From Pseudoxanthomonas indica (lineage in GTDB: Bacteria; Pseudomonadota; Gammaproteobacteria; Xanthomonadales; Xanthomonadaceae): DNA of 64,000 bases. Location: positions 1,578,832 to 1,642,831 of the forward strand of contig NZ_FUZV01000002.1 in the NCBI RefSeq assembly GCF_900167565.1, in the 5' to 3' direction. The notes beneath the pieces were generated by a model. It was not told the origin of the DNA. It was given only the letters and a program-made list of their open reading frames with translations, and ran no database searches. The position numbers and the translations under genes are program-made. Below are positions 1 to 64,000 of the stretch, piece by piece. The first letter of the stretch is position 1. Every line of letters starts with the position of its first letter.

Positions 1-219
1 GACGATTACACCCCGATGGATTTTGTCGTGGTGGTGCTGCAACAGTTCTTTACGATGGACCTTGAGAAGGCCACCCAGATCATGCTGCACGTGCATACCC
101 GGGGACGCGCCGTGTGCGGCGTCTACACGCGCGAAGTGGCAGAGTCGAAGGTGGCGCAGGTGAACGAGTTTTCACGGGTGAACCAGCACCCGTTGCTGTG
201 CACGATGGAGAAGTCCTGA
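1..219 (+). CDS. clpS: ATP-dependent Clp protease adaptor ClpS (5' truncated by the window edge)
   Basis: ClpS hands N-degron substrates to ClpAP. The open frame runs from base 1 and begins [17 protein letters not shown], then [19 protein letters not shown] and ends [11 protein letters not shown], which follows the ClpS core almost residue for residue. About 72 codons are present. The missing N-terminal tail, roughly 30 residues in the family, lies before the window. The gene is directly upstream of clpA in the same direction, the usual pairing. The first ATG inside the window at base 16 is an internal methionine and not the start. Confidence 0.96.
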
Positions 220-344
220 GATTCCAGGGTTGTGGGGGCGTCGGGGCCGGTTGCAAGGCAACGTTTCCTGAACACTGAAATCCGGGAGGGTGATGGAAAT
301 TCACCCTTGGGGCCGCATATTGTCGGCATCGGACGGAGGCAACC

Positions 345-2627
<2,283 letters not shown>

Positions 2628-2668
2628 CCGGCACGCCAGGCGCCAGAGCACGCCACGTCAGAAACGAA

Positions 2669-2697
2669 GAAAGCGGCCAATGGCCGCTTTCTTTTTC
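2669..2697 (+). terminator. Rho-independent terminator between clpA and infA
   Basis: The halves GAAAGCGGCCA and TGGCCGCTTTC pair as a stem of about ten base pairs and are followed by five Ts (2692-2696). It lies 41 bases past the clpA stop. The complementary strand also ends the hairpin in a T-rich stretch, so it can serve the convergent infA gene as well. Confidence 0.9.
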
Positions 2698-2722
2698 AAT
2701 GACTTGCGAACTTTAGTTCACG

Positions 2723-2941
2723 TCACTTCATACGATAGGTGATGCGACCCTTGGTCAGGTCATAAGGGGTCATTTCGACCTTGACCTTGTCGCCAGTCAG
2801 GATGCGGATGTAGTTCTTGCGCATGCGGCCGGAGATGTGGGCGATGATTTCGTGCCCGTTTTCCAGCTTCACCCGGAACATGGTGTTCGGCAGGGTCTCG
2901 GTGACCGTACCTTCGAACTCGATGGAATCGTCTTTCGACAT
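2723..2941 (-). CDS. infA: Translation initiation factor IF-1
   Basis: IF-1 binds the ribosomal A site during initiation. The 72-residue product starts [19 protein letters not shown] and contains [20 protein letters not shown] and [20 protein letters not shown], the complete single OB-fold of the S1 type. The frame extends nine codons further upstream, but the family length and the MSKDD start favour base 2941. It is convergent with clpA, and aat lies upstream on the same strand with 87 bases between them. Confidence 0.98.
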
Positions 2942-3028
2942 GCAGACCTGTGGTGTGTGGGCCAGCATGGCCCGGGGCGATAAAGTCCGCGATTGTACGC
3001 CGACCGGGCCTTTCGTGCAAAAAAACCG

Positions 3029-3772
3029 TTAATGGTCGGGCCCGTGGGCCAGTGAAGCGGCCTTGCGCGGGCTGAAGCGCTCGCGCCAGTGGCCCGGAGC
3101 AAAGGGCAGGTCCACCTGCTGGCGGATGCACGCCAGGAACCGTTCGCGCGACCAGGGTTCGGCGCCGAGGCTGCGCGTATGCGGGTTGGCCACCTGCGCA
3201 TCGATGAGCGGGAAGTCCCAGCCGTGCAACACCTGCGCCAGCGTCGCCAACGCGACCTTGGAGGCGCCGCTGACCGCGCTGAACATGCTCTCGCCAAAGA
3301 AAGCCCGGCCAATGGCCAGGCCATACAGGCCGCCTACCAGACGGTCACCGTCGAAGACTTCGATCGAATGGGCAATGCCGTGCCGATGCAGCTCGCCATA
3401 GGCCTGGCGCATGGCATCGGTGATCCAGGTCCCGTCCTGGCCGGCGCGCAGGGCCGCGCAGGCGGCCACCACGTCGGTGAAGCAGGTATCGGCGCGCACC
3501 GTCCACGTGCAATCGCGCAGCTCGCGGCGGAAACGCCGGCTCAGATGCACGCCGTCGGTGCGGAACACCGCGCGCGGATTCGGCGACCACCACAGCAACG
3601 GTTCGCCCTCCGAAAACCAGGGGAAGATGCCGCCGCGATAGGCGTTGAGCAGGCGCGGCAGGCTCAAGTCGCCACCGACGGCCAGTAAGCCATCCGGTTG
3701 CCGCAGCGCCCATTCCGCAGGCGGGAACGGCGCCTGCGGATCATCGGACAGCAGATAAGGGCGTTGGCTCAT
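3029..3772 (-). CDS. aat: Leucyl/phenylalanyl-tRNA--protein transferase
   Basis: Aat adds Leu or Phe to N-terminal Lys or Arg, creating the N-degrons read by ClpS, so its place beside clpS-clpA-infA fits. The 247-residue product starts MSQRPYLLSDDPQAPFPPAEW. It carries the family blocks GLLAVGGDLSLPRLLNAYR, GIFPWFSEGEPLLWWSPNPR, RRFRRELR, TWITDAMRQAYGELHR, GLYGLAIGRAFFGESMFS and DAQVANPHTRSLGAE. The frame is open 41 codons further upstream, but the added sequence has no family resemblance. Confidence 0.97.
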   Translation of the reverse strand: MSQRPYLLSDDPQAPFPPAEWALRQPDGLLAVGGDLSLPRLLNAYRGGIFPWFSEGEPLLWWSPNPRAVFRTDGVHLSRRFRRELRDCTWTVRADTCFTDVVAACAALRAGQDGTWITDAMRQAYGELHRHGIAHSIEVFDGDRLVGGLYGLAIGRAFFGESMFSAVSGASKVALATLAQVLHGWDFPLIDAQVANPHTRSLGAEPWSRERFLACIRQQVDLPFAPGHWRERFSPRKAASLAHGPDH

Positions 3773-3819
3773 GCCGGCATTGTCGCCGTTTCGGAAGGTA
3801 GCGCATCGGCTTGGTTCGA

Positions 3820-3890
3820 GTCGGGGCTGAAGCCCCTCCCACACCCACAGCCACTCTAAGAGCCACTGCAGGAGGCACTTCTGTGCCGAC
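3820..3890. repeat. Pair of inverted REP-like palindromic repeats
   Basis: Two short imperfect hairpin units sit between aat and the next gene. Bases 3820-3843 read, on the minus strand, TGTGGGAGGGGCTTC followed by AGCCCCGAC. Bases 3867-3890 read TGCAGGAGGCACTTCTG followed by TGCCGAC. Each begins with a TGTNGGAG-like head and contains a small stem. This matches the dispersed repeats common in Xanthomonadaceae intergenic DNA. The units face opposite ways, as in BIME-type pairs. Confidence 0.65.
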
Positions 3891-3906
3891 CCCATCCGTC
3901 AGCGGT

Positions 3907-5040
3907 TCACTCAACGGAAGGTGGCTGCTTGAACGGCGAATGCGCCGCCAGGTTGCGCGCATAGCGCTGGATGGCGAGGGCCTCTTCGCCGCACCACTCA
4001 CGCAGGGCGTCGCGGAAGGTGGGTTCCGCAATCCAATGCCGGCTGCGCACCAGCGTAGGCAGGAAACCGCGGGCCAGCTTGTGTTCGCCCTGGGCGCCCG
4101 GCTCGAACACGCGCAGGCCTTCGCGCAGGCAGTAATCAATGCCCTGGTAGTAACAGGTCTCGAAATGCAGGCCGGGCAGGGTGGTGTGCGCGCCCCAATA
4201 GCGACCGTAGAGGGTGTCGCCTCCGCGCAGGCACAGGGCGCCGGCGATGACTTCGCCATCGCGCTCGGCCAGGAACATGACCAGCTGTCGTGGCAGCGTC
4301 CGCGCCAGGTGGCGGAGGAAGGCCAGAGTCAGCGCCGGCGAGTTGCCGTACTCGCGGAAGGTCATCAGGTAGAAACCGAACATCGCGATCAGATCGTCAT
4401 CGCTGGCTTCGTCACCGTGGACCACGCGAAAAGTCACGCCGGCCTTGGCCACCTTGCCCCGTTCCTGGCGAATGTTCTTGCGATGCTTGTGATCGAAGCT
4501 GGCCAGAAATCCGTCGAAGTCGCGCCAGCCCCGGTCGTTGCGCCAGTGGTACTGCACGTCCAAACGGCGCAGCCAGGTGCTGTCGAACGCCGCGTCTTCG
4601 TCTTCGCGATGGAAGTTGACGTGTGCCGAGGACCAGACGTCCTGCTGCGCCTGTTCGGTCATGGCCCGCAGCAAGGCGACGCGGGCAAGCTCGCTGCGCG
4701 CGAGCAGTCGCGGCCCGGTCACGGGCGAGTAGGGCACTGCGAACAACCACTTGGGAAAGTAATCCAGGCCGGCCCGCGCATACGCCTGCGCCCAAGCGTG
4801 ATCGAATACGAACTCGCCGTGCGAGTTGTGCTTCTCGTAGCCGGGTGCGGCGGCGATCAGTTGCCCGCTGTCCCACAAAGTCAGATGGCGTGGTGTCCAG
4901 CCCCAGTCTTCACGCAGGCAGCCATGCGCTTCCAGGCCATGCAGGAAGGCGTGACTGACGAAAGGATGCGGCTCGGCCAGCAGACCATCCCATTGGCTAG
5001 CGGCCACGTCGGCCAGTGACGAAAGCAGGCGGACGTGCAT
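3907..5040 (-). CDS. GNAT-fold N-acetyltransferase of the COG3146 type
   Basis: The 377-residue product begins MHVRLLSSLADVAASQWDGL and has the blocks NPFVSHAFL-like PHPFVSHAFLHGLE, GEFVFDHAWAQAYARAG, YFPKWLFAVPYSPVTGPRLL, GWRDFDGFLASFDHKHRKNI and HFETCYYQGIDYCL, characteristic of a bacterial family of predicted acyltransferases with a tandem GNAT fold (often labelled peptidoglycan biosynthesis-like). The substrate is not known to me. It stops 134 bases before the aat start region and starts 3 bases from the stop of the metallophosphoesterase, so the two are probably cotranscribed. Confidence 0.8.
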   Translation of the reverse strand: MHVRLLSSLADVAASQWDGLLAEPHPFVSHAFLHGLEAHGCLREDWGWTPRHLTLWDSGQLIAAAPGYEKHNSHGEFVFDHAWAQAYARAGLDYFPKWLFAVPYSPVTGPRLLARSELARVALLRAMTEQAQQDVWSSAHVNFHREDEDAAFDSTWLRRLDVQYHWRNDRGWRDFDGFLASFDHKHRKNIRQERGKVAKAGVTFRVVHGDEASDDDLIAMFGFYLMTFREYGNSPALTLAFLRHLARTLPRQLVMFLAERDGEVIAGALCLRGGDTLYGRYWGAHTTLPGLHFETCYYQGIDYCLREGLRVFEPGAQGEHKLARGFLPTLVRSRHWIAEPTFRDALREWCGEEALAIQRYARNLAAHSPFKQPPSVE

Positions 5041-5043
5041 GGC

Positions 5044-5949
5044 TCAGCGCTGCAGCTGCAGCACGTCGATGACGGGCGGGTTGAACAGGCGCAAGGGCAG
5101 GCCGATTTCACCCAGACCGGAGGTGGTGAACACGCGCACGCGGCCGTGCGGTGTCTGCAGCCATTGCTCGCCGCGGTCGAAGCCGTGCCGGGTCGGAATC
5201 ACCTTGTGGTACAGCCAGGGAATGCGGATCTGGCCCCCATGCGTGTGCCCGGCCAGTACTAGCGTCGCATCGCCCGGCCGCAACTGCATCGCGCTGTCGG
5301 GATTGTGGACCAGCAGTAGGGTTGGCACGGCTGTCGTCGCCTGGCGCAGAAAGTCCGGATCGTCCTTCTGCGCCCAGCGATCCCCGAGTCCGGCCCAGCG
5401 GTAGCCAAGGCTTGTCGGCTGCAACTGGCCTTCGATGATGCGCACGCCATGCGCCTGCAGCGCAGCGCGCAAGGCCAGGTCGATATCCGGTCCCGGCATC
5501 TGCTGGTCGTGGTTGCCCAGCACCGCGTAAACCGGCACCCGCAGGCGCGACAAAGGGGCGAACATCACCTGCAACGATTCCCGCCGCGCCTGCGGCTCGT
5601 AGGTCAGATCGCCGGCAATCGCCACCGCGTCCACCTCGAGCTGGTTGAGCCGATCGACCACGCGCTGAAGGTAGGCCGGACTCTTGTATACGCCCAGATG
5701 GATATCGCTGATCAAAGCGATGCGCGCCTGCACGCCAGGGTCGGGGAGCGTGGTTTCCCGTACTTGGATCCACTGCGGCTCGACGAAGCGCGCCCAGACA
5801 AACACCAGGCTGCCCAACAGCAGCAGGCCGGTCAAGGCCCGCTGCAGCGGCCGCCGCTGCTTCCACAGCCGCCACAGCAACCAGCCAATGAAGGGCCACG
5901 CCAGCCAGCTGGCATGGAACAGACACTGCTTGATCAGCAGCTTGTCCAT
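5044..5949 (-). CDS. Membrane-anchored metallophosphoesterase (calcineurin-like, YkuE type)
   Basis: The 301-residue protein has two N-terminal hydrophobic segments (about residues 8-27 and 36-55) and then a complete binuclear-metal phosphoesterase domain: LISDIHLG (D-x-H), IAGDLTYEP (GD), VLGNHDQQ (GNHD) and LAGHTHGGQIRIP (GHxH). The domain order and the GHTHGGQ ending resemble YkuE/YaeI-type enzymes, including lipid pyrophosphatases, but the substrate cannot be read from sequence. I chose ATG 5949 because the upstream extension is proline-rich and codes for nothing family-like. It lies 37 bases downstream of trxB on the same strand. Confidence 0.88.
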   Translation of the reverse strand: MDKLLIKQCLFHASWLAWPFIGWLLWRLWKQRRPLQRALTGLLLLGSLVFVWARFVEPQWIQVRETTLPDPGVQARIALISDIHLGVYKSPAYLQRVVDRLNQLEVDAVAIAGDLTYEPQARRESLQVMFAPLSRLRVPVYAVLGNHDQQMPGPDIDLALRAALQAHGVRIIEGQLQPTSLGYRWAGLGDRWAQKDDPDFLRQATTAVPTLLLVHNPDSAMQLRPGDATLVLAGHTHGGQIRIPWLYHKVIPTRHGFDRGEQWLQTPHGRVRVFTTSGLGEIGLPLRLFNPPVIDVLQLQR

Positions 5950-5986
5950 GGCGTGGGTCGGTCGTGGCTGCTGCGGCGTGGCTGGC

Positions 5987-7200
<1,214 letters not shown>

Positions 7201-7228
7201 TGTGACATTCCTAAGGTCTGGTCGAAAG

Positions 7229-9604
7229 GTGGCAAAAGCGAGCTCCGACAATCCCACTGCTGCCGCCAAGGTCAAGGGCGCCAACGCCGCCGCGCGCAAG
7301 CAGCCGGCCGCCGCCAACCCGCGCCGCCAGCGGCTGTGGCGCGACCTGGCGCTGATCGCGATCGCGCCCTTGCTGCTGTATCTGTTCGCCAGCCTGTTTT
7401 CCTTTTCGCCCGATGATCCCAGCTGGTCGCAGGCGGGCAGCGTTACCGCGCCGATCCACAACTGGGGCGGGCGAGTCGGAGCCTACCTGTCGGATCTGTT
7501 GCTGTACCTGTGCGGCTATGTCGCCTTCCTGCTGCCGGTGATCCTGGGTGCGGTCGCCTGGATCGCCTTGTTCGGCATGGATACCGATGGCGATGGCGAA
7601 GCCGATCTCGGACCGGCCTTGCGGCTGGTGGGCATGGTGGGCTTCCTCATCTCGGCCACCGGCCTGCTGTACCTGCGTGGTTTCTCGGCCGAGCATTTTT
7701 CTGCCGGCCCCGGCGGCATCCTCGGCACGCTGGTCGGCAAATCGCTGCTCAGCCTGTTCGGTGGCCTCGGTGGCAACCTGTTCCTGCTCGCCCTGTTCCT
7801 GGTCTCGGTCACGCTGGCCACCGGGTTGTCCTGGTTCGCGGTGATGGAGCGGATCGGCAAGGGCGTGCTGGCGCTGCCGGGCATGTTCCGCAAGGGCAGC
7901 CAGCAGGCGGCGGAATGGCAGCAGACCCGCGCGATGCGCGAGGAACGCGAGGAAGTACGCCGTACCGACGCCGTGCAGCGCGCCAAGCGCGAGCCGGTGC
8001 GGATCGAGCCGCCGCCGGCGCCGGTCATCGAGAAGAGCGAGCGGGCCAAGCGCGAGCAGCAGATTCCGCTGTTCCATGGCACCGGCGGCGATGAGTCCGG
8101 CCTGCCGCCGCTGTCGCTGCTGGACGATCCCAAGCCGCAGACCAAGGGCTATTCCGAGGAAACCCTGGAAACCCTGTCGCGCCAGATCGAATTCAAGCTC
8201 AAGGATTTCCGCATCGATGCGCAGGTGGTGGGCGCCTACCCGGGCCCGGTGATCACGCGCTTTGAAATGGAGCCGGCGCCGGGCGTCAAGGTCAGCCAGA
8301 TCAGTTCGCTGGACAAGGACATCGCGCGCGGCCTGAGCGTCAAGTCGGTGCGCGTGGTCGATGTGATCCCGGGCAAGTCGGTGATCGGCCTGGAGATCCC
8401 CAATACCAGCCGCGAGATGATCTTCCTGAGCGAGTTGCTGCGCTCCAAGGAGTACGACAAGTCCGGCAGCCCGCTCACGCTGGCGCTGGGCAAGGACATC
8501 GCCGGTCGCCCGACCGTGGCCGATCTGGCGCGCATGCCGCACCTGCTGGTGGCCGGCACCACCGGCTCGGGCAAGTCGGTGGCGGTCAATGCGATGGTGC
8601 TGAGCCTGTTGTACAAGGCCAGCCCGAAAGATCTGCGCATGCTGATGATCGATCCCAAGATGCTGGAACTCAGCGTGTACCAGGGCATTCCGCATCTGCT
8701 GGCGCCGGTGGTCACCGACATGAAGGAGGCCGCCAACGGCCTGCGCTGGTGCGTGGCCGAAATGGAGCGGCGCTACAAGTTGATGAGCGCGGTGGGCGTG
8801 CGCAACCTGGCCGGCTTCAACAAGAAGGTCAAGGATGCGCAGGACGCCGGCCAGCCGTTGATGGACCCGCTGTTCAAGCCCAATCCGGATCTGGCCGAAG
8901 CGCCGCGTCCGCTGGAGCCGATGCCCTTCATCGTCATCTTCATCGACGAATTCGCCGACATGATGATGATCGTCGGCAAGAAGGTCGAAGAACTGATTGC
9001 GCGCCTGGCGCAGAAGGCACGCGCCGCCGGCATCCACCTGATCCTGGCCACCCAGCGTCCCTCGGTGGACGTGATCACCGGCCTGATCAAGGCCAACATC
9101 CCGACCCGCATCGCCTTCCAGGTCAGCTCGAAAATCGACTCGCGCACCATCCTGGATCAGTCCGGTGCCGAAACCCTGCTTGGACATGGCGACATGCTCT
9201 ATCTGCCGCCCGGCACCGCCATGCCCGAGCGTATCCACGGCGCGTTCGTCAGCGACGAGGAAGTCCATCGCGTGGTCGAACATCTCAAGGCCACCGGCAG
9301 CGCCGACTACATCGAAGGCGTGCTGGAAGAAGTGCAGACCCTGGGCGATGGCATCGTGGTCGGACCCACCGGATTGCCGGAGAGTGGCGGCGGTGCGGGC
9401 GATGAAAGTGATCCGTTGTACGACGAAGCCGTGCGCATCGTCACCGAGAGCCGGCGTGCTTCGATCTCCGGCGTGCAGCGTCGCCTGAAGATTGGCTACA
9501 ACCGTGCGGCCCGCTTGATCGAAGCCATGGAAGCCGCCGGCGTGGTGACGCCGCCCGAACACAATGGCGATCGCCAGGTGCTGGCGCCGCCGCCGCCGCG
9601 CTAG
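7229..9604 (+). CDS. ftsK: DNA translocase FtsK
   Basis: FtsK pumps DNA at the division septum and activates dimer resolution. From GTG 7229 the product is 791 residues. It has about four N-terminal membrane helices ([18 protein letters not shown] and three more before residue 210), a short charged linker, the RecA-like motor with Walker [16 protein letters not shown] and Walker [16 protein letters not shown], and a C-terminal gamma winged helix ([20 protein letters not shown]) that reads KOPS. The frame opens nine codons earlier at GTG 7202. I prefer 7229 (VAKASS...) because CTAAGG at 7211-7216 lies upstream of it. The linker is short, as in the SpoIIIE-like shorter FtsKs. Confidence 0.96.
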
Positions 9605-9609
9605 CCCCT

Positions 9610-9657
9610 CGGCTGAACGCAGCCGGGCCTACGTCCGCGTTGGCGGGCCCGGCCATG
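9610..9657. other. Nested hairpins in the ftsK-lolA gap
   Basis: CGGCTG/CAGCCG (9610-9625) and GCCGGGCC with GGCCCGGC (about 9622-9656) can form overlapping stems just after the ftsK stop. No T-run follows, so this is not a standard intrinsic terminator. It may be an RNA processing or stability element. Confidence 0.35.
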
Positions 9658-9726
9658 CATCCGATTCATCTTGTTTGTCTCACACTCCCGCCCATTCCCC
9701 TCACGTCGCCCAGGACGCCCACGACG

Positions 9727-10353
9727 ATGAAAGCCATTGCCCGCCCCGTACTCTTTCTCGCCACCGCCTTGCTCGCCAGCCAGGCCTGGGCCGGCGCACG
9801 CGATCAACTGAAGACGTTCACCACCGGCCTGAAAGGGCTGGACGGCCAGTTCGTACAGCAGGTGCATGACGGGGGCGGCAAGCTCAAGGAAACTTCCAGC
9901 GGCAGCGTCGCGCTGTCGGCGCCGCGCCTGTTCCGCTGGGAATACAACAAGCCATTCGAGCAGTTGATCGTGGCCGATGGCAAGAAGGTCTGGGTCTACG
10001 ACCCGGATCTGAAGCAGGCCACCGTGCGCGATCAGGGCGTGGAAGAACAGAACAGCCCACTGTCGGCGCTGATTGACCCGGGCAAGCTGGACCAGCAGTT
10101 CAACGTCAAGGAAGGTGGCAGCCAGAACGGCCTGGAGTGGCTGACGCTCACGCCCAAGCGCGAAGGCGACGCCAGCTTCCAGTCGGCGCGTCTGGGTTTC
10201 AATGCCCAGGGCCTGGCGCAGATGGAAGTGGTGGACGCGGTTGGCCAGCGCACCACGCTCAAGTTCAGCGGCTGGAAGCGCAACCCCAGCTTCGCCAGCG
10301 GCACCTTCAAGTACGCCCCTGGCGCCGGCGTGGACGTGGTCGGCGGCGACTGA
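9727..10353 (+). CDS. lolA: Outer membrane lipoprotein carrier protein LolA
   Basis: LolA carries lipoproteins across the periplasm from LolCDE to LolB. The 208-residue product has a signal peptide, with probable cleavage after SQAWA near residue 22. The mature part reads LDGQFVQQVHDGGGKLKETSSG, FRWEYNKPFEQLIVADGKKVWVYDPDLKQ and FSGWKRNPSF, the usual LolA beta-sheet segments with the RW-x-Y motif. The start at 9727 keeps the signal peptide; earlier in-frame ATGs add only a non-conserved extension. The ftsK-lolA-rarA order is common in gammaproteobacteria. Confidence 0.95.
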   Translation: MKAIARPVLFLATALLASQAWAGARDQLKTFTTGLKGLDGQFVQQVHDGGGKLKETSSGSVALSAPRLFRWEYNKPFEQLIVADGKKVWVYDPDLKQATVRDQGVEEQNSPLSALIDPGKLDQQFNVKEGGSQNGLEWLTLTPKREGDASFQSARLGFNAQGLAQMEVVDAVGQRTTLKFSGWKRNPSFASGTFKYAPGAGVDVVGGD

Positions 10354-10380
10354 GGCCAGGTAGGCGGGGATCGATGCCCC

Positions 10381-10430
10381 TGTAGGAGGGGTTGGCCAGA
10401 CGTGCGTCTGTCAGAAGCCAGCCCCGAAGC
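10381..10430. repeat. REP-like hairpin repeat between lolA and rarA
   Basis: TGTAGGAGGGGTTGGC opens the element at 10381 and GCCAGCCCCGA near 10417-10427 closes it, giving an imperfect long stem. The TGTAGGAG head matches the pair at 3820-3890. Its position between two genes suits a dispersed Xanthomonadaceae repeat. Confidence 0.6.
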
Positions 10431-10445
10431 CGTTACAATCCCCGG

Positions 10446-11813
10446 GTGCCCAAGGCGACCCGGAAAAACCGCAGCCCCTTCCAGCAGCACGATGATCTGC
10501 TGAGCGTGGATCGCACGGCGATGCGGCCGCTTGCCGAACGCATGCGGCCGCACACGCTGGACGAGATGGTCGGTCAGCGCCGCCTGCTCGCCGAAGGCAG
10601 CGCACTTCGCCGCGCGGTGGAATCAGGCCGCATCCATTCAATGATCCTGTGGGGTCCGCCCGGTTGCGGCAAGACCACCCTGGCGCTGTTGCTGGCGCAG
10701 TATGCCGAAGCCGAATTCGTCGCCATTTCCGCCGTGCTGTCCGGCTTGCCGGAAGTGCGCGCGGTGCTGGCCGAAGCGGCGCAGCGTTTCGCCGAAGGCC
10801 GCCGCACGGTTCTGTTCGTCGACGAAGTGCATCGCTTCAACAAGACCCAGCAGGATGCGTTCCTGCCGCATATCGAGCGCGGCACCATCGTGTTTGTCGG
10901 CGCCACCACGGAAAACCCTTCCTTCGAACTGAACTCGGCGCTGCTTTCACGCTGCCGCGTGCATGTGATGGAAGCCGTCTCCACCGACGACATCGTCCAG
11001 GCGCTGCAACGTGCACTCGACGACGAGGAACGTGGCCTGGGCGGGCAGGGCATCGTGGCCAGCGCCGAATCGCTGCGCGAGATTGCCGGCGCCGCCGATG
11101 GCGACGTGCGCCGTGCGCTGACCCTGCTGGAAATCGCCGCCGAACTGGCGGCCGATGAAGGCAATTCCATTACCCCGCACACGCTGGCGCAGGTGCTGGC
11201 CGATCGCACGCGCCGCTTCGACAAGGGCGGCGAACAGTTCTACGACCAGATTTCGGCGCTGCACAAGTCGGTGCGCAGTTCCAATCCCGATGGCGCAGTG
11301 TACTGGCTGGCGCGCATGCTCGATGGCGGTTGCGATCCCGTGTACCTGGCGCGTCGCCTGACCCGGATGGCGGTGGAGGACATCGGCCTGGCCGATCCGC
11401 GCGCGCTGCAGATGGCGGTGGATGCGTGGGATACCTACGAACGGCTTGGCAGCCCGGAAGGCGATCTGGCGCTGGCGCAGGTGGCGATCTATCTGGCCAG
11501 CACGGCCAAGTCCAACGCCGCTTACATGGCTTTCAACCAGGCGCGCAGCGATGTGCGCGAGTACGGTACGCAGGACGTGCCACTGCACCTGCGCAATGCA
11601 CCGACCAAGCTGATGAAGCAATTGGGCTATGGCAGCGGCTACCAGTACGACCACGATGCGGCAGGCGGCATCGCCCTGGATCAAACCGCCTTCCCGGATG
11701 CCATGGGCGAACGAGTTTACTACGAACCGGTCGAGCGCGGCCTCGAGATCAAGCTCAAGGAGAAACTCGATCGCCTGCGCACACAACGGCGACAGGCGCG
11801 CGGCGAAGACTGA
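10446..11813 (+). CDS. rarA: Replication-associated recombination protein RarA (MgsA)
   Basis: RarA is an AAA+ ATPase acting at stalled replication forks. From GTG 10446 the product is 455 residues, normal for the family. It shows PLAERMRPHTLDEMVGQRRLL, Walker A LWGPPGCGKTTLALLLAQ, Walker B VLFVDEVHRFNKTQQDAFLP, sensor-1 FVGATTENPSFELNSALLSR and the C-terminal oligomerisation part RRLTRMAVEDIGLADPRAL. ATG 10521 is a possible shorter start, but the conserved DLLSVDRTAMRP precedes it. The gene faces crcB convergently with 6 bases between them. Confidence 0.95.
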   Translation: MPKATRKNRSPFQQHDDLLSVDRTAMRPLAERMRPHTLDEMVGQRRLLAEGSALRRAVESGRIHSMILWGPPGCGKTTLALLLAQYAEAEFVAISAVLSGLPEVRAVLAEAAQRFAEGRRTVLFVDEVHRFNKTQQDAFLPHIERGTIVFVGATTENPSFELNSALLSRCRVHVMEAVSTDDIVQALQRALDDEERGLGGQGIVASAESLREIAGAADGDVRRALTLLEIAAELAADEGNSITPHTLAQVLADRTRRFDKGGEQFYDQISALHKSVRSSNPDGAVYWLARMLDGGCDPVYLARRLTRMAVEDIGLADPRALQMAVDAWDTYERLGSPEGDLALAQVAIYLASTAKSNAAYMAFNQARSDVREYGTQDVPLHLRNAPTKLMKQLGYGSGYQYDHDAAGGIALDQTAFPDAMGERVYYEPVERGLEIKLKEKLDRLRTQRRQARGED

Positions 11814-11819
11814 GCGCGC

Positions 11820-12218
11820 TCAGCGCAACAGGCGCACGCTGGCAATGCCCAGCGCGGTCATCAACAACGAGCCGAACACATGGCTGCCAATCACCGTGGC
11901 GGCCCAGCCGTATTGCTGGCGCAGGATCAGTTGCATGGTCTCGGCCGAGAAACTCGAGAACGTGGTCAGCCCGCCCAGCAAACCGGTGATCACGAACAGG
12001 CGCCACTCCGGCGACACCTGCGGGTGGGTGGAGAACCACGCCATCGCCATGCCGATCACATAGCCGCCAATCAGGTTCGCGGCGAGCGTGCCATAGGGGA
12101 AGGGACCGTCCGCCGGGTTGAGCCAGATACTCAGTCCCCAGCGGGCCCAGGCGCCCAGCGTTGCGCCCAGGGCAATGGCGAACAGCGACTGCAACACCGG
12201 CATTACCTCGCGTGACAA
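11820..12218 (-). CDS. crcB: Fluoride efflux channel CrcB/Fluc
   Basis: CrcB/Fluc is a dual-topology fluoride channel of the inner membrane. The 132-residue product has four hydrophobic segments and the family motifs GATLGAWARWGLS, YGTLAANLIGGYVIGMAM and GLLGGLTTFSSFSAET, the last containing the Phe-box and pore Thr/Ser track. The start may be ATG 12218 or ATG 12203 (MPVLQSL). I looked for a fluoride riboswitch in the leader and did not find its conserved GGCGATGG-type core. Confidence 0.94.
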   Translation of the reverse strand: MSREVMPVLQSLFAIALGATLGAWARWGLSIWLNPADGPFPYGTLAANLIGGYVIGMAMAWFSTHPQVSPEWRLFVITGLLGGLTTFSSFSAETMQLILRQQYGWAATVIGSHVFGSLLMTALGIASVRLLR

Positions 12219-12476
12219 CGTTGAGAACAGGTCTGGCGACCTCGACAGAAGGCCGGACGGATCGCCGATGTGCTGCCGCTTGAACGCTGGCCCGCACCGG
12301 CGCCGGCTACCGATTGTCGGTCGAAAAAAGACCTTTTTGTGCGGCAGACGAGCGGCAAACGCCTTAGCGGAATCATAACAACTGGGCCAGAGATAACTAA
12401 CATTTAATGTGCAAGCGTGACGGGCGTCGTTTTTTAGCGCCTCCCCTGGGCGCCAGACGACTCAAGGAGAAAAACA
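12219..12476. other. Divergent control region between crcB and the glycine-rich gene
   Basis: This 258-base gap must hold promoters for both divergent genes. Visible features are a small stem GGTC-GAAAAAA-GACC followed by five Ts (12319-12338) and an AT-rich patch (TAACATTTAATGT, near 12400). A strong ribosome binding site AAGGAG precedes the ATG at 12477. No gene and no recognised operator was seen. Confidence 0.4.
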
Positions 12477-13724
12477 ATGTGCACACGTAAGACTCTCATT
12501 GCATCCGCGGTGCTTCTGGGACTCGGTCTTTCGGGACAGGCATTCGCACAGGCAACAAGCAACGAAAGTGGTGCTGGTGATGACATCGTGGTCGCGGTCG
12601 ACCTGGATGCCACCGACAGCAGCACTCATGATGACAGCGACAACAGCAACCACAGCAAGGCCTGGTCGGACGGCTACGGCACGGCAGCCGCCAGCAATGG
12701 CAGCACCGCGACCTCGACCTTCTCCAACTCGTTCAACAGCAGCAAGGCGATCGCCGAAACCAAGCTGATCGGCAGCGTTTCGGGCGTGGGCGTGAGCGAC
12801 ATTGGCAACTCCGCCAAGAACTGGGGCAGTGCTGATGGCGGACGCGGCGGCAGCGGTGGCGACGGCTACGGCGGCAAGGCCTATGCTGGTGACGGCGATG
12901 GCGGCAAGGCGATCGGCGGCGACGGCGACAGTGGCCGGGCATCCGGTGGCGGCGGCTACAGCGGCAAGGCCTATGCCGGTGACGGCGACGGCGCCCGCGG
13001 CAGTGGCGGCGACGGCGGAGACGGTGGCAATGCCAAGGGTTACGGCGCAAGCGGCGGTGACGGCAAGGCCGGTAGCGGTCATGCCCTGGCCGGCAGCGCA
13101 GCCGGTGGTGGCGGTGCCAAGGCCGGTGGTTGGGGCGGTGGCAAGGCCAACGGCGGAGACGGCGGAGACGGCGGCTACGTGCGTGAGCGCGGTGCTGGCG
13201 ATGCGTCCGGCGCAGGTGGTGCAGGCGGCGCCGGTGGCGCAGGCGGCACCAATGGCGATGGCACTGCAACCGCAACGGGCGGCGCAGGCACCTCGGGCGC
13301 AGCAACGTCCACCAGTGGCGCAGCCACCGGTACCGGCGGTGCCGGCGGCTCCGTGGCCTCCAATGGTGGTGCGGCAGGTGCAGGCGCAGCCGGCACCGGC
13401 GGTTCCGGCACGGGTGGTGCGGCAACCTCGGGTGATGGCACCGGTGGTGCCGGCACGTCCGGCGACGGCACCGGTGGCTCGGCCACGGCAGGTGCGGGCA
13501 CCGGTGGTGGTGCCTGGGGTGGTGCAGGCACCGGCGCAGCAGGGGGCGCAGGTGGTGCAGGCGGCGCGGTGACCAACGATGCAGGTGCGTTCAACATGTC
13601 GAACAACATGACCAGCGTCGGCCAGTCCGCCGCGGGCATCATGGTGGCGGCACAGAACAGCGGCATGGCCTCGCTGATCCAGCAGGGCATCACCGTGCAA
13701 GCCAACCTGACCGTAGGCCCATAA
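12477..13724 (+). CDS. Secreted glycine-rich low-complexity protein, candidate fibre subunit of a Fap-like system
   Basis: The 415-residue product has a signal peptide (MCTRKTLIASAVLLGLGLSG, cleavage probably after FAQA) and then an N-terminal Asp/Ser/Asn-rich region (about residues 27-115). A long Gly/Ala/Asp/Thr-rich repeat region (about 118-365) follows, with units such as GGDG, GGAG and two near-identical copies of GY[GS]GKAYAGDGDG. The tail NMSNNMTSVGQSAAG...QNSGMASLIQQGITVQAN is conserved-looking. The tail motif GI-x4-QN[ST]G-x3-LIQ-x4-V-x2-N recurs in the protein encoded at 13857. It lies first in a run ending with a FapF-like channel. A strong AAGGAG lies upstream and a perfect hairpin downstream, consistent with high expression of a major subunit. 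The amyloid role is inference. Confidence 0.72.
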   Translation: MCTRKTLIASAVLLGLGLSGQAFAQATSNESGAGDDIVVAVDLDATDSSTHDDSDNSNHSKAWSDGYGTAAASNGSTATSTFSNSFNSSKAIAETKLIGSVSGVGVSDIGNSAKNWGSADGGRGGSGGDGYGGKAYAGDGDGGKAIGGDGDSGRASGGGGYSGKAYAGDGDGARGSGGDGGDGGNAKGYGASGGDGKAGSGHALAGSAAGGGGAKAGGWGGGKANGGDGGDGGYVRERGAGDASGAGGAGGAGGAGGTNGDGTATATGGAGTSGAATSTSGAATGTGGAGGSVASNGGAAGAGAAGTGGSGTGGAATSGDGTGGAGTSGDGTGGSATAGAGTGGGAWGGAGTGAAGGAGGAGGAVTNDAGAFNMSNNMTSVGQSAAGIMVAAQNSGMASLIQQGITVQANLTVGP

Positions 13725-13735
13725 GCGCTCCTGGT

Positions 13736-13763
13736 CTGCCTGTCTGCTCCTGCAGACAGGCAG
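13736..13763 (+). other. Perfect 11-bp intercistronic hairpin after the glycine-rich gene
   Basis: CTGCCTGTCTG (13736-13746) pairs perfectly with CAGACAGGCAG (13753-13763) across a six-base loop. It begins 11 bases after the stop of the glycine-rich gene and has no T-run. Such a hairpin could stabilise the upstream message or partly block read-through, giving more of the first protein than of the downstream ones. Confidence 0.7.
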
Positions 13764-13856
13764 CCTGCATGCGCGAAATCCGATCCCGCCCGCGTGGCGG
13801 GATCGGTACTGCTGTCAGTCGCGCATGGACGGAACGCATGGCAAAGGAGAATGACC

Positions 13857-14339
13857 ATGCAGTCCCCAGTTTCCGAGCAATTGCGGTCAACCCGGTTGCG
13901 ACGTCGGCTCCTCTTGTGGGCTGGCCTGGCCAGTCTCGTGCTGCCCGGCATGGCGTGGGCAGCCGATCCGGCTGCGGTGGTCGCGGATCCGGCACAGACC
14001 AGCGCCGCGGCCGCGCCTGAAACGACTCTTCCAATCCCGCTGCCCAGCCAATGGACGGCAATGAAAGAACGCAGCGTCAACCTGCTGGGCGCGCCGGTCG
14101 GCGTGGCCCGCCTGGAGACGATGCGCGGCGGCGAAGACAAGCACGAGAGCGTCATCCTGGTCGATGGCAAGGTCGACAACAACACGGCCGATCACATCAT
14201 CAGCGGTAGCAACACCATTACCGATACCGCCTTTGACAGCGCCAACGGCATCAACACCATCATCCAGAACACCGGGACCAACGTCCTGATCCAGAACGCG
14301 ATGGTGGTGAACGTCAACTTCGGGGGCACGCCACAGTGA
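13857..14339 (+). CDS. Exported protein with double-glycine motif and fibre-type C terminus (candidate minor subunit)
   Basis: The 160-residue product starts at ATG 13857, seven bases after AAGGAG; the ATG at 13851 is too close to that site. A signal peptide with an Arg-rich n-region ends near GMAWA (residue 36). Residues 84-92 read ARLETMRGG, with hydrophobic residues at -4, -7 and -12 relative to the GG, the spacing known for C39-processed double-glycine leaders. The C terminus (131-154) matches GI-x4-QN[ST]G-x3-LIQ-x4-V-x2-N, shared exactly with the preceding glycine-rich protein. The stop overlaps the start of the C39 peptidase gene (GTGA), so translation is coupled. I know no named homologue. 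Confidence 0.72.
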   Translation: MQSPVSEQLRSTRLRRRLLLWAGLASLVLPGMAWAADPAAVVADPAQTSAAAAPETTLPIPLPSQWTAMKERSVNLLGAPVGVARLETMRGGEDKHESVILVDGKVDNNTADHIISGSNTITDTAFDSANGINTIIQNTGTNVLIQNAMVVNVNFGGTPQ

Positions 14340-15025
14340 AATCGCGGCGCATCGCCAGCATCCTTCTCATGCTGTCGGTGGCATGCGCACCGTTGCGTGC
14401 CGCGGAGGTCCAAGTGCGCGTGCCCACCGGCGGCGCCTACACCATGCGCGTGACCAGCCTGAAGGAAGCGCGCTTCGGCACCACCATTCCGCAGCAGTAC
14501 GACTTCAGTTGCGGATCGGCGGCGATCGCCACCTTGCTGACCTACCAGTACAACTATCCGGTCAGCGAGGAAGAGGTCTTCATGCGCATGTATACGCATG
14601 GCGACCAGGCGCGCATCCGCCGCGATGGTTTTTCCCTGCTCGACATGCGCCGTTACCTGCAGTCGCTTGGCTACGAGGCCGACGGCTTCGAGCTGCCGTT
14701 GGAAAAACTGCTGGAAGAGGGCGTACCGGCGATCGTCCTGCTCAACGACCGTGGCTACCGCCATTTCGTGGTGGTCAAGGGTCTGAAGAATGGCCGCGTG
14801 CTGCTGGGCGATCCGGCACGCGGCACCCGCGCCATGCCGCGCTCGCGATTCGATGCGTTGTGGGACAACCGCGTGATGTTCGTGGTCCACAACCGGCGCG
14901 AACTGGCGCAGTTCAACAATGCACGCGATTGGCGCACGGCGCCGCCGGCGCCGCTGGATATCGGCATCCAGCGTGACGGCCTGCGCAACTCCACTACGCC
15001 ACGTCGCGGGCCAGGAGACATCTGA
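14336..15025 (+). CDS. Exported C39-family cysteine peptidase (FapD-like)
   Basis: The 229-residue product starts at GTG 14336, overlapping the previous gene by four bases. It has a signal peptide (about residues 1-23) and one C39 domain: Q53/Q54 and C59 in IPQQYDFSCGSAAIATLL, H143 in RHFVVVKGL and D159 in LLGDPARG. These fit the oxyanion Gln, nucleophile, general base and Asp of the family. Unlike bacteriocin exporters it has no transmembrane or ABC part, so it acts alone in the periplasm, as FapD does in Pseudomonas Fap operons. Its neighbours carry GG motifs that are plausible substrates. Confidence 0.88.
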   Translation: MKSRRIASILLMLSVACAPLRAAEVQVRVPTGGAYTMRVTSLKEARFGTTIPQQYDFSCGSAAIATLLTYQYNYPVSEEEVFMRMYTHGDQARIRRDGFSLLDMRRYLQSLGYEADGFELPLEKLLEEGVPAIVLLNDRGYRHFVVVKGLKNGRVLLGDPARGTRAMPRSRFDALWDNRVMFVVHNRRELAQFNNARDWRTAPPAPLDIGIQRDGLRNSTTPRRGPGDI

Positions 15026-15026
15026 C

Positions 15027-15560
15027 ATGGAATGGACAATGGGAAAATCAATCAGCGCCTGCGCGCTGATGCTCGGCGCCCCCTTGGCGCAACAGGCCGC
15101 CGCACAGGACGTGGACGCGGCCAACAGCTCACCGGCCAAGAATGGCTTCGGCGACGAATGGGTGCCGGTCGATCCCGCCCGGCTGGACGAGATGCGCGGC
15201 GGCTTCGAGTTGCCGTCGGGGCAGGTGCTCTCGTTCGGCATTGAGCGCGCGGTCTACGTCAACGGCGAACTGCTGGCCAGCAACACCTTGCGCATCTCTG
15301 ACCTGTCCAAGGTCAGTGCCGCCGATGTCAAGGCAATGACCGAGTTCAACAAGGGCCTGGTCGTGCAGATAGGTGACAACAACACCTTCGAGCCTGCCAA
15401 GGTGCCGGGTGCGGTGGTGATCCAGAACACCCTGGACAACCAGCACATCGTCAGCATCACGCGCATGGACATCGGCAGCAACGTCTTGTCCAGCTTCCAG
15501 GAAATGAATGCCAGCAATGCATTGCATGACAGCCTGATCAACGCAGCCAGCTACTACTAA
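15027..15560 (+). CDS. Exported protein with double-glycine motif in the Fap-like operon
   Basis: The 177-residue product begins one base after the C39 stop, with CCAGGAG nine bases upstream of ATG 15027. The N terminus is hydrophobic, with probable signal cleavage near QQAAAQ (residue 27). Residues 51-59 read ARLDEMRGG, again with L at -7, M at -4 and V at -12 from the GG, matching the protein encoded at 13857. The rest includes GIERAVYVNGELLASNTLRI and the C-terminal block GAVVIQNTLDNQHIVSI (from residue 128), which is a looser version of the QNTG/LIQ motif. Gene position and the shared motif suggest a minor subunit, nucleator or chaperone. No family name was recognised. Confidence 0.7.
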   Translation: MEWTMGKSISACALMLGAPLAQQAAAQDVDAANSSPAKNGFGDEWVPVDPARLDEMRGGFELPSGQVLSFGIERAVYVNGELLASNTLRISDLSKVSAADVKAMTEFNKGLVVQIGDNNTFEPAKVPGAVVIQNTLDNQHIVSITRMDIGSNVLSSFQEMNASNALHDSLINAASYY

Positions 15561-15585
15561 CCCCCACCCACGTGAGGATTCGCAG

Positions 15586-17040
15586 ATGAAAGGGACGTCG
15601 CCGCTGAACCTGATGCTGCTGCCAATGGCCATTGCCGCCGGCCTGTCATCGCCGAATTCCGCGCAGGCCCAGCAAGCCGCGCCTGCGACGGCGCCGCCTG
15701 CGGTGCCGGCCGCCGCGCCCGGTGCGAGTTCGCTGGAAGATTTGCAGCGGCAAATCAACGAGCAGCGCCTGCGCCTGGAGCAGACGCAGCAGCAACTACA
15801 GGTGCAGCAGCAGGAACTGATGCGGCTGCAGGGTGCGTTGAACCAGGAGATTCTCGCCAGCGCACGCGCGCGTGGAGCGACGGCGCCGGTGCTGGTGCCG
15901 TCGTTGAACCAGGGCCCGGTGATGGTGTCGCCGCCGGCGCCGGCGGCACAAGGCGCGGTGGTCGCGCAGAACGCGGCCGCGTCCGCACCGGCAACGACCG
16001 CCGTCGCCGCAGCGCAGGACCCGGCCAAACCGCCTCAAGAGAATGCGCCACAGCCGGTGGGACAGGCGCCGGAATCCGACTCACGCCCACCGGAGGTGGC
16101 GCAAATTTTCGATCAGCCCGGCGTGCTCACGCCGCGCGGGAAATTCGTGCTCGAACCCTCGGTCCAATACGGCTACTCGTCCAATGATCGCGTGTCGCTA
16201 GTGGGCTACACGGTCATTCCCGCGATCCTGATCGGCCTGATCGATGTCCGCCAGGTCAAGACCACCACGGCGGTGACCACCCTGACCGGGCGCTACGGTC
16301 TGACCCGCCGTTTCGAACTGGAAGGCAAGCTGCCTTACGTCTACATCAACGGCGACACGGTCAGCCGCGAGATCTTCACCGGCACCGCGCAGGATCGCGT
16401 CTTCAATGCCGATGGCAACGGCATGGGCGATGTCGAGATGACCGCCCGCTACCAGATCAATGAAGGCGCGGCCGACAAGCCGTTCTACATTGGCTGGCTG
16501 CGCTACAAGAGCCGCACCGGCCGGGATCTGTTCGAAGTGGTCACCGACTGCGTGACCCGCTGCGTGCAGAACACCACCGGCACCGGCTTGCCGCTGGAGC
16601 TGCCGACCGGCAGTGGCTTCGAAGCCGTGCAGCCCGGCCTGACTTGGTTGTTCCCGTCCGACCCGGTGGTGTTCTTCGGCAGCCTGAGCTACCTGTACAA
16701 CTTCGAACGCCACAACGTGCAGCGCAAGCTGCTGCTCGGCCAGACCGAGGAACTCGGCAACATCAAGGCCGGCGACATCATCGGCCTGAATCTAGGCCTG
16801 GGCCTGGCCTTGAATGAAAAAGCCGCCATCAGCATCGGTTACGAAATGAACAGCATCGGCAAGACCGAACAGAATGGCCGCGACGCGCCCGGTTCGGTGC
16901 GCATCACCCTGGCCTCGCTGCTGCTCGGCGGCACCTATCGCTTCAACGATCACGTCTCGCTCAACGTGGCGCTGGGCGCGGGCGTGACCGGTGATACCCC
17001 CGATGTCTCGCTGACCGCGCGCGTTCCGATTACCTTCTGA
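15586..17040 (+). CDS. FapF-like outer-membrane transporter with periplasmic coiled coil
   Basis: The 484-residue product has a signal peptide (cleavage near SAQAQQ, residue 27) and a coiled coil of Gln/Leu/Glu heptads at about residues 47-90 (SLEDLQRQINEQRLRLEQT and on). An Ala/Pro-rich linker follows, then a C-terminal beta-barrel from about residue 165 (QPGVLTPRGKFVLEPSVQYGYSS) ending with the aromatic residue of LTARVPITF. Coiled coil plus linker plus barrel is the architecture of FapF, which exports Fap amyloid subunits. It is the last gene of the run that starts at 12477. The FapF-like assignment rests on architecture and context. Confidence 0.78.
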   Translation: MKGTSPLNLMLLPMAIAAGLSSPNSAQAQQAAPATAPPAVPAAAPGASSLEDLQRQINEQRLRLEQTQQQLQVQQQELMRLQGALNQEILASARARGATAPVLVPSLNQGPVMVSPPAPAAQGAVVAQNAAASAPATTAVAAAQDPAKPPQENAPQPVGQAPESDSRPPEVAQIFDQPGVLTPRGKFVLEPSVQYGYSSNDRVSLVGYTVIPAILIGLIDVRQVKTTTAVTTLTGRYGLTRRFELEGKLPYVYINGDTVSREIFTGTAQDRVFNADGNGMGDVEMTARYQINEGAADKPFYIGWLRYKSRTGRDLFEVVTDCVTRCVQNTTGTGLPLELPTGSGFEAVQPGLTWLFPSDPVVFFGSLSYLYNFERHNVQRKLLLGQTEELGNIKAGDIIGLNLGLGLALNEKAAISIGYEMNSIGKTEQNGRDAPGSVRITLASLLLGGTYRFNDHVSLNVALGAGVTGDTPDVSLTARVPITF

Positions 17041-17050
17041 GCGCGCCGGC

Positions 17051-18703
17051 TCAGTACAGGAACAGATAGTCGCGCAGGTGATCGGCCAGGCGCATGCTCA
17101 GCGCGGCGATGGTGAAGGTGGGGAAGGCCCAGCCGCCGGTGGGAAACACCGAGCTGCCGACCACGTGCAGGTTGTCCACACCGTGCACGCGACCATTGCG
17201 ATCGACCACGCCGCTGCGCGGGTCATCGGACATGCGGGTGGTGCCCATATGGTGGGCAGTGCCCTGCAACGCCGGTGCGGCGCCGCTTTCCTGCAACCAG
17301 TCATCCATCTGGAAGCGGCCACCGCAGGCGCGCGCCAGCTCATCGCCGAACAGGCCGGCGGCGGTGCGGTAGGTGTGCCAATCCAGATCGGTCAGGCGCC
17401 AGTCCACGTTGACCTGGCGCAGTCCCAGCGCGTCGGTATCGGCGCCCAGGCGCACCCGGCTGTCCGGATTGGGCGCCTGCTCGAAGTAGCCGATGACATC
17501 CACGTGATCCGCCTTGACCAGTGGCTGGCGGGCGAACTTGTTCAACATCCCGCGGGCGATGTCGCCCATGCCGGGCGCCATCTGCAGCGCCAGCCGCGCC
17601 ATGCCCTCCGCGGGCTCGGCGGTTTGGGATTGCTGTGGGTACAGGCTGAGCGAGGCCGACATCTGGCCTTCCAGTGACTGGCCCTCGTCCGGCTGCTCAC
17701 GGCGCATGCGTGAGCGCAGCTTGCGCATGGCGCGGATGCCGGGCGGTGCTTCGCCTTCCACCGCGACTGGTCGCACGCGGCCACTGAGCAGGCCATGGCG
17801 GCGCATCGCGGCATCGGCCAGGCACAGTTCCGGAAACGCGGGCGCCGGCCCTTTGCCGCCGGTGCGATCGTAGGGACGGGTCAGGCGCGTGGTCGAATCG
17901 GCATGCAAGGTGCCCAGCCGACCGCGCGGGTGATCCATGAAGTAGCGGCCCACCAAACCATGTTCATTGCCAAGACCATGCGACTGCACCGAATCGGACA
18001 GCAGCAACAGCCGGGCGTTCTCGATGCCGCCGGCGGCCAGCACGAACTGGCGCGCACGCACGTGCCCGCGGCGTCCATCGAGCGAACCGATGCTCGCCTG
18101 CTGCACCAGATCGCCTTGCGGGCTGGCCTGCAGCTCCAGCAGGTTGGCATTCAAGACCAGTTGCACGTTGCGCGACTGTTCCAGCTCGCGTCGATAGCGG
18201 TGGCCGAAAAACACCGGGCTGAGGACGAAATTGCGGTTGACCAGGCGCTCCTGATCAAACTGCAGCGGCGCGCGCGCCGCCGGGGTATGAAAGCCATGCT
18301 CGTCGAACTCGTGCTGGCTGATGTCCAGCATGGCGCGGGCGCGCTGGTAGTAGGGGTGCAGGTCGGTGTAGTCGAGCGGCCAGCCGCTGTCCGGCACCCA
18401 CTCGCGTGTGTCCAGGTCCATCCGGCTCAGCGGCATGCAGCCACCACCCCAGACATTGGTGCTGCCGCCAAAGGCACGCAGGCGGCACCGCGCGGGATCC
18501 AGTTCCGGTTCGCCCACGCTGGCCCCGGCATACAGGGCCTGCACTTCGGGATCACCGGCCAGCCCACCGCCTTCCAACAGGCAGATGCGGATGTTGGAGC
18601 CCAGGAACTGATGCGCCAGGATGATCCCTGCCGGTCCCGCCCCCACGATGCACAGGTGCGCATCAAAGTCGTCCGGCCCATTCTGGCGGTAGTCGAACAG
18701 CAT
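17051..18703 (-). CDS. GMC-family FAD-dependent oxidoreductase
   Basis: The 550-residue product starts at ATG 18703 after GGGGAGA. It has the N-terminal FAD fold HLCIVGAGPAGIILAHQFL, the substrate-domain segment AFGGSTNVWGGGCMPLSRMD, QFVLAAGGIENARLLL, and the C-terminal GMC signature AHHMGTTRMSDDPRSGVVD followed by NLHVVGSSVFPTGGWAFPTFT. The His in AHHMG is the probable catalytic base. Substrate is unknown. It is convergent with the Fap-like operon (10 bases between stops) and lies 138 bases downstream of the DUF2950 gene on the same strand. Confidence 0.88.
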   Translation of the reverse strand: MLFDYRQNGPDDFDAHLCIVGAGPAGIILAHQFLGSNIRICLLEGGGLAGDPEVQALYAGASVGEPELDPARCRLRAFGGSTNVWGGGCMPLSRMDLDTREWVPDSGWPLDYTDLHPYYQRARAMLDISQHEFDEHGFHTPAARAPLQFDQERLVNRNFVLSPVFFGHRYRRELEQSRNVQLVLNANLLELQASPQGDLVQQASIGSLDGRRGHVRARQFVLAAGGIENARLLLLSDSVQSHGLGNEHGLVGRYFMDHPRGRLGTLHADSTTRLTRPYDRTGGKGPAPAFPELCLADAAMRRHGLLSGRVRPVAVEGEAPPGIRAMRKLRSRMRREQPDEGQSLEGQMSASLSLYPQQSQTAEPAEGMARLALQMAPGMGDIARGMLNKFARQPLVKADHVDVIGYFEQAPNPDSRVRLGADTDALGLRQVNVDWRLTDLDWHTYRTAAGLFGDELARACGGRFQMDDWLQESGAAPALQGTAHHMGTTRMSDDPRSGVVDRNGRVHGVDNLHVVGSSVFPTGGWAFPTFTIAALSMRLADHLRDYLFLY

Positions 18704-18841
18704 CACGTCTCCCCAAGGCGCCACCGACGTGGCAGCCGCCACGTCTTCGAAGTGGAAACGGCAGGAACGGCCCGCGCAGGCCACGCACGCGCACGCTGCC
18801 GATCCGGCCGTCAACGCGAGGTGAGGGAAGCGGTGGTCCGG

Positions 18842-19738
18842 CTAGGGCGCGGCGGCGGTCGGGGTATCCAGCTTCCAGCTGTCATCCGGGTCGAAGGACT
18901 TCAGCGCACGCGCCACGCGTTCGCCGCCGGCGCCCAGATCCTTCTCGAAGACATCGCCTTCGTGGCTGATCATGAAGCTCATCACGCCGGTGTCGTTGTA
19001 GCGGGCCGGCCACGCCACCATCGCAAAGCCGCGGCTCATGTTGTCGCCCAGCCGGTAGCTGTAGGCGCCGCCGGGCGCGGAAGGTCCCTGCGCGTCGAGG
19101 ATGCGGAAGTGGTATCCGTGCCACTCGCCATTGGGCGTTTCATCACCGAACAGCGGGCCGAGCGGACTGATTTCGCCGCTGTCGTCGTCGGCCCAGTACA
19201 AGCCGTCATGTTCGCCGTCGCTGCTGACGAACTTCTGCGCGTACTCCAGCACGCCGTCGCCATCGCGATCGTCGTGCGCGTATTCCGATTGCGCATCGTG
19301 GTAGGCGAGCATGGCCTGCAACACCGCCAGTTCGTTGTTGCCGATGCGGCGGGCGCGGATCTCGTCGGCGCCGCCCTTGAGGTCGAACGACCAGCCACCG
19401 GCGCTTTGCCGCAACGGCACCGGCAGCACCCAGGCCTCCTTGCCCACGCTCAGACGCGACTTGCCATCGCTGCCGGTTTCAATCGCGTGGCGCTCGCGGT
19501 ACTTGCGCAGGAAGGCATCCACATCCTTGCGCTCGACCTGGTCGGTGGGGATGTAGTCGCGCCATTGCTTGCCCAGCACCGTGGCCAGCTTGGCCGCGTC
19601 GGCCTTGTCCGTTCCGAGTGCATCGACCAGCGCCTGGCTCGCCGCGTCGGCACTGGGGTAAGCCTGTTGCGCCAGCGCCACGCCCACCACCAGCGCAGCG
19701 GTGCAGGGCAGCAAGGTCCAGAGCAAGCGTGTCTTCAT
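18842..19738 (-). CDS. DUF2950 family exported protein
   Basis: The 298-residue product has a signal peptide (MKTRLLWTLLPCTAALVVGVALAQ). The mature region contains YPSADAASQALVDALGTDK, LPVPLRQSAGGWSFDLKGG, GVLEYAQKFVSSDGEHDGLYW and GAYSYRLGDNMSRGFAMVAWPARY, which I recognise as DUF2950. No biochemical role is established to my knowledge. Start choice lies between ATG 19738 and an in-frame ATG 12 bases upstream. It is 16 bases downstream of the DUF3300 gene, and the two families are usually found together, which suggests a joint envelope function. Confidence 0.85.
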   Translation of the reverse strand: MKTRLLWTLLPCTAALVVGVALAQQAYPSADAASQALVDALGTDKADAAKLATVLGKQWRDYIPTDQVERKDVDAFLRKYRERHAIETGSDGKSRLSVGKEAWVLPVPLRQSAGGWSFDLKGGADEIRARRIGNNELAVLQAMLAYHDAQSEYAHDDRDGDGVLEYAQKFVSSDGEHDGLYWADDDSGEISPLGPLFGDETPNGEWHGYHFRILDAQGPSAPGGAYSYRLGDNMSRGFAMVAWPARYNDTGVMSFMISHEGDVFEKDLGAGGERVARALKSFDPDDSWKLDTPTAAAP

Positions 19739-19754
19739 GGCGGGCCTCATGGAT

Positions 19755-21350
19755 TCAGCGATGGCGTCCGCCGCCACCCTGGCGTTGCGGTGGATGCGAA
19801 GCGCGGTTGACCTGATGTCCACCGCCGCCGCCGCGGGCAGAGGCGGTCGAGCGGTTGCCGGCGGCGCGGCTGTTGTTGCCGCGTTGCGTGGCCGCATGCG
19901 AACCGCCGGAGCGGCTGGCGCCGGCGAAGGCGTTGTTCTGCGCCGAGCCGCCGCCACGGTTGCTACCGGCGTTGTGTTGGCGCGCGTTGTTGCGTGCGGC
20001 GTTGTTGGCCTGGCTGCTGCGCGGCCGGTTGGCGGAGGCGCTGCGGTTCTCGCCGGAGTGGGCGCGATCCCGCGCCTGGTGCGACGACGCCGTCGAGGCT
20101 GCGCGATCGCGCGCGGCGTCGCGTCCGCCGGCTTGCGGTCGCGGCTGGCGCTGGTTGAGGTTGTCGAGATCGCGACCGGCATGGCTGCGGCCGGCCTGAT
20201 CGCGGGCCTGGCGCGCCGAATCCCGCGCCTGCTGGTTGTTGCGCGCGGGCGCATCCACGCCGCGTCGCTGCATGGATTCGCTGGCGCGTGCGCGCGCCTG
20301 CGCGCGCGAGGCATCGTCGCCACGGAATTCGTTGCGGCGATCGGCGCCGTCCAGTTGCCGACCATTGCGTTCGCGATTGGCGCTGTCGCGATACGGCACG
20401 CCATCGCGATGGCGCGGGTCGTGCGTCCAGCGGTTCTGGTTGACGTCCAGGCGGTTGTTGACGTTGACATTGTTGTAGCGGTTGACGTTGATGTCGACGT
20501 CGTTGTCGTTCCAGTCGAAGCCGCCCCACAACGAATCGGTGATGGCCAGGCCCACGCCGAACGCCAGGCCGCTGGCCAGCGCCGTACCCACCGGGTAGTA
20601 CGCCGATGGCGGCGGGTAGTAGGCCGGTGGATACGACGGATAGGCCCATGCGCCATACACCGTGGTGGGGTTGTAGCTCGGCACGTACACCACGTCGGGG
20701 CTGGCCGGTTCGATCACGATGATCTGATCACCGCCGCCACCGCCACCACTGTCGGCAGCGACAGCGGCAGAGCTTTGCGCCGGCGCGCTGCCGCCGCCCG
20801 CGGCCGGCTGCACGGCGACCTTCTGGTATTCGTTGCTCTGCAGGTTGCCGGCTGCCTGCGCCTGCCGGCGCAGTCGCTGCACGGCGTCCATCACATCATC
20901 CGGCTGCGCCAGAAACGCATCTCCCAGTCGCTGCACCCACCCCGGATCCTGTCCCATCAACGCCAAGGCCTGCGGAAACGCGACCAGCGATTGCACGCTC
21001 GGATCCCAGGGCTGGGTGGCCACCTGCTTCACCGCCTCGTCGCCCTGCGCCTTGGGGTTGGCCTTGGACCACGTCACGGCATCAGCCACATCGCCAGGGT
21101 AGGTGGCGGCCATCAGCACCTGTGCAAGCAGCGAGTCCGGGTAGAGCGCAATCGGCGCGACCATCTGATCCAGTTCCGCCTGTTCGAATACGGCTTCCTT
21201 GGCGGCAGGAACTGGCGCGGGTGCGGGTGCTGCGCTACTGGCGGCGGGCGTGGCGGCGGGAGGCGTTGCCGCCGGCGTGGGCGCTTCCTTCTTGCAAGCG
21301 CTCAGGGCCAGGGCGGCGATCAAGGCTGAGGTCACCAGTGAATAGCGCAT
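19755..21350 (-). CDS. DUF3300 family lipoprotein with a long Arg/Asn/Gln-rich tail
   Basis: The 531-residue product starts at ATG 21350 behind AAGGAG. A lipobox LALSAC places the lipidated Cys near residue 19. An Ala/Pro linker leads to the DUF3300 core (ELDQMVAPIALYPDSLLAQVLMAATYP, WVQRLGDAFLAQPDDVMDAVQRLR and DVVYVPSYNPTTVYG). After about residue 330 the tail is low-complexity and strongly basic, rich in Arg, Asn, Gln, Ser, and probably disordered; it ends with a Gly/His/Arg stretch. The biochemical role is unknown. It forms an operon with the DUF2950 gene. Confidence 0.85.
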   Translation of the reverse strand: MRYSLVTSALIAALALSACKKEAPTPAATPPAATPAASSAAPAPAPVPAAKEAVFEQAELDQMVAPIALYPDSLLAQVLMAATYPGDVADAVTWSKANPKAQGDEAVKQVATQPWDPSVQSLVAFPQALALMGQDPGWVQRLGDAFLAQPDDVMDAVQRLRRQAQAAGNLQSNEYQKVAVQPAAGGGSAPAQSSAAVAADSGGGGGGDQIIVIEPASPDVVYVPSYNPTTVYGAWAYPSYPPAYYPPPSAYYPVGTALASGLAFGVGLAITDSLWGGFDWNDNDVDINVNRYNNVNVNNRLDVNQNRWTHDPRHRDGVPYRDSANRERNGRQLDGADRRNEFRGDDASRAQARARASESMQRRGVDAPARNNQQARDSARQARDQAGRSHAGRDLDNLNQRQPRPQAGGRDAARDRAASTASSHQARDRAHSGENRSASANRPRSSQANNAARNNARQHNAGSNRGGGSAQNNAFAGASRSGGSHAATQRGNNSRAAGNRSTASARGGGGGHQVNRASHPPQRQGGGGRHR

Positions 21351-21501
21351 GGGTCGGCTCCTTGCCGGCCCGTCAGGGCGGCGCTGGCACCTTGAGCCCG
21401 AGCTTGTTAGGTGACGGTGAATGCGTAAGAAGGTGCGGAATTCCCGCCAAAAACACCCATGCTCGCCGTTAAGATGGGCGCGATAGCGGAGTGTCGATTC
21501 C

Positions 21502-22134
21502 ATGAGCGATTGTTGCGGTTGCGGCAAGACCATCGATGTCAAAGCCATGCAGGCCGGGCAACGGCGGGTGTTGCTGATCGTCCTGGTGATCAATGCGGCC
21601 ACCTTCTTGATGATGGTCGCGGCTGCGGTGTACAGCCATTCCTCGGCACTGCTGTCCGGTGCACTCGACAATCTCGGCGATGCCTTGACCTACGCGCTCA
21701 GCCTGGCGGTGATTGCGGCCAGCCCGCTGGCCAAGGCGCGCGTTGCATTGTTCAAGGGCCTGTTGATCCTCGCGGCGGCCGGTGCGGTCGCCGTGCAGAT
21801 GGCATGGCGCCTGGCGCATCCGGCGCTGCCGCTGTTCGAAGGCATGGGCGTGGCCGGGCTGTTGAATCTGGGCATGAACGCGGTCTGCCTGTATCTGCTC
21901 ACGCCGTTCCGCAATGGCGACATCAACCTGTCGTCGGCCTGGGAATGCGCACGCAACGATATCTACGAGGGCATGGCCGTCATCGTCGCTGCCGCGCTGG
22001 TCTGGCTATTCGGCGCGGGCTGGCCGGATCTGCTGATCGCCGCGGCGCTGCTGGTGCTGTTCCTGCGCTCGGCGCTGCGGGTGTTGCGCGGGGCGTGGCA
22101 GGAACTGCGACAGGGCGTGCACGCTGCCGGATAA
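21502..22134 (+). CDS. Short cation-diffusion-facilitator-type transporter
   Basis: The 210-residue product opens with a Cys-rich CCGCG metal-binding-like stretch, then has about six membrane helices. AAAVYSHSSALLSGALDNLGDALTYALSL (residues 40-70) is the S-x-x-L-x-x-D-x2-x-D-type motif of CDF transporters, with the two Asp in TM2. A second Asn/Asp set appears in ECARNDIYEGMAVIVAA. The C-terminal cytoplasmic CDF domain is missing, so this is a truncated-length subfamily. A divalent cation or metal role is likely; the ion is not determined. Confidence 0.82.
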   Translation: MSDCCGCGKTIDVKAMQAGQRRVLLIVLVINAATFLMMVAAAVYSHSSALLSGALDNLGDALTYALSLAVIAASPLAKARVALFKGLLILAAAGAVAVQMAWRLAHPALPLFEGMGVAGLLNLGMNAVCLYLLTPFRNGDINLSSAWECARNDIYEGMAVIVAAALVWLFGAGWPDLLIAAALLVLFLRSALRVLRGAWQELRQGVHAAG

Positions 22135-22158
22135 GCCGCCAGGTTTGCCGCGGCGCGT

Positions 22159-23421
22159 TCAGTGCGTGCCGTGACCCGGATACGTTTCGCGCATCAACGC
22201 CGCGATCACCCAGGCGATGCCGATTCCCAGCAGCAGCGGCCGGGCCGCAAACTGCGCCATCGCCAGGCTTCCCGTCGCCACGCCGGCATCGGCCGCCACA
22301 CTGGCCCGCATGCCGGGCCGGCTGATCATCAAGCCGCCGACGATGAACATCAGTCCGTTGACGATGGCGGCGGAGGTTCCGATCCGCGCCGGTTCCACCA
22401 CATCGGCCGCCGTGCTGAAAGCCAGCATGTGCGCCGCGTTGCCGAAGCCGAACAACAGGCACAGCGCGATATCAAGCCAGGCGCCCTGTGGCGGCAGATA
22501 CAACAGACTGGCCAGTGCGACCAGCTGCAGCGCGATGCCCACGAGGACCGGCCCTTTGCGTCGACGCCAGTGGTCCGAGGCCCACGGCGCCACGAAACAT
22601 CCCGCCGCCAGACCGAGCCACAGCATCGATGCGCCCAGGTTGGCCATGTCCGCGGGCAGCCCGCGCACCATCAACAGCTTCGGCCCCCACACCACGCCCA
22701 GGGCGAGCATCGCGCCAAAACACAACGCGCCAAACGCCGCCGCCACCCACACATGCCCGCGGCGCGCCACGCTCGCCAACGATTGCAGCACGCCTGCCAG
22801 GAACGGTGCGTGGCCGTGGCTTGTCACCGGTGCGGGATCACGCAGCCAGAGCACGGCCGCGAGCAACAGCAGCACACCCATGCCGCAGACCCGCGCGAAC
22901 AGAGGACGCCACGCCAGCGCCTCCAGCGCCACGCCCAGCAGGTTCTGATTGAAGGCCGAGAACAGCGATGCCGAGAACTGCACCAGCCCGAACATGAAAC
23001 TGAACCTGGCCCAGCCAAACCAGCTGCCGCCCACATAGCCCGCGCCGACAAAGCCGGTGCAGGCGCCCAGCGCGATCACCAGCTGCGATAACAGCAACAT
23101 GGCAAAGCTCTGCGCGCTGGCAAACATCCCGATGCCCAGGGTGACCAGCACGATGGCCGGCAACAACACGCGGCGCGCACCCAGCCGATCCAGCAAGGGA
23201 CCGCTCAGGAACTGACAGGCGGCGAACATCCAGGTGTAGACCGCTGCGATCACCCCCACCTGGGCAATCGACAGACCCACATCCTTCTGCACGCTGGCGT
23301 TGACGATCGAGTAGCCGGTCTGGAAGCTGAAGTAGTAGACGACAAACGCCACCGCCGTGGCCCACGCCAGCCAGGCGCGCCGACGGCCGCCTGGCAAGGG
23401 GGAAAGCGCGGGAGCCTGCAT
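22159..23421 (-). CDS. MFS permease, tandem paralogue 1
   Basis: The 420-residue product has twelve predicted membrane helices. It contains SFQTGYSIVNASVQKDVGL, QFLSGPLLDRLGARR (the G-x3-DRxGRR-like loop 2-3 motif) and FVGAGYVGGSWFGWARFSFMFGL. Much of the sequence is nearly the same as in the next gene, from which it arose by tandem duplication. Position after guaD and a Tsx-like channel suggests purine or nucleoside transport, but this is inference. It starts 22 bases after the stop of its paralogue. Confidence 0.85.
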   Translation of the reverse strand: MQAPALSPLPGGRRRAWLAWATAVAFVVYYFSFQTGYSIVNASVQKDVGLSIAQVGVIAAVYTWMFAACQFLSGPLLDRLGARRVLLPAIVLVTLGIGMFASAQSFAMLLLSQLVIALGACTGFVGAGYVGGSWFGWARFSFMFGLVQFSASLFSAFNQNLLGVALEALAWRPLFARVCGMGVLLLLAAVLWLRDPAPVTSHGHAPFLAGVLQSLASVARRGHVWVAAAFGALCFGAMLALGVVWGPKLLMVRGLPADMANLGASMLWLGLAAGCFVAPWASDHWRRRKGPVLVGIALQLVALASLLYLPPQGAWLDIALCLLFGFGNAAHMLAFSTAADVVEPARIGTSAAIVNGLMFIVGGLMISRPGMRASVAADAGVATGSLAMAQFAARPLLLGIGIAWVIAALMRETYPGHGTH

Positions 23422-23443
23422 GGGCGGGCAGCGGCGCGGGTGC

Positions 23444-24730
23444 TCAGTGGTGCGCCGGATACGTCTCGCGCATCACCAGCGCGATCAGCAGCGCCAGCAC
23501 GCACGCCACCAGCGCCGGCAGCGCCGCGTACTGGGCCAGCTGCAGCGAAGCGGGCGGCACGCCGGCTTCCAGGCCCCAGCCGATGCGCACGCCGGGACGA
23601 TTCATCAGGATGCCGCCGAAGATGAACATGATGCCGTTGACGATCGCGGCCGAGGTCCCGATCTGGCTTGGCTTCACGACATCGGCCGCCGTGCTGAAAG
23701 CCAGCATGTGCGCGGCATTGGCGAAGCCGAACAGGAAGCACAGGATGAAGGCGAACAACAGGCCGATGCCGCCGAGGTAGAGCAGGATCAGCAACGCCAG
23801 CAGCTGCACTACCGCGCCCACGATGATGGGCAGCTTGCGGCGCTGGATCACATCCGACCAGTGCGGGATCACCGCGCTGCCCGCGGCCAGGCCGAACCAC
23901 AGCATCGACGCGCCGAAGTTGGAGGTGCCTTCGCTGAAACCATGCACCTGCAGCAGCTTCGGCATCCACACCACGCCCAGCGCCAGCATCACGCCGAAGG
24001 AGTAAGCGCCACCCAGCGCCGCGACCCACACATGGCCGATCTTGGCCACCTCGGCCATGTTGCGCAGCACCGAGCCGAAGAACGCGCCGATGCCGCCTTC
24101 ATCGTGATGCTCCACCGGGGCGGGATTGCGGATGTACATCAAGGCGAGCACGAACAACACGATCCCGGAGATTGCCGTCCAGTTGAACAGCGTGCGCCAG
24201 GTGGTGGCGCTCAGCGCCAGGCCGATCAGGTTGACCGAGAACGCCGAGGTCAGCGCCGCGACCACCTGCACCAAGCCGAACATGAAGCTGAACTTGGCCA
24301 TGCCGAACCACTGGCCGCCGACATAGCCGGCACCGACGAAGCCAGTGCAGGAACCGATGGCGATGATCACCTGCGACAGCAACAGCATGCCGTAGCTGTG
24401 CGCATTGGCGAACATGAAGATGCCCAGCGTCACCAGCGCGATCGAGATCGGCAACACCTTGCGCGAACCCAGCCGATCCAGCAGCGCGCCGCCAAAGAAC
24501 TGGCAGATCGCGAACGCCCAGGTGTAGACGGCGGCAATCGTGCCGACCTGGGTGATGTTCAGGCCGACATCCTTCTGTACGCTGGGATTGACGATCGCGT
24601 AGCCGGTCTGGAAGCTGAAAAGATAGACCACGAAGGTGACGGCAAGTATCCATACCCACCACGCCATGGTGCCGCCCAGCGGGAACGAGCGGGTCGGAGG
24701 CGAAATGGCGCCGGGATTGGTGACGGACAT
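23444..24730 (-). CDS. MFS permease, tandem paralogue 2
   Basis: The 428-residue product has twelve membrane helices and shares SFQTGYAIVNPSVQKDVGL, QFFGGALLDRLGSRK and the CTGFVGAGYVGG-x-WFG segment with the downstream paralogue. The start MSVTNPGAISPPTRSFPLGG is followed directly by TM1, and TGGCAGGTTCT-type Shine-Dalgarno complement lies upstream on the coding strand. It lies 35 bases downstream of guaD. A substrate linked to guanine metabolism is plausible from context only. Confidence 0.86.
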   Translation of the reverse strand: MSVTNPGAISPPTRSFPLGGTMAWWVWILAVTFVVYLFSFQTGYAIVNPSVQKDVGLNITQVGTIAAVYTWAFAICQFFGGALLDRLGSRKVLPISIALVTLGIFMFANAHSYGMLLLSQVIIAIGSCTGFVGAGYVGGQWFGMAKFSFMFGLVQVVAALTSAFSVNLIGLALSATTWRTLFNWTAISGIVLFVLALMYIRNPAPVEHHDEGGIGAFFGSVLRNMAEVAKIGHVWVAALGGAYSFGVMLALGVVWMPKLLQVHGFSEGTSNFGASMLWFGLAAGSAVIPHWSDVIQRRKLPIIVGAVVQLLALLILLYLGGIGLLFAFILCFLFGFANAAHMLAFSTAADVVKPSQIGTSAAIVNGIMFIFGGILMNRPGVRIGWGLEAGVPPASLQLAQYAALPALVACVLALLIALVMRETYPAHH

Positions 24731-24765
24731 GGCAGGTTCTCCGTGGGTGGTTGAGGTAATCCGGC

Positions 24766-26097
24766 TCAGGCGGCGCGTTGGTAACGCAATTCGCCGGCAA
24801 TGTAGGTGGCCTGCACGGCGCGGTCGTCGCCCAGGGTCATCTGTACGAACAGCGCTTCATGGATGTCTTCGACAAAGCTCATGCGGTAATCGATGATCGG
24901 CGTGGATCGCATGTCCAGCACCACGATGTCCGCTTCCATGCCCGGCGCCAGGCTGCCGACCTTGTCTTCGATGTACATGGCGCGCGCGGTGCCGCGCGTG
25001 GCCAGGTAGTAGGCGTGGCCGGCGGTCAGCTTGCGGCCGTTGAGCTGGGCGGCCTTGTAGGCCTCGTTGAGCGTGGCCAGGATCGAGAACGACGTGCCCG
25101 CGCCGAGATCCGTGCCCAGCCCGACGCGCGCCGGCCGCCGTGCATCCTGCGCCTTGAACACATCCAGATAGCCGCTGCCCAGGAAGAAATTGGACGTCGG
25201 GCAGTGCGAGATTGCCGAGCCCGTGCCGTGCACGGTCTGCAGTTCGTCCTCGGTCAGATGGATGCCGTGACCAAACACCGCACGCGGGCGACACAGCGCA
25301 TGGTGGTCGTAGACATCCAGGTAGCCCTTGCGATCCGGGAACAGCGACTTGACCCAGGCCACTTCGTCGACGTTTTCCGAGACGTGGGTCTGCATGTAGC
25401 AGTCGGGAAACTCGTTCCACAGTTCGCCGGCCGACTGCAGCTGGTCACCGGTACTGGTGGGCGCGAAACGCGGGGTGATGGCATACATCAGGCGGCCGCG
25501 ACCATGCCACTGCCGGATCAGCGCCTTGGAGTCGTCATAGCCGCTCTGGGTGGTATCGAGCAGGTAGTCCGGCGCGTTGCGGTTCATCAGCACCTTGCCC
25601 GCGGCCATGCGCATGCCCAGGCGCTCGGCCTCCTCGAACAAGGCGTCCACCGATTGCGGAAACACCGTGCAATACACGCAGCTGGTGGTGATGCCGTTGC
25701 GCAGGCACTCTTCCAGGAACACCTTGGCCACCGACGCGGCAAAGGCCTTGTCAGCATATCTGCGCTCGGTGGGGAAGGTGTACTTGTTGAGCCAGTCCAG
25801 CAGTTGCTCGCCGAAGGCGGCGATCATCGGCGTCTGCGGGAAGTGCACGTGGCTGTCGAGGAAGCCGGCCGAGATCAGCGCATCGGCGCCGTATTCCTTC
25901 ACCGCCAGGCCGGCAGGCAGCTGCGGCAACACCTGCGCGGCCGGACCGAAATGGGTGATGCGGCCATCGGCCATCGCCACGACCGCGTCGGACTCGTAGA
26001 CCATCGTCGCTTCCAGCCCCTCCTGGAACGGGTCGCCGCGAAAGGTCAGCGCTGGCCCGCGGATGGCGCGGGTGGGTTGCGATGGGTTCGCTGCCAT
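24766..26097 (-). CDS. guaD: Guanine deaminase
   Basis: GuaD converts guanine to xanthine and ammonia. The 443-residue product is an amidohydrolase with SAGFLDSHVHFPQ (two Zn ligands), YMQTHVSENVDEVAWV, AVFGHGIHLTEDE, SHCPTSNFFLGSG and RVGLGTDLGAGTSFSIL, an arrangement typical of GuaD. The start MAANPSQPTRAIRG at 26097 gives the family length. It lies 17 bases downstream of the Tsx-like gene and upstream of two MFS genes on the same strand, a purine uptake and deamination unit. Confidence 0.93.
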   Translation of the reverse strand: MAANPSQPTRAIRGPALTFRGDPFQEGLEATMVYESDAVVAMADGRITHFGPAAQVLPQLPAGLAVKEYGADALISAGFLDSHVHFPQTPMIAAFGEQLLDWLNKYTFPTERRYADKAFAASVAKVFLEECLRNGITTSCVYCTVFPQSVDALFEEAERLGMRMAAGKVLMNRNAPDYLLDTTQSGYDDSKALIRQWHGRGRLMYAITPRFAPTSTGDQLQSAGELWNEFPDCYMQTHVSENVDEVAWVKSLFPDRKGYLDVYDHHALCRPRAVFGHGIHLTEDELQTVHGTGSAISHCPTSNFFLGSGYLDVFKAQDARRPARVGLGTDLGAGTSFSILATLNEAYKAAQLNGRKLTAGHAYYLATRGTARAMYIEDKVGSLAPGMEADIVVLDMRSTPIIDYRMSFVEDIHEALFVQMTLGDDRAVQATYIAGELRYQRAA

Positions 26098-26114
26098 GTC
26101 GTTTGCTCCCACGA

Positions 26115-27023
26115 TCAGAAGTGGTACTTGAACAACAGGCTGGCGGCCTGCTGGTGAGTGTCGAAGCCGGACGAGTTGGGGATCTGGTACTTGTTCCACC
26201 ACAGATCGACCTCGACGCCGGCATAGAATTTCCTGGGTGCGTAGCCGGCCAGCTCGCCCAGGTCCACGGTCAGTTGCGGATTGAGGTGGTAGCTCCACTG
26301 CTCCGAGCCCAGACCCAACACCCAGTCGTAGTAGCCGTCCAACAGCCAGTCGCTGCCGCCGACGGTGAACGGATAGCTGGCCACCATCGTGATCTGCATG
26401 TCGCGGAAACCGTGCTCCGTGCCTTCGGTCAGTTCCGCGCGGCCATAGATGTTCAACTGCACGTAGTTGAACTTGCCCAGCCCACCCAGCAGGCCGGCTT
26501 CGCGCACATCCAGGTTCAGTCCCAGTCCGACCAGGGCCGCTTCGGCCACGTCCGGGTCTTCGCCGCGTTCGTACTGCAGCGCCAACAACACGTCCTTGAT
26601 CTCGAACAGGCTCCGCTTGAAGAACGTGTGGCTCAAGTCCTTGCCCGAGAGTTTGCCGAAGCTCAGGCGCGGGCCGAACTCGCCATACCAGGTGTCCTTG
26701 TCGAGCCCCGCCGGTGCACCATGCATGCGGGTGAAGTCGACGAACATGAAGAGGTCACCCACCTTCGATTCATGCGCGTGCTCCAGGGTGATCGTGGACT
26801 GCTCCGAAGGGTCGACTTCAAACCCGGTGCCCCAGGGCAGCACCGACACGCTGGTGTCGGTCCACAGGAAGAACGAGTCAGCCGCCGGAGGTGTGGCCGG
26901 CGTCGCAGCCGCATCAGCCGCTGTTTCCTGCGCGAACGCGGGCGTCAGGGCGCCCGCGATCCACGCGATGGCCCAGGCCAGTGCGTGACGACCGCCGAAC
27001 TTCAACGAGCAGCAGGTCAACAC
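26115..27023 (-). CDS. Tsx/OmpK-family nucleoside-specific channel-forming outer-membrane protein
   Basis: Tsx forms a nucleoside-selective outer-membrane channel. The product from GTG 27023 is 302 residues, with GGGAGAA a few bases upstream. The signal peptide is cleaved near TPAFAQ. The barrel includes SFFLWTDTSVSVLPWGTGFE, FMFVDFTRMHG, DKDTWYGEFGPRLSFGKL and the C-terminal SLLFKYHF with terminal Phe for barrel assembly. Length and the DTWYGEFxPRLS block match the family. It heads the purine operon with guaD. A near-palindrome at 27129-27146 lies about 105 bases upstream and recurs at 31519-31536. Confidence 0.88.
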   Translation of the reverse strand: MLTCCSLKFGGRHALAWAIAWIAGALTPAFAQETAADAAATPATPPAADSFFLWTDTSVSVLPWGTGFEVDPSEQSTITLEHAHESKVGDLFMFVDFTRMHGAPAGLDKDTWYGEFGPRLSFGKLSGKDLSHTFFKRSLFEIKDVLLALQYERGEDPDVAEAALVGLGLNLDVREAGLLGGLGKFNYVQLNIYGRAELTEGTEHGFRDMQITMVASYPFTVGGSDWLLDGYYDWVLGLGSEQWSYHLNPQLTVDLGELAGYAPRKFYAGVEVDLWWNKYQIPNSSGFDTHQQAASLLFKYHF

Positions 27024-27127
27024 CCAATTCTCCCGACGGCAGCGCCGTGGCCGCGGCGCGCGAGCGTACGTCGTGGAATACCGTCTCCACACCGATCGCC
27101 ACGCTAGCGCGGAACCGGCGACGGCAG

Positions 27128-27147
27128 AATTGGCCCTTGGCCCAATG
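27128..27147. promoter_or_regulatory. 18-bp near-palindrome upstream of the Tsx-like gene (copy 1)
   Basis: AATTGGCCCTTGGCCC begins the site and CAAT completes an 18-base dyad, ATTGGCCC-TT-GGCCCAAT, with one mismatched pair outside the centre. The 16-base core occurs identically upstream of the response-regulator gene at 31518. Both copies precede minus-strand genes, which fits an operator, but the cognate protein is unknown. Confidence 0.45.
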
Positions 27148-27173
27148 AAATCCCGCCGCTCCCACGTGCGCGT

Positions 27174-27839
27174 TCACCCGGAGCGGACTGCACCGCGCAG
27201 GCCGACGAGTCGTGCGATCAGCAGGGCCAGATAGAGCTGGCCGACGATGCATTCGAACAGCGCCAGGCCACGCATGACCTTGCTGGCCGGGGTGATGTCG
27301 CCGTAACCCAGCGTGGCCAGGGTGACGAAACTGAAGTAGAGCGAATCGCCAAAGTCCAAGCCTGTAGTGGCCGGCTGACCGCCCACCATCATCGACCCCG
27401 GCCAGACAGTGGACAGCGTCGCCACGATCACGCCACCGCACATGCCGAGCAGCAGGTAGCCGCTCAGGGCCGCGTAGAAGTGTTCGACATCCACCGCCAC
27501 CGCCGACAACGAGTAGCGGATGGAATGGTAGGCCGCCATGCCGCCCAGACCGCACCACAGCACGGCGCCGGCGATGGGAATCACGTTGGTGTCGACATCG
27601 CGCGCCAGCCAGCGCAGCAGCTGCACGGCCAGGACCAGCAGCACCAGCACCGCCCGCCGGATCTTCACGCCGATCGGAAACACCGCGGCGATCAGGCAGC
27701 CGAACAGCAGCGCTTCCATGGCGTCATCGCCGAAGTGCAGCGCATCCAGCAGCGGGCCTACCGAGATCGTGGCCAGCAGGCTCCAGAACAACAAGGCGTA
27801 GCGGTGGCCTTGCAGCAAGTGGGCGGGCGAGGCACGCAT
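27174..27839 (-). CDS. Two-transmembrane potassium-channel-like protein
   Basis: The 221-residue product has several hydrophobic segments and a pore loop with the selectivity filter FVTLATLGYGDITPASK, followed by a final helix (ALFECIVGQLYLALLIARLVG). The TLGYGD filter identifies the Kcs/ion-channel-2 family. No RCK domain is visible. I chose ATG 27839, 17 bases after the NodT-type gene stop, because the upstream extension reads out of the family. It is last in an operon with an efflux adaptor and outer-membrane factor. Confidence 0.86.
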   Translation of the reverse strand: MRASPAHLLQGHRYALLFWSLLATISVGPLLDALHFGDDAMEALLFGCLIAAVFPIGVKIRRAVLVLLVLAVQLLRWLARDVDTNVIPIAGAVLWCGLGGMAAYHSIRYSLSAVAVDVEHFYAALSGYLLLGMCGGVIVATLSTVWPGSMMVGGQPATTGLDFGDSLYFSFVTLATLGYGDITPASKVMRGLALFECIVGQLYLALLIARLVGLRGAVRSG

Positions 27840-27856
27840 GGAGTGGCGCGCCACAC

Positions 27857-29284
27857 TCACTCGGTGGCAAGCGCTGGCGGCGGACCGAAGTCGCCGCCCA
27901 GCGCCAGGTGCAGATCCAGCCGTCGACTCAGATGTTCGCGCTGCACGCCCAGCAGCGCGGACTGCGCCGCCAGTGTCGCCATTTCCTGCGCATGCACGGC
28001 GCGCATGTCCGACTTGCCGATCCGCCACGAATCACGCACCTGCAGCGTGGCCTGCCGGTTTGCCGCCAGGCTGTCGGCCAGCACGCGCTCGCGCTCGGTC
28101 AATACGCGTTCGGCCGAGAGCGAATCTTCCACTTCCGCCAGCGCCAGCAGCGCCCGCCGGGTGTAGTCGGCCACGGCCTGCTTCTGCTCGGCGCTGCGCA
28201 GTCGCACCTGACCGGTGAGGGCGCCGCCGGTGTAGAGCGGCATCACCCCGGTCGCCGCCACGCTGGACGTGGTCTGCTCCAGATCCTCGCGGGTCTCGAT
28301 CACCTCGTTGCTCAGCCGGCCATAGCCTGCGGAGAGAGAGAGTGTGGGCAGCATTGCCGCACGCGCTTCGCCAACGCGATCAAACGCGGCGGCGACACGG
28401 CGTTCGGCGGCAAACAGATCCGGACGGCGGTTGAGCATGTCGGCCGGGATGCCGGCCGGTACCGGCGGCGGCACGGCGGGCAGCGTGTCGGCCGTCTGCA
28501 GGGTGGCGCCGGGATAGCGGCCCAGCAGCAGTTCCAATGCGCGCACCGCCGAAAGGTGGGCCAGCTTTGCCTGCTCACTGGCATCCAGGTAGCTGGCCGT
28601 GCTGGCGCGCGCGGTCAGCGTTTCGGTGTTGCTGCCGATGCCGGTGCGCTCGCGCTGCTCGGCCAGCGCGACCAGGCGCAGCCCGTGGTCGGCCATCTGC
28701 TCGGCCAGCTGTTGTTGTTGGCGCGCCTCGGTGGCGACGAACCACGCACGCGCCACGCTGGCGGCCAGCGACTGTTGGGCGTAGCGGTAGTCGGCATTCT
28801 CGGCATCGCTGGCGGCGATGGCGGCGTTGCGCGCGTAGCGGAGCCGGCCCCACAGATCCAGTTCCCAGCTGACCCGCAGCATGATGCCGCTGAGCAGCGG
28901 CACCAGATCGGCAATCGGCTTGGAACCGGCACGGCCAATCAGTCCCACCGCAGGCATCAGCTGTGACCGTGCGATGTCCACCTGCGCGTTCGCCTGTTCG
29001 ACCCGCGCCGCGGCGATCAACAGATCCGGATTGCTCTGCAGCGCCTGATGCACCAGTTCGGTCAGGCGCGGATCCTCGAAGCTCGCCAGCCAGCCCTGGT
29101 CAACCTGCGACTGCAGCGCCTGGGCTGACCAGTTGGGCGGGATCGCCACGGTGGACAAGGCCTGGTTGCGCACCTGTTCTCCATCCGGTTCGGGCAGTAC
29201 GGCGCAGGCCACCAGCAGCGTGCAGGCCAACGCGCAGGCGGCGCCGCGCAGGGCAGGTGAGGGGCGTGAGCGGTTGGGTGCCAT
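27857..29284 (-). CDS. RND/MFS-type efflux outer-membrane factor (NodT/OprM family lipoprotein)
   Basis: The 475-residue product has a lipobox LLVACAVLPEPDG (Cys near 27), then two outer-membrane-efflux repeats: GWLASFEDPRLTELVHQALQ, NPDLLIAAARVEQANAQVD, RVSWELDLWGRLRYARNAA, and GIPADMLNRRPDLFAAERRV with FDRVGEARAAMLPTLSLSAG. These are the standard NodT/TolC-like trimeric channel blocks. It lies 10 bases downstream of the HlyD-type adaptor and probably forms the outer-membrane end of that export system. No inner-membrane RND pump is encoded nearby. Confidence 0.92.
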   Translation of the reverse strand: MAPNRSRPSPALRGAACALACTLLVACAVLPEPDGEQVRNQALSTVAIPPNWSAQALQSQVDQGWLASFEDPRLTELVHQALQSNPDLLIAAARVEQANAQVDIARSQLMPAVGLIGRAGSKPIADLVPLLSGIMLRVSWELDLWGRLRYARNAAIAASDAENADYRYAQQSLAASVARAWFVATEARQQQQLAEQMADHGLRLVALAEQRERTGIGSNTETLTARASTASYLDASEQAKLAHLSAVRALELLLGRYPGATLQTADTLPAVPPPVPAGIPADMLNRRPDLFAAERRVAAAFDRVGEARAAMLPTLSLSAGYGRLSNEVIETREDLEQTTSSVAATGVMPLYTGGALTGQVRLRSAEQKQAVADYTRRALLALAEVEDSLSAERVLTERERVLADSLAANRQATLQVRDSWRIGKSDMRAVHAQEMATLAAQSALLGVQREHLSRRLDLHLALGGDFGPPPALATE

Positions 29285-29294
29285 CGCGCCGGTC

Positions 29295-30476
29295 TCAGTG
29301 CAGTTTCAGGACCAGCCAATCGAGCTTGGTGCCCACCCGCAGGATCACCTTGCGCACGATATGGATGAGCGCGCCTCGCTCGGTGTAGATCGCGCCCTGG
29401 CCCTGCGCGCCCATGGCAATGAACGTGTGCTCGTCCTTGCCGGTCGGGCGCAGCCGCACGGCGATCCTTCCCGGCGGCAGTGGCGTGGTGCCGCTTTGCG
29501 GAATCATCCCGCTGATCGGCAGCTGGCCGGTGGCCGAGGCCCAGACCACCGAGTCCACCTTGCACTTGATGATCCGGTTCGGATAGACCTTGAGCGCAAT
29601 CTCGGCCTCGTTGCCCGGGGCCACGTTGGCCAGCTCGTTCTGCGAGTACATCGCCATCACCCACTGCTCGCGCTCGACGAAGCTCATCACCGGCGTCAAT
29701 GGCAGGCTCGCCGCATAGGAGCCTTCGCGCAGCTGCAGATTGATGACGGTGCCGTCGGTCGGCGCGCGAACCGTGGTCTGGTCCAGTTGCCAGCGTGCCT
29801 GCACGACCTGCGCCTTGAGCTGCTCCAGCGAGGCATGCGCCTGCGCGACTTCCGACAGTTGTCCATCTTCGGTCTTGGCCGAGAGCTTCTGTTGCACCTG
29901 CGCCATCTGCGCGCGGGTATTGACCAGATCCGAGCGCAGGCTGGCGGCTTCGGTCTGCGCCTGTTCGTAATCGAAGCGCGAACCGGCGCCGGTCTGCGCC
30001 AGTTCGCGGGTCTGGCGTTCGCGCCGTTCGGCCAGTTGCAGGCGCGAGGCCAGCGCCTCGCTGCCGGCGCGCGCGGACCGCAACTGCTCACCCAGCTCGC
30101 GCTGATAGGCCTGCGCGCTGTCGAGTTTGGCGGTCAGCTCGGGCACCTTGGCTTCGAGCGCGGCCAGCTCCTGCCGGTACGGCACCGGATCGATCCGGAA
30201 CAGGACCTGGCCCTTGCGAATCGGCCGGTTGGCTTCCACCGGCACTTCGATCACCCGGCCGGTCACCCGCGGCACGATCTGCACCACGTAGTTGACCACG
30301 CGCACGTCGGAGGAAGAGGGCGCCACCACGTTGAGGATCAGGATCAGCGCGGTCAGGCCGAAGATCGGCAGCGAGAACACGATGATCTGGGAAACGAAAT
30401 TCCACGGCAGCCATTTGAACTTGAAGAAGATCAACCAGACGAAGAAGGAGTAGATCAGCAGCAGGATGATCTCCAT
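29295..30476 (-). CDS. HlyD/EmrA-type membrane fusion protein (YiaV/YibH-like)
   Basis: The 393-residue product has two N-terminal membrane segments (MEIILLLIYSFFVWLIFF and IIVFSLPIFGLTALILIL). A lipoyl-like half (IVPRVTGRVIEVPVEANRPI), a long coiled coil (about residues 100-205) and a second lipoyl half (TTVRAPTDGTVINLQLREG) with beta-barrel and tail follow. Two N-terminal TMs plus an adjacent DUF3302 partner match the YiaV/YiaW and YibH/YibI pairs of enterobacteria. It lies 3 bases downstream of the DUF3302 gene. The exported substrate is unknown. Confidence 0.9.
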   Translation of the reverse strand: MEIILLLIYSFFVWLIFFKFKWLPWNFVSQIIVFSLPIFGLTALILILNVVAPSSSDVRVVNYVVQIVPRVTGRVIEVPVEANRPIRKGQVLFRIDPVPYRQELAALEAKVPELTAKLDSAQAYQRELGEQLRSARAGSEALASRLQLAERRERQTRELAQTGAGSRFDYEQAQTEAASLRSDLVNTRAQMAQVQQKLSAKTEDGQLSEVAQAHASLEQLKAQVVQARWQLDQTTVRAPTDGTVINLQLREGSYAASLPLTPVMSFVEREQWVMAMYSQNELANVAPGNEAEIALKVYPNRIIKCKVDSVVWASATGQLPISGMIPQSGTTPLPPGRIAVRLRPTGKDEHTFIAMGAQGQGAIYTERGALIHIVRKVILRVGTKLDWLVLKLH

Positions 30477-30479
30477 GAC

Positions 30480-31064
30480 TCACTCCCTGGTCGGCGTGGG
30501 GGGAGAAACGTGTGCGGGCGCGGCAATCCGGGCTTCCAGTTCGGCCAGGCGCCGGGTCAATGCCTCCACCTGCTGCTGCAGTTCGGCACGCGTGGCGGAA
30601 GCCGGCGGCGAAGGCTCGGGCGGGGATTCGGTCCTCGCATCATGCAGCGGCGTCAATGCCTCGCCGCCATGGGCGTGGTCATCCACATCGGTGCCGTACG
30701 CCATTTTGTGCAGGACGGGTTTGGTGTAGGCCCACAGCCAGGCCAGCGGCCAGAGCAGGCCACCGAACGCCAGCGACAGCAGGCACAGGGTCTTGATCGC
30801 GGCCAACTGCGGATGGCGGCGCTTCTCCGCAATCTTCTCCGGCAGGATGTGGACCATCCAGAACGCGGTGATCAAGGCGACCGGAACGATGATCAGCGCC
30901 AGCCACGCGACGATGTTGGCCGCGGTGTCCAGCGCTTCGCCACTCAAAAGCGAGGCATGCGCGACCTGCGGCAGGCACGCCAGCAGCAGGGCCACGCTGG
31001 CCAGCAGGGGGGAAGGGCGCGCATGCGCACGCGCGGCCGTCGAAGGGGAGGGCATGGCCTTCAT
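30480..31064 (-). CDS. DUF3302 inner-membrane protein (YiaW/YibI-like)
   Basis: The 194-residue product has an N-terminal signal-like segment and two central membrane helices. Its core is NIVAWLALIIVPVALITAFWMVHILPEKIAEKRRHPQ, then LLSLAFGGLLWPLAWLWAYTKPV, which is the DUF3302 signature. A C-terminal coiled coil (TRAELQQQVEALTRRLAELE) follows. The start overlaps the response-regulator stop by four bases (ATGA). It probably supports the adjacent HlyD-type adaptor, but its mechanism is unknown. Confidence 0.88.
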   Translation of the reverse strand: MKAMPSPSTAARAHARPSPLLASVALLLACLPQVAHASLLSGEALDTAANIVAWLALIIVPVALITAFWMVHILPEKIAEKRRHPQLAAIKTLCLLSLAFGGLLWPLAWLWAYTKPVLHKMAYGTDVDDHAHGGEALTPLHDARTESPPEPSPPASATRAELQQQVEALTRRLAELEARIAAPAHVSPPTPTRE

Positions 31065-31483
31065 GGAGGCGTGGTCGCAGAGGGGGAATGGGCGCCACGG
31101 CCGCGATTGCGTCCGTGCTCGATGGCCTGGATCACTGCATCAATCAGGGCGTCGGCATCCACCGGCTTGCTCAGGTAGGCTGCTGCGCCGTTGTCCATCG
31201 CCTGCTGCCTGCTGTCGCTGCTCTCGTTGCCGGTCAGCACCACCACCGGTATGTCCAGCTGCTGTTCGATCAGCTGCCGCTGCACGTCGAAGCCGCTGGA
31301 GCCGGGCATGCGCAGATCCAGCACCACGCAATCGGGATTGCTGCCGGCGGCATGACGCAGGAACTCCGACCCCGAACCATAGGCCAGAACGTCGAACCCG
31401 GCCGAACGAAGCAGTCGGCGCAATGCCTGCCGGACGTCGTCTTCGTCGTCGACCACTGCCACCAGTGGCTCTCTTTCGCTCAT
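31061..31483 (-). CDS. Single-domain response regulator (CheY/FixJ-receiver type)
   Basis: The 140-residue product is a receiver only: acidic pocket VVDDEDDVRQALRR, phospho-acceptor Asp in CVVLDLRMPGSSG, Thr in VVLTGNES and Lys in AYLSKPVDADAL. No DNA-binding domain follows, only a short Arg/Ser/Pro tail. It starts at ATG 31483 (MSEREPLVAVVDDED) and is translationally coupled to the DUF3302 gene by a four-base overlap. It lies divergent from a PAS kinase/FixJ regulator pair, so it may be a phosphate sink or modulator of that pair. Confidence 0.9.
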   Translation of the reverse strand: MSEREPLVAVVDDEDDVRQALRRLLRSAGFDVLAYGSGSEFLRHAAGSNPDCVVLDLRMPGSSGFDVQRQLIEQQLDIPVVVLTGNESSDSRQQAMDNGAAAYLSKPVDADALIDAVIQAIEHGRNRGRGAHSPSATTPP

Positions 31484-31787
31484 CGCCGCTAAAGTCGCTT
31501 GCCGGCGATGGCCACGCAATTGGCCCTTGGCCCCATGGGGTCACTCATTGCGGCGCACTGCGGGCCTGTTCAAAAAGCGACATCAATGCGCGCGCCTGCG
31601 TGCATCCGGCCGAAACAGGCGGAATTACCGGTAGTTTTACCTAGGCAGCGCCAGCAGATTCCGCAATGACAGCACGCTGCGACATGGCCACACTGTCAGC
31701 CCGGAGGTAGCCGTACACGCAGCCAGTCAGGAGACAGGAAGTCGCATCGCACGAAGTCAACGGGGGCTGTTACTTCAGGGTAATTCG
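31484..31787. other. 304-base divergent control region of the two-component locus
   Basis: No gene is seen. The region holds the second AATTGGCCCTTGGCCC copy (31518-31533, 35 bases upstream of the response regulator). It also has the perfect 8-base palindrome TACCGGTA (31626-31633) inside a TTACCGGTAGTTTTACC stretch. Promoters for both divergent units must lie here. Bases after 31640 show nothing else I recognise. Confidence 0.5.
31518..31536. promoter_or_regulatory. AATTGGCCCTTGGCCC site upstream of the response regulator (copy 2)
   Basis: The 16 bases are identical to those at 27128-27143; the continuation CCAT differs slightly from CAAT of copy 1, so the dyad is less perfect. TTGGCCC occurs twice in tandem inside the site. 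Binding protein unknown; the FixJ-type regulator encoded at 33669 is one candidate. Confidence 0.45.
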
Positions 31788-33665
31788 ATGAACTGGGTCG
31801 AGCTAGTGTGGCCAATCGTGGCGGCAGTGAGCCTGGTGTTCGGTCTGGTGCACCTGCTGGTATGGGCTGTGCGCAAGCGCGAATACGCGCATCTGTCGCT
31901 GTCGATGGCCGCCTTCAGCCTGGCGGTGCTGGCGGTGCTCGAGCGCCTTGCGTTGTTCAGCCCATCGCCCGCCACCACCGAAGTCGTCATCCGCTGGATG
32001 CATGTGCCGGTAGTGATCCTGGTGGCTTCGCTGCTGTTCGCCGTGCACACGGTGTTTGGCCATGGCTCGGTCTGGCTGGCCGGACTGGTACTGGTGACCC
32101 GCCTGGTGGCGCTGGTGCTGAACTTCACCACCGGGGCCAACCTCAACTTCCTGCACATCGACGACATCCAGTGGACCCACTGGTGGGGTGTGGCCGTGGC
32201 GCATCCGCTGGGGCCACCCAATCCTGCCATGGGCGTGGCGCTGCTGAGCAACGTGCTGTTGCTGATCTATCTGACCCAAACGCTGCTGCGCGGACTGCAG
32301 CGGCAACCCGAGCGTTACCGCGCCCTGCTGGTGATCTGCGGCTCGTGCATGCTGGTCACCAGTCTGCTGATCGCCGCTTCGATGACGTGGGCCATGCAGA
32401 TCCCGCGCATCCCGATCACGCTGCCCGCGGTACTGGTGCTGCTGCTGGCGGTGGGCTGGCAGTTGAGCCGCGACCTGATTCGCTGGAACCGGCTGGAGGT
32501 TCTGCTGCAGCAAAGCGAGTCGCGCAGCGCAGGACCGGAGCGCGAAGCGGGTCAGACCGAACCGGCACCGGCACCCGGCCGCACGCGGGAGGCCGAGCGA
32601 CGTCGCGGCGAGGATTCGCAATTGCGCGCGGTCCTGGATTCCTCGCCGACCGCGCTGCTGCTGATCGACAATCAGCACCACATCGCCTACGCCAACCAGC
32701 AGGCGCGCAGCATTTTTGGCTATGGCAAAGAAGACATGGCAGGCGTCGGCATCGATGCGGTGCTGCCACAGGTGCGTACGGCGGGCCGCGTACGGGCTGG
32801 CGTTGCGGGGGGACGCGAGATGACCGCCCGCCGCCGCAGTGGCGCGGAATTTCCGGTGGACGTGGCGCTCAGTCCGTTGCAGATGCAGAGCAAGGGCTAC
32901 AGCGTGGCGGCGGTGAGCGATCTGAGCGCACGCCGTTCGTTGGAGCAGGAACTGGCGTTCGAGCGGGAGAACATGGCCCACATGTCACGCGTGGCTTTGA
33001 TCAGCGAGCTTTCCGGTTCGCTGGCGCACGAGCTCAATCAACCCTTGGCTGCCATTCTCAGCAACGCCCAGGCGGCACAGCGCATCCTGCGGAGGGATCC
33101 CACCGAGCTGTCGGACATCCGCGAAATACTCGATGACATCGTCGACAACGATCGCCGCGCCGGCGAGGTGATCAGCCGGCTGCGCGGCCTGCTGAAGAAG
33201 GAACACCGCGAGTTCGCGCCGCTTTCCATCGCCGACCTGGTGCAGGACTCATTGCGGGTCATCCGCAGCGACCTGATCAGCCGGGGCATCGAGTACCGCA
33301 TGGATCTGCCGGCCAACATCGCCCGGGTGAAGGGCGATCACGTGCAATTGCAGCAGGTCCTGCTCAACCTGATCCTCAATGCCTGCGACGCCATGGCCGC
33401 CAGCAGCCCGCGCGTGCTCACCGTGCGCACCTCCGCGACCCGCGGCCGGCAAGTGAGGGTGGAAGTACGCGACACCGGTTCGGGCATTGGCGAAGACCTG
33501 CTGGAAGTCGTCTTCGCGCCGTTCCATACCTCCAAGCCCAATGGCATGGGCATGGGGCTGGCCATCTGCCGCACCATCATCCGCGCCCACGGCGGGCGCA
33601 TCTGGGCCAGCAACGTCGCCTCCGGCGGCGCCTGCGTCTGCTTCGAACTTCCGCAAATGGAGTAA
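31788..33665 (+). CDS. Membrane-bound PAS-domain sensor histidine kinase
   Basis: The 625-residue product has about seven N-terminal membrane segments (residues 5-230) and one PAS domain (about 278-390; LRAVLDSSPTALLLIDNQHH and ANQQARSIFGYG). The phospho-acceptor His is H414 or near it in SGSLAHELNQPLAAILSNAQ. The ATPase domain carries N (LNLILNACDAM), G1 (VRDTGSGIGEDL) and G2 (GMGMGLAICRTII). HELNQPL is typical of FixL/TodS-type kinases. It is three bases from its FixJ-like regulator and is divergent from the single-domain response-regulator operon. The signal sensed is unknown. Confidence 0.93.
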   Translation: MNWVELVWPIVAAVSLVFGLVHLLVWAVRKREYAHLSLSMAAFSLAVLAVLERLALFSPSPATTEVVIRWMHVPVVILVASLLFAVHTVFGHGSVWLAGLVLVTRLVALVLNFTTGANLNFLHIDDIQWTHWWGVAVAHPLGPPNPAMGVALLSNVLLLIYLTQTLLRGLQRQPERYRALLVICGSCMLVTSLLIAASMTWAMQIPRIPITLPAVLVLLLAVGWQLSRDLIRWNRLEVLLQQSESRSAGPEREAGQTEPAPAPGRTREAERRRGEDSQLRAVLDSSPTALLLIDNQHHIAYANQQARSIFGYGKEDMAGVGIDAVLPQVRTAGRVRAGVAGGREMTARRRSGAEFPVDVALSPLQMQSKGYSVAAVSDLSARRSLEQELAFERENMAHMSRVALISELSGSLAHELNQPLAAILSNAQAAQRILRRDPTELSDIREILDDIVDNDRRAGEVISRLRGLLKKEHREFAPLSIADLVQDSLRVIRSDLISRGIEYRMDLPANIARVKGDHVQLQQVLLNLILNACDAMAASSPRVLTVRTSATRGRQVRVEVRDTGSGIGEDLLEVVFAPFHTSKPNGMGMGLAICRTIIRAHGGRIWASNVASGGACVCFELPQME

Positions 33666-33668
33666 GCC

Positions 33669-34292
33669 ATGACTGCCGTAGTCCACATTGTTGACGACGA
33701 TCCCGGCGTGCTCACCGCCATGGCACGCTGCCTGAAAGCCGACGGGCTGAACGTGAGCATGAGCCAGTCCACCCGCGAATTCCTCGATCGCTACGATCCC
33801 GGCGCAGGCGGATGCGTGGTGCTGGATCTGCAGATGCCGGGCATGGACGGGCTGCAACTGCAACGCCTGCTGCAGGATCTGGAGCAGCGCCCGCCGTTGA
33901 TTTTCGTCAGCGGCCAGGCCGATGTCGCCAGCTGCGCGCATGCCATGCGCGCTGGTGCGCTGGACTTCCTCACTAAACCAGTGGAGTCCGACGTACTGAT
34001 CGCCGCGGTGCTGCACGGCCTGCAGACCGACGCCGAGCAACGTGCGCGACGCGATGTGGAACGCAATGCCGAGCAGCGTTGGAGTTCACTGACGCCGCGC
34101 GAGAAGCAGGTGCTTCCGCACATCCTGGCCGGGCGCCTCAACAAGCAGATCGCCGTGGAACTGGGCGTGGCGCTGAAGACCATCAAGGTGCACCGCGCCC
34201 GGATCATGCAGAAGCTGGGGGTGCGCTCCGTGGCCGAGCTGGTGAGGGTGAGCGAATCCGCACACGTGCAGGTGGCCGGTTCACGGTGTTGA
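33669..34292 (+). CDS. FixJ-family response regulator with LuxR-type DNA-binding domain
   Basis: The 207-residue product has a receiver (HIVDDDPGVLTAMARCL; phospho-acceptor in CVVLDLQMPGMDGLQL; Lys in DFLTKPVESD) and a C-terminal LuxR helix-turn-helix, LTPREKQVLPHILAGRLNKQ with IAVELGVALKTIKVHRARIM. It follows the PAS kinase by three bases and is clearly its partner. Its last 12 bases overlap the convergent gene at 34281. Confidence 0.94.
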   Translation: MTAVVHIVDDDPGVLTAMARCLKADGLNVSMSQSTREFLDRYDPGAGGCVVLDLQMPGMDGLQLQRLLQDLEQRPPLIFVSGQADVASCAHAMRAGALDFLTKPVESDVLIAAVLHGLQTDAEQRARRDVERNAEQRWSSLTPREKQVLPHILAGRLNKQIAVELGVALKTIKVHRARIMQKLGVRSVAELVRVSESAHVQVAGSRC

Positions 34293-34838
34293 GGCAGCCA
34301 CCTTGTCATTGCTGCCTGCGTTGTCCGCCGCCGCCAGCACCCAGGCTTCGACCGCCACGCCATCCTGGTCCCGCACCGTCGAAGGCAGGTCCAGTTCGCG
34401 CGCGCCCAGCGCCTTCCATCGGTTGACGTTGGCGCGGCACGCCTTCGATGTGCAGTGATCGTCGGCGATGACGAATACCCGTGCGTCGGCCTTCAGTCGA
34501 CGGGGCTCGGATGTGCGGCCCCACAACTGTCCGGCAATGGCCTGGTCAAGGTCGCCGGAGGCATCGTCGCCGCCACCACGCAAATCGACAATGACGTAAT
34601 CGGCCTTTTCCACCCGCAGGTCCTGGCGCAGTTGCGCGACCACAGCGTCGGACGCGGCAGCATCGGCGCCATCCACTTGGCCACGCGTCAGCCACAAGCC
34701 GTGATTGCCGTAGGTGCCGCGCAGCGTGTCAGCCGTCGTGGTGCTGCTGGCAGCGGGAGCGGGCTGGGAAGCCAGGGACGTAGAGACGGCCAGGCCGAGC
34801 CACAGCCAGGCGTGAGCAAAAGGAAGCAGTGAGGACAT
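34281..34838 (-). CDS. Small exported protein, distant resemblance to S41 peptidase core
   Basis: The 185-residue product has a signal peptide (LWLGLAVSTSLASQPAPA) and then a region with VEKADYVIVDLRGGGDDASG and RVFVIADDHCTSKACRANVNRW. The first resembles the VIDLRxNGGG strand of S41 tail-specific peptidases, and the second falls where S41 enzymes have their SAAE active-site turn, but the catalytic Ser is not preserved there and a Cys pair is present. I do not recognise a named family. It overlaps the end of the FixJ-type regulator convergently, with 93 bases before the PaoC-type gene stop. Confidence 0.6.
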   Translation of the reverse strand: MSSLLPFAHAWLWLGLAVSTSLASQPAPAASSTTTADTLRGTYGNHGLWLTRGQVDGADAAASDAVVAQLRQDLRVEKADYVIVDLRGGGDDASGDLDQAIAGQLWGRTSEPRRLKADARVFVIADDHCTSKACRANVNRWKALGARELDLPSTVRDQDGVAVEAWVLAAADNAGSNDKVAASTP

Positions 34839-34931
34839 GGGAAAACCAGCGGGGGAGGGAGGGGTTTCCCTGCTTCAACGCCGCTGGAAACGGCAACCGG
34901 ACAGGCGTTCCGACCGGCGGTTTGCGGCGCG

Positions 34932-37133
34932 TCAGCTGATCGCGGGGAGATGCCCGAGTAGTTTATCCAGCGTGATTGGATAATCGCGCACGCGGAAGCC
35001 GGTGGCGTTGTGGATCGCATTGGCCACCGCCGCGCCGACGCCGCAGATGCCCAGTTCACCCACGCCCTTGGCTTTCATCGGCGAGGAAATCGGGTCGGTC
35101 TCATCCAGGAAGATCACCTCCTGGTGCGGGATGTCGGCATGCACCGGCACTTCATAGCTGGCCAGATCGTGGTTGACGAAGAAGCCCAGCCGCTTGTCCA
35201 CCACCAGTTCCTCCATCAGCGCCGCGCCCACGCCCATGGTCATGGCGCCAATCACCTGGCTGCGCGCGGACTTGGGATTGAGGATGCGGCCGGCGGCGCA
35301 GACCGCCAGCATGCGGCGCACGCGCACTTCGCCGGTATCGGCATGCACGCCCACCTCGCAGAAGTGCGCGCCGAAGGTGGACTGCTGGTACTGCTTGTCC
35401 AGATCGCCGTACTCGATGAGATCTTCCGCCACCAGTTCACCATCGCGGGCGGCCTCAGCCAGCGCCACGCGCTTGTCGCCGGCGATCACCCGGCCATCAC
35501 TGAATTCTGCACTCGCCACGTCAAAGCCGAATTTCTGCGCCACGCTCTCGCGCAGCTTCATGCAGGCGGCGTACACGCCCGACGTCGAATTATTCGCACC
35601 CCACTGGCCACCGGATCCGCACGAGGCGGGGAAGCTGGAATCGCCCAGCTTCACCACCACGCTCTGCAAGGGCACACCCATCATCTCCGCCGCCGTCTGC
35701 GCGATGATCGTATAGGTACCCGTGCCGATGTCGGTCATGTCGGTTTCGACCGTGACCACACCCTGCTTGTCGAGCCGCACCCGCGCCGCCGATTTGGTCA
35801 GCAGGTTATTGCGGAAGGCACCGGCCACGCCCATGCCCACCAGCCAGCGGCCGTCGCGCACGCTGCCCGGCCTGGCCTGGCGTTTGTCCCAGCCGAAACG
35901 CTCCGCACCCGTGCGCAGGCATTCGACGAAGCGACGCTGAGAAAAAGGACGCTCCGGCTTATCCGGGTCCACCTGGGTGTCGTTGAGGATGCGGAACGCC
36001 ACCGGATCCATGCCCAGCTTTTCGGCCATCTCGTCCATCGCCACTTCCAGCACCATCAAACCCGGCGCCTCGCCGGGCGCGCGCATGGCATTGCCTTCGG
36101 GCAGATCGAGCGTGGCCAGGCGCATCCGGGTGATGCGATTGGCGCCCGCGTAAAGCAGGCGGGTCTGCTGCACGGCGACTTCCGGGCCTCCGCCGGGCAG
36201 ATCGCCCGACCAGCTTTCGTGGCCGATCGCGGTCAGCTTGCCGCTCTTGTCAGCGCCCAGACGCACGCGCTGCAAGGTGGCCGGCCGATGGGTGGTGTTG
36301 TTGATCATCAGCGGGCGCTGCAGCGCCACCTTGACCGGGCGCTTGGCCGCCTTGGCTCCGAGCGCCGCCAGCAGCACGTCCGAACGCAGGAACAGTTTTC
36401 CGCCAAAGCCGCCGCCGATGTAAGGCGAGACCAGGCGGATGTTTTCCTTGGGGATGCCAAGCGTTGCGGCCATGTCGCCGACGCCCCAGGCAATCATCTG
36501 GTTGGACGTCCACACGGTCAGTTGGTCGCCTTGCCATTCGGCAATCGTGGCATGCGGCTCCATCATCGCGTGCGATTCGTCGGGCGTGGAGTAGCTCTGA
36601 TCCAGTTGCACCGGCGCCTGCTTGAACGCGCCGTCGAAGTCGCCCGCCGAGGTGTCGGTTTCGCCCTTGCCAGTGGGCATGGTGGCGGCATCCTTCTCCC
36701 GCGCCAGATCGTAACGCCCCTTGCTTGGAGCGTAGTCCACGCGAATGGATTGCGCAGCGGTACGCGCCTGTTCGAATGATTCTGCCACCACCAGCGCGAT
36801 GGCCTGGTGATAGTGCTGGATCTCCGGACCGCCGAGCAGATGCGCGGTGTTCATCCGGCCCTTGCCGAGCTTGCCGGCATTCTGCGCGGTCACCACCGCC
36901 AGCACGCCCGGCGCCTTGCGCGCGGCGCTGTCGTCCAGCAGGACGATCCTGCCCTTGGCGATGCCGGCGCCCACCACATAGCCGTAGGCCTGATGGGCGG
37001 CCACGTCGTGGCGCTCATAGGCGTACGGCGCCGTGCCGGTGGTCTTCAGCGGGCCGTCGATGCGATCGGTCGGCTTGCCGATGACCTTGCCCTGATCGAT
37101 CGGATTGGTGGTCGCGGGTCGATCGAATTTCAT
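34932..37133 (-). CDS. paoC: Molybdenum-binding subunit of a periplasmic aldehyde oxidoreductase (PaoC/YagR-like)
   Basis: The 733-residue product starts [20 protein letters not shown]. It has the aldehyde-oxidase/xanthine-dehydrogenase a/b hammerhead ([19 protein letters not shown]) and molybdopterin-binding segments ([40 protein letters not shown] and [20 protein letters not shown]). The catalytic Glu lies in [20 protein letters not shown] near residue 690. Such enzymes oxidise aromatic aldehydes in the periplasm with MCD cofactor. The start overlaps the preceding gene by four bases, forming paoA-B-C. No PaoD cofactor chaperone lies next to it. Confidence 0.9.
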
Positions 37134-38086
37134 GCGAACCTCCCGGCATCCACCAGCACCGAGGCAATCGTGCGCTCGACCAGTGCAGGTTTGAAGGCGT
37201 TGTCGTGCGTAGTGCGTGCGCCTTCGAGCAGGCTCGCCGCCACTGCCTTGGCGCCGCGGGGCAGGGCAGCATCGGCCGCCTCCACCCGCCACGGTTTGTG
37301 CGCGATACCGCCGGCTGCTATCGCACCGCTGCCATCGCGCTGAATGATCGCGGCTATCGACACCAGCGCGAAGGCATACGAGGCGCGGTCACGGACCTTG
37401 CGATAGATCTGTTGTCCGCCTACCGGCTTGGGCAGGGTGACCGCGGTGATCAACTCGCCAGGCTGCAGCGTGGTTTCGACATGCGGCGTGGCACCGGGCA
37501 GGCGATGCAGCTCCGCCATCGGGATGACGCGGGTCTGGCCGGAGGGCGAAACGGTTTCGACGCTTGCATCCAAGACCCGCATCGCCACCGCCATGTCGCT
37601 GGGATGGGTGGCGATGCAGGCATCGCTGACGCCGACGATCGCATTGTGCCGACTGAATCCCTGCAGCGCGGCGCAGCCGCTTCCCGGATGGCGTTTGTTG
37701 CAGGCTTGATGGGTGTCGTAGAAGTAGGGACAACGCGTTCGTTGCAACAGGTTGCCTGCGGTGGTGGCGCGGTTGCGCAGCTGCCCCGAGGCGCCGGATA
37801 CAAGCGCCCGCGACAGCACGGCGTAATCCTTGCGTACGCGCGCATCAGCCGCCAGGTCGGTGTTGCGCACCAGTGCGCCGATGCGCAGGCCGCCGTCATC
37901 GGTTGCGGAGATTTCATCGAGCCCCAGTGCGTTGACATCGATCAGCTGCGCGGGAGTCTCGATTTCCAGCTTCATCAAGTCGAGCAGGTTGGTGCCACCG
38001 GCGATGAACTTCGCACCGGGCGTGCGCGCCGCTGCTGCAGCCGCCTCGTTGGGCGAACGGGCGCGTTCGTAAGCAAAGGCCTTCAT
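37130..38086 (-). CDS. paoB: FAD- and iron-sulfur-binding subunit of aldehyde oxidoreductase (PaoB/YagS-like)
   Basis: The 318-residue product has the PCMH FAD fold ([19 protein letters not shown] and [13 protein letters not shown]) and the extra Cys residues C119, C129 and C138 in the inserted loop, which in PaoB bind a [4Fe-4S] cluster absent from ordinary xanthine dehydrogenases. The C-terminal CO-dehydrogenase flavoprotein domain follows. It overlaps paoA and paoC by four bases each, so the three subunits are translationally coupled. Confidence 0.92.
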
Positions 38087-38730
38087 GCCAGGCCTCCCGC
38101 CACCTCGTCGATGGCCTCGACGATGTTCGAATACGCGCCGCAGCGACAGATGTTCCCGCTCATGCGCTCGCGGACTTCCTCGGCACTGAGCTTCGGGCGC
38201 GAGGTCAGGTCCGCGGTCACATGGCTGGGAATGCCAGCCTTGATCTCCTCCAGCACCGCCACCGCCGAGCAGATCTGGCCGGGCGTGCAGTAGCCGCATT
38301 GATAGCCGTCGTGCTTCACGAACGCCGCCTGCATGGGATGCAGATGCTCGGGCGTGCCCAGTCCTTCGATGGTGGTCACCTTGTCACCGTCGTGCATCAC
38401 CGCCAGGGTCAGGCAGGAATTGATGCGCCGCCCGTCCACGATCACCGTGCAGGCGCCGCACTGCCCATGATCGCAGCCCTTCTTGGTGCCGGTCAGGTGC
38501 AGATGCTCGCGCAGGGCATCCAGCAACGTGGTGCGTGTATCGAGCTCAAGCGCATGCACCTTGCCGTTGACGTTGAGCTTGACCGAAGACAGGACCGCGG
38601 GTCGCGTCGGCGTGGGCCCGGTCAATTCGGCGGCCAGACTGCCCGCCACTGGCAATACGGTGGCGGCCGCAGGTGAGGCGCCGGCAATCAACACCTGCCG
38701 ACGGGTCATCTTCAGAGGAAGCTTGTCCAT
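38083..38730 (-). CDS. paoA: Tat-exported 2Fe-2S subunit of aldehyde oxidoreductase (PaoA/YagT-like)
   Basis: The 215-residue product has a Tat signal ([21 protein letters not shown]) and two [2Fe-2S] domains: a plant-ferredoxin fold with [20 protein letters not shown] and a Cys in SCLTL, and a four-helix domain with [11 protein letters not shown] and [11 protein letters not shown]. The Tat signal exports the assembled heterotrimer, so the enzyme acts in the periplasm. It is first in the paoABC operon. Confidence 0.94.
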
Positions 38731-38780
38731 GGGTTCCCGATCCTGGCGAATGGCTTGGGGGGCACGCGCAGGGATCTAGT

Positions 38781-38808
38781 AACACGCCGATTGTGAGTGG
38801 GCCGTGTT
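38781..38808. other. Inverted repeat upstream of paoA
   Basis: AACACGCC (38781-38788) and GGCCGTGTT (38800-38808) form an imperfect dyad about 50-80 bases upstream of the paoA start. It may be an operator or a weak hairpin after the GNAT gene. No T-run follows. Confidence 0.3.
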
Positions 38809-38834
38809 GAGGCGCAGCTCACGCCACCGCGGCA

Positions 38835-39323
38835 TCAGCGCTGGGGCGCGTACCGCATCGCCACGTCGCAGCGCTGATAGCGGGCGCCGTAGCGGGCCAT
38901 GATGTCTGCGTCGTGCTGGAAGCCGAGCTTCTCGTAGAGGTGGATGGCCGGGGCGCACTTGGAACTGGTGAGCAGATAGAGCGGATCGGCTTGCAGGGTT
39001 TCGGCGCGTTCGAGCACCGCCGCCAGCAGGTACTCGCCGATCTTCAGCCCACGCGCCGATTCGAGCACGCCCATCTTGGTCAGCTCGTAGCTGGCGGGAC
39101 CGGTCTTCTGCAAGGCGCAGGTGCCGACGATGCCCAGGCCTTCCACCTCGGCGAACAGGATCACGCCGCCCGGGTCGATGATCCTGCTGCGCGGATGATC
39201 GAGGACTTCGCGATCGGTGTCTTCCAGGCGGAACATCGAACTGATCCACTGCGCATTGATGTCGCGGAAATACGGCGCGAGTTCATCGCGGAATTCGTGG
39301 ATGGTCGGACGTGTCGGGCTCAT
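38835..39323 (-). CDS. GNAT-family N-acetyltransferase
   Basis: The 162-residue product has the acetyl-CoA-binding segment MGVLESARGLKIGEYLLAAV (the R/QxxGxG/A-like motif) and the following LYLLTSSKCAPAIHLYEKLGF, standard for GNAT domains. The substrate is unknown. Its start lies inside the 3' end of the phytochelatin-synthase-like gene by 41 bases, which suggests translational coupling. Confidence 0.85.
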   Translation of the reverse strand: MSPTRPTIHEFRDELAPYFRDINAQWISSMFRLEDTDREVLDHPRSRIIDPGGVILFAEVEGLGIVGTCALQKTGPASYELTKMGVLESARGLKIGEYLLAAVLERAETLQADPLYLLTSSKCAPAIHLYEKLGFQHDADIMARYGARYQRCDVAMRYAPQR

Positions 39324-40134
39324 GGGGCGTTTTATACCCGAGCCGGGGTAGGCGGTAAACCTGGCGCCGGGGCAAGCCGCTGACCTCGACGAAACCGCGC
39401 GTGCGCGACGTCTCCGGATTCAGCGGCACCTGCATCGCCTTCCACAGCGATTCGATCGTGACCCACACCGGTGGGTACTTGTGCGCGGCCACGTCGAGCA
39501 CCAGTACGCTGTCCGTGCCGGCGTGATAGGCCGCGATTGGCGAAATGTGGCCTGAGGCTTCCTGCCCCAGTTCGGCGCGCTGGTAGTTGACCAGCAGATA
39601 GTCGCCTTGCGACTGCAGGTTGCGCCGGGCCAGGGTCCGGAACGCCGACGCTTCCGTCTCGCTGGCATAGGTCATGGCGACGTGCGCGCCGTGGGCACGC
39701 AGGGCATCCGCGAACTGGCGCAGTGACATGCCGCTGACGCTATGCCGGAGCGGGGCCAGCACGTGGAAGTCGGCCGTGCGGAAGAAGGTCGACTGGTCCA
39801 GTCGGGGTTGCCCCGGGTAGAGCGCATTGAGCGTGGTGACCGCACTGGCCACGCCGCAATAGCCGCGCCTGGATTGGCCGACAAAGTGGGCCGCCAGGCT
39901 CGGGTAATCGACGCGGGCGTCACTTTCGGCGAGCAGTCGTTTTCCCTGTGCTGTCTGCAACGAGACCATGTCAGCCGGCAGCAATCCCGCCTGCGCAGGC
40001 GGTGCTCGCAGATAGTGCTGCCAGAACGCGCCCGCCGCTACCAGCATGAGCACGAGCAAGCCTGCGGCCGCTGCGCGAAGCATGCGCCGATGGCTTCGTC
40101 GGGATGAGGGTTCATCGCGATGCTGATCGTTCAT
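39283..40134 (-). CDS. Phytochelatin-synthase-family cysteine peptidase
   Basis: The 283-residue product has an Arg-rich N terminus, a membrane segment (AAAGLLVLMLVAAGAFW, about residues 21-38), and a catalytic domain like bacterial phytochelatin-synthase proteins: nucleophile Cys in RRGYCGVASAVTTLNALYP, then DQSTFFRTADFHVL, His in SGHISPIAAYHAG and Asp in VLVLDVAAHKYPPVWV. Bacterial members usually hydrolyse glutathione to gamma-glutamylcysteine and may or may not make phytochelatins. The frame overlaps the downstream GNAT gene by 41 bases. Confidence 0.88.
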   Translation of the reverse strand: MNDQHRDEPSSRRSHRRMLRAAAAGLLVLMLVAAGAFWQHYLRAPPAQAGLLPADMVSLQTAQGKRLLAESDARVDYPSLAAHFVGQSRRGYCGVASAVTTLNALYPGQPRLDQSTFFRTADFHVLAPLRHSVSGMSLRQFADALRAHGAHVAMTYASETEASAFRTLARRNLQSQGDYLLVNYQRAELGQEASGHISPIAAYHAGTDSVLVLDVAAHKYPPVWVTIESLWKAMQVPLNPETSRTRGFVEVSGLPRRQVYRLPRLGYKTPHEPDTSDHPRIPR

Positions 40135-40557
40135 GCTGAGCTCCTTGCCAACGCGGCGGCGTTCGCATGCAGTCCGATCCCGGAAAGGTGCGCCCGGCGC
40201 TGTGCAAAGAAAATGCGTTCCGCCATGCCCCGCAGGCGATCACGGGACCGGCGACGGGCGGCCTTTTCGCGCACACCACGCGCCCGCCGCGCCTGCACTG
40301 CATCATTGACGTGGGCAGGGTCGGCGCATCTGCGTGTTCATTGTTGCTGCGCAGCAACGACTGGCACGGCGTGCGAACGGTGCGCGAGTGCGTCGGTTGC
40401 GAGCGCACGCTTCAATACTTGATGGTTTCCGACTCGAATGCAGCAGAGAGCGCCCGATTCATGGTGCTTCGCAGCATGTAGTTTGTGACTGAAGCCTTTG
40501 CATTCCACGACGCCGCTGCTATCGTGCAATCGATTGCACAGGCGGTAAGTTCGTTCC
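40135..40557. other. 423-base gap without a convincing gene
   Basis: Short open frames on both strands have no recognisable content. It holds the promoter region of the phytochelatin-synthase-like gene at the left, a perfect 16-base palindrome GTTGCTGCGCAGCAAC at 40343-40358, and the LacI-type operator at 40524-40539 beside the right-hand gene. Confidence 0.6.
40524..40539. promoter_or_regulatory. LacI-family operator (copy 1)
   Basis: GTGCAATCGATTGCAC is a perfect 16-base palindrome just upstream of the gene at 40558. Its inner 14 bases recur exactly at 49297-49310, beside the other transcription unit of this sugar locus. Even symmetry with a central CG is typical of LacI/PurR-family operators. 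The regulator encoded at 49376 is the likely binder. Confidence 0.8.
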
Positions 40558-41520
40558 GTGGACGGGGGCCGGTTGGTGAAAGAAACCACAGTGATCGCAT
40601 CGACGCAGCCGCGTGCCGAGCACGACGTCGCGCCAGGTCATGCGAGTACGGCGACCCGCTTCACTCGACGCACTTTGTTGCGCACCACCGTGTTGGGCGG
40701 AGCAGGGCTGGCGGCATCGAGCCTGTTGCCCGCCGCTGCGGATGAAGTCGCCGCCTTGAAGGGCAATCTCAAGCATTCGGTGGCGCGTTGGACGTTCGCC
40801 AATCAGTCCGTGGCGCAACTGTGCCAGACCGTCAAAAGCCTGGGCTTTGCGGCCATCGATCTGGTCGGCCCCAATGACTGGCCGACGCTGAAGGCGCATG
40901 GCGTGTACAGCTCGATGTGCAACGGCGCCGAGTTGGGCCTGGACAAGGGCTTTGCCGGCCGACAATTCCACGACGAGCTCGTGCAGCGTTACACCCGTCA
41001 TATCGATCTGGTCGCCGATGCCGGCTACCGCAATCTCATCTGTTTTTCCGGCAACCGCAACGGCATGGATCCGTTGGAAGGCCTGTCCAACGCCGAGGCC
41101 GGACTCAAACGGATTCTCGGACATGCCGAGAAGCGCGGCGTTTTGCTGGTGATGGAGCTGCTGAACTCGAAAGTCGATCACCCCGATTACCTCTGCGATC
41201 ACTCCGCATGGGGTGTGGAACTGTGCAAACGGATCGGTTCGGAGCATTTCGGTTTGCTGTATGACATCTACCACATGCAGATCATGGAAGGCGATGTCAT
41301 CGCCACCATCCGCCAGCATCACGCGACCTTCAAGCACTACCACACGGCCGGTGTGCCTGGCCGGCACGAGCTTGGCGATGATCAGGAATTGAACTATCCG
41401 GCCATCTGCCGCGCGATTCGCGAGACCGGCTTCCAGGGCTATCTGGCGCAAGAATTCATGCCCACGGCCGCCGATCCCGTCCGCTCCCTCCGCGAGGCGA
41501 TCCGCCTCTGCGACGTCTGA
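40558..41520 (+). CDS. Tat-exported TIM-barrel protein, hydroxypyruvate-isomerase-like
   Basis: The product is about 320 residues. It has a twin-arginine signal, FTRRTLLRTTVLGGAGLAAS, and a xylose-isomerase-like TIM barrel (LKHSVARWTFANQSVAQLCQ, GLLYDIYHMQIMEGDVIATI and YHTAGVPGRHELGDDQELNY) whose metal ligands resemble the hydroxypyruvate isomerase family. Possible starts are GTG 40558, 40576 or 40591; I keep the longest. Export of such an enzyme to the periplasm is unusual and fits the periplasmic sugar oxidation encoded next to it. It is the first gene after the operator. Confidence 0.82.
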   Translation: MDGGRLVKETTVIASTQPRAEHDVAPGHASTATRFTRRTLLRTTVLGGAGLAASSLLPAAADEVAALKGNLKHSVARWTFANQSVAQLCQTVKSLGFAAIDLVGPNDWPTLKAHGVYSSMCNGAELGLDKGFAGRQFHDELVQRYTRHIDLVADAGYRNLICFSGNRNGMDPLEGLSNAEAGLKRILGHAEKRGVLLVMELLNSKVDHPDYLCDHSAWGVELCKRIGSEHFGLLYDIYHMQIMEGDVIATIRQHHATFKHYHTAGVPGRHELGDDQELNYPAICRAIRETGFQGYLAQEFMPTAADPVRSLREAIRLCDV

Positions 41521-41551
41521 AACCGATATCCACCTAGGTGACTGTATACCC

Positions 41552-43237
41552 ATGGCAGACAATCATTACGACGCCATTGTCGTTGGCTCTGGAATCACTG
41601 GCGGTTGGGCTGCCAAGGAACTGACCGAGAAAGGCCTGAAAGTCCTGATGCTGGAACGCGGGCGCAACATCGAGCACGTCAAGGACTACGTCAATGCGAT
41701 GAAGGAGCCGTGGGACTTTTCCCACCACAATCGCCCGACCCAGGCGATGAAAGCCGCTTATCCCGTGCGCATCCGCGATGGCGGCCTGGGTGAGAACACC
41801 CTGGACATGTGGGCCAACGAGAAGGACTGCCCCTACACCGAGACCAAGCGTTTCGATTGGTACCGCGGCTATCACGTCGGTGGACGTTCGCTGCTGTGGG
41901 GCAGGCAGAGCTACCGGCTTTCCGACCTGGATTTCGAGGCGAATCTGAAAGAAGGCATCGCCACCGACTGGCCGATCCGTTACGCCGACATCGCGCCCTG
42001 GTATGACCATGTCGAGCGCTTCGCCGGCATCGCTGGTACCCGCGAAGGTCTGGACGTGCTGCCGGATGGCCAGTTCCTGCCGCCGATCCCGCTCAACATC
42101 GTCGAGAAGGACGTGGCGGCGCGCATCCAGAAGGCCTTTGGCGGCACCCGCCATTTGATCCACTCGCGCACGGCCAACATCACCGAACCAAAGACGGAGC
42201 AGGGCCGGGTCAATTGCCAGTACCGCAACAAGTGCGTGCTGGGCTGCCCGTTCGGCGCCTACTTCTCGACCCAGTCGGCGACCCTGCCGGCGGCGATGAA
42301 GACGGGCAACCTGACCCTGCGGCCGTTTTCCATCGTCAAGGAAGTGCTGTACGACAAGGATCGCAAGCGCGCCCGTGGCGTGGAAATCATCGATGCCGAG
42401 AACGGCCAGACCTACCAGTACACGGCGAACGTAATCTTCCTCAATGCATCGTCGTTCAACTCCACCTGGCTGTTGATGAACTCCGCCACCGATATCTGGG
42501 ACGGTGGCCTGGGCTCGTCGTCGGGCCAGCTGGGACACAACGTCATGGACCATCACTTCCGCGTCGGTGCATCGGGACGGGTCGACGGTTACGAAGACAA
42601 GTACTACTTCGGGCGCCGCCCGTGCGGCTTCTACATTCCGCGCTTCCGCAACGTCGGCGCTGACAAGCGCAGTTATCTGCGCGGCTTCGGCTACCAGGGC
42701 GGTGCCAATCGCCGCGGCTGGTCACGCGAGGTGGCCGAGCTCAACATCGGCGCCGAACTGAAGGATGCGTTGACCCAGCCGGGTGACTGGTCCATCGGGA
42801 TGACCGCCTTCGGCGAGATGCTGCCGTACCACGAGAACCGGATCAGCCTGGATCCCGAACGCAAGGACAAATGGGGCCTGCCGATTCTGGCCATGGACGT
42901 GGCGATGCGCGAGAACGAACTGGCCATGCGCAAGGACATGGGCGCGGACGCCGCTGAAATGCTGGAGGCCGCAGGCGTCCTGGACGTCAAGGTGCATGAC
43001 GATGACTACGCGCCCGGCATGGGCATCCACGAAATGGGCACCGCCCGCATGGGGCGCGCTCGAAAGAACTCCGTGCTCAACGGGCACAACCAGGTGTGGG
43101 ATGCCCCCAACGTCTATGTCACCGACGGCGCCGCCATGACGTCCGCGTCCTGCGTGAACCCGTCGCTGACCTACATGGCGATGACCGCGCGTGCGGCCGA
43201 CCATGCGGTGCGTGAACTCAAGGCGGGGAACCTGTGA
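41552..43237 (+). CDS. GMC-type sugar/glucoside 3-dehydrogenase large subunit
   Basis: The 561-residue product has VVGSGITGGWAAKELTEKGL (FAD), GGRSLLWGRQSYRL, NKCVLGCPFGAYFSTQSATL, and the C-terminal active-site GMGIHEMGTARMGRA and NVYVTDGAAMTSASCVNPSL. It fits the large catalytic subunit of the glucoside 3-dehydrogenase/gluconate 2-dehydrogenase type. No signal peptide is present, so it is probably carried out by the Tat signal of its small partner, whose ATG overlaps this stop (TGATG). The electron acceptor is probably the cytochrome c encoded nearby. Confidence 0.9.
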   Translation: MADNHYDAIVVGSGITGGWAAKELTEKGLKVLMLERGRNIEHVKDYVNAMKEPWDFSHHNRPTQAMKAAYPVRIRDGGLGENTLDMWANEKDCPYTETKRFDWYRGYHVGGRSLLWGRQSYRLSDLDFEANLKEGIATDWPIRYADIAPWYDHVERFAGIAGTREGLDVLPDGQFLPPIPLNIVEKDVAARIQKAFGGTRHLIHSRTANITEPKTEQGRVNCQYRNKCVLGCPFGAYFSTQSATLPAAMKTGNLTLRPFSIVKEVLYDKDRKRARGVEIIDAENGQTYQYTANVIFLNASSFNSTWLLMNSATDIWDGGLGSSSGQLGHNVMDHHFRVGASGRVDGYEDKYYFGRRPCGFYIPRFRNVGADKRSYLRGFGYQGGANRRGWSREVAELNIGAELKDALTQPGDWSIGMTAFGEMLPYHENRISLDPERKDKWGLPILAMDVAMRENELAMRKDMGADAAEMLEAAGVLDVKVHDDDYAPGMGIHEMGTARMGRARKNSVLNGHNQVWDAPNVYVTDGAAMTSASCVNPSLTYMAMTARAADHAVRELKAGNL

Positions 43238-43818
43238 TGGAACGTCGCGAACTTCTGAAGATGATCGCCGCCGCCACCGGCGCGGCGATGATTGGCATGC
43301 CGGCCCTGGTACTGGCAGAAGAGCAGGGCACCGTGGCCCATGCGAACAGCGCCTTCTCGCCCGCCGAGGTGGCACTGCTGGACGACATCGCCGACACCAT
43401 TCTGCCGCGCACGAAAACCCCCGGTGCGAAGGACGCGGGCGCAGGTGCGTTCATGGCGCAATTCGTCACCGATTGCTATACGGCCAAGCAACAAACGACG
43501 TTTCGCGCTGGCCTGGCCGACATCGAGCAGCGCGCCAAAGGCCGCTTCGTGACCCTGAAGCCGCAGGCGCGCACCGAACTGCTGCGCGCCCTGGATCTTG
43601 AAGCCAAGGCGCTGCTGCGCGTGCCGGACGTGGCTGGTGGCGCAAAGGGCGCGGCGGTGACGCCGCATTACTTCACGATGATCAAGCAGCTGGCGATTTT
43701 CAGCTTCTTCACTTCGCGCGCGGGCGCCACCGAAGCGCTGCAGTACGTCGCCGTCCCCGGCCGTTACGACGGCGATCTGCCGTACGTGCCAGGCACGCCC
43801 GCATGGGCGACCGACTGA
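43237..43818 (+). CDS. Small subunit of the GMC dehydrogenase (gluconate 2-dehydrogenase subunit 3-like)
   Basis: The 193-residue product starts MERRELLKMIAAATGAAMIG, with a twin-arginine-like n-region, followed by the subunit-3 core FSPAEVALLDDIADTILPRT, CYTAKQQTTFRAGLADI and the late segment GRYDGDLPYVPGTPAW. This family accompanies GMC large subunits and carries the export signal for both. The ATG overlaps the large-subunit stop by one base, indicating a coupled pair. Confidence 0.9.
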   Translation: MERRELLKMIAAATGAAMIGMPALVLAEEQGTVAHANSAFSPAEVALLDDIADTILPRTKTPGAKDAGAGAFMAQFVTDCYTAKQQTTFRAGLADIEQRAKGRFVTLKPQARTELLRALDLEAKALLRVPDVAGGAKGAAVTPHYFTMIKQLAIFSFFTSRAGATEALQYVAVPGRYDGDLPYVPGTPAWATD

Positions 43819-43862
43819 TGGCCACGACATACTCATCCCTGCGGCTCACCCCGGGAAACCCG

Positions 43863-44606
43863 ATGATCAAACCCGTTCTATTGACCGCTTGCCTGCTGGC
43901 GGCGGCTCCCGTACTCGCGCAGACCAGCGGCGAGCCAGCGCGTGATCCCGCCAAGACCGAAGTGTGGAAGCCGGTTCCCGCGATCGTGGCGACGCCGCCG
44001 AATGCCGCGCCTTCCGACGCGGTCGTGCTGTTCGACGGCAAGGATCTCTCTGCATGGGAAGGCGAGCAGGGGGGCAAGGCACCGTGGCGCATCGCGAACG
44101 GCGCGTTCACCGTGGTGCCGGGCAGCAAGGGGATCCGCACGAAGCAGAGCTTCTGCGACGTCCAGTTGCACATCGAATGGCGCACACCGGCCGAGACGAA
44201 GGGCTTCGACGGCCAGGCGCGCGGCAACAGCGGCATCTTCCTGCAGGAGGTCTACGAGCTGCAGGTGCTGGACAGCTACGACAATCCCACCTACTCGAAT
44301 GGCCAGGCCGCTTCGATCTACAAGCAGGCCATTCCGCTGGTGAATGCCTCACGCAAGCCGGGCGAATGGCAGGCCTACGACGTCATCTGGAAGGCGCCGC
44401 GTTTCTCCGAGGGCGGCGGGCTGCTGTCGCCGGCACGCATCACCGTGCTGCACAACGGCGTGCTGGTGCAGAACGACACCGTGGTGTCGGGCAAGACCGA
44501 GTACATCGGCGCGCCTTCGTATCCACCGCATGGCTGCGCGCCGATCTTCCTGCAGGATCACGACGCCACGGTGAGCTACCGCAACGTCTGGGTGCGCGAG
44601 CTGTAA
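43863..44606 (+). CDS. DUF1080 protein (3-keto-glycoside hydrolase-like)
   Basis: The 247-residue product has a signal peptide (MIKPVLLTACLLAAAPVLAQ) and a DUF1080 beta-jelly-roll with LFDGKDLSAWEGEQGGKAPW, FCDVQLHIEWRTP, GNSGIFLQEVYELQVLDSY and ITVLHNGVLVQNDT. Proteins of this family hydrolyse or lyse 3-keto-glycosides made by GMC glucoside 3-dehydrogenases, which fits the gene two places upstream. An earlier in-frame ATG at 43818 overlaps the preceding stop, but the signal peptide favours 43863. Its stop is three bases from that of the convergent cytochrome. Confidence 0.88.
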   Translation: MIKPVLLTACLLAAAPVLAQTSGEPARDPAKTEVWKPVPAIVATPPNAAPSDAVVLFDGKDLSAWEGEQGGKAPWRIANGAFTVVPGSKGIRTKQSFCDVQLHIEWRTPAETKGFDGQARGNSGIFLQEVYELQVLDSYDNPTYSNGQAASIYKQAIPLVNASRKPGEWQAYDVIWKAPRFSEGGGLLSPARITVLHNGVLVQNDTVVSGKTEYIGAPSYPPHGCAPIFLQDHDATVSYRNVWVREL

Positions 44607-44609
44607 GCC

Positions 44610-44909
44610 TTACTGCTTCAGGAAGGCGGTGATGTCTTCGATATCCTGCTCGGACAGTTGACTGAAAGGCGGCATCAGTCCGCCGCCTTTCTTGATCTTG
44701 TCCTTGATCTGAGGACCGTCGAGGCGCTTGCCCACATCGGTGAGCGCAGGCAACGTGCCCGGGATGCCGGCGCGGTTGGCGCCGTGGCAGGCCGAGCAGT
44801 TGGACGCATAGAGCTGGGCGCCCGCGGCGACATCGTCGGTGGAATACGCGGTGGACACGAGTGCCAGCGCGGACACGGTCAACGCGGCCAGGATGGATTT
44901 CTTCTTCAC
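44610..44909 (-). CDS. Small monohaem cytochrome c
   Basis: The 99-residue product has a signal peptide and one class-I haem site, CSACH (C38, C41, H42), with the sixth-ligand Met near residue 79 in GGGLMPPFSQLSEQDIEDI. It probably accepts electrons from the GMC dehydrogenase encoded on the other strand. Its start overlaps the stop of the isomerase-like gene upstream by four bases. Confidence 0.93.
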   Translation of the reverse strand: MKKKSILAALTVSALALVSTAYSTDDVAAGAQLYASNCSACHGANRAGIPGTLPALTDVGKRLDGPQIKDKIKKGGGLMPPFSQLSEQDIEDITAFLKQ

Positions 44910-45781
44910 GGGTTCTCCTTCATGTCCTGGGCCTTTGCGCTGGCGGGCAGGTGTGCACGCAGGTAATCCGCGCCGGCCTTGATCACGGCTGCCGGATCCC
45001 GCGGCTGATCATGCTCGACGATGTACCACTGCACTCCCGCCGCCGACGCGGCCGGAAGAATGGCATTCCAATCCAGCACGCCCTTGCCGACGGTGGCAAA
45101 ACCGCCCTCATCGGCGGCCTGGCCCTTGGGCGCGTTGTCCTTGGCGTGGATCGCGAACACCCGACCCCTGAACTTGCCCAACATCGCGGCGGGGTCGTAG
45201 CCCGCGCGTGCCACCCAGGCCACATCCAGCTCGGCCTTGAGGTCCGGACCGGCCGCGTCGAACAGCAGGTCCAGACCGGTCTTGCCTTCGAAATCCACCA
45301 GCTCGAAATCGTGGTTGTGGTACGCCAGTGTCATGCCCTTGGCCTTGGCACGCTTGGACAGATCGCCGAGTTCCCGACCCAACGCGGTCCAGCCGGCCGC
45401 ATCGCGCGGACGTTGATCTTCGGCCAGGTAAGGCACCACCAGCACTGTATTGCCGATCGCCTGGTTGAAGGCGACGACGCCGTCCAGATCCTTGCGCAGG
45501 TCAGCCAGCTGCGCGTGCGTGGACACCGGGGTGATCTGATAACGACCCAGCAGTTGCTTGAGCTCGGCGGCACTGACGTTCTGGGTGCCAACCGTCTCCA
45601 CGGCATGTATGCCTGCGTCATGGACCAGCTTGAGCTGCTCCTCGAGCGAGGCCACATTGCGCAGCGTGTACATCTGCACGGCGATGGGCTCGGCCCTGGC
45701 CGCGCTCTCCTGCGCGAAGCCGGGCAGGGCGGACAGCATCAGCAACACACCGGCAGCGAGCAAAGAAGGGGTCATGCGCAT
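44906..45781 (-). CDS. Exported sugar phosphate isomerase/epimerase-like TIM-barrel protein
   Basis: The 291-residue product has a Sec signal peptide (LLAAGVLLMLSALPGFAQ) and a xylose-isomerase-like barrel: VQMYTLRNVASLEEQLKLV, MTLAYHNHDFELVDFEG, AELDVAWVARAGYDP and FAIHAKDNAPKG. The HNHDFE and D-V-x-W segments supply metal ligands. A periplasmic location is inferred from the signal. It is upstream of the cytochrome c, four bases overlapping, in the minus-strand unit. Confidence 0.87.
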   Translation of the reverse strand: MRMTPSLLAAGVLLMLSALPGFAQESAARAEPIAVQMYTLRNVASLEEQLKLVHDAGIHAVETVGTQNVSAAELKQLLGRYQITPVSTHAQLADLRKDLDGVVAFNQAIGNTVLVVPYLAEDQRPRDAAGWTALGRELGDLSKRAKAKGMTLAYHNHDFELVDFEGKTGLDLLFDAAGPDLKAELDVAWVARAGYDPAAMLGKFRGRVFAIHAKDNAPKGQAADEGGFATVGKGVLDWNAILPAASAAGVQWYIVEHDQPRDPAAVIKAGADYLRAHLPASAKAQDMKENP

Positions 45782-45847
45782 ACGTGGGTTCTCCCGGAAA
45801 CTCGATGGTGACAGGTCAGAAGTGGGCGAGAGGTGAGCGCCGTTGGC

Positions 45848-46972
45848 TCAACCGATGGCGGTCCATGCGCGCGCGCGCGCCGAGGTGATGACGCGATCGA
45901 CGATCATTGCCGAGCGCAGGCCGTCCGCGAAAGTCGGCAGACCTTCCGGTTGTTCACCGTCGATGGCGCGATAGGTGTCGGCGACAAAGGCTTCGAAACA
46001 GTTGCCATAACCTTGTGCATGACCGGCGGGAAACACGGACAGCCGACGCTGTTCGGCCGAACCCGCAGCGGGGCCACGCACGAAGGTTTCCTCGCGCTGA
46101 TCCGGCAGGCCGATCCACAGGCGCTCGCAGTCTTCCTGGTCGAAGGCCACGCTGGCGTGGGCGCCATCGATTTCGAACCAGAGCCGGTTCTTGCGTCCGG
46201 CCGAAACCTGGCTGACGGTCAGCGAGGCCAGCGTGCCGTTTCCGGTCTTGAACAGGGCCGCGGCCACATCCTCACTCGACACCGCCTGCATCGCGCCGCC
46301 TGCCGCCGGCGTGGCGAAACTCTGGCCGGTGGCGGCGGCGCGCTCGGCGATGACAGTTTCGAAGGCGGCGCTGACATCGACGAAACGTTCGCCGCTGACC
46401 CATTCCACCAGATCACACCAATGCGAGCCGATATCGGCGAATACGCGCGAAGTGCCGCCGAGTGCGGGGTCGACGCGCCAGTTGTTGCTGGCCGGATCCA
46501 GCAGCCAGTCCTGCAGGTAGCTGCCATGGATCAGGCGCAGCGGTCCCAGCTCGCCCTGGGCGATGCGTGCACGCGCTTCGCGCACGACCGGATGATAGCG
46601 GTAGACGAAGGGCACCGTGGCGATGAGGCCGGTCGATGCGGCCAACGCTGCCAGGGCTTGGGCATCGTCCAGCGTCGTGGCCAGCGGCTTCTCGCAGACT
46701 ACGTGTTTGCCGGCTTCCAATGCCGCCTGCGCCAAGGGTCGGTGCAGGTGATTGGGGGTGCACACGTGCACCACGTGTACGTCCGGGTCGGCCAGCGCCT
46801 CCTCGACATCACGATAGACGCGCGGCACATTCCACGCCTGCGCCACCTCCTTCGCGCGCTCAGGCGAGGACCCGACCACACCGCGGACAGTGGCGCCCGC
46901 CAGCAGGGCGGCACGGCGATGCACCGCGCCAATCATGCCGGTGCCGACGATGACGACTCCAAGCTTGCTCAT
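45848..46972 (-). CDS. Gfo/Idh/MocA-family NAD(P)-dependent dehydrogenase
   Basis: The 374-residue product has an N-terminal Rossmann fold VVIVGTGMIGAVHRRAALLA, VVHVCTPNHLHRPLAQAALE, the EKP motif in VVCEKPLATTLDDAQAL, and a C-terminal Gfo/Idh domain with GGTSRVFADIGSHWCDLVEW. No signal peptide, so it is cytosolic. A 3-keto-sugar reductase or oxidising role after import is plausible from context. It lies between an MFS permease gene and an isomerase-like gene, 11 and 66 bases away. Confidence 0.88.
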   Translation of the reverse strand: MSKLGVVIVGTGMIGAVHRRAALLAGATVRGVVGSSPERAKEVAQAWNVPRVYRDVEEALADPDVHVVHVCTPNHLHRPLAQAALEAGKHVVCEKPLATTLDDAQALAALAASTGLIATVPFVYRYHPVVREARARIAQGELGPLRLIHGSYLQDWLLDPASNNWRVDPALGGTSRVFADIGSHWCDLVEWVSGERFVDVSAAFETVIAERAAATGQSFATPAAGGAMQAVSSEDVAAALFKTGNGTLASLTVSQVSAGRKNRLWFEIDGAHASVAFDQEDCERLWIGLPDQREETFVRGPAAGSAEQRRLSVFPAGHAQGYGNCFEAFVADTYRAIDGEQPEGLPTFADGLRSAMIVDRVITSARARAWTAIG

Positions 46973-46983
46973 CGTTCTGGACC

Positions 46984-48201
46984 TCAGGTCGCGGCCGGCG
47001 CCGTGGCAGCGGCCGGCCGGTCACGGAACAGCAGCAGGAAGGCAAGCAACACCACGAACGCCACCCCCGCCGGGAACAGCCAGATCTGCTGCCAGTCCGG
47101 ACCGGTCGCCGTGGTGTAGTGCTCCACCACCGCACCGGACAGGAAGGTGCCGATCAACATGCCCACGCCGTACGTGGCCAGGGTGATGAAACCCTGCGCG
47201 CTGCTGCGGGTGTCGGGACCGGCGTGCGCGTCGGTGTAAATCTGGCCGGTGACGAAGAAGAAGTCGTAGCAGATGCCGTGCAGCACGATGCCGATGACCA
47301 GCAGCGAAAAGCCCGAGCCGGCGTCGCCGTAAGCGAACATCACGTAGCGCAGCACCCACGCCGCCATGCCCACCGCCAGCATCGTCTTGACGCCCAGGCG
47401 CACGAACAGGAACGGCATGGCCAGCATCAGCAGCACTTCGGAGACCTGGCCCAGCGATTGCAGGCCCGCGGCGCCACGCACGCCCAGATCGTTGAGATAG
47501 GGATTGGTGAAGTTGTAGTAGAACGCCAGCGGGATGCAGATGGCGATCGATGCCAAAAAGAACACCAGGTACGAGCGCGACTTGAGCAGGCGCAGGGCAT
47601 CCAGCCCGAGGATTTGCCCCACCCCCGCCGTGCGCTGGCGCGCCAGCGGCGGCGTGTGGGGCAGGGTGAACGCATACAGGCCCAGCAGGAGCGAAGCCGC
47701 CGCGGCCATCCGGAACGTCAGTTCCAGGCGATGCGCCTGTTCCCAGCCCAGCCAGCCAATCAACACGCCGGCAACGATCCAGCCGATGGTGCCGGCGACC
47801 CGCACGTAGGGGAACTGCTTCTCAGGCGATTGCATGTGGCGCATGGCGATGCTGTTGACCAGCGCCAGCGTCGGCATGAACAGCAGCATGTAAGCCATCA
47901 CGCAGGTGGCGAAGGTGTTGAAGTCGGCGGCAGTCGATGCCACCCATAGCAGCGCGGCACCGGCCAGATGCAGCACCGCCAGAATGCGTTGCGCCGCGAA
48001 AAAGCGATCCGCGATCAGCCCCACCAGGAAAGGCGCGACGATCGCGCCGATCGACTGGCTGAGGAAGGCCGTCGCGACCTGGCTGGCGCTGGCTTTCAGC
48101 GGACCCTGCACCAGATAGGTGCCGAGCGTGACGAACCAGCCGCCCCAGATGAAGAACTGCAGAAACATCATCGCGCTCAGGCGCGACATGGTGAACGTCA
48201 T
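46984..48201 (-). CDS. MFS permease, nucleoside:H+ symporter (NupG/XapB) type
   Basis: The 405-residue product has twelve membrane helices. LSAMMFLQFFIWGGWFVTLG, VGLIADRFFAAQRILAVLH and FPYVRVAGTIGWIVAGVLIGWL are the nucleoside-symporter-family blocks. Members next to sugar-catabolic genes often carry sugars or glycosides rather than nucleosides. In this locus it probably imports the oxidised sugar or product. It starts 27 bases from the next gene stop and ends 11 bases from the dehydrogenase start. Confidence 0.87.
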   Translation of the reverse strand: MTFTMSRLSAMMFLQFFIWGGWFVTLGTYLVQGPLKASASQVATAFLSQSIGAIVAPFLVGLIADRFFAAQRILAVLHLAGAALLWVASTAADFNTFATCVMAYMLLFMPTLALVNSIAMRHMQSPEKQFPYVRVAGTIGWIVAGVLIGWLGWEQAHRLELTFRMAAAASLLLGLYAFTLPHTPPLARQRTAGVGQILGLDALRLLKSRSYLVFFLASIAICIPLAFYYNFTNPYLNDLGVRGAAGLQSLGQVSEVLLMLAMPFLFVRLGVKTMLAVGMAAWVLRYVMFAYGDAGSGFSLLVIGIVLHGICYDFFFVTGQIYTDAHAGPDTRSSAQGFITLATYGVGMLIGTFLSGAVVEHYTTATGPDWQQIWLFPAGVAFVVLLAFLLLFRDRPAAATAPAAT

Positions 48202-48228
48202 GACTTCCCCTCCCAGGTCGGTATTGGT

Positions 48229-49281
48229 TCAAATCCCCAGCATGCCGCGCAGTGCCGCCGGATCGGCGCCGCTGTCGGCAAAATCGTCGAACGCGCGCTC
48301 GGTGACGCGGATGATGTGGTCACGGATGAAGGGCGCGCCCTCGCGCGCGCCTTGTTCCGGATGCTTCAGGCAGCACTCCCACTCCAGCACGGCCCAGCCG
48401 GGGAAGTCGTACTGGGCGAACTTGGAAAAGATGCCCTTGAAATCGATCTGGCCATCGCCCAGCGAACGGAATCGCCCCGGACGGTCCAGCCAACCCTGAT
48501 AGCCGCCATACACACCGCTGCTCGCACTGGCGTGGTACTCGGCATCCTTCACATGGAAGATGCCGATGCGCTCGTGATAGCGATCGATGAAGCCCAGGTA
48601 GTCCATCTGCTGCAGCAGCAGGTGGCTGGGGTCATAGAGGATCTTGGCGCGCGGGTGGTGATCGACAAGTTCAAGGAAGCGCTCAAACGTGGCGCCGTCG
48701 TGCAGGTCTTCGCCCGGATGGATCTCGTAACACAGGTCCACGCCGCTGGCGTCGAAGACATCCAGAATCGGGCGCCAGCGGCGAGCGAGTTCGGCAAAGG
48801 CTTCTTCGACCAGACCGGGCGGACGCTGCGGCCAGGGATAGAAGTAGGGCCAGGCCAGCGCGCCGGAAAAAGTGGCATGCGCGGTCAGCCCGAGCCGTTG
48901 ACTGGCCTGCGCCGCCAGCGTCAGCTGCTCGACTGCCCAGGCCTGCCGGGCAGGTGGATTGCCGCGCAGTTCCGGTGGTGCGAAACCATCGAACAAGGCG
49001 TCGTAAGCCGGATGCACCGCGACCAGTTGTCCCTGCAGATGCGTGGACAGCTCGGTGATGCGGATGCCGTGAGTGGCCAACATGCCGCTGACCTCGTCGC
49101 AATAGGTCTGACTGCGGGCGGCTTCGGCGAGATCGAAAATGTGCGGCGCACTGGTCGGTACTTGTACGCCAGAATAGCCAAGCCCGGCCGCCCATTCGGC
49201 CAGGGAATCCAGGCGATCGAAGGGAGGCTTGTCACCGATGAACTGCGCAAGGAACAGCGCCGGGCCTTTGAGCGTCCTCAT
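48229..49281 (-). CDS. Cytosolic sugar phosphate isomerase/epimerase-like TIM-barrel protein
   Basis: The 350-residue product is an AP-endonuclease/xylose-isomerase-like barrel with LGYSGVQVPTSAPHIFDLAE, CYEIHPGEDLHDGATFERF, LYDPSHLLLQQMDYLGFID and GIFHVKDAEYHASASSGVY. The E, D, H metal ligands are visible. No signal peptide, unlike the two exported relatives in this locus. It is the first gene of the minus-strand unit; a LacI-type operator lies 15-28 bases upstream of its start. Confidence 0.87.
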   Translation of the reverse strand: MRTLKGPALFLAQFIGDKPPFDRLDSLAEWAAGLGYSGVQVPTSAPHIFDLAEAARSQTYCDEVSGMLATHGIRITELSTHLQGQLVAVHPAYDALFDGFAPPELRGNPPARQAWAVEQLTLAAQASQRLGLTAHATFSGALAWPYFYPWPQRPPGLVEEAFAELARRWRPILDVFDASGVDLCYEIHPGEDLHDGATFERFLELVDHHPRAKILYDPSHLLLQQMDYLGFIDRYHERIGIFHVKDAEYHASASSGVYGGYQGWLDRPGRFRSLGDGQIDFKGIFSKFAQYDFPGWAVLEWECCLKHPEQGAREGAPFIRDHIIRVTERAFDDFADSGADPAALRGMLGI

Positions 49282-49296
49282 GCCTATTTGCCTTCA

Positions 49297-49310
49297 TGCA
49301 ATCGATTGCA
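49297..49310. promoter_or_regulatory. LacI-family operator (copy 2)
   Basis: TGCAATCGATTGCA is a perfect 14-base palindrome between the divergent genes starting at 49281 and 49376. The same 14 bases are the core of the site at 40524-40539. It could repress the minus-strand unit and the regulator gene itself. Confidence 0.82.
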
Positions 49311-49375
49311 CCATCCTAGCATCCACGGTTGGACACACATGTTGTGCGTCGCACCAGAGCAGGCGAGACTGAGTC

Positions 49376-50386
49376 ATGGCCACGATCTACGACATCGCCA
49401 AACGCGCCGGCGTCTCGGCAGGCACCGTCTCGCGTGCGCTCTCGCGGCCGGAGAAAGTCCTTCCCGCCACGCGCCAGCGCATCGAACAGGCAGCCGCCAC
49501 CCTGGGCTACGTGCCCAACGTGGCCGCCCGAACGCTCAAGACCCAGCGCAGCGGCAAAATCCTGGTGACGGTTCCCGACATCGCCAATCCATTCTTCGCA
49601 CAAATCCTGCAGGGCGCCGAAGAAGCCGCGCAGGCCGCCGACTATGCCGTGCTGCTGGGAGACACCCAGCACATGGTGGAGCGCGAAGAACGCTACGCGC
49701 AGATGTTGCCGCGCAACGAGGCCGATGGGTTGATCGTGCTCGGGCATCGGCTGCCGCCCACCGCGCGGGAAATCGTCCGCCAACTCGGCGCAAGCGCACC
49801 GGTGGTCAATGGCTGCGAGTTCGACCCGGCACTTGGGATTCCGAGCGTGCACATCGACAACGCCGCCGCCGCGCGGACGGCGATGGAACATCTCTACGGA
49901 TTGGGGCACGAGCGGATTGCCGTCATCGGTGGTCCGCCGGAAAACCCGCTGCATCAGCAACGGCTGGAAGGGGTCAAGGCTGCGGCCAAGGGGCGAGGGC
50001 GCTTGCGCCAGTTGGCTGTTGTTCCTGGCGACTTCTCGGTGGAATCCGGCTACGCGGCAGCCAGGCAGTTGCTGGGGCAGACGCCCGCGCCGACGGCGGC
50101 TTTCTGTTTCAGCGATCAGATGGCCTTGGGTGTGTTGGCGGCGTGCCGGGAGTCGGGCATCCGTGTGCCGAAAGATTTTTCGATTGTGGGCTTTGATGAC
50201 CTGGCGTCATCGAGGTATCTCAGTCCGCCGCTGACGACGGTGAGTCAGCCGATGCGGGAGATTGGGGTGCGTGCGGTGAACCTGTTGCTGGCTATCCTCG
50301 GATCGGTTGAGGTGGCGCATCAGCAGACGCTGGATTTCGAGCTGATGGTGCGGGGGTCGACGGCTGGGCCTTCACAGGGCGCCTAG
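49376..50386 (+). CDS. LacI-family transcriptional regulator of the sugar locus
   Basis: The 336-residue product has the LacI HTH and hinge (MATIYDIAKRAGVSAGTVSR, NVAARTLKTQRSGKIL) and a periplasmic-binding-protein-like effector domain ending in PPLTTVSQPMREIGVRAVNL. It lies beside one palindromic operator, and the identical palindrome controls the other end of the locus, so the regulon appears to be the two convergent units. The inducer is probably the sugar or a keto-sugar product. Confidence 0.93.
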   Translation: MATIYDIAKRAGVSAGTVSRALSRPEKVLPATRQRIEQAAATLGYVPNVAARTLKTQRSGKILVTVPDIANPFFAQILQGAEEAAQAADYAVLLGDTQHMVEREERYAQMLPRNEADGLIVLGHRLPPTAREIVRQLGASAPVVNGCEFDPALGIPSVHIDNAAAARTAMEHLYGLGHERIAVIGGPPENPLHQQRLEGVKAAAKGRGRLRQLAVVPGDFSVESGYAAARQLLGQTPAPTAAFCFSDQMALGVLAACRESGIRVPKDFSIVGFDDLASSRYLSPPLTTVSQPMREIGVRAVNLLLAILGSVEVAHQQTLDFELMVRGSTAGPSQGA

Positions 50387-50407
50387 GAAGAGGGCCTCTG
50401 CGCACCC

Positions 50408-51193
50408 TCATTTCGAAGCGGGGCGTGCCTTCTTGGCGGGCTTCGGCCGGGTTGCGCCGGGTTTGCTCGATTCGGGTCCGAACCTGGCATACAGCTCGTA
50501 GCTGTCGCCTGCAAAGACCTGCTTGACGTAGGTGATTGCCTGGCTTCCCAGCCATGTCCTTCGTTCCAGGACCAGACAAGCCGTATTGGGCTCAATCTTC
50601 AGATGTTGCGCGAGCTTTTCGCTTGCATTGACTGCCGTGATCCTGTGCTCGGCCCGGCTCCATGGAATGTTGACCAGCAGCCAGCTGCCAGGGGGCTTGC
50701 CGTCGAATTCATTGGTCATGGCATCCGGCACTGCCTGCAAGGAAATCAATCTCTCCTCGAAGGCGAACGGGTTGCCGTCAGCCTCGTGCAGGCTCTGCAT
50801 CGCCACCAGTTCTCCTTTATGAGCCAACTCCAGCTCGTACGGGACCGAACTCTTGGCGGCACGCTTGCGCCGGACCAGACGACGATATCCGTAGCTGTGA
50901 CCGCGCTGAGCCACTTCCACGGGAATATCGGGAATCTCCATGGCGACCGATTCGATGTGAGGGTGCAGGCGAGCCACGAACGTACCCGCCTTGCGCTTCC
51001 TCTCCACCATGCCTTTTTCCGCCAACAGGCTCAGGACCTTGTTGACCGTCATCCGCGAACATCCATACTTCGCCATCAGCTCGTGCTCGGAACCAATGCG
51101 AAAGCCGGGCGGCCATTTTCCACTGACGATCTTTTCTTCGATGTCCTGGCGGATTCGATTCTTGAAAGTGTCGGTGGAGCGGGTCCTGACCAC
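50408..51193 (-). CDS. hutC: GntR/HutC-family repressor of histidine utilisation
   Basis: HutC represses hut genes and is released by urocanate. From GTG 51193, with AGGAGG at 51198-51203, the product is 261 residues. It has a winged-helix domain (IRQDIEEKIVSGKWPPGFRI, MAKYGCSRMTVNKVLSLLAE and GMVERKRKAGTFVARLHPH) and a UTRA effector domain (FAFEERLISLQAVPDAMTNE, HRITAVNASEKLAQHLKIEP). A tail rich in Lys, Pro and Ala is atypical. It lies directly downstream of hutU. Sites resembling HutC operators occur at 55993-56007, 56148-56162 and 56204-56213. Confidence 0.93.
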   Translation of the reverse strand: MVRTRSTDTFKNRIRQDIEEKIVSGKWPPGFRIGSEHELMAKYGCSRMTVNKVLSLLAEKGMVERKRKAGTFVARLHPHIESVAMEIPDIPVEVAQRGHSYGYRRLVRRKRAAKSSVPYELELAHKGELVAMQSLHEADGNPFAFEERLISLQAVPDAMTNEFDGKPPGSWLLVNIPWSRAEHRITAVNASEKLAQHLKIEPNTACLVLERRTWLGSQAITYVKQVFAGDSYELYARFGPESSKPGATRPKPAKKARPASK

Positions 51194-51484
51194 AAAACCT
51201 CCTGTGCGCTGGCGCCGGGACTGGCCCCATTCTTGCCTTGTGCCGAATGCAGCGCACAGCACAGCGAAGCACCGGGAACCGGTCGCGCCATGTATGCCGA
51301 ACTGTGGCGAGAGGCTAGCAGTTTCCTCCGAAACTGGCGATGCAGCCTGCTGGCGCTCCCACCCGGCAGACTGCCCGCTAATGCGTGACGTACGTCACAG
51401 TAAGTTCGGGTTGATGCCCAAGCCCCCATTACCGGCGTTCCATCCTCCTTTTTTGAGGAATGCGAGTACGTGACCCCACACTGG
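51194..51484. other. hutU-hutC gap with a Clp/CRP-like palindrome
   Basis: No gene is visible in these 291 bases. GTGACGTACGTCAC (51385-51398) is a perfect palindrome followed by A, fitting the CRP-type consensus TGTGA-N6-TCACA in nine of ten fixed positions. Xanthomonadaceae use the CRP-like Clp with a similar target. The hutC ribosome binding site is at 51198-51203. Confidence 0.5.
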
Positions 51485-53167
51485 CTAGACCAGGATCCCG
51501 GGAAGGTCGAGTCCCTGATCCTTGGCGCATTGCCTCGCGATCCCGTACCCGGCATCCGCATGCCGCATCACACCGGTGCCGGGATCGTTCCACAGCACCC
51601 GGGCAATGCGCTTGTCCGCTTCCCTGGTACCGTCGCAGACGATCACCACGCCACTGTGTTGGCTGAAGCCCATGCCAACACCGCCGCCGTGATGCAGTGA
51701 GACCCAGGTGGCGCCACCGGCGACGTTCAACATGGCATTGAGAAGCGGCCAATCGGAGACCGCATCCGAACCGTCCAACATTGCTTCCGTCTCGCGATTG
51801 GGCGAGGCGACACTGCCGCTGTCCAGATGATCCCGTCCGATGACGATGGGTGCCTTGAGCTCGCCATTGCGCACCATCTCATTGAAGGCCAGGCCCAGCT
51901 TGTGCCGCAGCCCCAAGCCGACCCAACAAATACGCGCCGGCAGACCCTGGAAGTCGATGCGCTCGCGCGCCATGTCCAGCCAGCGATGCAGATGCTCGTC
52001 ATCAGGGATCAGTTCCTTCACTTTGGCATCGGTCTTGTAGATGTCTTCCGGATCACCGCTGAGGGCGACCCAACGGAACGGGCCGATGCCGCGGCAGAAC
52101 AGTGGCCGAACATAAGCCGGCACGAAGCCGGGAATGTCGAAAGCGTTCTTCAGCCCCTGGTCGAAGGCGACCTGGCGTATGTTGTTGCCGTAGTCGAATG
52201 TGGGAACCCCCATCTGGCGGAACGCCAGCATCGCCTCGACGTGCACGCGCATCGAGTGTTTCGCGGCAACCTGCAGGCGCTCCGGGTCCGCCTTCTGGGC
52301 ATACAGCCATTGCTCCACGGTCCAGCCTGCGGGCAGGTAGCCATGCACCGGATCGTGCGCGCTGGTCTGGTCGGTGACGGCGTCCGGTCGAACGCCACGC
52401 CTAACCAGTTCCGGAAGGATCTCCGCCGCGTTGCCCAACAACGCCACGGATATCGCATGGCCCTGGGCCGTGTGCTTGGCGATGCGCGCAAGCGCATCGT
52501 CCAGATCAGTGGCCTGCTCATCGACATACCGTGTCTTCAAGCGGAAATCGATGCTGCTCTGCCTGCATTCGATATTCAGCGAACACGCGCCCGCCAGCGA
52601 AGCGGCCAAGGGCTGCGCGCCGCCCATTCCCCCCAGGCCTGCGGTCAGGATCCACTTTCCGGCGAGGTTGCCGCCATGGTGCTGGCGCCCCATCTCGACA
52701 AAGGTTTCGTATGTACCCTGGACGATGCCCTGGCTGCCGATGTAGATCCATGAGCCGGCCGTCATCTGGCCGTACATCATCAATCCCTTTCTGTCGAGCT
52801 CGTTGAAGTGTTCCCACGTGGCCCAGTGCGGCACCAGATTGGAATTGGCAATCAGCACGCGCGGCGCGTCGGCGTGTGTCGGAAACACGCCCACCGGCTT
52901 GCCCGATTGAATCAACAAGGTCTCCTCATCGCCGAGGCGCTTGAGCGTCTCGACTATCTTGTCGAAGCTGGCCCAGTCGCGTGCGGCGCGTCCGATGCCA
53001 CCGTATACGACCAGGTCCTCCGGACGCTCGGCCACATCGGGGTGCAGATTGTTCATCAACATCCGGAGTGGTGCTTCTGTCTGCCAGCTCCTTGCATTCA
53101 GGCGTGTGCCGACGGGACTGCGGATGCTGCGAAACTGCGATAGATCAGTGCTCTGTAGACGGTTCAT
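51485..53167 (-). CDS. hutU: Urocanate hydratase
   Basis: HutU hydrates urocanate to imidazolone propionate, step two of histidine breakdown. The 560-residue product has [19 protein letters not shown], the NAD+-binding [12 protein letters not shown] (about residues 177-188), the conserved [20 protein letters not shown] and [12 protein letters not shown], and [15 protein letters not shown]. Length matches the family. It is 52 bases downstream of hutH on the same strand. Confidence 0.97.
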
Positions 53168-53219
53168 TTGGGGCCTTTTGAAAGTTCACGCATGACGATC
53201 TGGATGGGTAGTGACGGAC

Positions 53220-54761
53220 TCACGCATCTGTCGTCATTGCACCCGGAAGCGGGAAGTCGATACTGCGGATAAGCTCTCCCGACCGGATCAGCGATGCAGC
53301 GGCCTCCAGATCGGGATGGAAGAATCTGTCCTCCAGCAGGGCGGGTACCGCGCGACGTACGGTCGAGCGAACAGACTCCAAGGCGGCGCTGCTGTGCAGG
53401 GGAGCGTGGAAGTCGCAGCCCTGCACGCTCGCGAGCAACTCGATGGCCAACACATGTTCCAGGTTCTGCGCCATGAGCAGGAGCCTCCTGGCGCCATGCG
53501 CCGCCATCGAGACATGATCTTCCTGGTTGGCCGACGTCGGGATCGAATCAACCGACGCGGGATACGCCATCTGCTTGTTCTCGGAAACCAGTGCCGCCGC
53601 GGTGACCTGGGGAATCATGAAGCCGGAGTGCAGACCGGGATTCCGGGTCAGGAAAGCGGGCAACCTCGACAGCGCAGGATCGACCAACATCGCGATTCGC
53701 CGTTCGCTGATCGAGCCGATCTCGCATGCTGCCATCGCCAACATGTCCGCCGCGAACGCGACCGGCTCGGCATGGAAATTTCCACCTGAGATGGCTTCCA
53801 GCGGTTCATCGAACACCAGAGGATTGTCGGACACGCCATTGGCTTCGATCTGCAACGTGCGAGCCGCGGCCTGTAGCACATCCAACACGGCGCCCATGAC
53901 TTGCGGTTGGCACCTCAGGCAGTAGGGATCCTGGACCCGCTGGTCGTTGTCGAGATGGGAAGCTCGGATCGCCGAACCCTGCATCAACCTGAGCAGCACC
54001 TCGGCCACGGCGATCTGGCCGGGTTGACCGCGGAGCGCATGGATGCGTGCATCAAACGGAGCATCCGAGCCCTTCGCTGCCTCAGTCGACAGGGCGCCCG
54101 TAAGGAGGGCGGTGCGGAAGGCGTTCTCGATCCGGAACAGGCCCGCCAACGCATTGGCCGTGGAGAACTGGGTGCCATTCAGGAGAGCGAGGCCTTCCTT
54201 CGCGCCCAGCGTGATCGGCTCCAGACCCGCGTGCCTCAAGGCGTCCCGGGCGGGCATGCGGGTGCCGTCGAACCATGCTTCACCGACGCCGATCATGGTG
54301 GCCGCCATGTGCGACAGCGGGGCCAGGTCGCCACTTGCGCCAACGGATCCTTGAGACGGCACCAGTGGAATGACGCCTCGCTCCAGCATCGCCTCAAGCA
54401 GCCTGATCGTTCCCGTCTGGATGCCGGAAGCACCGCGCGCCAGACTTGCCACTTTCAGCGCCATCATCAACCTGGTCACCGACGTCGACATCGGTTCTCC
54501 GACGCCTGCTGCATGCGACAGGACGATGTTCTGCTGCAGTTGGGCAAGGTCTTCGTCGCCAATGCGGACGCTGGCCAGCTTGCCGAAGCCCGTGTTGATG
54601 CCGTAGACCGGCCTTCCCTGTCGAATGATGGCCTGCACTGAAGAGGCGTTGCGAGCCACCCGCTCCAGGCATTCTGGAGAGAGCCTGAGCCCGGCCCCCT
54701 CGGAAATCATGCGCCACTCGGAAAGACTGACCGTACCAGGATTGAGCACCAGCGTTTTCAT
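53220..54761 (-). CDS. hutH: Histidine ammonia-lyase
   Basis: HutH deaminates histidine to trans-urocanate. The 513-residue product has [13 protein letters not shown] and the autocatalytic MIO tripeptide Ala-Ser-Gly at residues 142-144 in [15 protein letters not shown], then [12 protein letters not shown] and [20 protein letters not shown]. Length is normal. The start overlaps the hutI stop by four bases, so hutI and hutH are translationally coupled. Confidence 0.97.
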
Positions 54762-55996
54762 TCATTCTCCAGATGTGAGCCACGCACGACGCGTGCATGG
54801 AGTGGGTTCATACCCATCCGATAGACAAGCTCACCAGGTGAGGAGATGTCCCAGATGGAAAGGTCGCAATCGAGTCCCGTGCGCAGGCGACCCGTGCGTT
54901 CCTGCAGGCCGAGCGCGCGCGCCGCTTCGCGTGTGAAGCCGGCAATGCATTCCGCGACCGTCAGGCGAAACAGGGTGGCTCCCATGTTCATGGCGAGCAG
55001 GGGGCTGGTCAGTGGAGACGTACCGGGATTGCAATCCGTGGCCAAGGCAATGGGTACGCCGTGCGCGCGCAGCGCTTCCACGGGGGGAAGAACCGTCTCG
55101 CGGGTGAAATAGAACGCGCCGGGCAGCAGCACCGCCACCGTTCCGGACGCCGCCATTGCCTTGATGCCCGCCTCATCGAGGTGCTCGAGATGATCGGCAG
55201 AAAGCGCGCCGAAGCGTGCTGCCATTTCGGCACCGCCTTGATGGCTCAACTGCTCGGCGTGGACTTTGACGGGAAGATTGTGCTGCCGGGCTGCTTCGAA
55301 GACCTGCGATACCTGCCGCGACGAGAACCCGATCGCATCGCAGTAGGCGTCCACTGCATCCGCCAGCCTGCTGCCGGCGACTTCCGGAATCCTGCGCGCA
55401 CATACGTCGTCGATATGCGCTTGCTTGTCCTGGTTCGAAGGAACCGCATGCGCCGCCAGGAAGGTCGTCACGACACGCACTGAGCGAATGCGCCCCATCT
55501 GGCGCGCCGCACGAAGCTGACGAAGTTCGGCATCCAGACTCGTCCCATAGCCGGACTTGATCTCGACCGTGGTGATTCCTTCCGCGAGAAGTGCATCCAG
55601 GCGGGGCAGGGAAGCTGCCAGGAGTTGTGCTTCGCTGACCGAGCTTGTCGCTTGCATCGTCGACGCAATTCCGCCACCAGCACGGGCGATTTCCTCGTAT
55701 GAAACACCCTCGAGGCGCATCTCGAACTCGTCTTCCCTGCTGCCTGCGTAGACCAGGTGCGTATGGCAGTCGATCAAGCCCGGAGCAATCCAACGCCCGC
55801 CGCAGTTCACGGATTCGCCCGCGCAGAGGTGCATCGGCATGGCTGCGGATGCGCCGACGTGGGAGATCTTTCCGTTGGTGCAGGCAATGAAACCATCGCG
55901 TATCACACCAAGGCCACCACCTGCCTCGTCCAGGGTAAGCAGGTTGGCGTTGAACCAAAGCGTATCGCAACGTTCGGGCAGGTCGGTGATCTTCAT
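54758..55996 (-). CDS. hutI: Imidazolonepropionase
   Basis: HutI opens the imidazolone ring, giving N-formimino-glutamate. The 412-residue amidohydrolase has [20 protein letters not shown], the Zn-binding CHTH (H78, H80) in [50 protein letters not shown] and [10 protein letters not shown]. The natural start by family alignment is ATG 55996 ([10 protein letters not shown]). No Shine-Dalgarno sequence precedes it, and a predicted -10 element ends 8 bases upstream, suggesting a leaderless mRNA. A HutC-like site overlaps the start codon. Confidence 0.95.
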
Positions 55997-56033
55997 ATGT
56001 ATAGACAATATGGTTGATCGAACTAATTGTCCA
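55993..56033 (-). promoter_or_regulatory. hutI promoter with HutC-like site overlapping the start codon
   Basis: On the minus strand TGGACA (56028-56033) and TATTGT (56005-56010) are spaced by 17 bases. The expected transcription start falls about at base 55996-55998, the A of the hutI start codon. TCATATGTATAGACA (55993-56007, plus-strand reading) covers the -10 and start codon and recurs exactly at 56148-56162. TGTATAGACA resembles reported HutC operators. Confidence 0.6.
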
Positions 56034-56139
56034 GCGGCCCGCACGCATGTTTCGCGCAGACTTCGCAAGTCTGGCGTTGCCAGCACCAATTTCGTTCGCG
56101 GCCGCAGACCCTCTGGCCTGTGCAGAGTGCCTTTACCTA

Positions 56140-56168
56140 TTGACAACTCATATGTATAGACATAAAAG
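56140..56168 (+). promoter_or_regulatory. Promoter of the TonB-receptor operon with HutC-like site between -35 and -10
   Basis: TTGACA (56140-56145) is a perfect -35. A -10-like TAAAAG (56163-56168) follows at 17 bases. The 15-base repeat TCATATGTATAGACA (56148-56162) fills the spacer, the classic place for a repressor. A third related site, TGTATACACA (56204-56213), lies downstream. Confidence 0.55.
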
Positions 56169-56203
56169 GTGGTTCAGGGAGCGGCATCCAACACCGGAAA
56201 TAT

Positions 56204-56213
56204 TGTATACACA
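56204..56213. promoter_or_regulatory. Third HutC-like site (TGTATACACA)
   Basis: TGTATACACA differs from TGTATAGACA of the other two sites at one base and contains the palindrome TGTATACA (56204-56211). It is 42 bases beyond the second site, in the leader of the TonB-receptor gene. Cooperative binding of HutC is possible. Confidence 0.5.
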
Positions 56214-56222
56214 TGAAACTAA

Positions 56223-56240
56223 TGGGCCACTTGCGGCCCA
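56223..56240 (+). other. Leader hairpin upstream of the TonB-receptor gene
   Basis: TGGGCC (56223-56228) and GGCCCA (56235-56240) form a six-base stem with a six-base loop in the probable 5' leader. No T-run follows, so termination is unlikely; it could affect message stability or translation. Confidence 0.4.
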
Positions 56241-56276
56241 ACGGCAGACTGTTCTGAACAATCACGGGAGCATGAG

Positions 56277-58334
56277 ATGGGGGGTAACGCCATGAGCTGG
56301 AGCGTGAAAGGGCATTTCCGAGCGAACAAGCTGTTCATAGCAATGAGCTTGCTGCTTTCGGCTCCATATGTATCCGCGCAGACCGCAAGTGTTGCAGAGG
56401 GAGTGGAAGGTAAGCAGGCCACCCGGCAAGCAGTGGACCTGGATGGTGTGACTGTCTCGGCGCAGAGACTGGAGGAAAGCACACCCATCGAGCTGGCGAA
56501 GTACGGCAACCGACTGCAAGTCATCGAAGGCGAGGAGATTGCACGCCGCAGCTTCGTGGACCTTGCGCAGACGCTTCAACAAATGGCGCCCGCGCTGTTC
56601 CTGATGCCGAAGTCGGGGGCATTCGACTACGTCTATCCGTCTCTGGAGGGTTCGCGATCCGGCGAGATCCTTTGGCTTGTTGATGGCGTCAGAATCAACA
56701 ACCGCCTGTACTCGACCACGACGCCACTCGACACCATTCCTGCCTCCATGATCGAGCGGGTGGAGATTCTTGAAGGCGGTCAGGGCCTGTTCTACGGAAC
56801 GCAAGCCGTTGCCGGCGTGGTGAACGTGATCACGAAAGCCACGTTGTCGACCGGTACGGACGGCCAACTCTCGATTGGCGCCGACAGCAACGAAGGTCGC
56901 CATCTCTCGGGAAATGTGCGGACGGCCATTGGTCCGCACCAGTTTGTGGCCTACGCGTCGAGTGACCAGGCCGACGGCTACCAGGCATTTCACAAGGACG
57001 ACTACCAGCCGAGCGGCACTGATCGCGAGCGTGGATACGACGTGACCACGGCTGGCCTGAAATATGCGATCAACTCGGAACGCGTGCGGGTCAGCGCCGG
57101 CTACCAGAAGACCGACGCAACCCTGGACTACGCGGCACCCAACCTGGAGCGGGTGTACTACAACAAGAGAACGGAAGACCTGGCGAACGTGAAGCTGGAT
57201 TGGGAATCCAGTGAATCCTTCGGCTTCTATGTAAAGGGCTACTACCACTCCTGGCATTCCTACATCAACCGGCTTCGCAACGTCATTGGAAGCCCGGGAG
57301 CGGTGGTGGTCTACCGGGACAACGTATTCTGGGGATACGAAGACTATGGCTTGAATGCAATGGCCAAGCTGGCGCCTGGCAATGGCTTTGAGTACTACCT
57401 GGGCTACGACTACCAGAATTACTCGGGCAAGGACGAGTCGCTCCTGATTGCCGAACAGGAGGAGGAAGTCCATGCCCTCTTCGGCCAGGTGAGGATGACG
57501 CCGGACGTCGTGGAAGGCTTGGCGCTGAGCGCCGGCGTTCGCCACAACGCACCGAAGCACGGTGAAAATGCCACCATCTGGAACGTCAGCGGTCAGTATG
57601 ACGTCAACGAAAACCTCTTCTTCCGCGCTACCGGCGGTACGGCCTATCGACTCCCGGATGCCGAAGAACTGTTCGGTATCGACCCATGCTGTACACAAGG
57701 CAATCCCGGATTGCAGGCGGAGGAGAGCCGCAACCTCAATGCATCGGTTGGGGGCTACTTCGACATCGGGCAACGCTCCGCGTCCTGGGAGCTGGTCGGA
57801 TTCGCACGCAAGGTCGACAACCTGATTGCCGGCGTGGTGGACCCGGTCACCGAGGTGGAAACGTACCAGAACACTTCGGATTCCACGAAGGTCAATGGAT
57901 TTCTCGCGACAACCACCTTGCCGATTGCCGAGAGTCTGACGGTGACCGCCAGCTATACGAAGACAGACGCCAAAGCGAATGGTCGACAGATTGACCGCAT
58001 TCCCGAATCGTCGGCCAAGTTGATGCTGGATTTCGCTCCACCCGAGAGCAACTTTGGTGGGTCACTCATCGCCACCTACGCAGGTGAGACCACCCAGACA
58101 ACCTCACTGGGCGCCAAGACGTATGGCCAGTACTGGTTGCTGGATCTCTCCGGATACCTCCTGTTCGGCGATGACGGAAAGCATCGTCTCTCCGGTCGCG
58201 TCGAGAACCTGACGGACAAGCTCTACATCACGAACGTGCTTAGGACCGTCCCGGACTCTGGGGGGGCGCCGTACCTGGCGAGGAACATCGGTTCGCCACG
58301 GACGTTCTATCTCACCTACAGCTATGCGTTCTGA
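56277..58334 (+). CDS. TonB-dependent outer-membrane receptor linked to histidine utilisation
   Basis: The 685-residue product has a signal peptide (FIAMSLLLSAPYVSAQTAS, cleavage near 35), a plug domain (VDLDGVTVSAQRLEESTPIE, ILWLVDGVRINNRLYST and MIERVEILEGGQGLFYGTQA) and a 22-strand barrel ending in ARNIGSPRTFYLTYSYAF with terminal Phe. GGGAG lies seven bases before ATG 56277; an alternative start is ATG 56292. Control by a HutC-like site suggests uptake of histidine, urocanate, His-peptides or a metal-histidine complex. The ligand is inference. Confidence 0.93.
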   Translation: MGGNAMSWSVKGHFRANKLFIAMSLLLSAPYVSAQTASVAEGVEGKQATRQAVDLDGVTVSAQRLEESTPIELAKYGNRLQVIEGEEIARRSFVDLAQTLQQMAPALFLMPKSGAFDYVYPSLEGSRSGEILWLVDGVRINNRLYSTTTPLDTIPASMIERVEILEGGQGLFYGTQAVAGVVNVITKATLSTGTDGQLSIGADSNEGRHLSGNVRTAIGPHQFVAYASSDQADGYQAFHKDDYQPSGTDRERGYDVTTAGLKYAINSERVRVSAGYQKTDATLDYAAPNLERVYYNKRTEDLANVKLDWESSESFGFYVKGYYHSWHSYINRLRNVIGSPGAVVVYRDNVFWGYEDYGLNAMAKLAPGNGFEYYLGYDYQNYSGKDESLLIAEQEEEVHALFGQVRMTPDVVEGLALSAGVRHNAPKHGENATIWNVSGQYDVNENLFFRATGGTAYRLPDAEELFGIDPCCTQGNPGLQAEESRNLNASVGGYFDIGQRSASWELVGFARKVDNLIAGVVDPVTEVETYQNTSDSTKVNGFLATTTLPIAESLTVTASYTKTDAKANGRQIDRIPESSAKLMLDFAPPESNFGGSLIATYAGETTQTTSLGAKTYGQYWLLDLSGYLLFGDDGKHRLSGRVENLTDKLYITNVLRTVPDSGGAPYLARNIGSPRTFYLTYSYAF

Positions 58335-58424
58335 CCACCATGCCTGCCGGGGCCGGCCGCGATATCAGCGTTCGGCCCTGGCAGGGAATCGCCATCAGCT
58401 TGGGCGAGTAGAGGGCACGGGAAG

Positions 58425-61304
58425 ATGATCAATCTGCGGATTTTCGACACATGCATCGCGAGCCCTGTTCCCTCCGTTTCGGAGGTGGCCGGGGAGGGCG
58501 CTCGTTCGAACGGCAAGTCTCGCAGCTTCGGAGAAGCGTTTGAACGAGCGATCCTGCTGATTCACCGATGGATTGGCATATTCGCCTGCGTACTTTTCGT
58601 CACCTGGTTCATCTCCGGTGTCATCCTGGCTTACGTACGTTGGCCAGCGATGGATCGAACCGAACGTGTCAATGTGCTCAAGCCCATTGAATGGTCGAGC
58701 GTGGGCGCCAGCCCGACGGCGGCGCTGCAAGCCCTGCAGCTGCAAGACTTTCCGAAAGACTTCCGCCTGGAGATGTCCGGTGGAAAGCCGGTCTATCGGG
58801 CGATTGGTTGGGACAAGCGTGAACGTGTCGCGACCGAGGCACAGACGGGAACTGCCGCGATCGAGCAGCCGCCCGTTTCGGGCGAAGCGGGGCTCGCCAT
58901 CGTGCGGGAGCAGCTCAGTGCACCGGCCGCCACCCTCGAGACGGCCGATCTCGAGCGCGATCAATGGACCGTGACCGGCTACTTCAACAAGCATCGGCCA
59001 TTCCATCTCGTGTCATTGAACGACGAGGCGGGATCAAAGTACTACGTATCCGTGGCGACAGGCGAGATTGTCCTGGACACGAAGCGGAAGGAACGATTCT
59101 GGAACTGGCTGGGCGCGATTCCACACTGGATCTACTTTCCGATCATCCGCAAGCATGAAGGCAAGTGGACCTGGATGATCTATGGCCTATCCGCGGCCGG
59201 CATCTTTGTTGCCATCAGCGGAGTCTGGATAGGCATAAAGCGGGTTCGACTTTCGCGGCGTTACTCCAATGGCAAGCGAGTTCCCTTTTCCGGGTGGCTA
59301 CGGTGGCATCACATCCTGGGCCTGATTGGCGGCTTCTTCCTTTGCATGTGGGTCATCAGCGGCCTGTTGACCATGTACCCGGGTGGGTTTCTGGAAGGCC
59401 GTAGCCTGACCAAGACGGATTTCGAGCGTTTCAGGGGCGTGAGTGCACCCAGATTCCCCCGCGTGGACTTCAACGCGCTGGGCAGCGTCGCCGGAGACGC
59501 CAGGCGCATCACGTTCAACTACATGGCGGGTGTTCCCATCCTGGTGCTCGAGTATCCAGGCGCCTCATCACGTGTGTTGGACGCACGCTCCCTGAAGCCC
59601 ATCACCTACCAATCCCCTCTCTATCGCCAGGCAACGGAAGCCCTGGTTCCCGAAGCAAAACTCCTGTCGATGAGCTGGATCCAGGATGGAGACGAGTACT
59701 GGCACACGGGGTTTGCCAGCAAGAAGTTGCCGGTCGTGCGCGCCATCTTCGATGACCAGGTCTGGTTCCACATTGATCCCGAGGCGGGCGCAGTCATCGA
59801 TGTCATGGACCGCACCGCGCGCGTGGACCGCTGGACCGCAGTGGGTATTCACGACCTCGATTGGTATTGGCTGCTGAAGAAGCGGCCGCTCTGGGATTTC
59901 GTCCTGCTTGTCACCATCATTCCGGGCCTGGCCATCAGCGTCACTGCGCTGGTCATCGGATTCAAGCGGCTGAGAAAATCGGTGGAGCCGGACTTGGCAT
60001 TCGAGCCGGAGAGTTTCGAGGATAGCGGCGCCGAGGAGAGCGGTGCGAACCTCGTCCACACATCAACCGCGCGCAAGGCGATGGTGGTCTTCTCTTCCCA
60101 GACAGGAACTGCAGAAGAGCTTGCCGAACAGTTGCGTACGGGATTGGTACACGCCCGGATGGAGGTACAGAAGCGCGATCTGGCGGAATTGTCTCCAGAT
60201 GACATCGCCCAATGCGAACTCGCGCTCTTTGTCATTTCCACCACCGGCGAAGGTGAGCCGCCCGACAAGGCGATGGCATTTGTCAGAAGGCACATGAAGC
60301 AGCCAGCAAATCTCGTCGCTACCGCCTACGCAGTGATTGCTCTGGGTGACTCGGAGTATCCGAAGTACTGCCAGTTCGGTCGCCAGGTCGATGCATGGCT
60401 GATGCAGTCCAAGGCTCGACGCTTGTTCCGCACTGCGCTGGTGGACAAGGGCGAAGACGCTGCCATCAAGACATGGGTGCAGAACCTGGAAGCCAGCCTG
60501 GAGCGGACGATTCATGTCGAAAGGAATGAACTCTTCTCACGCTGGAATCTGATTGACAGGACTTGCATCAACGAGGGAAGTGCAGGGGAACCCATTCTCC
60601 GGATAAACCTGGCATCACCGGAGGCAGGTCACCACTGGCTGCCGGGTGACATCGCGCGCCTTCAAGCTGGTATCACCTGGGATGAATACGCGCTTGGCCA
60701 ACGAAGCATCGTGCGCGACTACTCCATCGCCTCGGTCGAGACTGAAGGCTGCATCTCCCTGCTGGTGCGGCTTGCAAGAAAGCCCGACGGTTCGATTGGA
60801 ACAGGCTCCGGTTGGCTTGCGAATGCACCGATCGGAACTTCAATGGTCCTGCGCATCCGCTCCAACCCGGGCTTCCACCCGGCACCAGGCGGAAGCCCCG
60901 CCATATTCATCGGCAACGGTACCGGCTACGCCGGACTCCGTGCACACCTGATGGAACGGGTCGCCCATGGCAGTGGCAGGAATTGGCTGGTGTTCGGCGA
61001 GCGCAATCGAACGACTGACTTCGTCTGCTCCGAGGACATCAAGGCGTTCAGTGACGCCGGCCGGCTGGAGGCGTGCGACCTGGTGTTCTCACGTGATCAG
61101 CCAGTGAGGCGTTATGTCCAGGATGCACTTCGCGAACGGAGCGACAACATTCGCCACTGGGTTGAACAGGGGGCCTATATCTTCGTCTGCGGTAGCCAGC
61201 AAGGGATGGCCCCGGGTGTGCATTCGGCCCTGCAGCGTGCGCTGGGAGAAGAGTTCCTGCAGGAACTTGCGGAAACAGGTCGATACCGACGTGATGTCTA
61301 CTAA
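58425..61304 (+). CDS. PepSY/flavodoxin/ferredoxin-reductase fusion protein (CysJ-like reductase)
   Basis: The 959-residue product joins a PepSY-TM part with four membrane helices (about residues 43-73, 246-277, 290-321, 489-518), including ILLIHRWIGIFACVLFVTW and WLRWHHILGLIGGFFLCMW, to a flavodoxin domain (KAMVVFSSQTGTAEELAEQL, from about 551). FAD and NADP domains follow: RDYSIASVETEG, GNGTGYAGLRAHLMERV near 824, GERNRTTDFVC and FVCGSQQGMAPGVHSALQ. His-rich helices of PepSY-TM may bind haem. Such fusions pass NADPH electrons across the membrane, often to reduce ferric or other metal ligands. It follows the TonB receptor by 90 bases. Confidence 0.9.
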   Translation: MINLRIFDTCIASPVPSVSEVAGEGARSNGKSRSFGEAFERAILLIHRWIGIFACVLFVTWFISGVILAYVRWPAMDRTERVNVLKPIEWSSVGASPTAALQALQLQDFPKDFRLEMSGGKPVYRAIGWDKRERVATEAQTGTAAIEQPPVSGEAGLAIVREQLSAPAATLETADLERDQWTVTGYFNKHRPFHLVSLNDEAGSKYYVSVATGEIVLDTKRKERFWNWLGAIPHWIYFPIIRKHEGKWTWMIYGLSAAGIFVAISGVWIGIKRVRLSRRYSNGKRVPFSGWLRWHHILGLIGGFFLCMWVISGLLTMYPGGFLEGRSLTKTDFERFRGVSAPRFPRVDFNALGSVAGDARRITFNYMAGVPILVLEYPGASSRVLDARSLKPITYQSPLYRQATEALVPEAKLLSMSWIQDGDEYWHTGFASKKLPVVRAIFDDQVWFHIDPEAGAVIDVMDRTARVDRWTAVGIHDLDWYWLLKKRPLWDFVLLVTIIPGLAISVTALVIGFKRLRKSVEPDLAFEPESFEDSGAEESGANLVHTSTARKAMVVFSSQTGTAEELAEQLRTGLVHARMEVQKRDLAELSPDDIAQCELALFVISTTGEGEPPDKAMAFVRRHMKQPANLVATAYAVIALGDSEYPKYCQFGRQVDAWLMQSKARRLFRTALVDKGEDAAIKTWVQNLEASLERTIHVERNELFSRWNLIDRTCINEGSAGEPILRINLASPEAGHHWLPGDIARLQAGITWDEYALGQRSIVRDYSIASVETEGCISLLVRLARKPDGSIGTGSGWLANAPIGTSMVLRIRSNPGFHPAPGGSPAIFIGNGTGYAGLRAHLMERVAHGSGRNWLVFGERNRTTDFVCSEDIKAFSDAGRLEACDLVFSRDQPVRRYVQDALRERSDNIRHWVEQGAYIFVCGSQQGMAPGVHSALQRALGEEFLQELAETGRYRRDVY

Positions 61305-61319
61305 GGAGCGGAAACAGCA

Positions 61320-61805
61320 ATGATGAACGCGAAGAGTGGTGTGATGTGTTTCCTGGTCATGATGGCGACAGTCTGGAGTGCCCAGGCTGCCTCCCAGGAA
61401 CAGAAGAAGCCCGAGATCAGGACCTCCAAACTTGCCAATCTCCTGATCGAAAGGCCGTATGCCGAGTCGTACGCAACGGAAGAGCAGACGTTCGAGCTGG
61501 CGCCAGCCAATACGCCAGGTTGGCGTCTCGAGTACATGGTGACCATGAAGGCGGGCGATGCCTTGCTGTACTCGCTCACCGCAACCGAACCTGTCGTGAC
61601 CGAGTTCCATGGCGAGTTCAATGATGCGCTCGTCTTCTATCGCGAGGAGCCGGACACACGCCAGGCCCATGGACAGCTGATTGCGCCCGCTGATGGAAAG
61701 CAAGGCTGGTACATCGCCAACACGACCAGCAAGCCAGTCACCGTGAAGCTCCGTTTGAGCGGACGCTACGACAAGATTCCCGGACTGACGCGCATCGGCA
61801 AGTAG
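61320..61805 (+). CDS. Small exported protein of the TonB/PepSY operon
   Basis: The 161-residue product has a signal peptide (MCFLVMMATVWSAQAAS) and a mature region with ASYATEEQTFELAP-like VESYATEEQTFELAPANTPG positions (around 45-70), then YMVTMKAGDALLYSLTATEP and GWYIANTTSKPVTVKLRLSG, a beta-sandwich-like pattern. I know no named family. It starts 15 bases after the PepSY fusion, so it belongs to that operon and probably acts in the periplasm with it. Confidence 0.7.
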   Translation: MMNAKSGVMCFLVMMATVWSAQAASQEQKKPEIRTSKLANLLIERPYAESYATEEQTFELAPANTPGWRLEYMVTMKAGDALLYSLTATEPVVTEFHGEFNDALVFYREEPDTRQAHGQLIAPADGKQGWYIANTTSKPVTVKLRLSGRYDKIPGLTRIGK

Positions 61806-61899
61806 CCGAGCGGCGTGGCTCGTCCCGACGAGCCACCCCAATTCCTGCCAACCAAATCCTGTGAACGGGAACGGCTTCGGCCTTCCCGAAGGGGAAGTC

Positions 61900-63834
61900 A
61901 TGTTTAAGAACATCTCGGCCGCAGGCCTGATGCTGGGCTTGCTTGTCCCGGGCATTCTGCTTGCACGTACGACGGTTGATGATTCGTCGATTGAAATGAA
62001 GCTCGCGAGCCAGGTGCGGACGAGTGAGATCGGTTACGCGCGGAACGGCGAGTGGGCTGCTTTCAGCACCCGCGAGCCGGGTGACAAGCTGCCTCTCAAA
62101 AGCCGAATCTGGGTCTACAGGAAGGGAACCCATCAGGCCGTGCCCCTGAGCAATCTCGAGAGCGATCAGTCTGTACCGCGCATCTCGCCAGAGGGAACCC
62201 GCATTGCCTACATCGATAGAACCGACGCCAAGAAGGAACGCGTTGGTATCGCACAGCTCGGCGAGCCAGGCAAGGTGGTGGCGTTCGAAACAAAGGGGGC
62301 CATCGATATCGCGTGGCTCGGCGATGGGTCAGGCATCGCCATCCTGGCCGAAGAGGACGAAGACCCCGGCCTCGAGAAGGGCATGGTCGTCGGCAGTCAG
62401 TACTACAAACGCAAGCAGATTCGAGTTCTCGACGCGCGCACGGGCGCAGTAAGGACGCTGACCGCGTCAGCGTGGAATGTGGGCATGTTTGCTCCCATTC
62501 CTGGGAGCAGGGATGTCGTCATTACTGCGGAAGATGAGCTGAAGCCTGAGCAGGTTGTTCGACGTCTGTTCGTTGTCGAAGGAAACACGGGCGCCATGCG
62601 CGAATTCGGGGCGATTGAAGGCGTCGAGTACGACAAGCTGAGAGTCTCGCCAGACGGACGCCGTCTTGCGTTCATTGGCTCCGTCGACGGACCCACGGGC
62701 TTCGACCTGTTCGTGCAGGACATTGCCGGCGAGGGCAAGGCGGTCAATCTGACGGGACCCAGCGGTTCGTCGATTGATCGGATGGTGTCCGACTATGACT
62801 GGGTCGCCAACGACTCGCTCGTGGTCTCGGTGCAGGAAGGATTCGGCGACCGGGTGTATCGGGTGGGCATGGAGCGGTCGAAGCAGATCCTGAAGAGCTT
62901 CGACGATGCGACCCTCCTTGCCTTGGGTATCGACGGCGAGGCGTCGCTTGTCTACGCAAAGGGAAGCGATACGGCGCCACCGGAAGTCTGGATCAGCGAC
63001 GAGGCTGGTGACCGGCAGATTTCGCGACTCAACAACGCCATCCCCGGATTGGTGGAAGGCGAAGTCGTTGCCTACAAGAGCTGGGATGGCCGCAGCATCC
63101 AGGCAAAGCTGTTCAAGCCCAGCAAGGGCGTGGCGCCCTATCCCACGGTGATGCTGATCCATGGCGGGCCAGCAGGACGCTGGAGCAACAAAATCATCGA
63201 ATGGGCACAGGTACTGGTCGCCGACGGCTTCGCAGTGATGGCGCCCAACATTCGCGGCTCGTCAGGACACTCGCAGGCGTTCATGACCAGCAATCGCGCT
63301 GATTGGGGAGGCGGAGACTTCAAGGACGTCATGTCGGGCGTGGATTGGCTGGTGGAGAACAACCTCTCCGACCCCGATCACCTCGGCATCGCGGGCTGGT
63401 CGTACGGCGGTTACATGGCGGCGTGGGCGGTCACACAGACCGATCGCTTCAAGGCCTCGGTGGCGGGCGCCGGAATGATCGAATTGAACCTGCAGTGGGG
63501 TGCGGGCCTGCCCGAAGTGGTGCCTTACGACAGCTGGTTCCTCGGCACGCCATGGTCCCAACCTGAAAATTTCTCGCGCATGTCTCCACTGACGCATGTG
63601 AAGTCGGTGAAGACGCCGACGATGCTCATTGCCGGTGAGGCGGACCGCGTCGATCCCGCGCTTCAGAACTGGCCGTTCCATCGCGCGCTTCGAATGAACG
63701 GCATCGACACGGAGCTTTTGATCTACCCCCGGCAAGGTCATTCATTGCTGGAACGGAAGCATGCAGCGGATGCGGCAAGAAGGACAGCCGACTGGATGAA
63801 GAAATACGTCTCCAAGCCGACGGCCACCAACTGA
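61900..63834 (+). CDS. S9-family prolyl oligopeptidase-like peptidase
   Basis: The 644-residue product has a signal peptide (MFKNISAAGLMLGLLVPGIL) and a beta-propeller (about residues 40-385). The alpha/beta-hydrolase domain has HGGPAGRWSNKIIEWAQVLV, nucleophile Ser501 in IAGWSYGGYMAAWAV, Asp in AGEADRVDP (about 583-586) and His about 614 in RQGHSLLERKH. The start at ATG 61900 follows GGGGAA; GTG 61861 is a longer option. Exported S9 peptidases with TonB receptors are typical of this family. Its neighbourhood with hut genes suggests peptide-derived histidine supply. Confidence 0.93.
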   Translation: MFKNISAAGLMLGLLVPGILLARTTVDDSSIEMKLASQVRTSEIGYARNGEWAAFSTREPGDKLPLKSRIWVYRKGTHQAVPLSNLESDQSVPRISPEGTRIAYIDRTDAKKERVGIAQLGEPGKVVAFETKGAIDIAWLGDGSGIAILAEEDEDPGLEKGMVVGSQYYKRKQIRVLDARTGAVRTLTASAWNVGMFAPIPGSRDVVITAEDELKPEQVVRRLFVVEGNTGAMREFGAIEGVEYDKLRVSPDGRRLAFIGSVDGPTGFDLFVQDIAGEGKAVNLTGPSGSSIDRMVSDYDWVANDSLVVSVQEGFGDRVYRVGMERSKQILKSFDDATLLALGIDGEASLVYAKGSDTAPPEVWISDEAGDRQISRLNNAIPGLVEGEVVAYKSWDGRSIQAKLFKPSKGVAPYPTVMLIHGGPAGRWSNKIIEWAQVLVADGFAVMAPNIRGSSGHSQAFMTSNRADWGGGDFKDVMSGVDWLVENNLSDPDHLGIAGWSYGGYMAAWAVTQTDRFKASVAGAGMIELNLQWGAGLPEVVPYDSWFLGTPWSQPENFSRMSPLTHVKSVKTPTMLIAGEADRVDPALQNWPFHRALRMNGIDTELLIYPRQGHSLLERKHAADAARRTADWMKKYVSKPTATN

Positions 63835-63872
63835 GACGCGGCCACCTTGTCAATTCATTGGTCAACGCAACG

Positions 63873-64000
63873 ATGAGCAGTACGGATACAGATCAGGACC
63901 TGCTGAAGCAGGCCGCCCTCGAGTATCACCGTCTCTCCCCACCGGGCAAGATAAAGGTCACTCCGACCAAGCCCATGCTGACCCAGCGCGACCTGGCGCT
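63873..64000 (+). CDS. Malic enzyme (N-terminal fragment, truncated by the window edge)
   Basis: The frame opens at ATG 63873 and reads MSSTDTDQDLLKQAALEYHR, then LSPPGKIKVTPTKPMLTQRD, the start of the MaeB-type NADP-dependent malic enzyme (decarboxylating). The remaining, larger part lies beyond base 64000. Only about 43 residues are visible, so domain order cannot be checked. Confidence 0.82.
   Translation, partial: MSSTDTDQDLLKQAALEYHRLSPPGKIKVTPTKPMLTQRDLA

Follow-up and report, generated by a model that had tools for sequence, protein, structure and literature searches.

Conserved candidate C39 leader sites in two exported proteins of a Fap-related operon from Pseudoxanthomonas indica

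Here we describe a locus of Pseudoxanthomonas indica that probably represents a fibre operon related to Fap and forming a subtype of its own, in which a C39 peptidase would cut the proteins encoded at 13857 and 15027 at an RGG sequence. The window, a 64,000-nucleotide stretch of contig NZ_FUZV01000002.1, contains five open reading frames at 12477-17040 (Table 1), and the preliminary description had given their coordinates and both MRGG motifs correctly. The genes and their order, the conservation of the sites, the kept catalytic residues and the co-occurrence of the gene families were observed directly. The exported proteins encoded upstream and downstream of the peptidase gene are referred to here as U (13857) and D (15027), respectively. 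The peptidase gene, which starts with GTG, shares its first 4 bases with the 3' end of the 13857 gene. The region from 13722 to 13860, which includes both hairpins, folds at -75.9 kcal/mol (z, -6.31), and the z value of the intergenic fold, obtained with simple shuffles, was below -2 in 19 of 20 loci, the window among them.

Table 1. Features of the Fap-related locus (positions within the window)
Feature	Position	Strand	Remark
Gly/Ala/Ser-rich exported protein, 415 aa	12477..13724	+	without leader site; conserved C-terminal tail
RNA hairpin 1, 12-bp stem	13736..13763	+	between fibre gene and remaining genes
RNA hairpin 2, 11-bp stem	13780..13806	+	
Exported protein U, 160 aa	13857..14339	+	proposed substrate 1; in order: signal peptide, variable pro-region, leader site, conserved 68-aa tail
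Leader site of U, residues 78-92, ending ARLETMRGG	14088..14132	+	proposed cut after 14132
FapD-like exported C39 peptidase, 229 aa	14336..15025	+	GTG start
Peptidase Q53 codon (oxyanion-side Gln)	14492..14494	+	from alignment
Peptidase C59 codon (nucleophile)	14510..14512	+	from alignment
Peptidase H143 codon	14762..14764	+	from alignment
Peptidase D159 codon	14810..14812	+	from alignment
Exported protein D, 177 aa	15027..15560	+	FapE position; proposed substrate 2; in order: signal peptide, pro-region, leader site, conserved 118-aa tail
Leader site of D, residues 45-59, ending ARLDEMRGG	15159..15203	+	proposed cut after 15203
FapF-like coiled coil and outer-membrane barrel, 484 aa	15586..17040	+	proposed export pore

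The window peptidase matches PF03412 with 77.4 bits (cut-off, 22), and its Q53, C59, H143 and D159 align with residues of LahT150 (6mpz); the profile match, together with Cys, His, Asp and the upstream Gln, identifies it as a C39 peptidase. The same four residues are kept in 180 of 180 aligned free C39 sequences, comprising 100 matches of at least 100 bits from the fetched loci and 80 from the named loci (two weaker matches and ABC-type rows were omitted, and G016 is represented by its short first locus only). The peptidase scores below the FapD equivalog cut-off (NF058616, 145.6 versus 330 bits) and below that of FilB (126.4 versus 475 bits). Likewise, the window pore is below the FapF equivalog cut-off (NF058560, 138 versus 700 bits), and it is homologous to the FapF structure 5o67 (E = 2.7e-26).

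C39 leaders are held at positions -4, -7, -12 and -15 (PMC7018657), with contacts described at -4, -7 and -12 (PMC6363468). The site in U has V-12, L-7, M-4, G-2 and G-1, with Gly at -15 and Leu at -16, and the site in D has W-15, V-12, L-7, M-4, G-2 and G-1. Both therefore fit the pattern of hydrophobic residues at -12, -7 and -4, Gly at -2 and Gly, Ala or Ser at -1, and the double-glycine spacing put forward in the preliminary description agrees with a C39 leader site. The Arg at -8, which had been raised there as a concern, does not stand in the way: at this position, LahT150 accepts Lys, Ala or Asp (PMC6363468). The motif DNA at 14106-14132 and 15177-15203 gave the only two matches of one tight pattern in the 3.96-Mb genome. 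In the U family, L86, R90, G91 and G92 are invariant (22 aligned sequences), and in the D family this is true of W45, L53, M56, R57, G58 and G59 (44 aligned sequences); the Gly pair is absent from some further relatives of U (L230 and L234). Position -15 is hydrophobic in just 4% of the U family, in which a hydrophobic residue sits at -16.

Absence of MRGG from homologues had been named beforehand as an observation that would refute the idea; the motif turned out to be strongly conserved. Neighbours were taken by gene position because iterated HMM searches with the two RGG families grew in every round and were judged to have drifted; each neighbour is the longest open reading frame with a crude signal-peptide score rather than a gene call. 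Under a strict leader rule, which permits Gly, Arg or Lys at -1, 40 of 41 D neighbours of related peptidases matched (1.04 expected from shuffles), as did 38 of 39 U neighbours (0.48 expected) and all 47 proteins at the FapE position (0.78 expected); taken together, 78 of the 80 D and U neighbours of these window-like sets matched the rule. The counts refer to related sequences, which are not independent, and to classes whose limits (phmmer bits to P0003 and FapF bits) were set by the analyst. Since the patterns demand Leu or Met at -7, Gly at -2 and Gly, Arg, Lys or Gln at -1, for these three positions the evidence lies only in the share of matching proteins. Among 676 other signal-peptide-like reading frames of the same loci, the loose pattern was found in 119 and a tighter one in 33, and none of 99 peptidases matched the strict rule. 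The window-type peptidase and both RGG families occur in the same 31 of 149 family genomes.

The strict rule was also matched by 7 of 89 FapF sequences, above the shuffle expectation of 1.04, and a similar block is present in two FapF-like linkers (L120, LAPDDLVTMRGRY; L119, ISPVEAAGMRGTF). Processing of FapF was raised for Pseudomonas by Rouse et al. (PMC5557850), so that the FapF linker could be the real C39 target and the RGG proteins no substrates at all. As 82 of the 89 FapF sequences lack a match, and the FapF-like protein of the window is not one of the seven, we consider this very unlikely; FapF as a general C39 target is weakly supported.

Position -12, which contributes to the score of the pattern without being required to be hydrophobic, has a hydrophobic residue in 29 of 29 window-type D, 28 of 28 window-type U and 47 of 47 FapE-position proteins, and in the next group in a fraction of 0.83 of 12 D and 0.90 of 10 U proteins. 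Position -4 is more variable: among the 10 U proteins of that next group, just 40% have a hydrophobic residue there. In the 80 named loci (4 without a D and 5 without a U candidate), an earlier rule at its first application found a site in 59 of 76 D proteins and in 55 of 75 U proteins. These misses arose mostly because the residue at -4 was outside the allowed set or the site lay past residue 150. Some misses came from wrong start choices by the script (L175 and L238) or far-downstream sites (L197 and L204). The strict rule matched 68 of 76 D and 54 of 75 U proteins, for which the named set was not blind because the rule was written after its results had been seen, and a rule that left -4 unrestricted and covered a wider range matched 72 of 76 and 70 of 75, respectively. 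In the named set, Ala occupies -4 in 14 of 60 D proteins, and Glu, His and Asn occur at -4 among the misses. For 73 of the 76 D proteins of the named set, between 37 and 599 residues precede RGG, and the portion that follows it has a median length of 121. The log standard deviations of these lengths are 0.65 and 0.23, respectively, in named D proteins and 0.17 and 0.19 in 42 D proteins outside that set; the argument from length thus rests on the named set, as the other 42 vary about equally before and after RGG.

The preliminary description overlooked that the 15027 protein sits where FapE is found in Fap systems, and that the block is present in FapE itself. In canonical systems, the block of FapE-position proteins ends in Gly-Arg or Gly-Lys in 47 of 47 cases, with Arg at -1 in 28 and Lys in 19. 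An hhalign comparison of FapE with the 15027 family revealed no homology between their mature parts: window-type D and FapE proteins gave a probability of 1.1 after the block and 91.4 with the block included. Similarly, the parts of the U and D families after the block share a short stretch only (hhalign probability, 28.4; 23 columns). Sequences within a family share descent, and ancestry combined with chance might in principle produce a motif without function; given the likeness of D and FapE at the block and not beyond it, and shuffle expectations near 1, we find this explanation scarcely credible.

The Gly-rich 12477 protein, which does not have the block, is likely the better candidate for the main fibre subunit, a role that the preliminary description did not consider for it. 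Its C-terminal tail is similar in relatives and is also like that of the 13857 family (hhalign probability, 85.5). A relationship to FapC was sought and not found (tail family against the FapC-position set; hhalign probability, 0.2), and the protein had no NCBIfam match up to E = 1 in a library that includes FapB and FapC models. The strict rule was matched by 1 of 46 FapC-position proteins and by none of 29 Gly-rich fibre proteins, the latter sought in window-like classes by composition only, with several loci giving none or a clearly wrong reading frame.

These counts also bear on the idea that the block serves for docking or export and stays uncut, being bound by the C39 domain in a chaperone role or read by the FapF-like pore. 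Certain type I systems do use inactive C39-like domains as chaperones (PMC5557850), position -1 is Arg, Lys or Gln in sister families, and conserved residues run on past the site. FapC-position and Gly-rich proteins would, however, be expected to pass through the same pore and almost never carry the block; moreover, the catalytic residues are kept in all 180 peptidases, and FapD C38A abolishes FapC secretion in E. coli (PMC5557850). We therefore regard docking without cleavage as unlikely. Because residues after the site, including Phe or Tyr at +1, are conserved too, the fold of the mature protein may account for some of the conservation.

If cleavage does take place, a possible though doubtful variant is that the bond cut is the one after the invariant Gly (RG|G, RG|R, RG|K or TG|Q), or that a second protease trims the product. 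Consistent with this variant, the residue at -1 varies among matches (Gly, Arg, Lys or Gln), the preceding Gly being fixed by the pattern, and in five loci (L122, L128, L084, L100 and L123) one substrate has Gly and the other Arg alongside the same type of peptidase. On the other hand, the -12/-7/-4 register fits published leaders (PMC6363468) only if this Gly is at -2.

In the explanation that we favour, cleavage at RGG by the C39 peptidase, all five products would cross the inner membrane via Sec, as judged from N-termini that were read by eye and scored with a crude script. The periplasmic peptidase would bind the leader segments of the 13857 and 15027 proteins through the hydrophobic residues at -12, -7 and -4 and, going by the motif register and C39 chemistry, cut at or next to RGG. 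With the pro-regions removed, the conserved tails could exit through the FapF-like pore and then may nucleate, cap or anchor a fibre consisting mainly of the uncut Gly-rich protein. That the proteins are cut, at which bond, and what the products then do is inferred.

The new elements here are a site at which C39 cleavage may occur, the finding that FapE carries it too, and a further family of possible substrates. By the same rule, in canonical Fap systems FapD probably cuts FapE at the block ending in RG(R/K), before Tyr or Phe. Fibre secretion in Pseudomonas requires FapD. A 2017 study described canonical C39 sequences as absent from Fap proteins (PMC5557850), and the target of FapD was described as "yet to be determined" in 2018 (PMC6173800). 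Since FapD was merely "thought to process" FapE and FapF in 2025 (PMC12822426) and a candidate site has now been found, the open question of its target becomes testable, and if the block is the FapD site, one mutation per protein tests it. In keeping with cleavage, N-terminal peptides of FapE were reported to be missing in mass spectrometry (PMC5557850), although this gap of about 70 residues does not map the site. More broadly, we lean towards the view that free periplasmic C39 peptidases beside FapF-type pores form a general route of maturation after Sec, with the RG(R/K) block of FapE as the FapD site. In such a route, a double-glycine-type leader, of the sort familiar chiefly from ABC exporters that contain a peptidase, would lie behind a Sec signal and mark fibre-associated precursors (FapE, the RGG proteins of the window and FilA) for cutting before they exit through the pore. 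If the block is indeed the site, this would also offer a reason for the joint occurrence of fapD- and fapF-like genes in further phyla (PMC6173800) and a simple substrate marker for related systems with proteins outside the Fap models.

The locus shares with Pseudomonas Fap the D-E-F order, that is, a free exported C39 peptidase followed by a smaller exported protein and a FapF-like pore, and in both systems the E-position protein bears the leader block. The preliminary interpretation holds as regards conserved C39-leader-like sites in two exported proteins that flank an exported C39 peptidase next to a FapF-like pore, and fails in its doubt about Arg -8 and in its claim of a distinct arrangement: FapD is a known example of a free C39 peptidase that is exported by Sec and lies next to FapF (PMC5557850), and the arrangement itself is not new. 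It also proposed that the substrates do not look like FapA, FapB or FapC; the window proteins had no match to FapB, FapC or FapE models up to E = 1, and a FapE match was absent from the window protein and its whole genome by NCBIfam, and control genomes likewise gave none. The five window proteins had no FapA match (NCBIfam, in which the presence of a FapA model was not confirmed), FapA being the Fap gene that is missing most often (PMC6173800). The locus further differs from Fap in that its peptidase and pore score far under the FapD and FapF cut-offs, its Gly-rich fibre protein shows no detectable likeness to FapC, a small additional RGG protein is encoded upstream of the peptidase gene, and -1 is Gly in place of the Arg or Lys of FapE. 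In the putative Fil pilus system, too, a free C39 peptidase (FilB) is accompanied by a barrel protein and by an exported precursor that carries a block resembling a leader. It differs in that its precursor is FilA-like (DUF6160; the L091 precursor scores 56.7 bits to FilA and 83.1 bits to DUF6160), its barrel protein directly follows the peptidase, and the FilA-type block ends in TGQ, with Gln at -1 in 6 of 6 matches; window proteins had no DUF6160 or FilA match up to E = 1. One locus, L073, falls into the Fil class by the analyst's score limits and yet looks Fap-like. Finally, LahT, PCAT1 and ComA share with the window peptidase the C39 family, the catalytic residues, the leader contacts at -12, -7 and -4 and the Gly-Gly sequence. 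Known C39 sites have Gly, Ala or Ser at -1, from which the Arg or Lys of FapE-position proteins and the Gln of the FilA type differ. In LahT, PCAT1 and ComA, the C39 domain forms part of an ABC transporter and cuts on the cytosolic side before export, whereas the window peptidase is free and exported and would act after Sec.

The five genes of the operon all lie on one strand of the window (table below), and the last four look like a single unit, since the C39 peptidase gene overlaps the upstream candidate substrate gene by 4 bases and is 1 base from the downstream one. The peptidase scored 77.4 bits against the Peptidase_C39 model (cut-off, 22) and 145.6 and 126.4 bits against the NCBI FapD and FilB models, below their respective cut-offs of 330 and 475. 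Its residues Q53, C59, H143, and D159 align with those of the C39 reference domain LahT150 and are retained in all 180 aligned free C39 sequences, an alignment that excludes two weaker matches. The pore protein reached 138 bits with the NCBI FapF model, below the cut-off of 700, and matched the FapF crystal structure with an E value of 2.7e-26. Neither Pfam nor NCBIfam gave a match to any of the remaining three proteins up to an E value of 1.

Genes of the putative fibre-type secretion operon
Product	Position	Strand	Basis
Exported Gly-rich protein	12477-13724	+	ORF
Exported protein with ARLETMRGG, 160 aa (upstream candidate substrate)	13857-14339	+	ORF
Exported C39 peptidase	14336-15025	+	ORF
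Exported protein with ARLDEMRGG, 177 aa (downstream candidate substrate)	15027-15560	+	ORF
FapF-like protein	15586-17040	+	ORF

The preliminary description proposed that both candidate substrates carry double-glycine C39 sites, and conservation of the motif in relatives is borne out by an RGG that is invariant in the aligned sequences of both families. The 22 aligned sequences of the upstream family all share L86, R90, G91, and G92, and the 44 of the downstream family all share W45, L53, M56, R57, G58, and G59, with 25 invariant columns overall in the latter. The searched pattern was present in all 120 downstream-family proteins listed, among the 354 found, the window protein included. At the DNA level, a tight pattern for this motif matches the genome at two places, one in each candidate substrate gene. 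Window-type peptidases (>300 bits) occur in 31 of 149 family genomes, and the identical 31 hold both substrate families. The far N-terminal part of these proteins is variable, while the region around and past the site is conserved; since residues past the site are conserved too, a share of the signal in the motif region may belong to the mature fold.

The neighbours of 101 free C39 genes at 100 loci, chosen by position, were compared in a common register, with negative positions counted back from the end of the leader-like block. A loose pattern requiring L/M at -7, Gly at -2, and G/R/K/Q at -1 was present in the protein directly after the peptidase wherever an ORF was found, namely, at 29/29 window-type loci (of 30), 12/12 intermediate loci (of 13, one a duplicate), and 47/47 canonical Fap-type loci (of 48). 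For the protein before the peptidase, the counts were 28/28 for window-type, 10/11 for intermediate, and 6/7 (of 9) for Fil-type loci. C39 domains are described as gripping leaders at -4, -7, -12, and -15 in PMC7018657 and as contacting -4, -7, and -12 in PMC6363468. Position -12 is hydrophobic in all window-type downstream (29/29), window-type upstream (28/28), and FapE-position (47/47) proteins, and position -4 is hydrophobic in 100%, 89%, and 91% of them, respectively. A hydrophobic residue occupies -15 in 79% of window-type downstream proteins and 57% of FapE-position proteins but in 4% of upstream proteins, which have it at -16 instead. The Arg replacing Glu at -8 in the window had been taken as a mismatch but is no defect, because LahT150 accepts Lys, Ala, or Asp there, as reported in PMC6363468. 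Some relatives have a near-textbook leader form, e.g., LSDPELADYRGG (locus L123) and LTDEEMGDMRGR (locus L112).

Under a strict rule, matches were found in 40/41 downstream and 38/39 upstream proteins of window-like systems (shuffle expectations, 1.04 and 0.48) and in 47/47 FapE-position proteins (0.78), versus 1/46 FapC-position proteins, 0/99 peptidases, and 7/89 FapF proteins (1.04 expected). Two looser rules gave 119 and 33 matches among 676 other exported-looking ORFs of the same loci. A second set of 80 named loci, the best 80 of 585 relatives, spans Pseudoxanthomonas, Lysobacter, Dyella, Luteibacter, Burkholderiaceae, Massilia, Variovorax, and others. Here, an earlier, tighter rule matched 59/76 downstream and 55/75 upstream proteins at first sight; the strict rule, composed after looking at this set, matched 68/76 and 54/75, and with any residue allowed at -4, 71/76 and 67/75. 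All these counts are of sequences that are kin by descent and hence not independent tests. Hard to fit to a leader are the Glu, His, or Asn at -4 in some of these relatives and the ten intermediate upstream proteins, in which -4 is hydrophobic in 40%.

Known C39 sites do not have R, K, or Q at -1, and any cut may therefore fall after the preceding Gly; five loci have G at -1 in one candidate substrate and R in the other. In 73 of the 76 named downstream proteins, RGG is preceded by 37 to 599 residues (median, 55) and followed by 97 to 335 (median, 121), with five FapE-position proteins (L197, L204, L176, L174, and L194) having 381 to 599 residues before RGG and a tail of 120 to 121. A removable pro-region would be expected to look like this variable front and steady tail, although a long linker could produce the same picture. 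In the unnamed window-like set of 42 proteins, both parts vary about equally (42 to 99 residues before and 115 to 233 after), and this set therefore adds nothing to the argument.

The Gly-rich putative fibre proteins of window-like loci lack the leader block, the strict rule matching 0/29. Their conserved tail resembles that of the upstream family (hhalign probability, 85.5) and shows no likeness to FapC (0.2). Two strong RNA hairpins (window 13725-13856; z, -6.31) separate the Gly-rich gene from the rest of the operon, and the equivalent gap folds strongly, relative to simple shuffles, in 19/20 loci, the window included. We infer that these hairpins give the putative main fibre protein an expression level of its own, and a higher one.

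At L091:8293-8748 (-) and its Fil-type relatives, a FilB-like C39 peptidase adjoins FilA/DUF6160-like proteins with a leader-like block ending in TGQ; FilA may be cut in like manner. Locus L100 has two free C39 genes with equal scores (G283:C11:1029331-1029867 and 1032195-1032731) about 2.9 kb apart, possibly a recent local duplication.

Among the closest known systems is Fap of Pseudomonas. At locus L104, the NCBI models identify the downstream protein as FapE (351.4 bits; cut-off, 250) and its upstream neighbour as FapC (269 bits; cut-off, 195). In this FapE, the last residue of the block IELKDAEMAELRGR is number 40, some 20 past the likely signal peptide, and the next is Tyr. Window-type and FapE-position proteins align with an hhalign probability of 91.4 with the block included and have no detectable similarity without it (1.1); the downstream protein of the window is therefore treated as FapE-like by position and site, short of a proven FapE. 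According to PMC5557850, FapD is periplasmic, a C38A mutant secreted no FapC in E. coli, the first ~70 residues of FapE yielded no peptides, and the authors describe the Fap proteins as being without canonical C39 sequences while noting GG and GA in FapE. Among the open-licence PMC papers listed by the searches, most consulted at the level of the search record, we recognised none naming this candidate site, and a 2018 review calls the FapD substrate undetermined (PMC6173800). A 2025 review gives FapE and FapF as the proteins that FapD is "thought to process" (PMC12822426). Leader-like blocks are also present in the linkers of FapF-like pores at L120:10043-11500 (+) and L119:4793-6505 (-) (LAPDDLVTMRGRY and ISPVEAAGMRGTF, respectively), and these would suit the published suggestion of FapF as a further FapD target, in some lineages at least.
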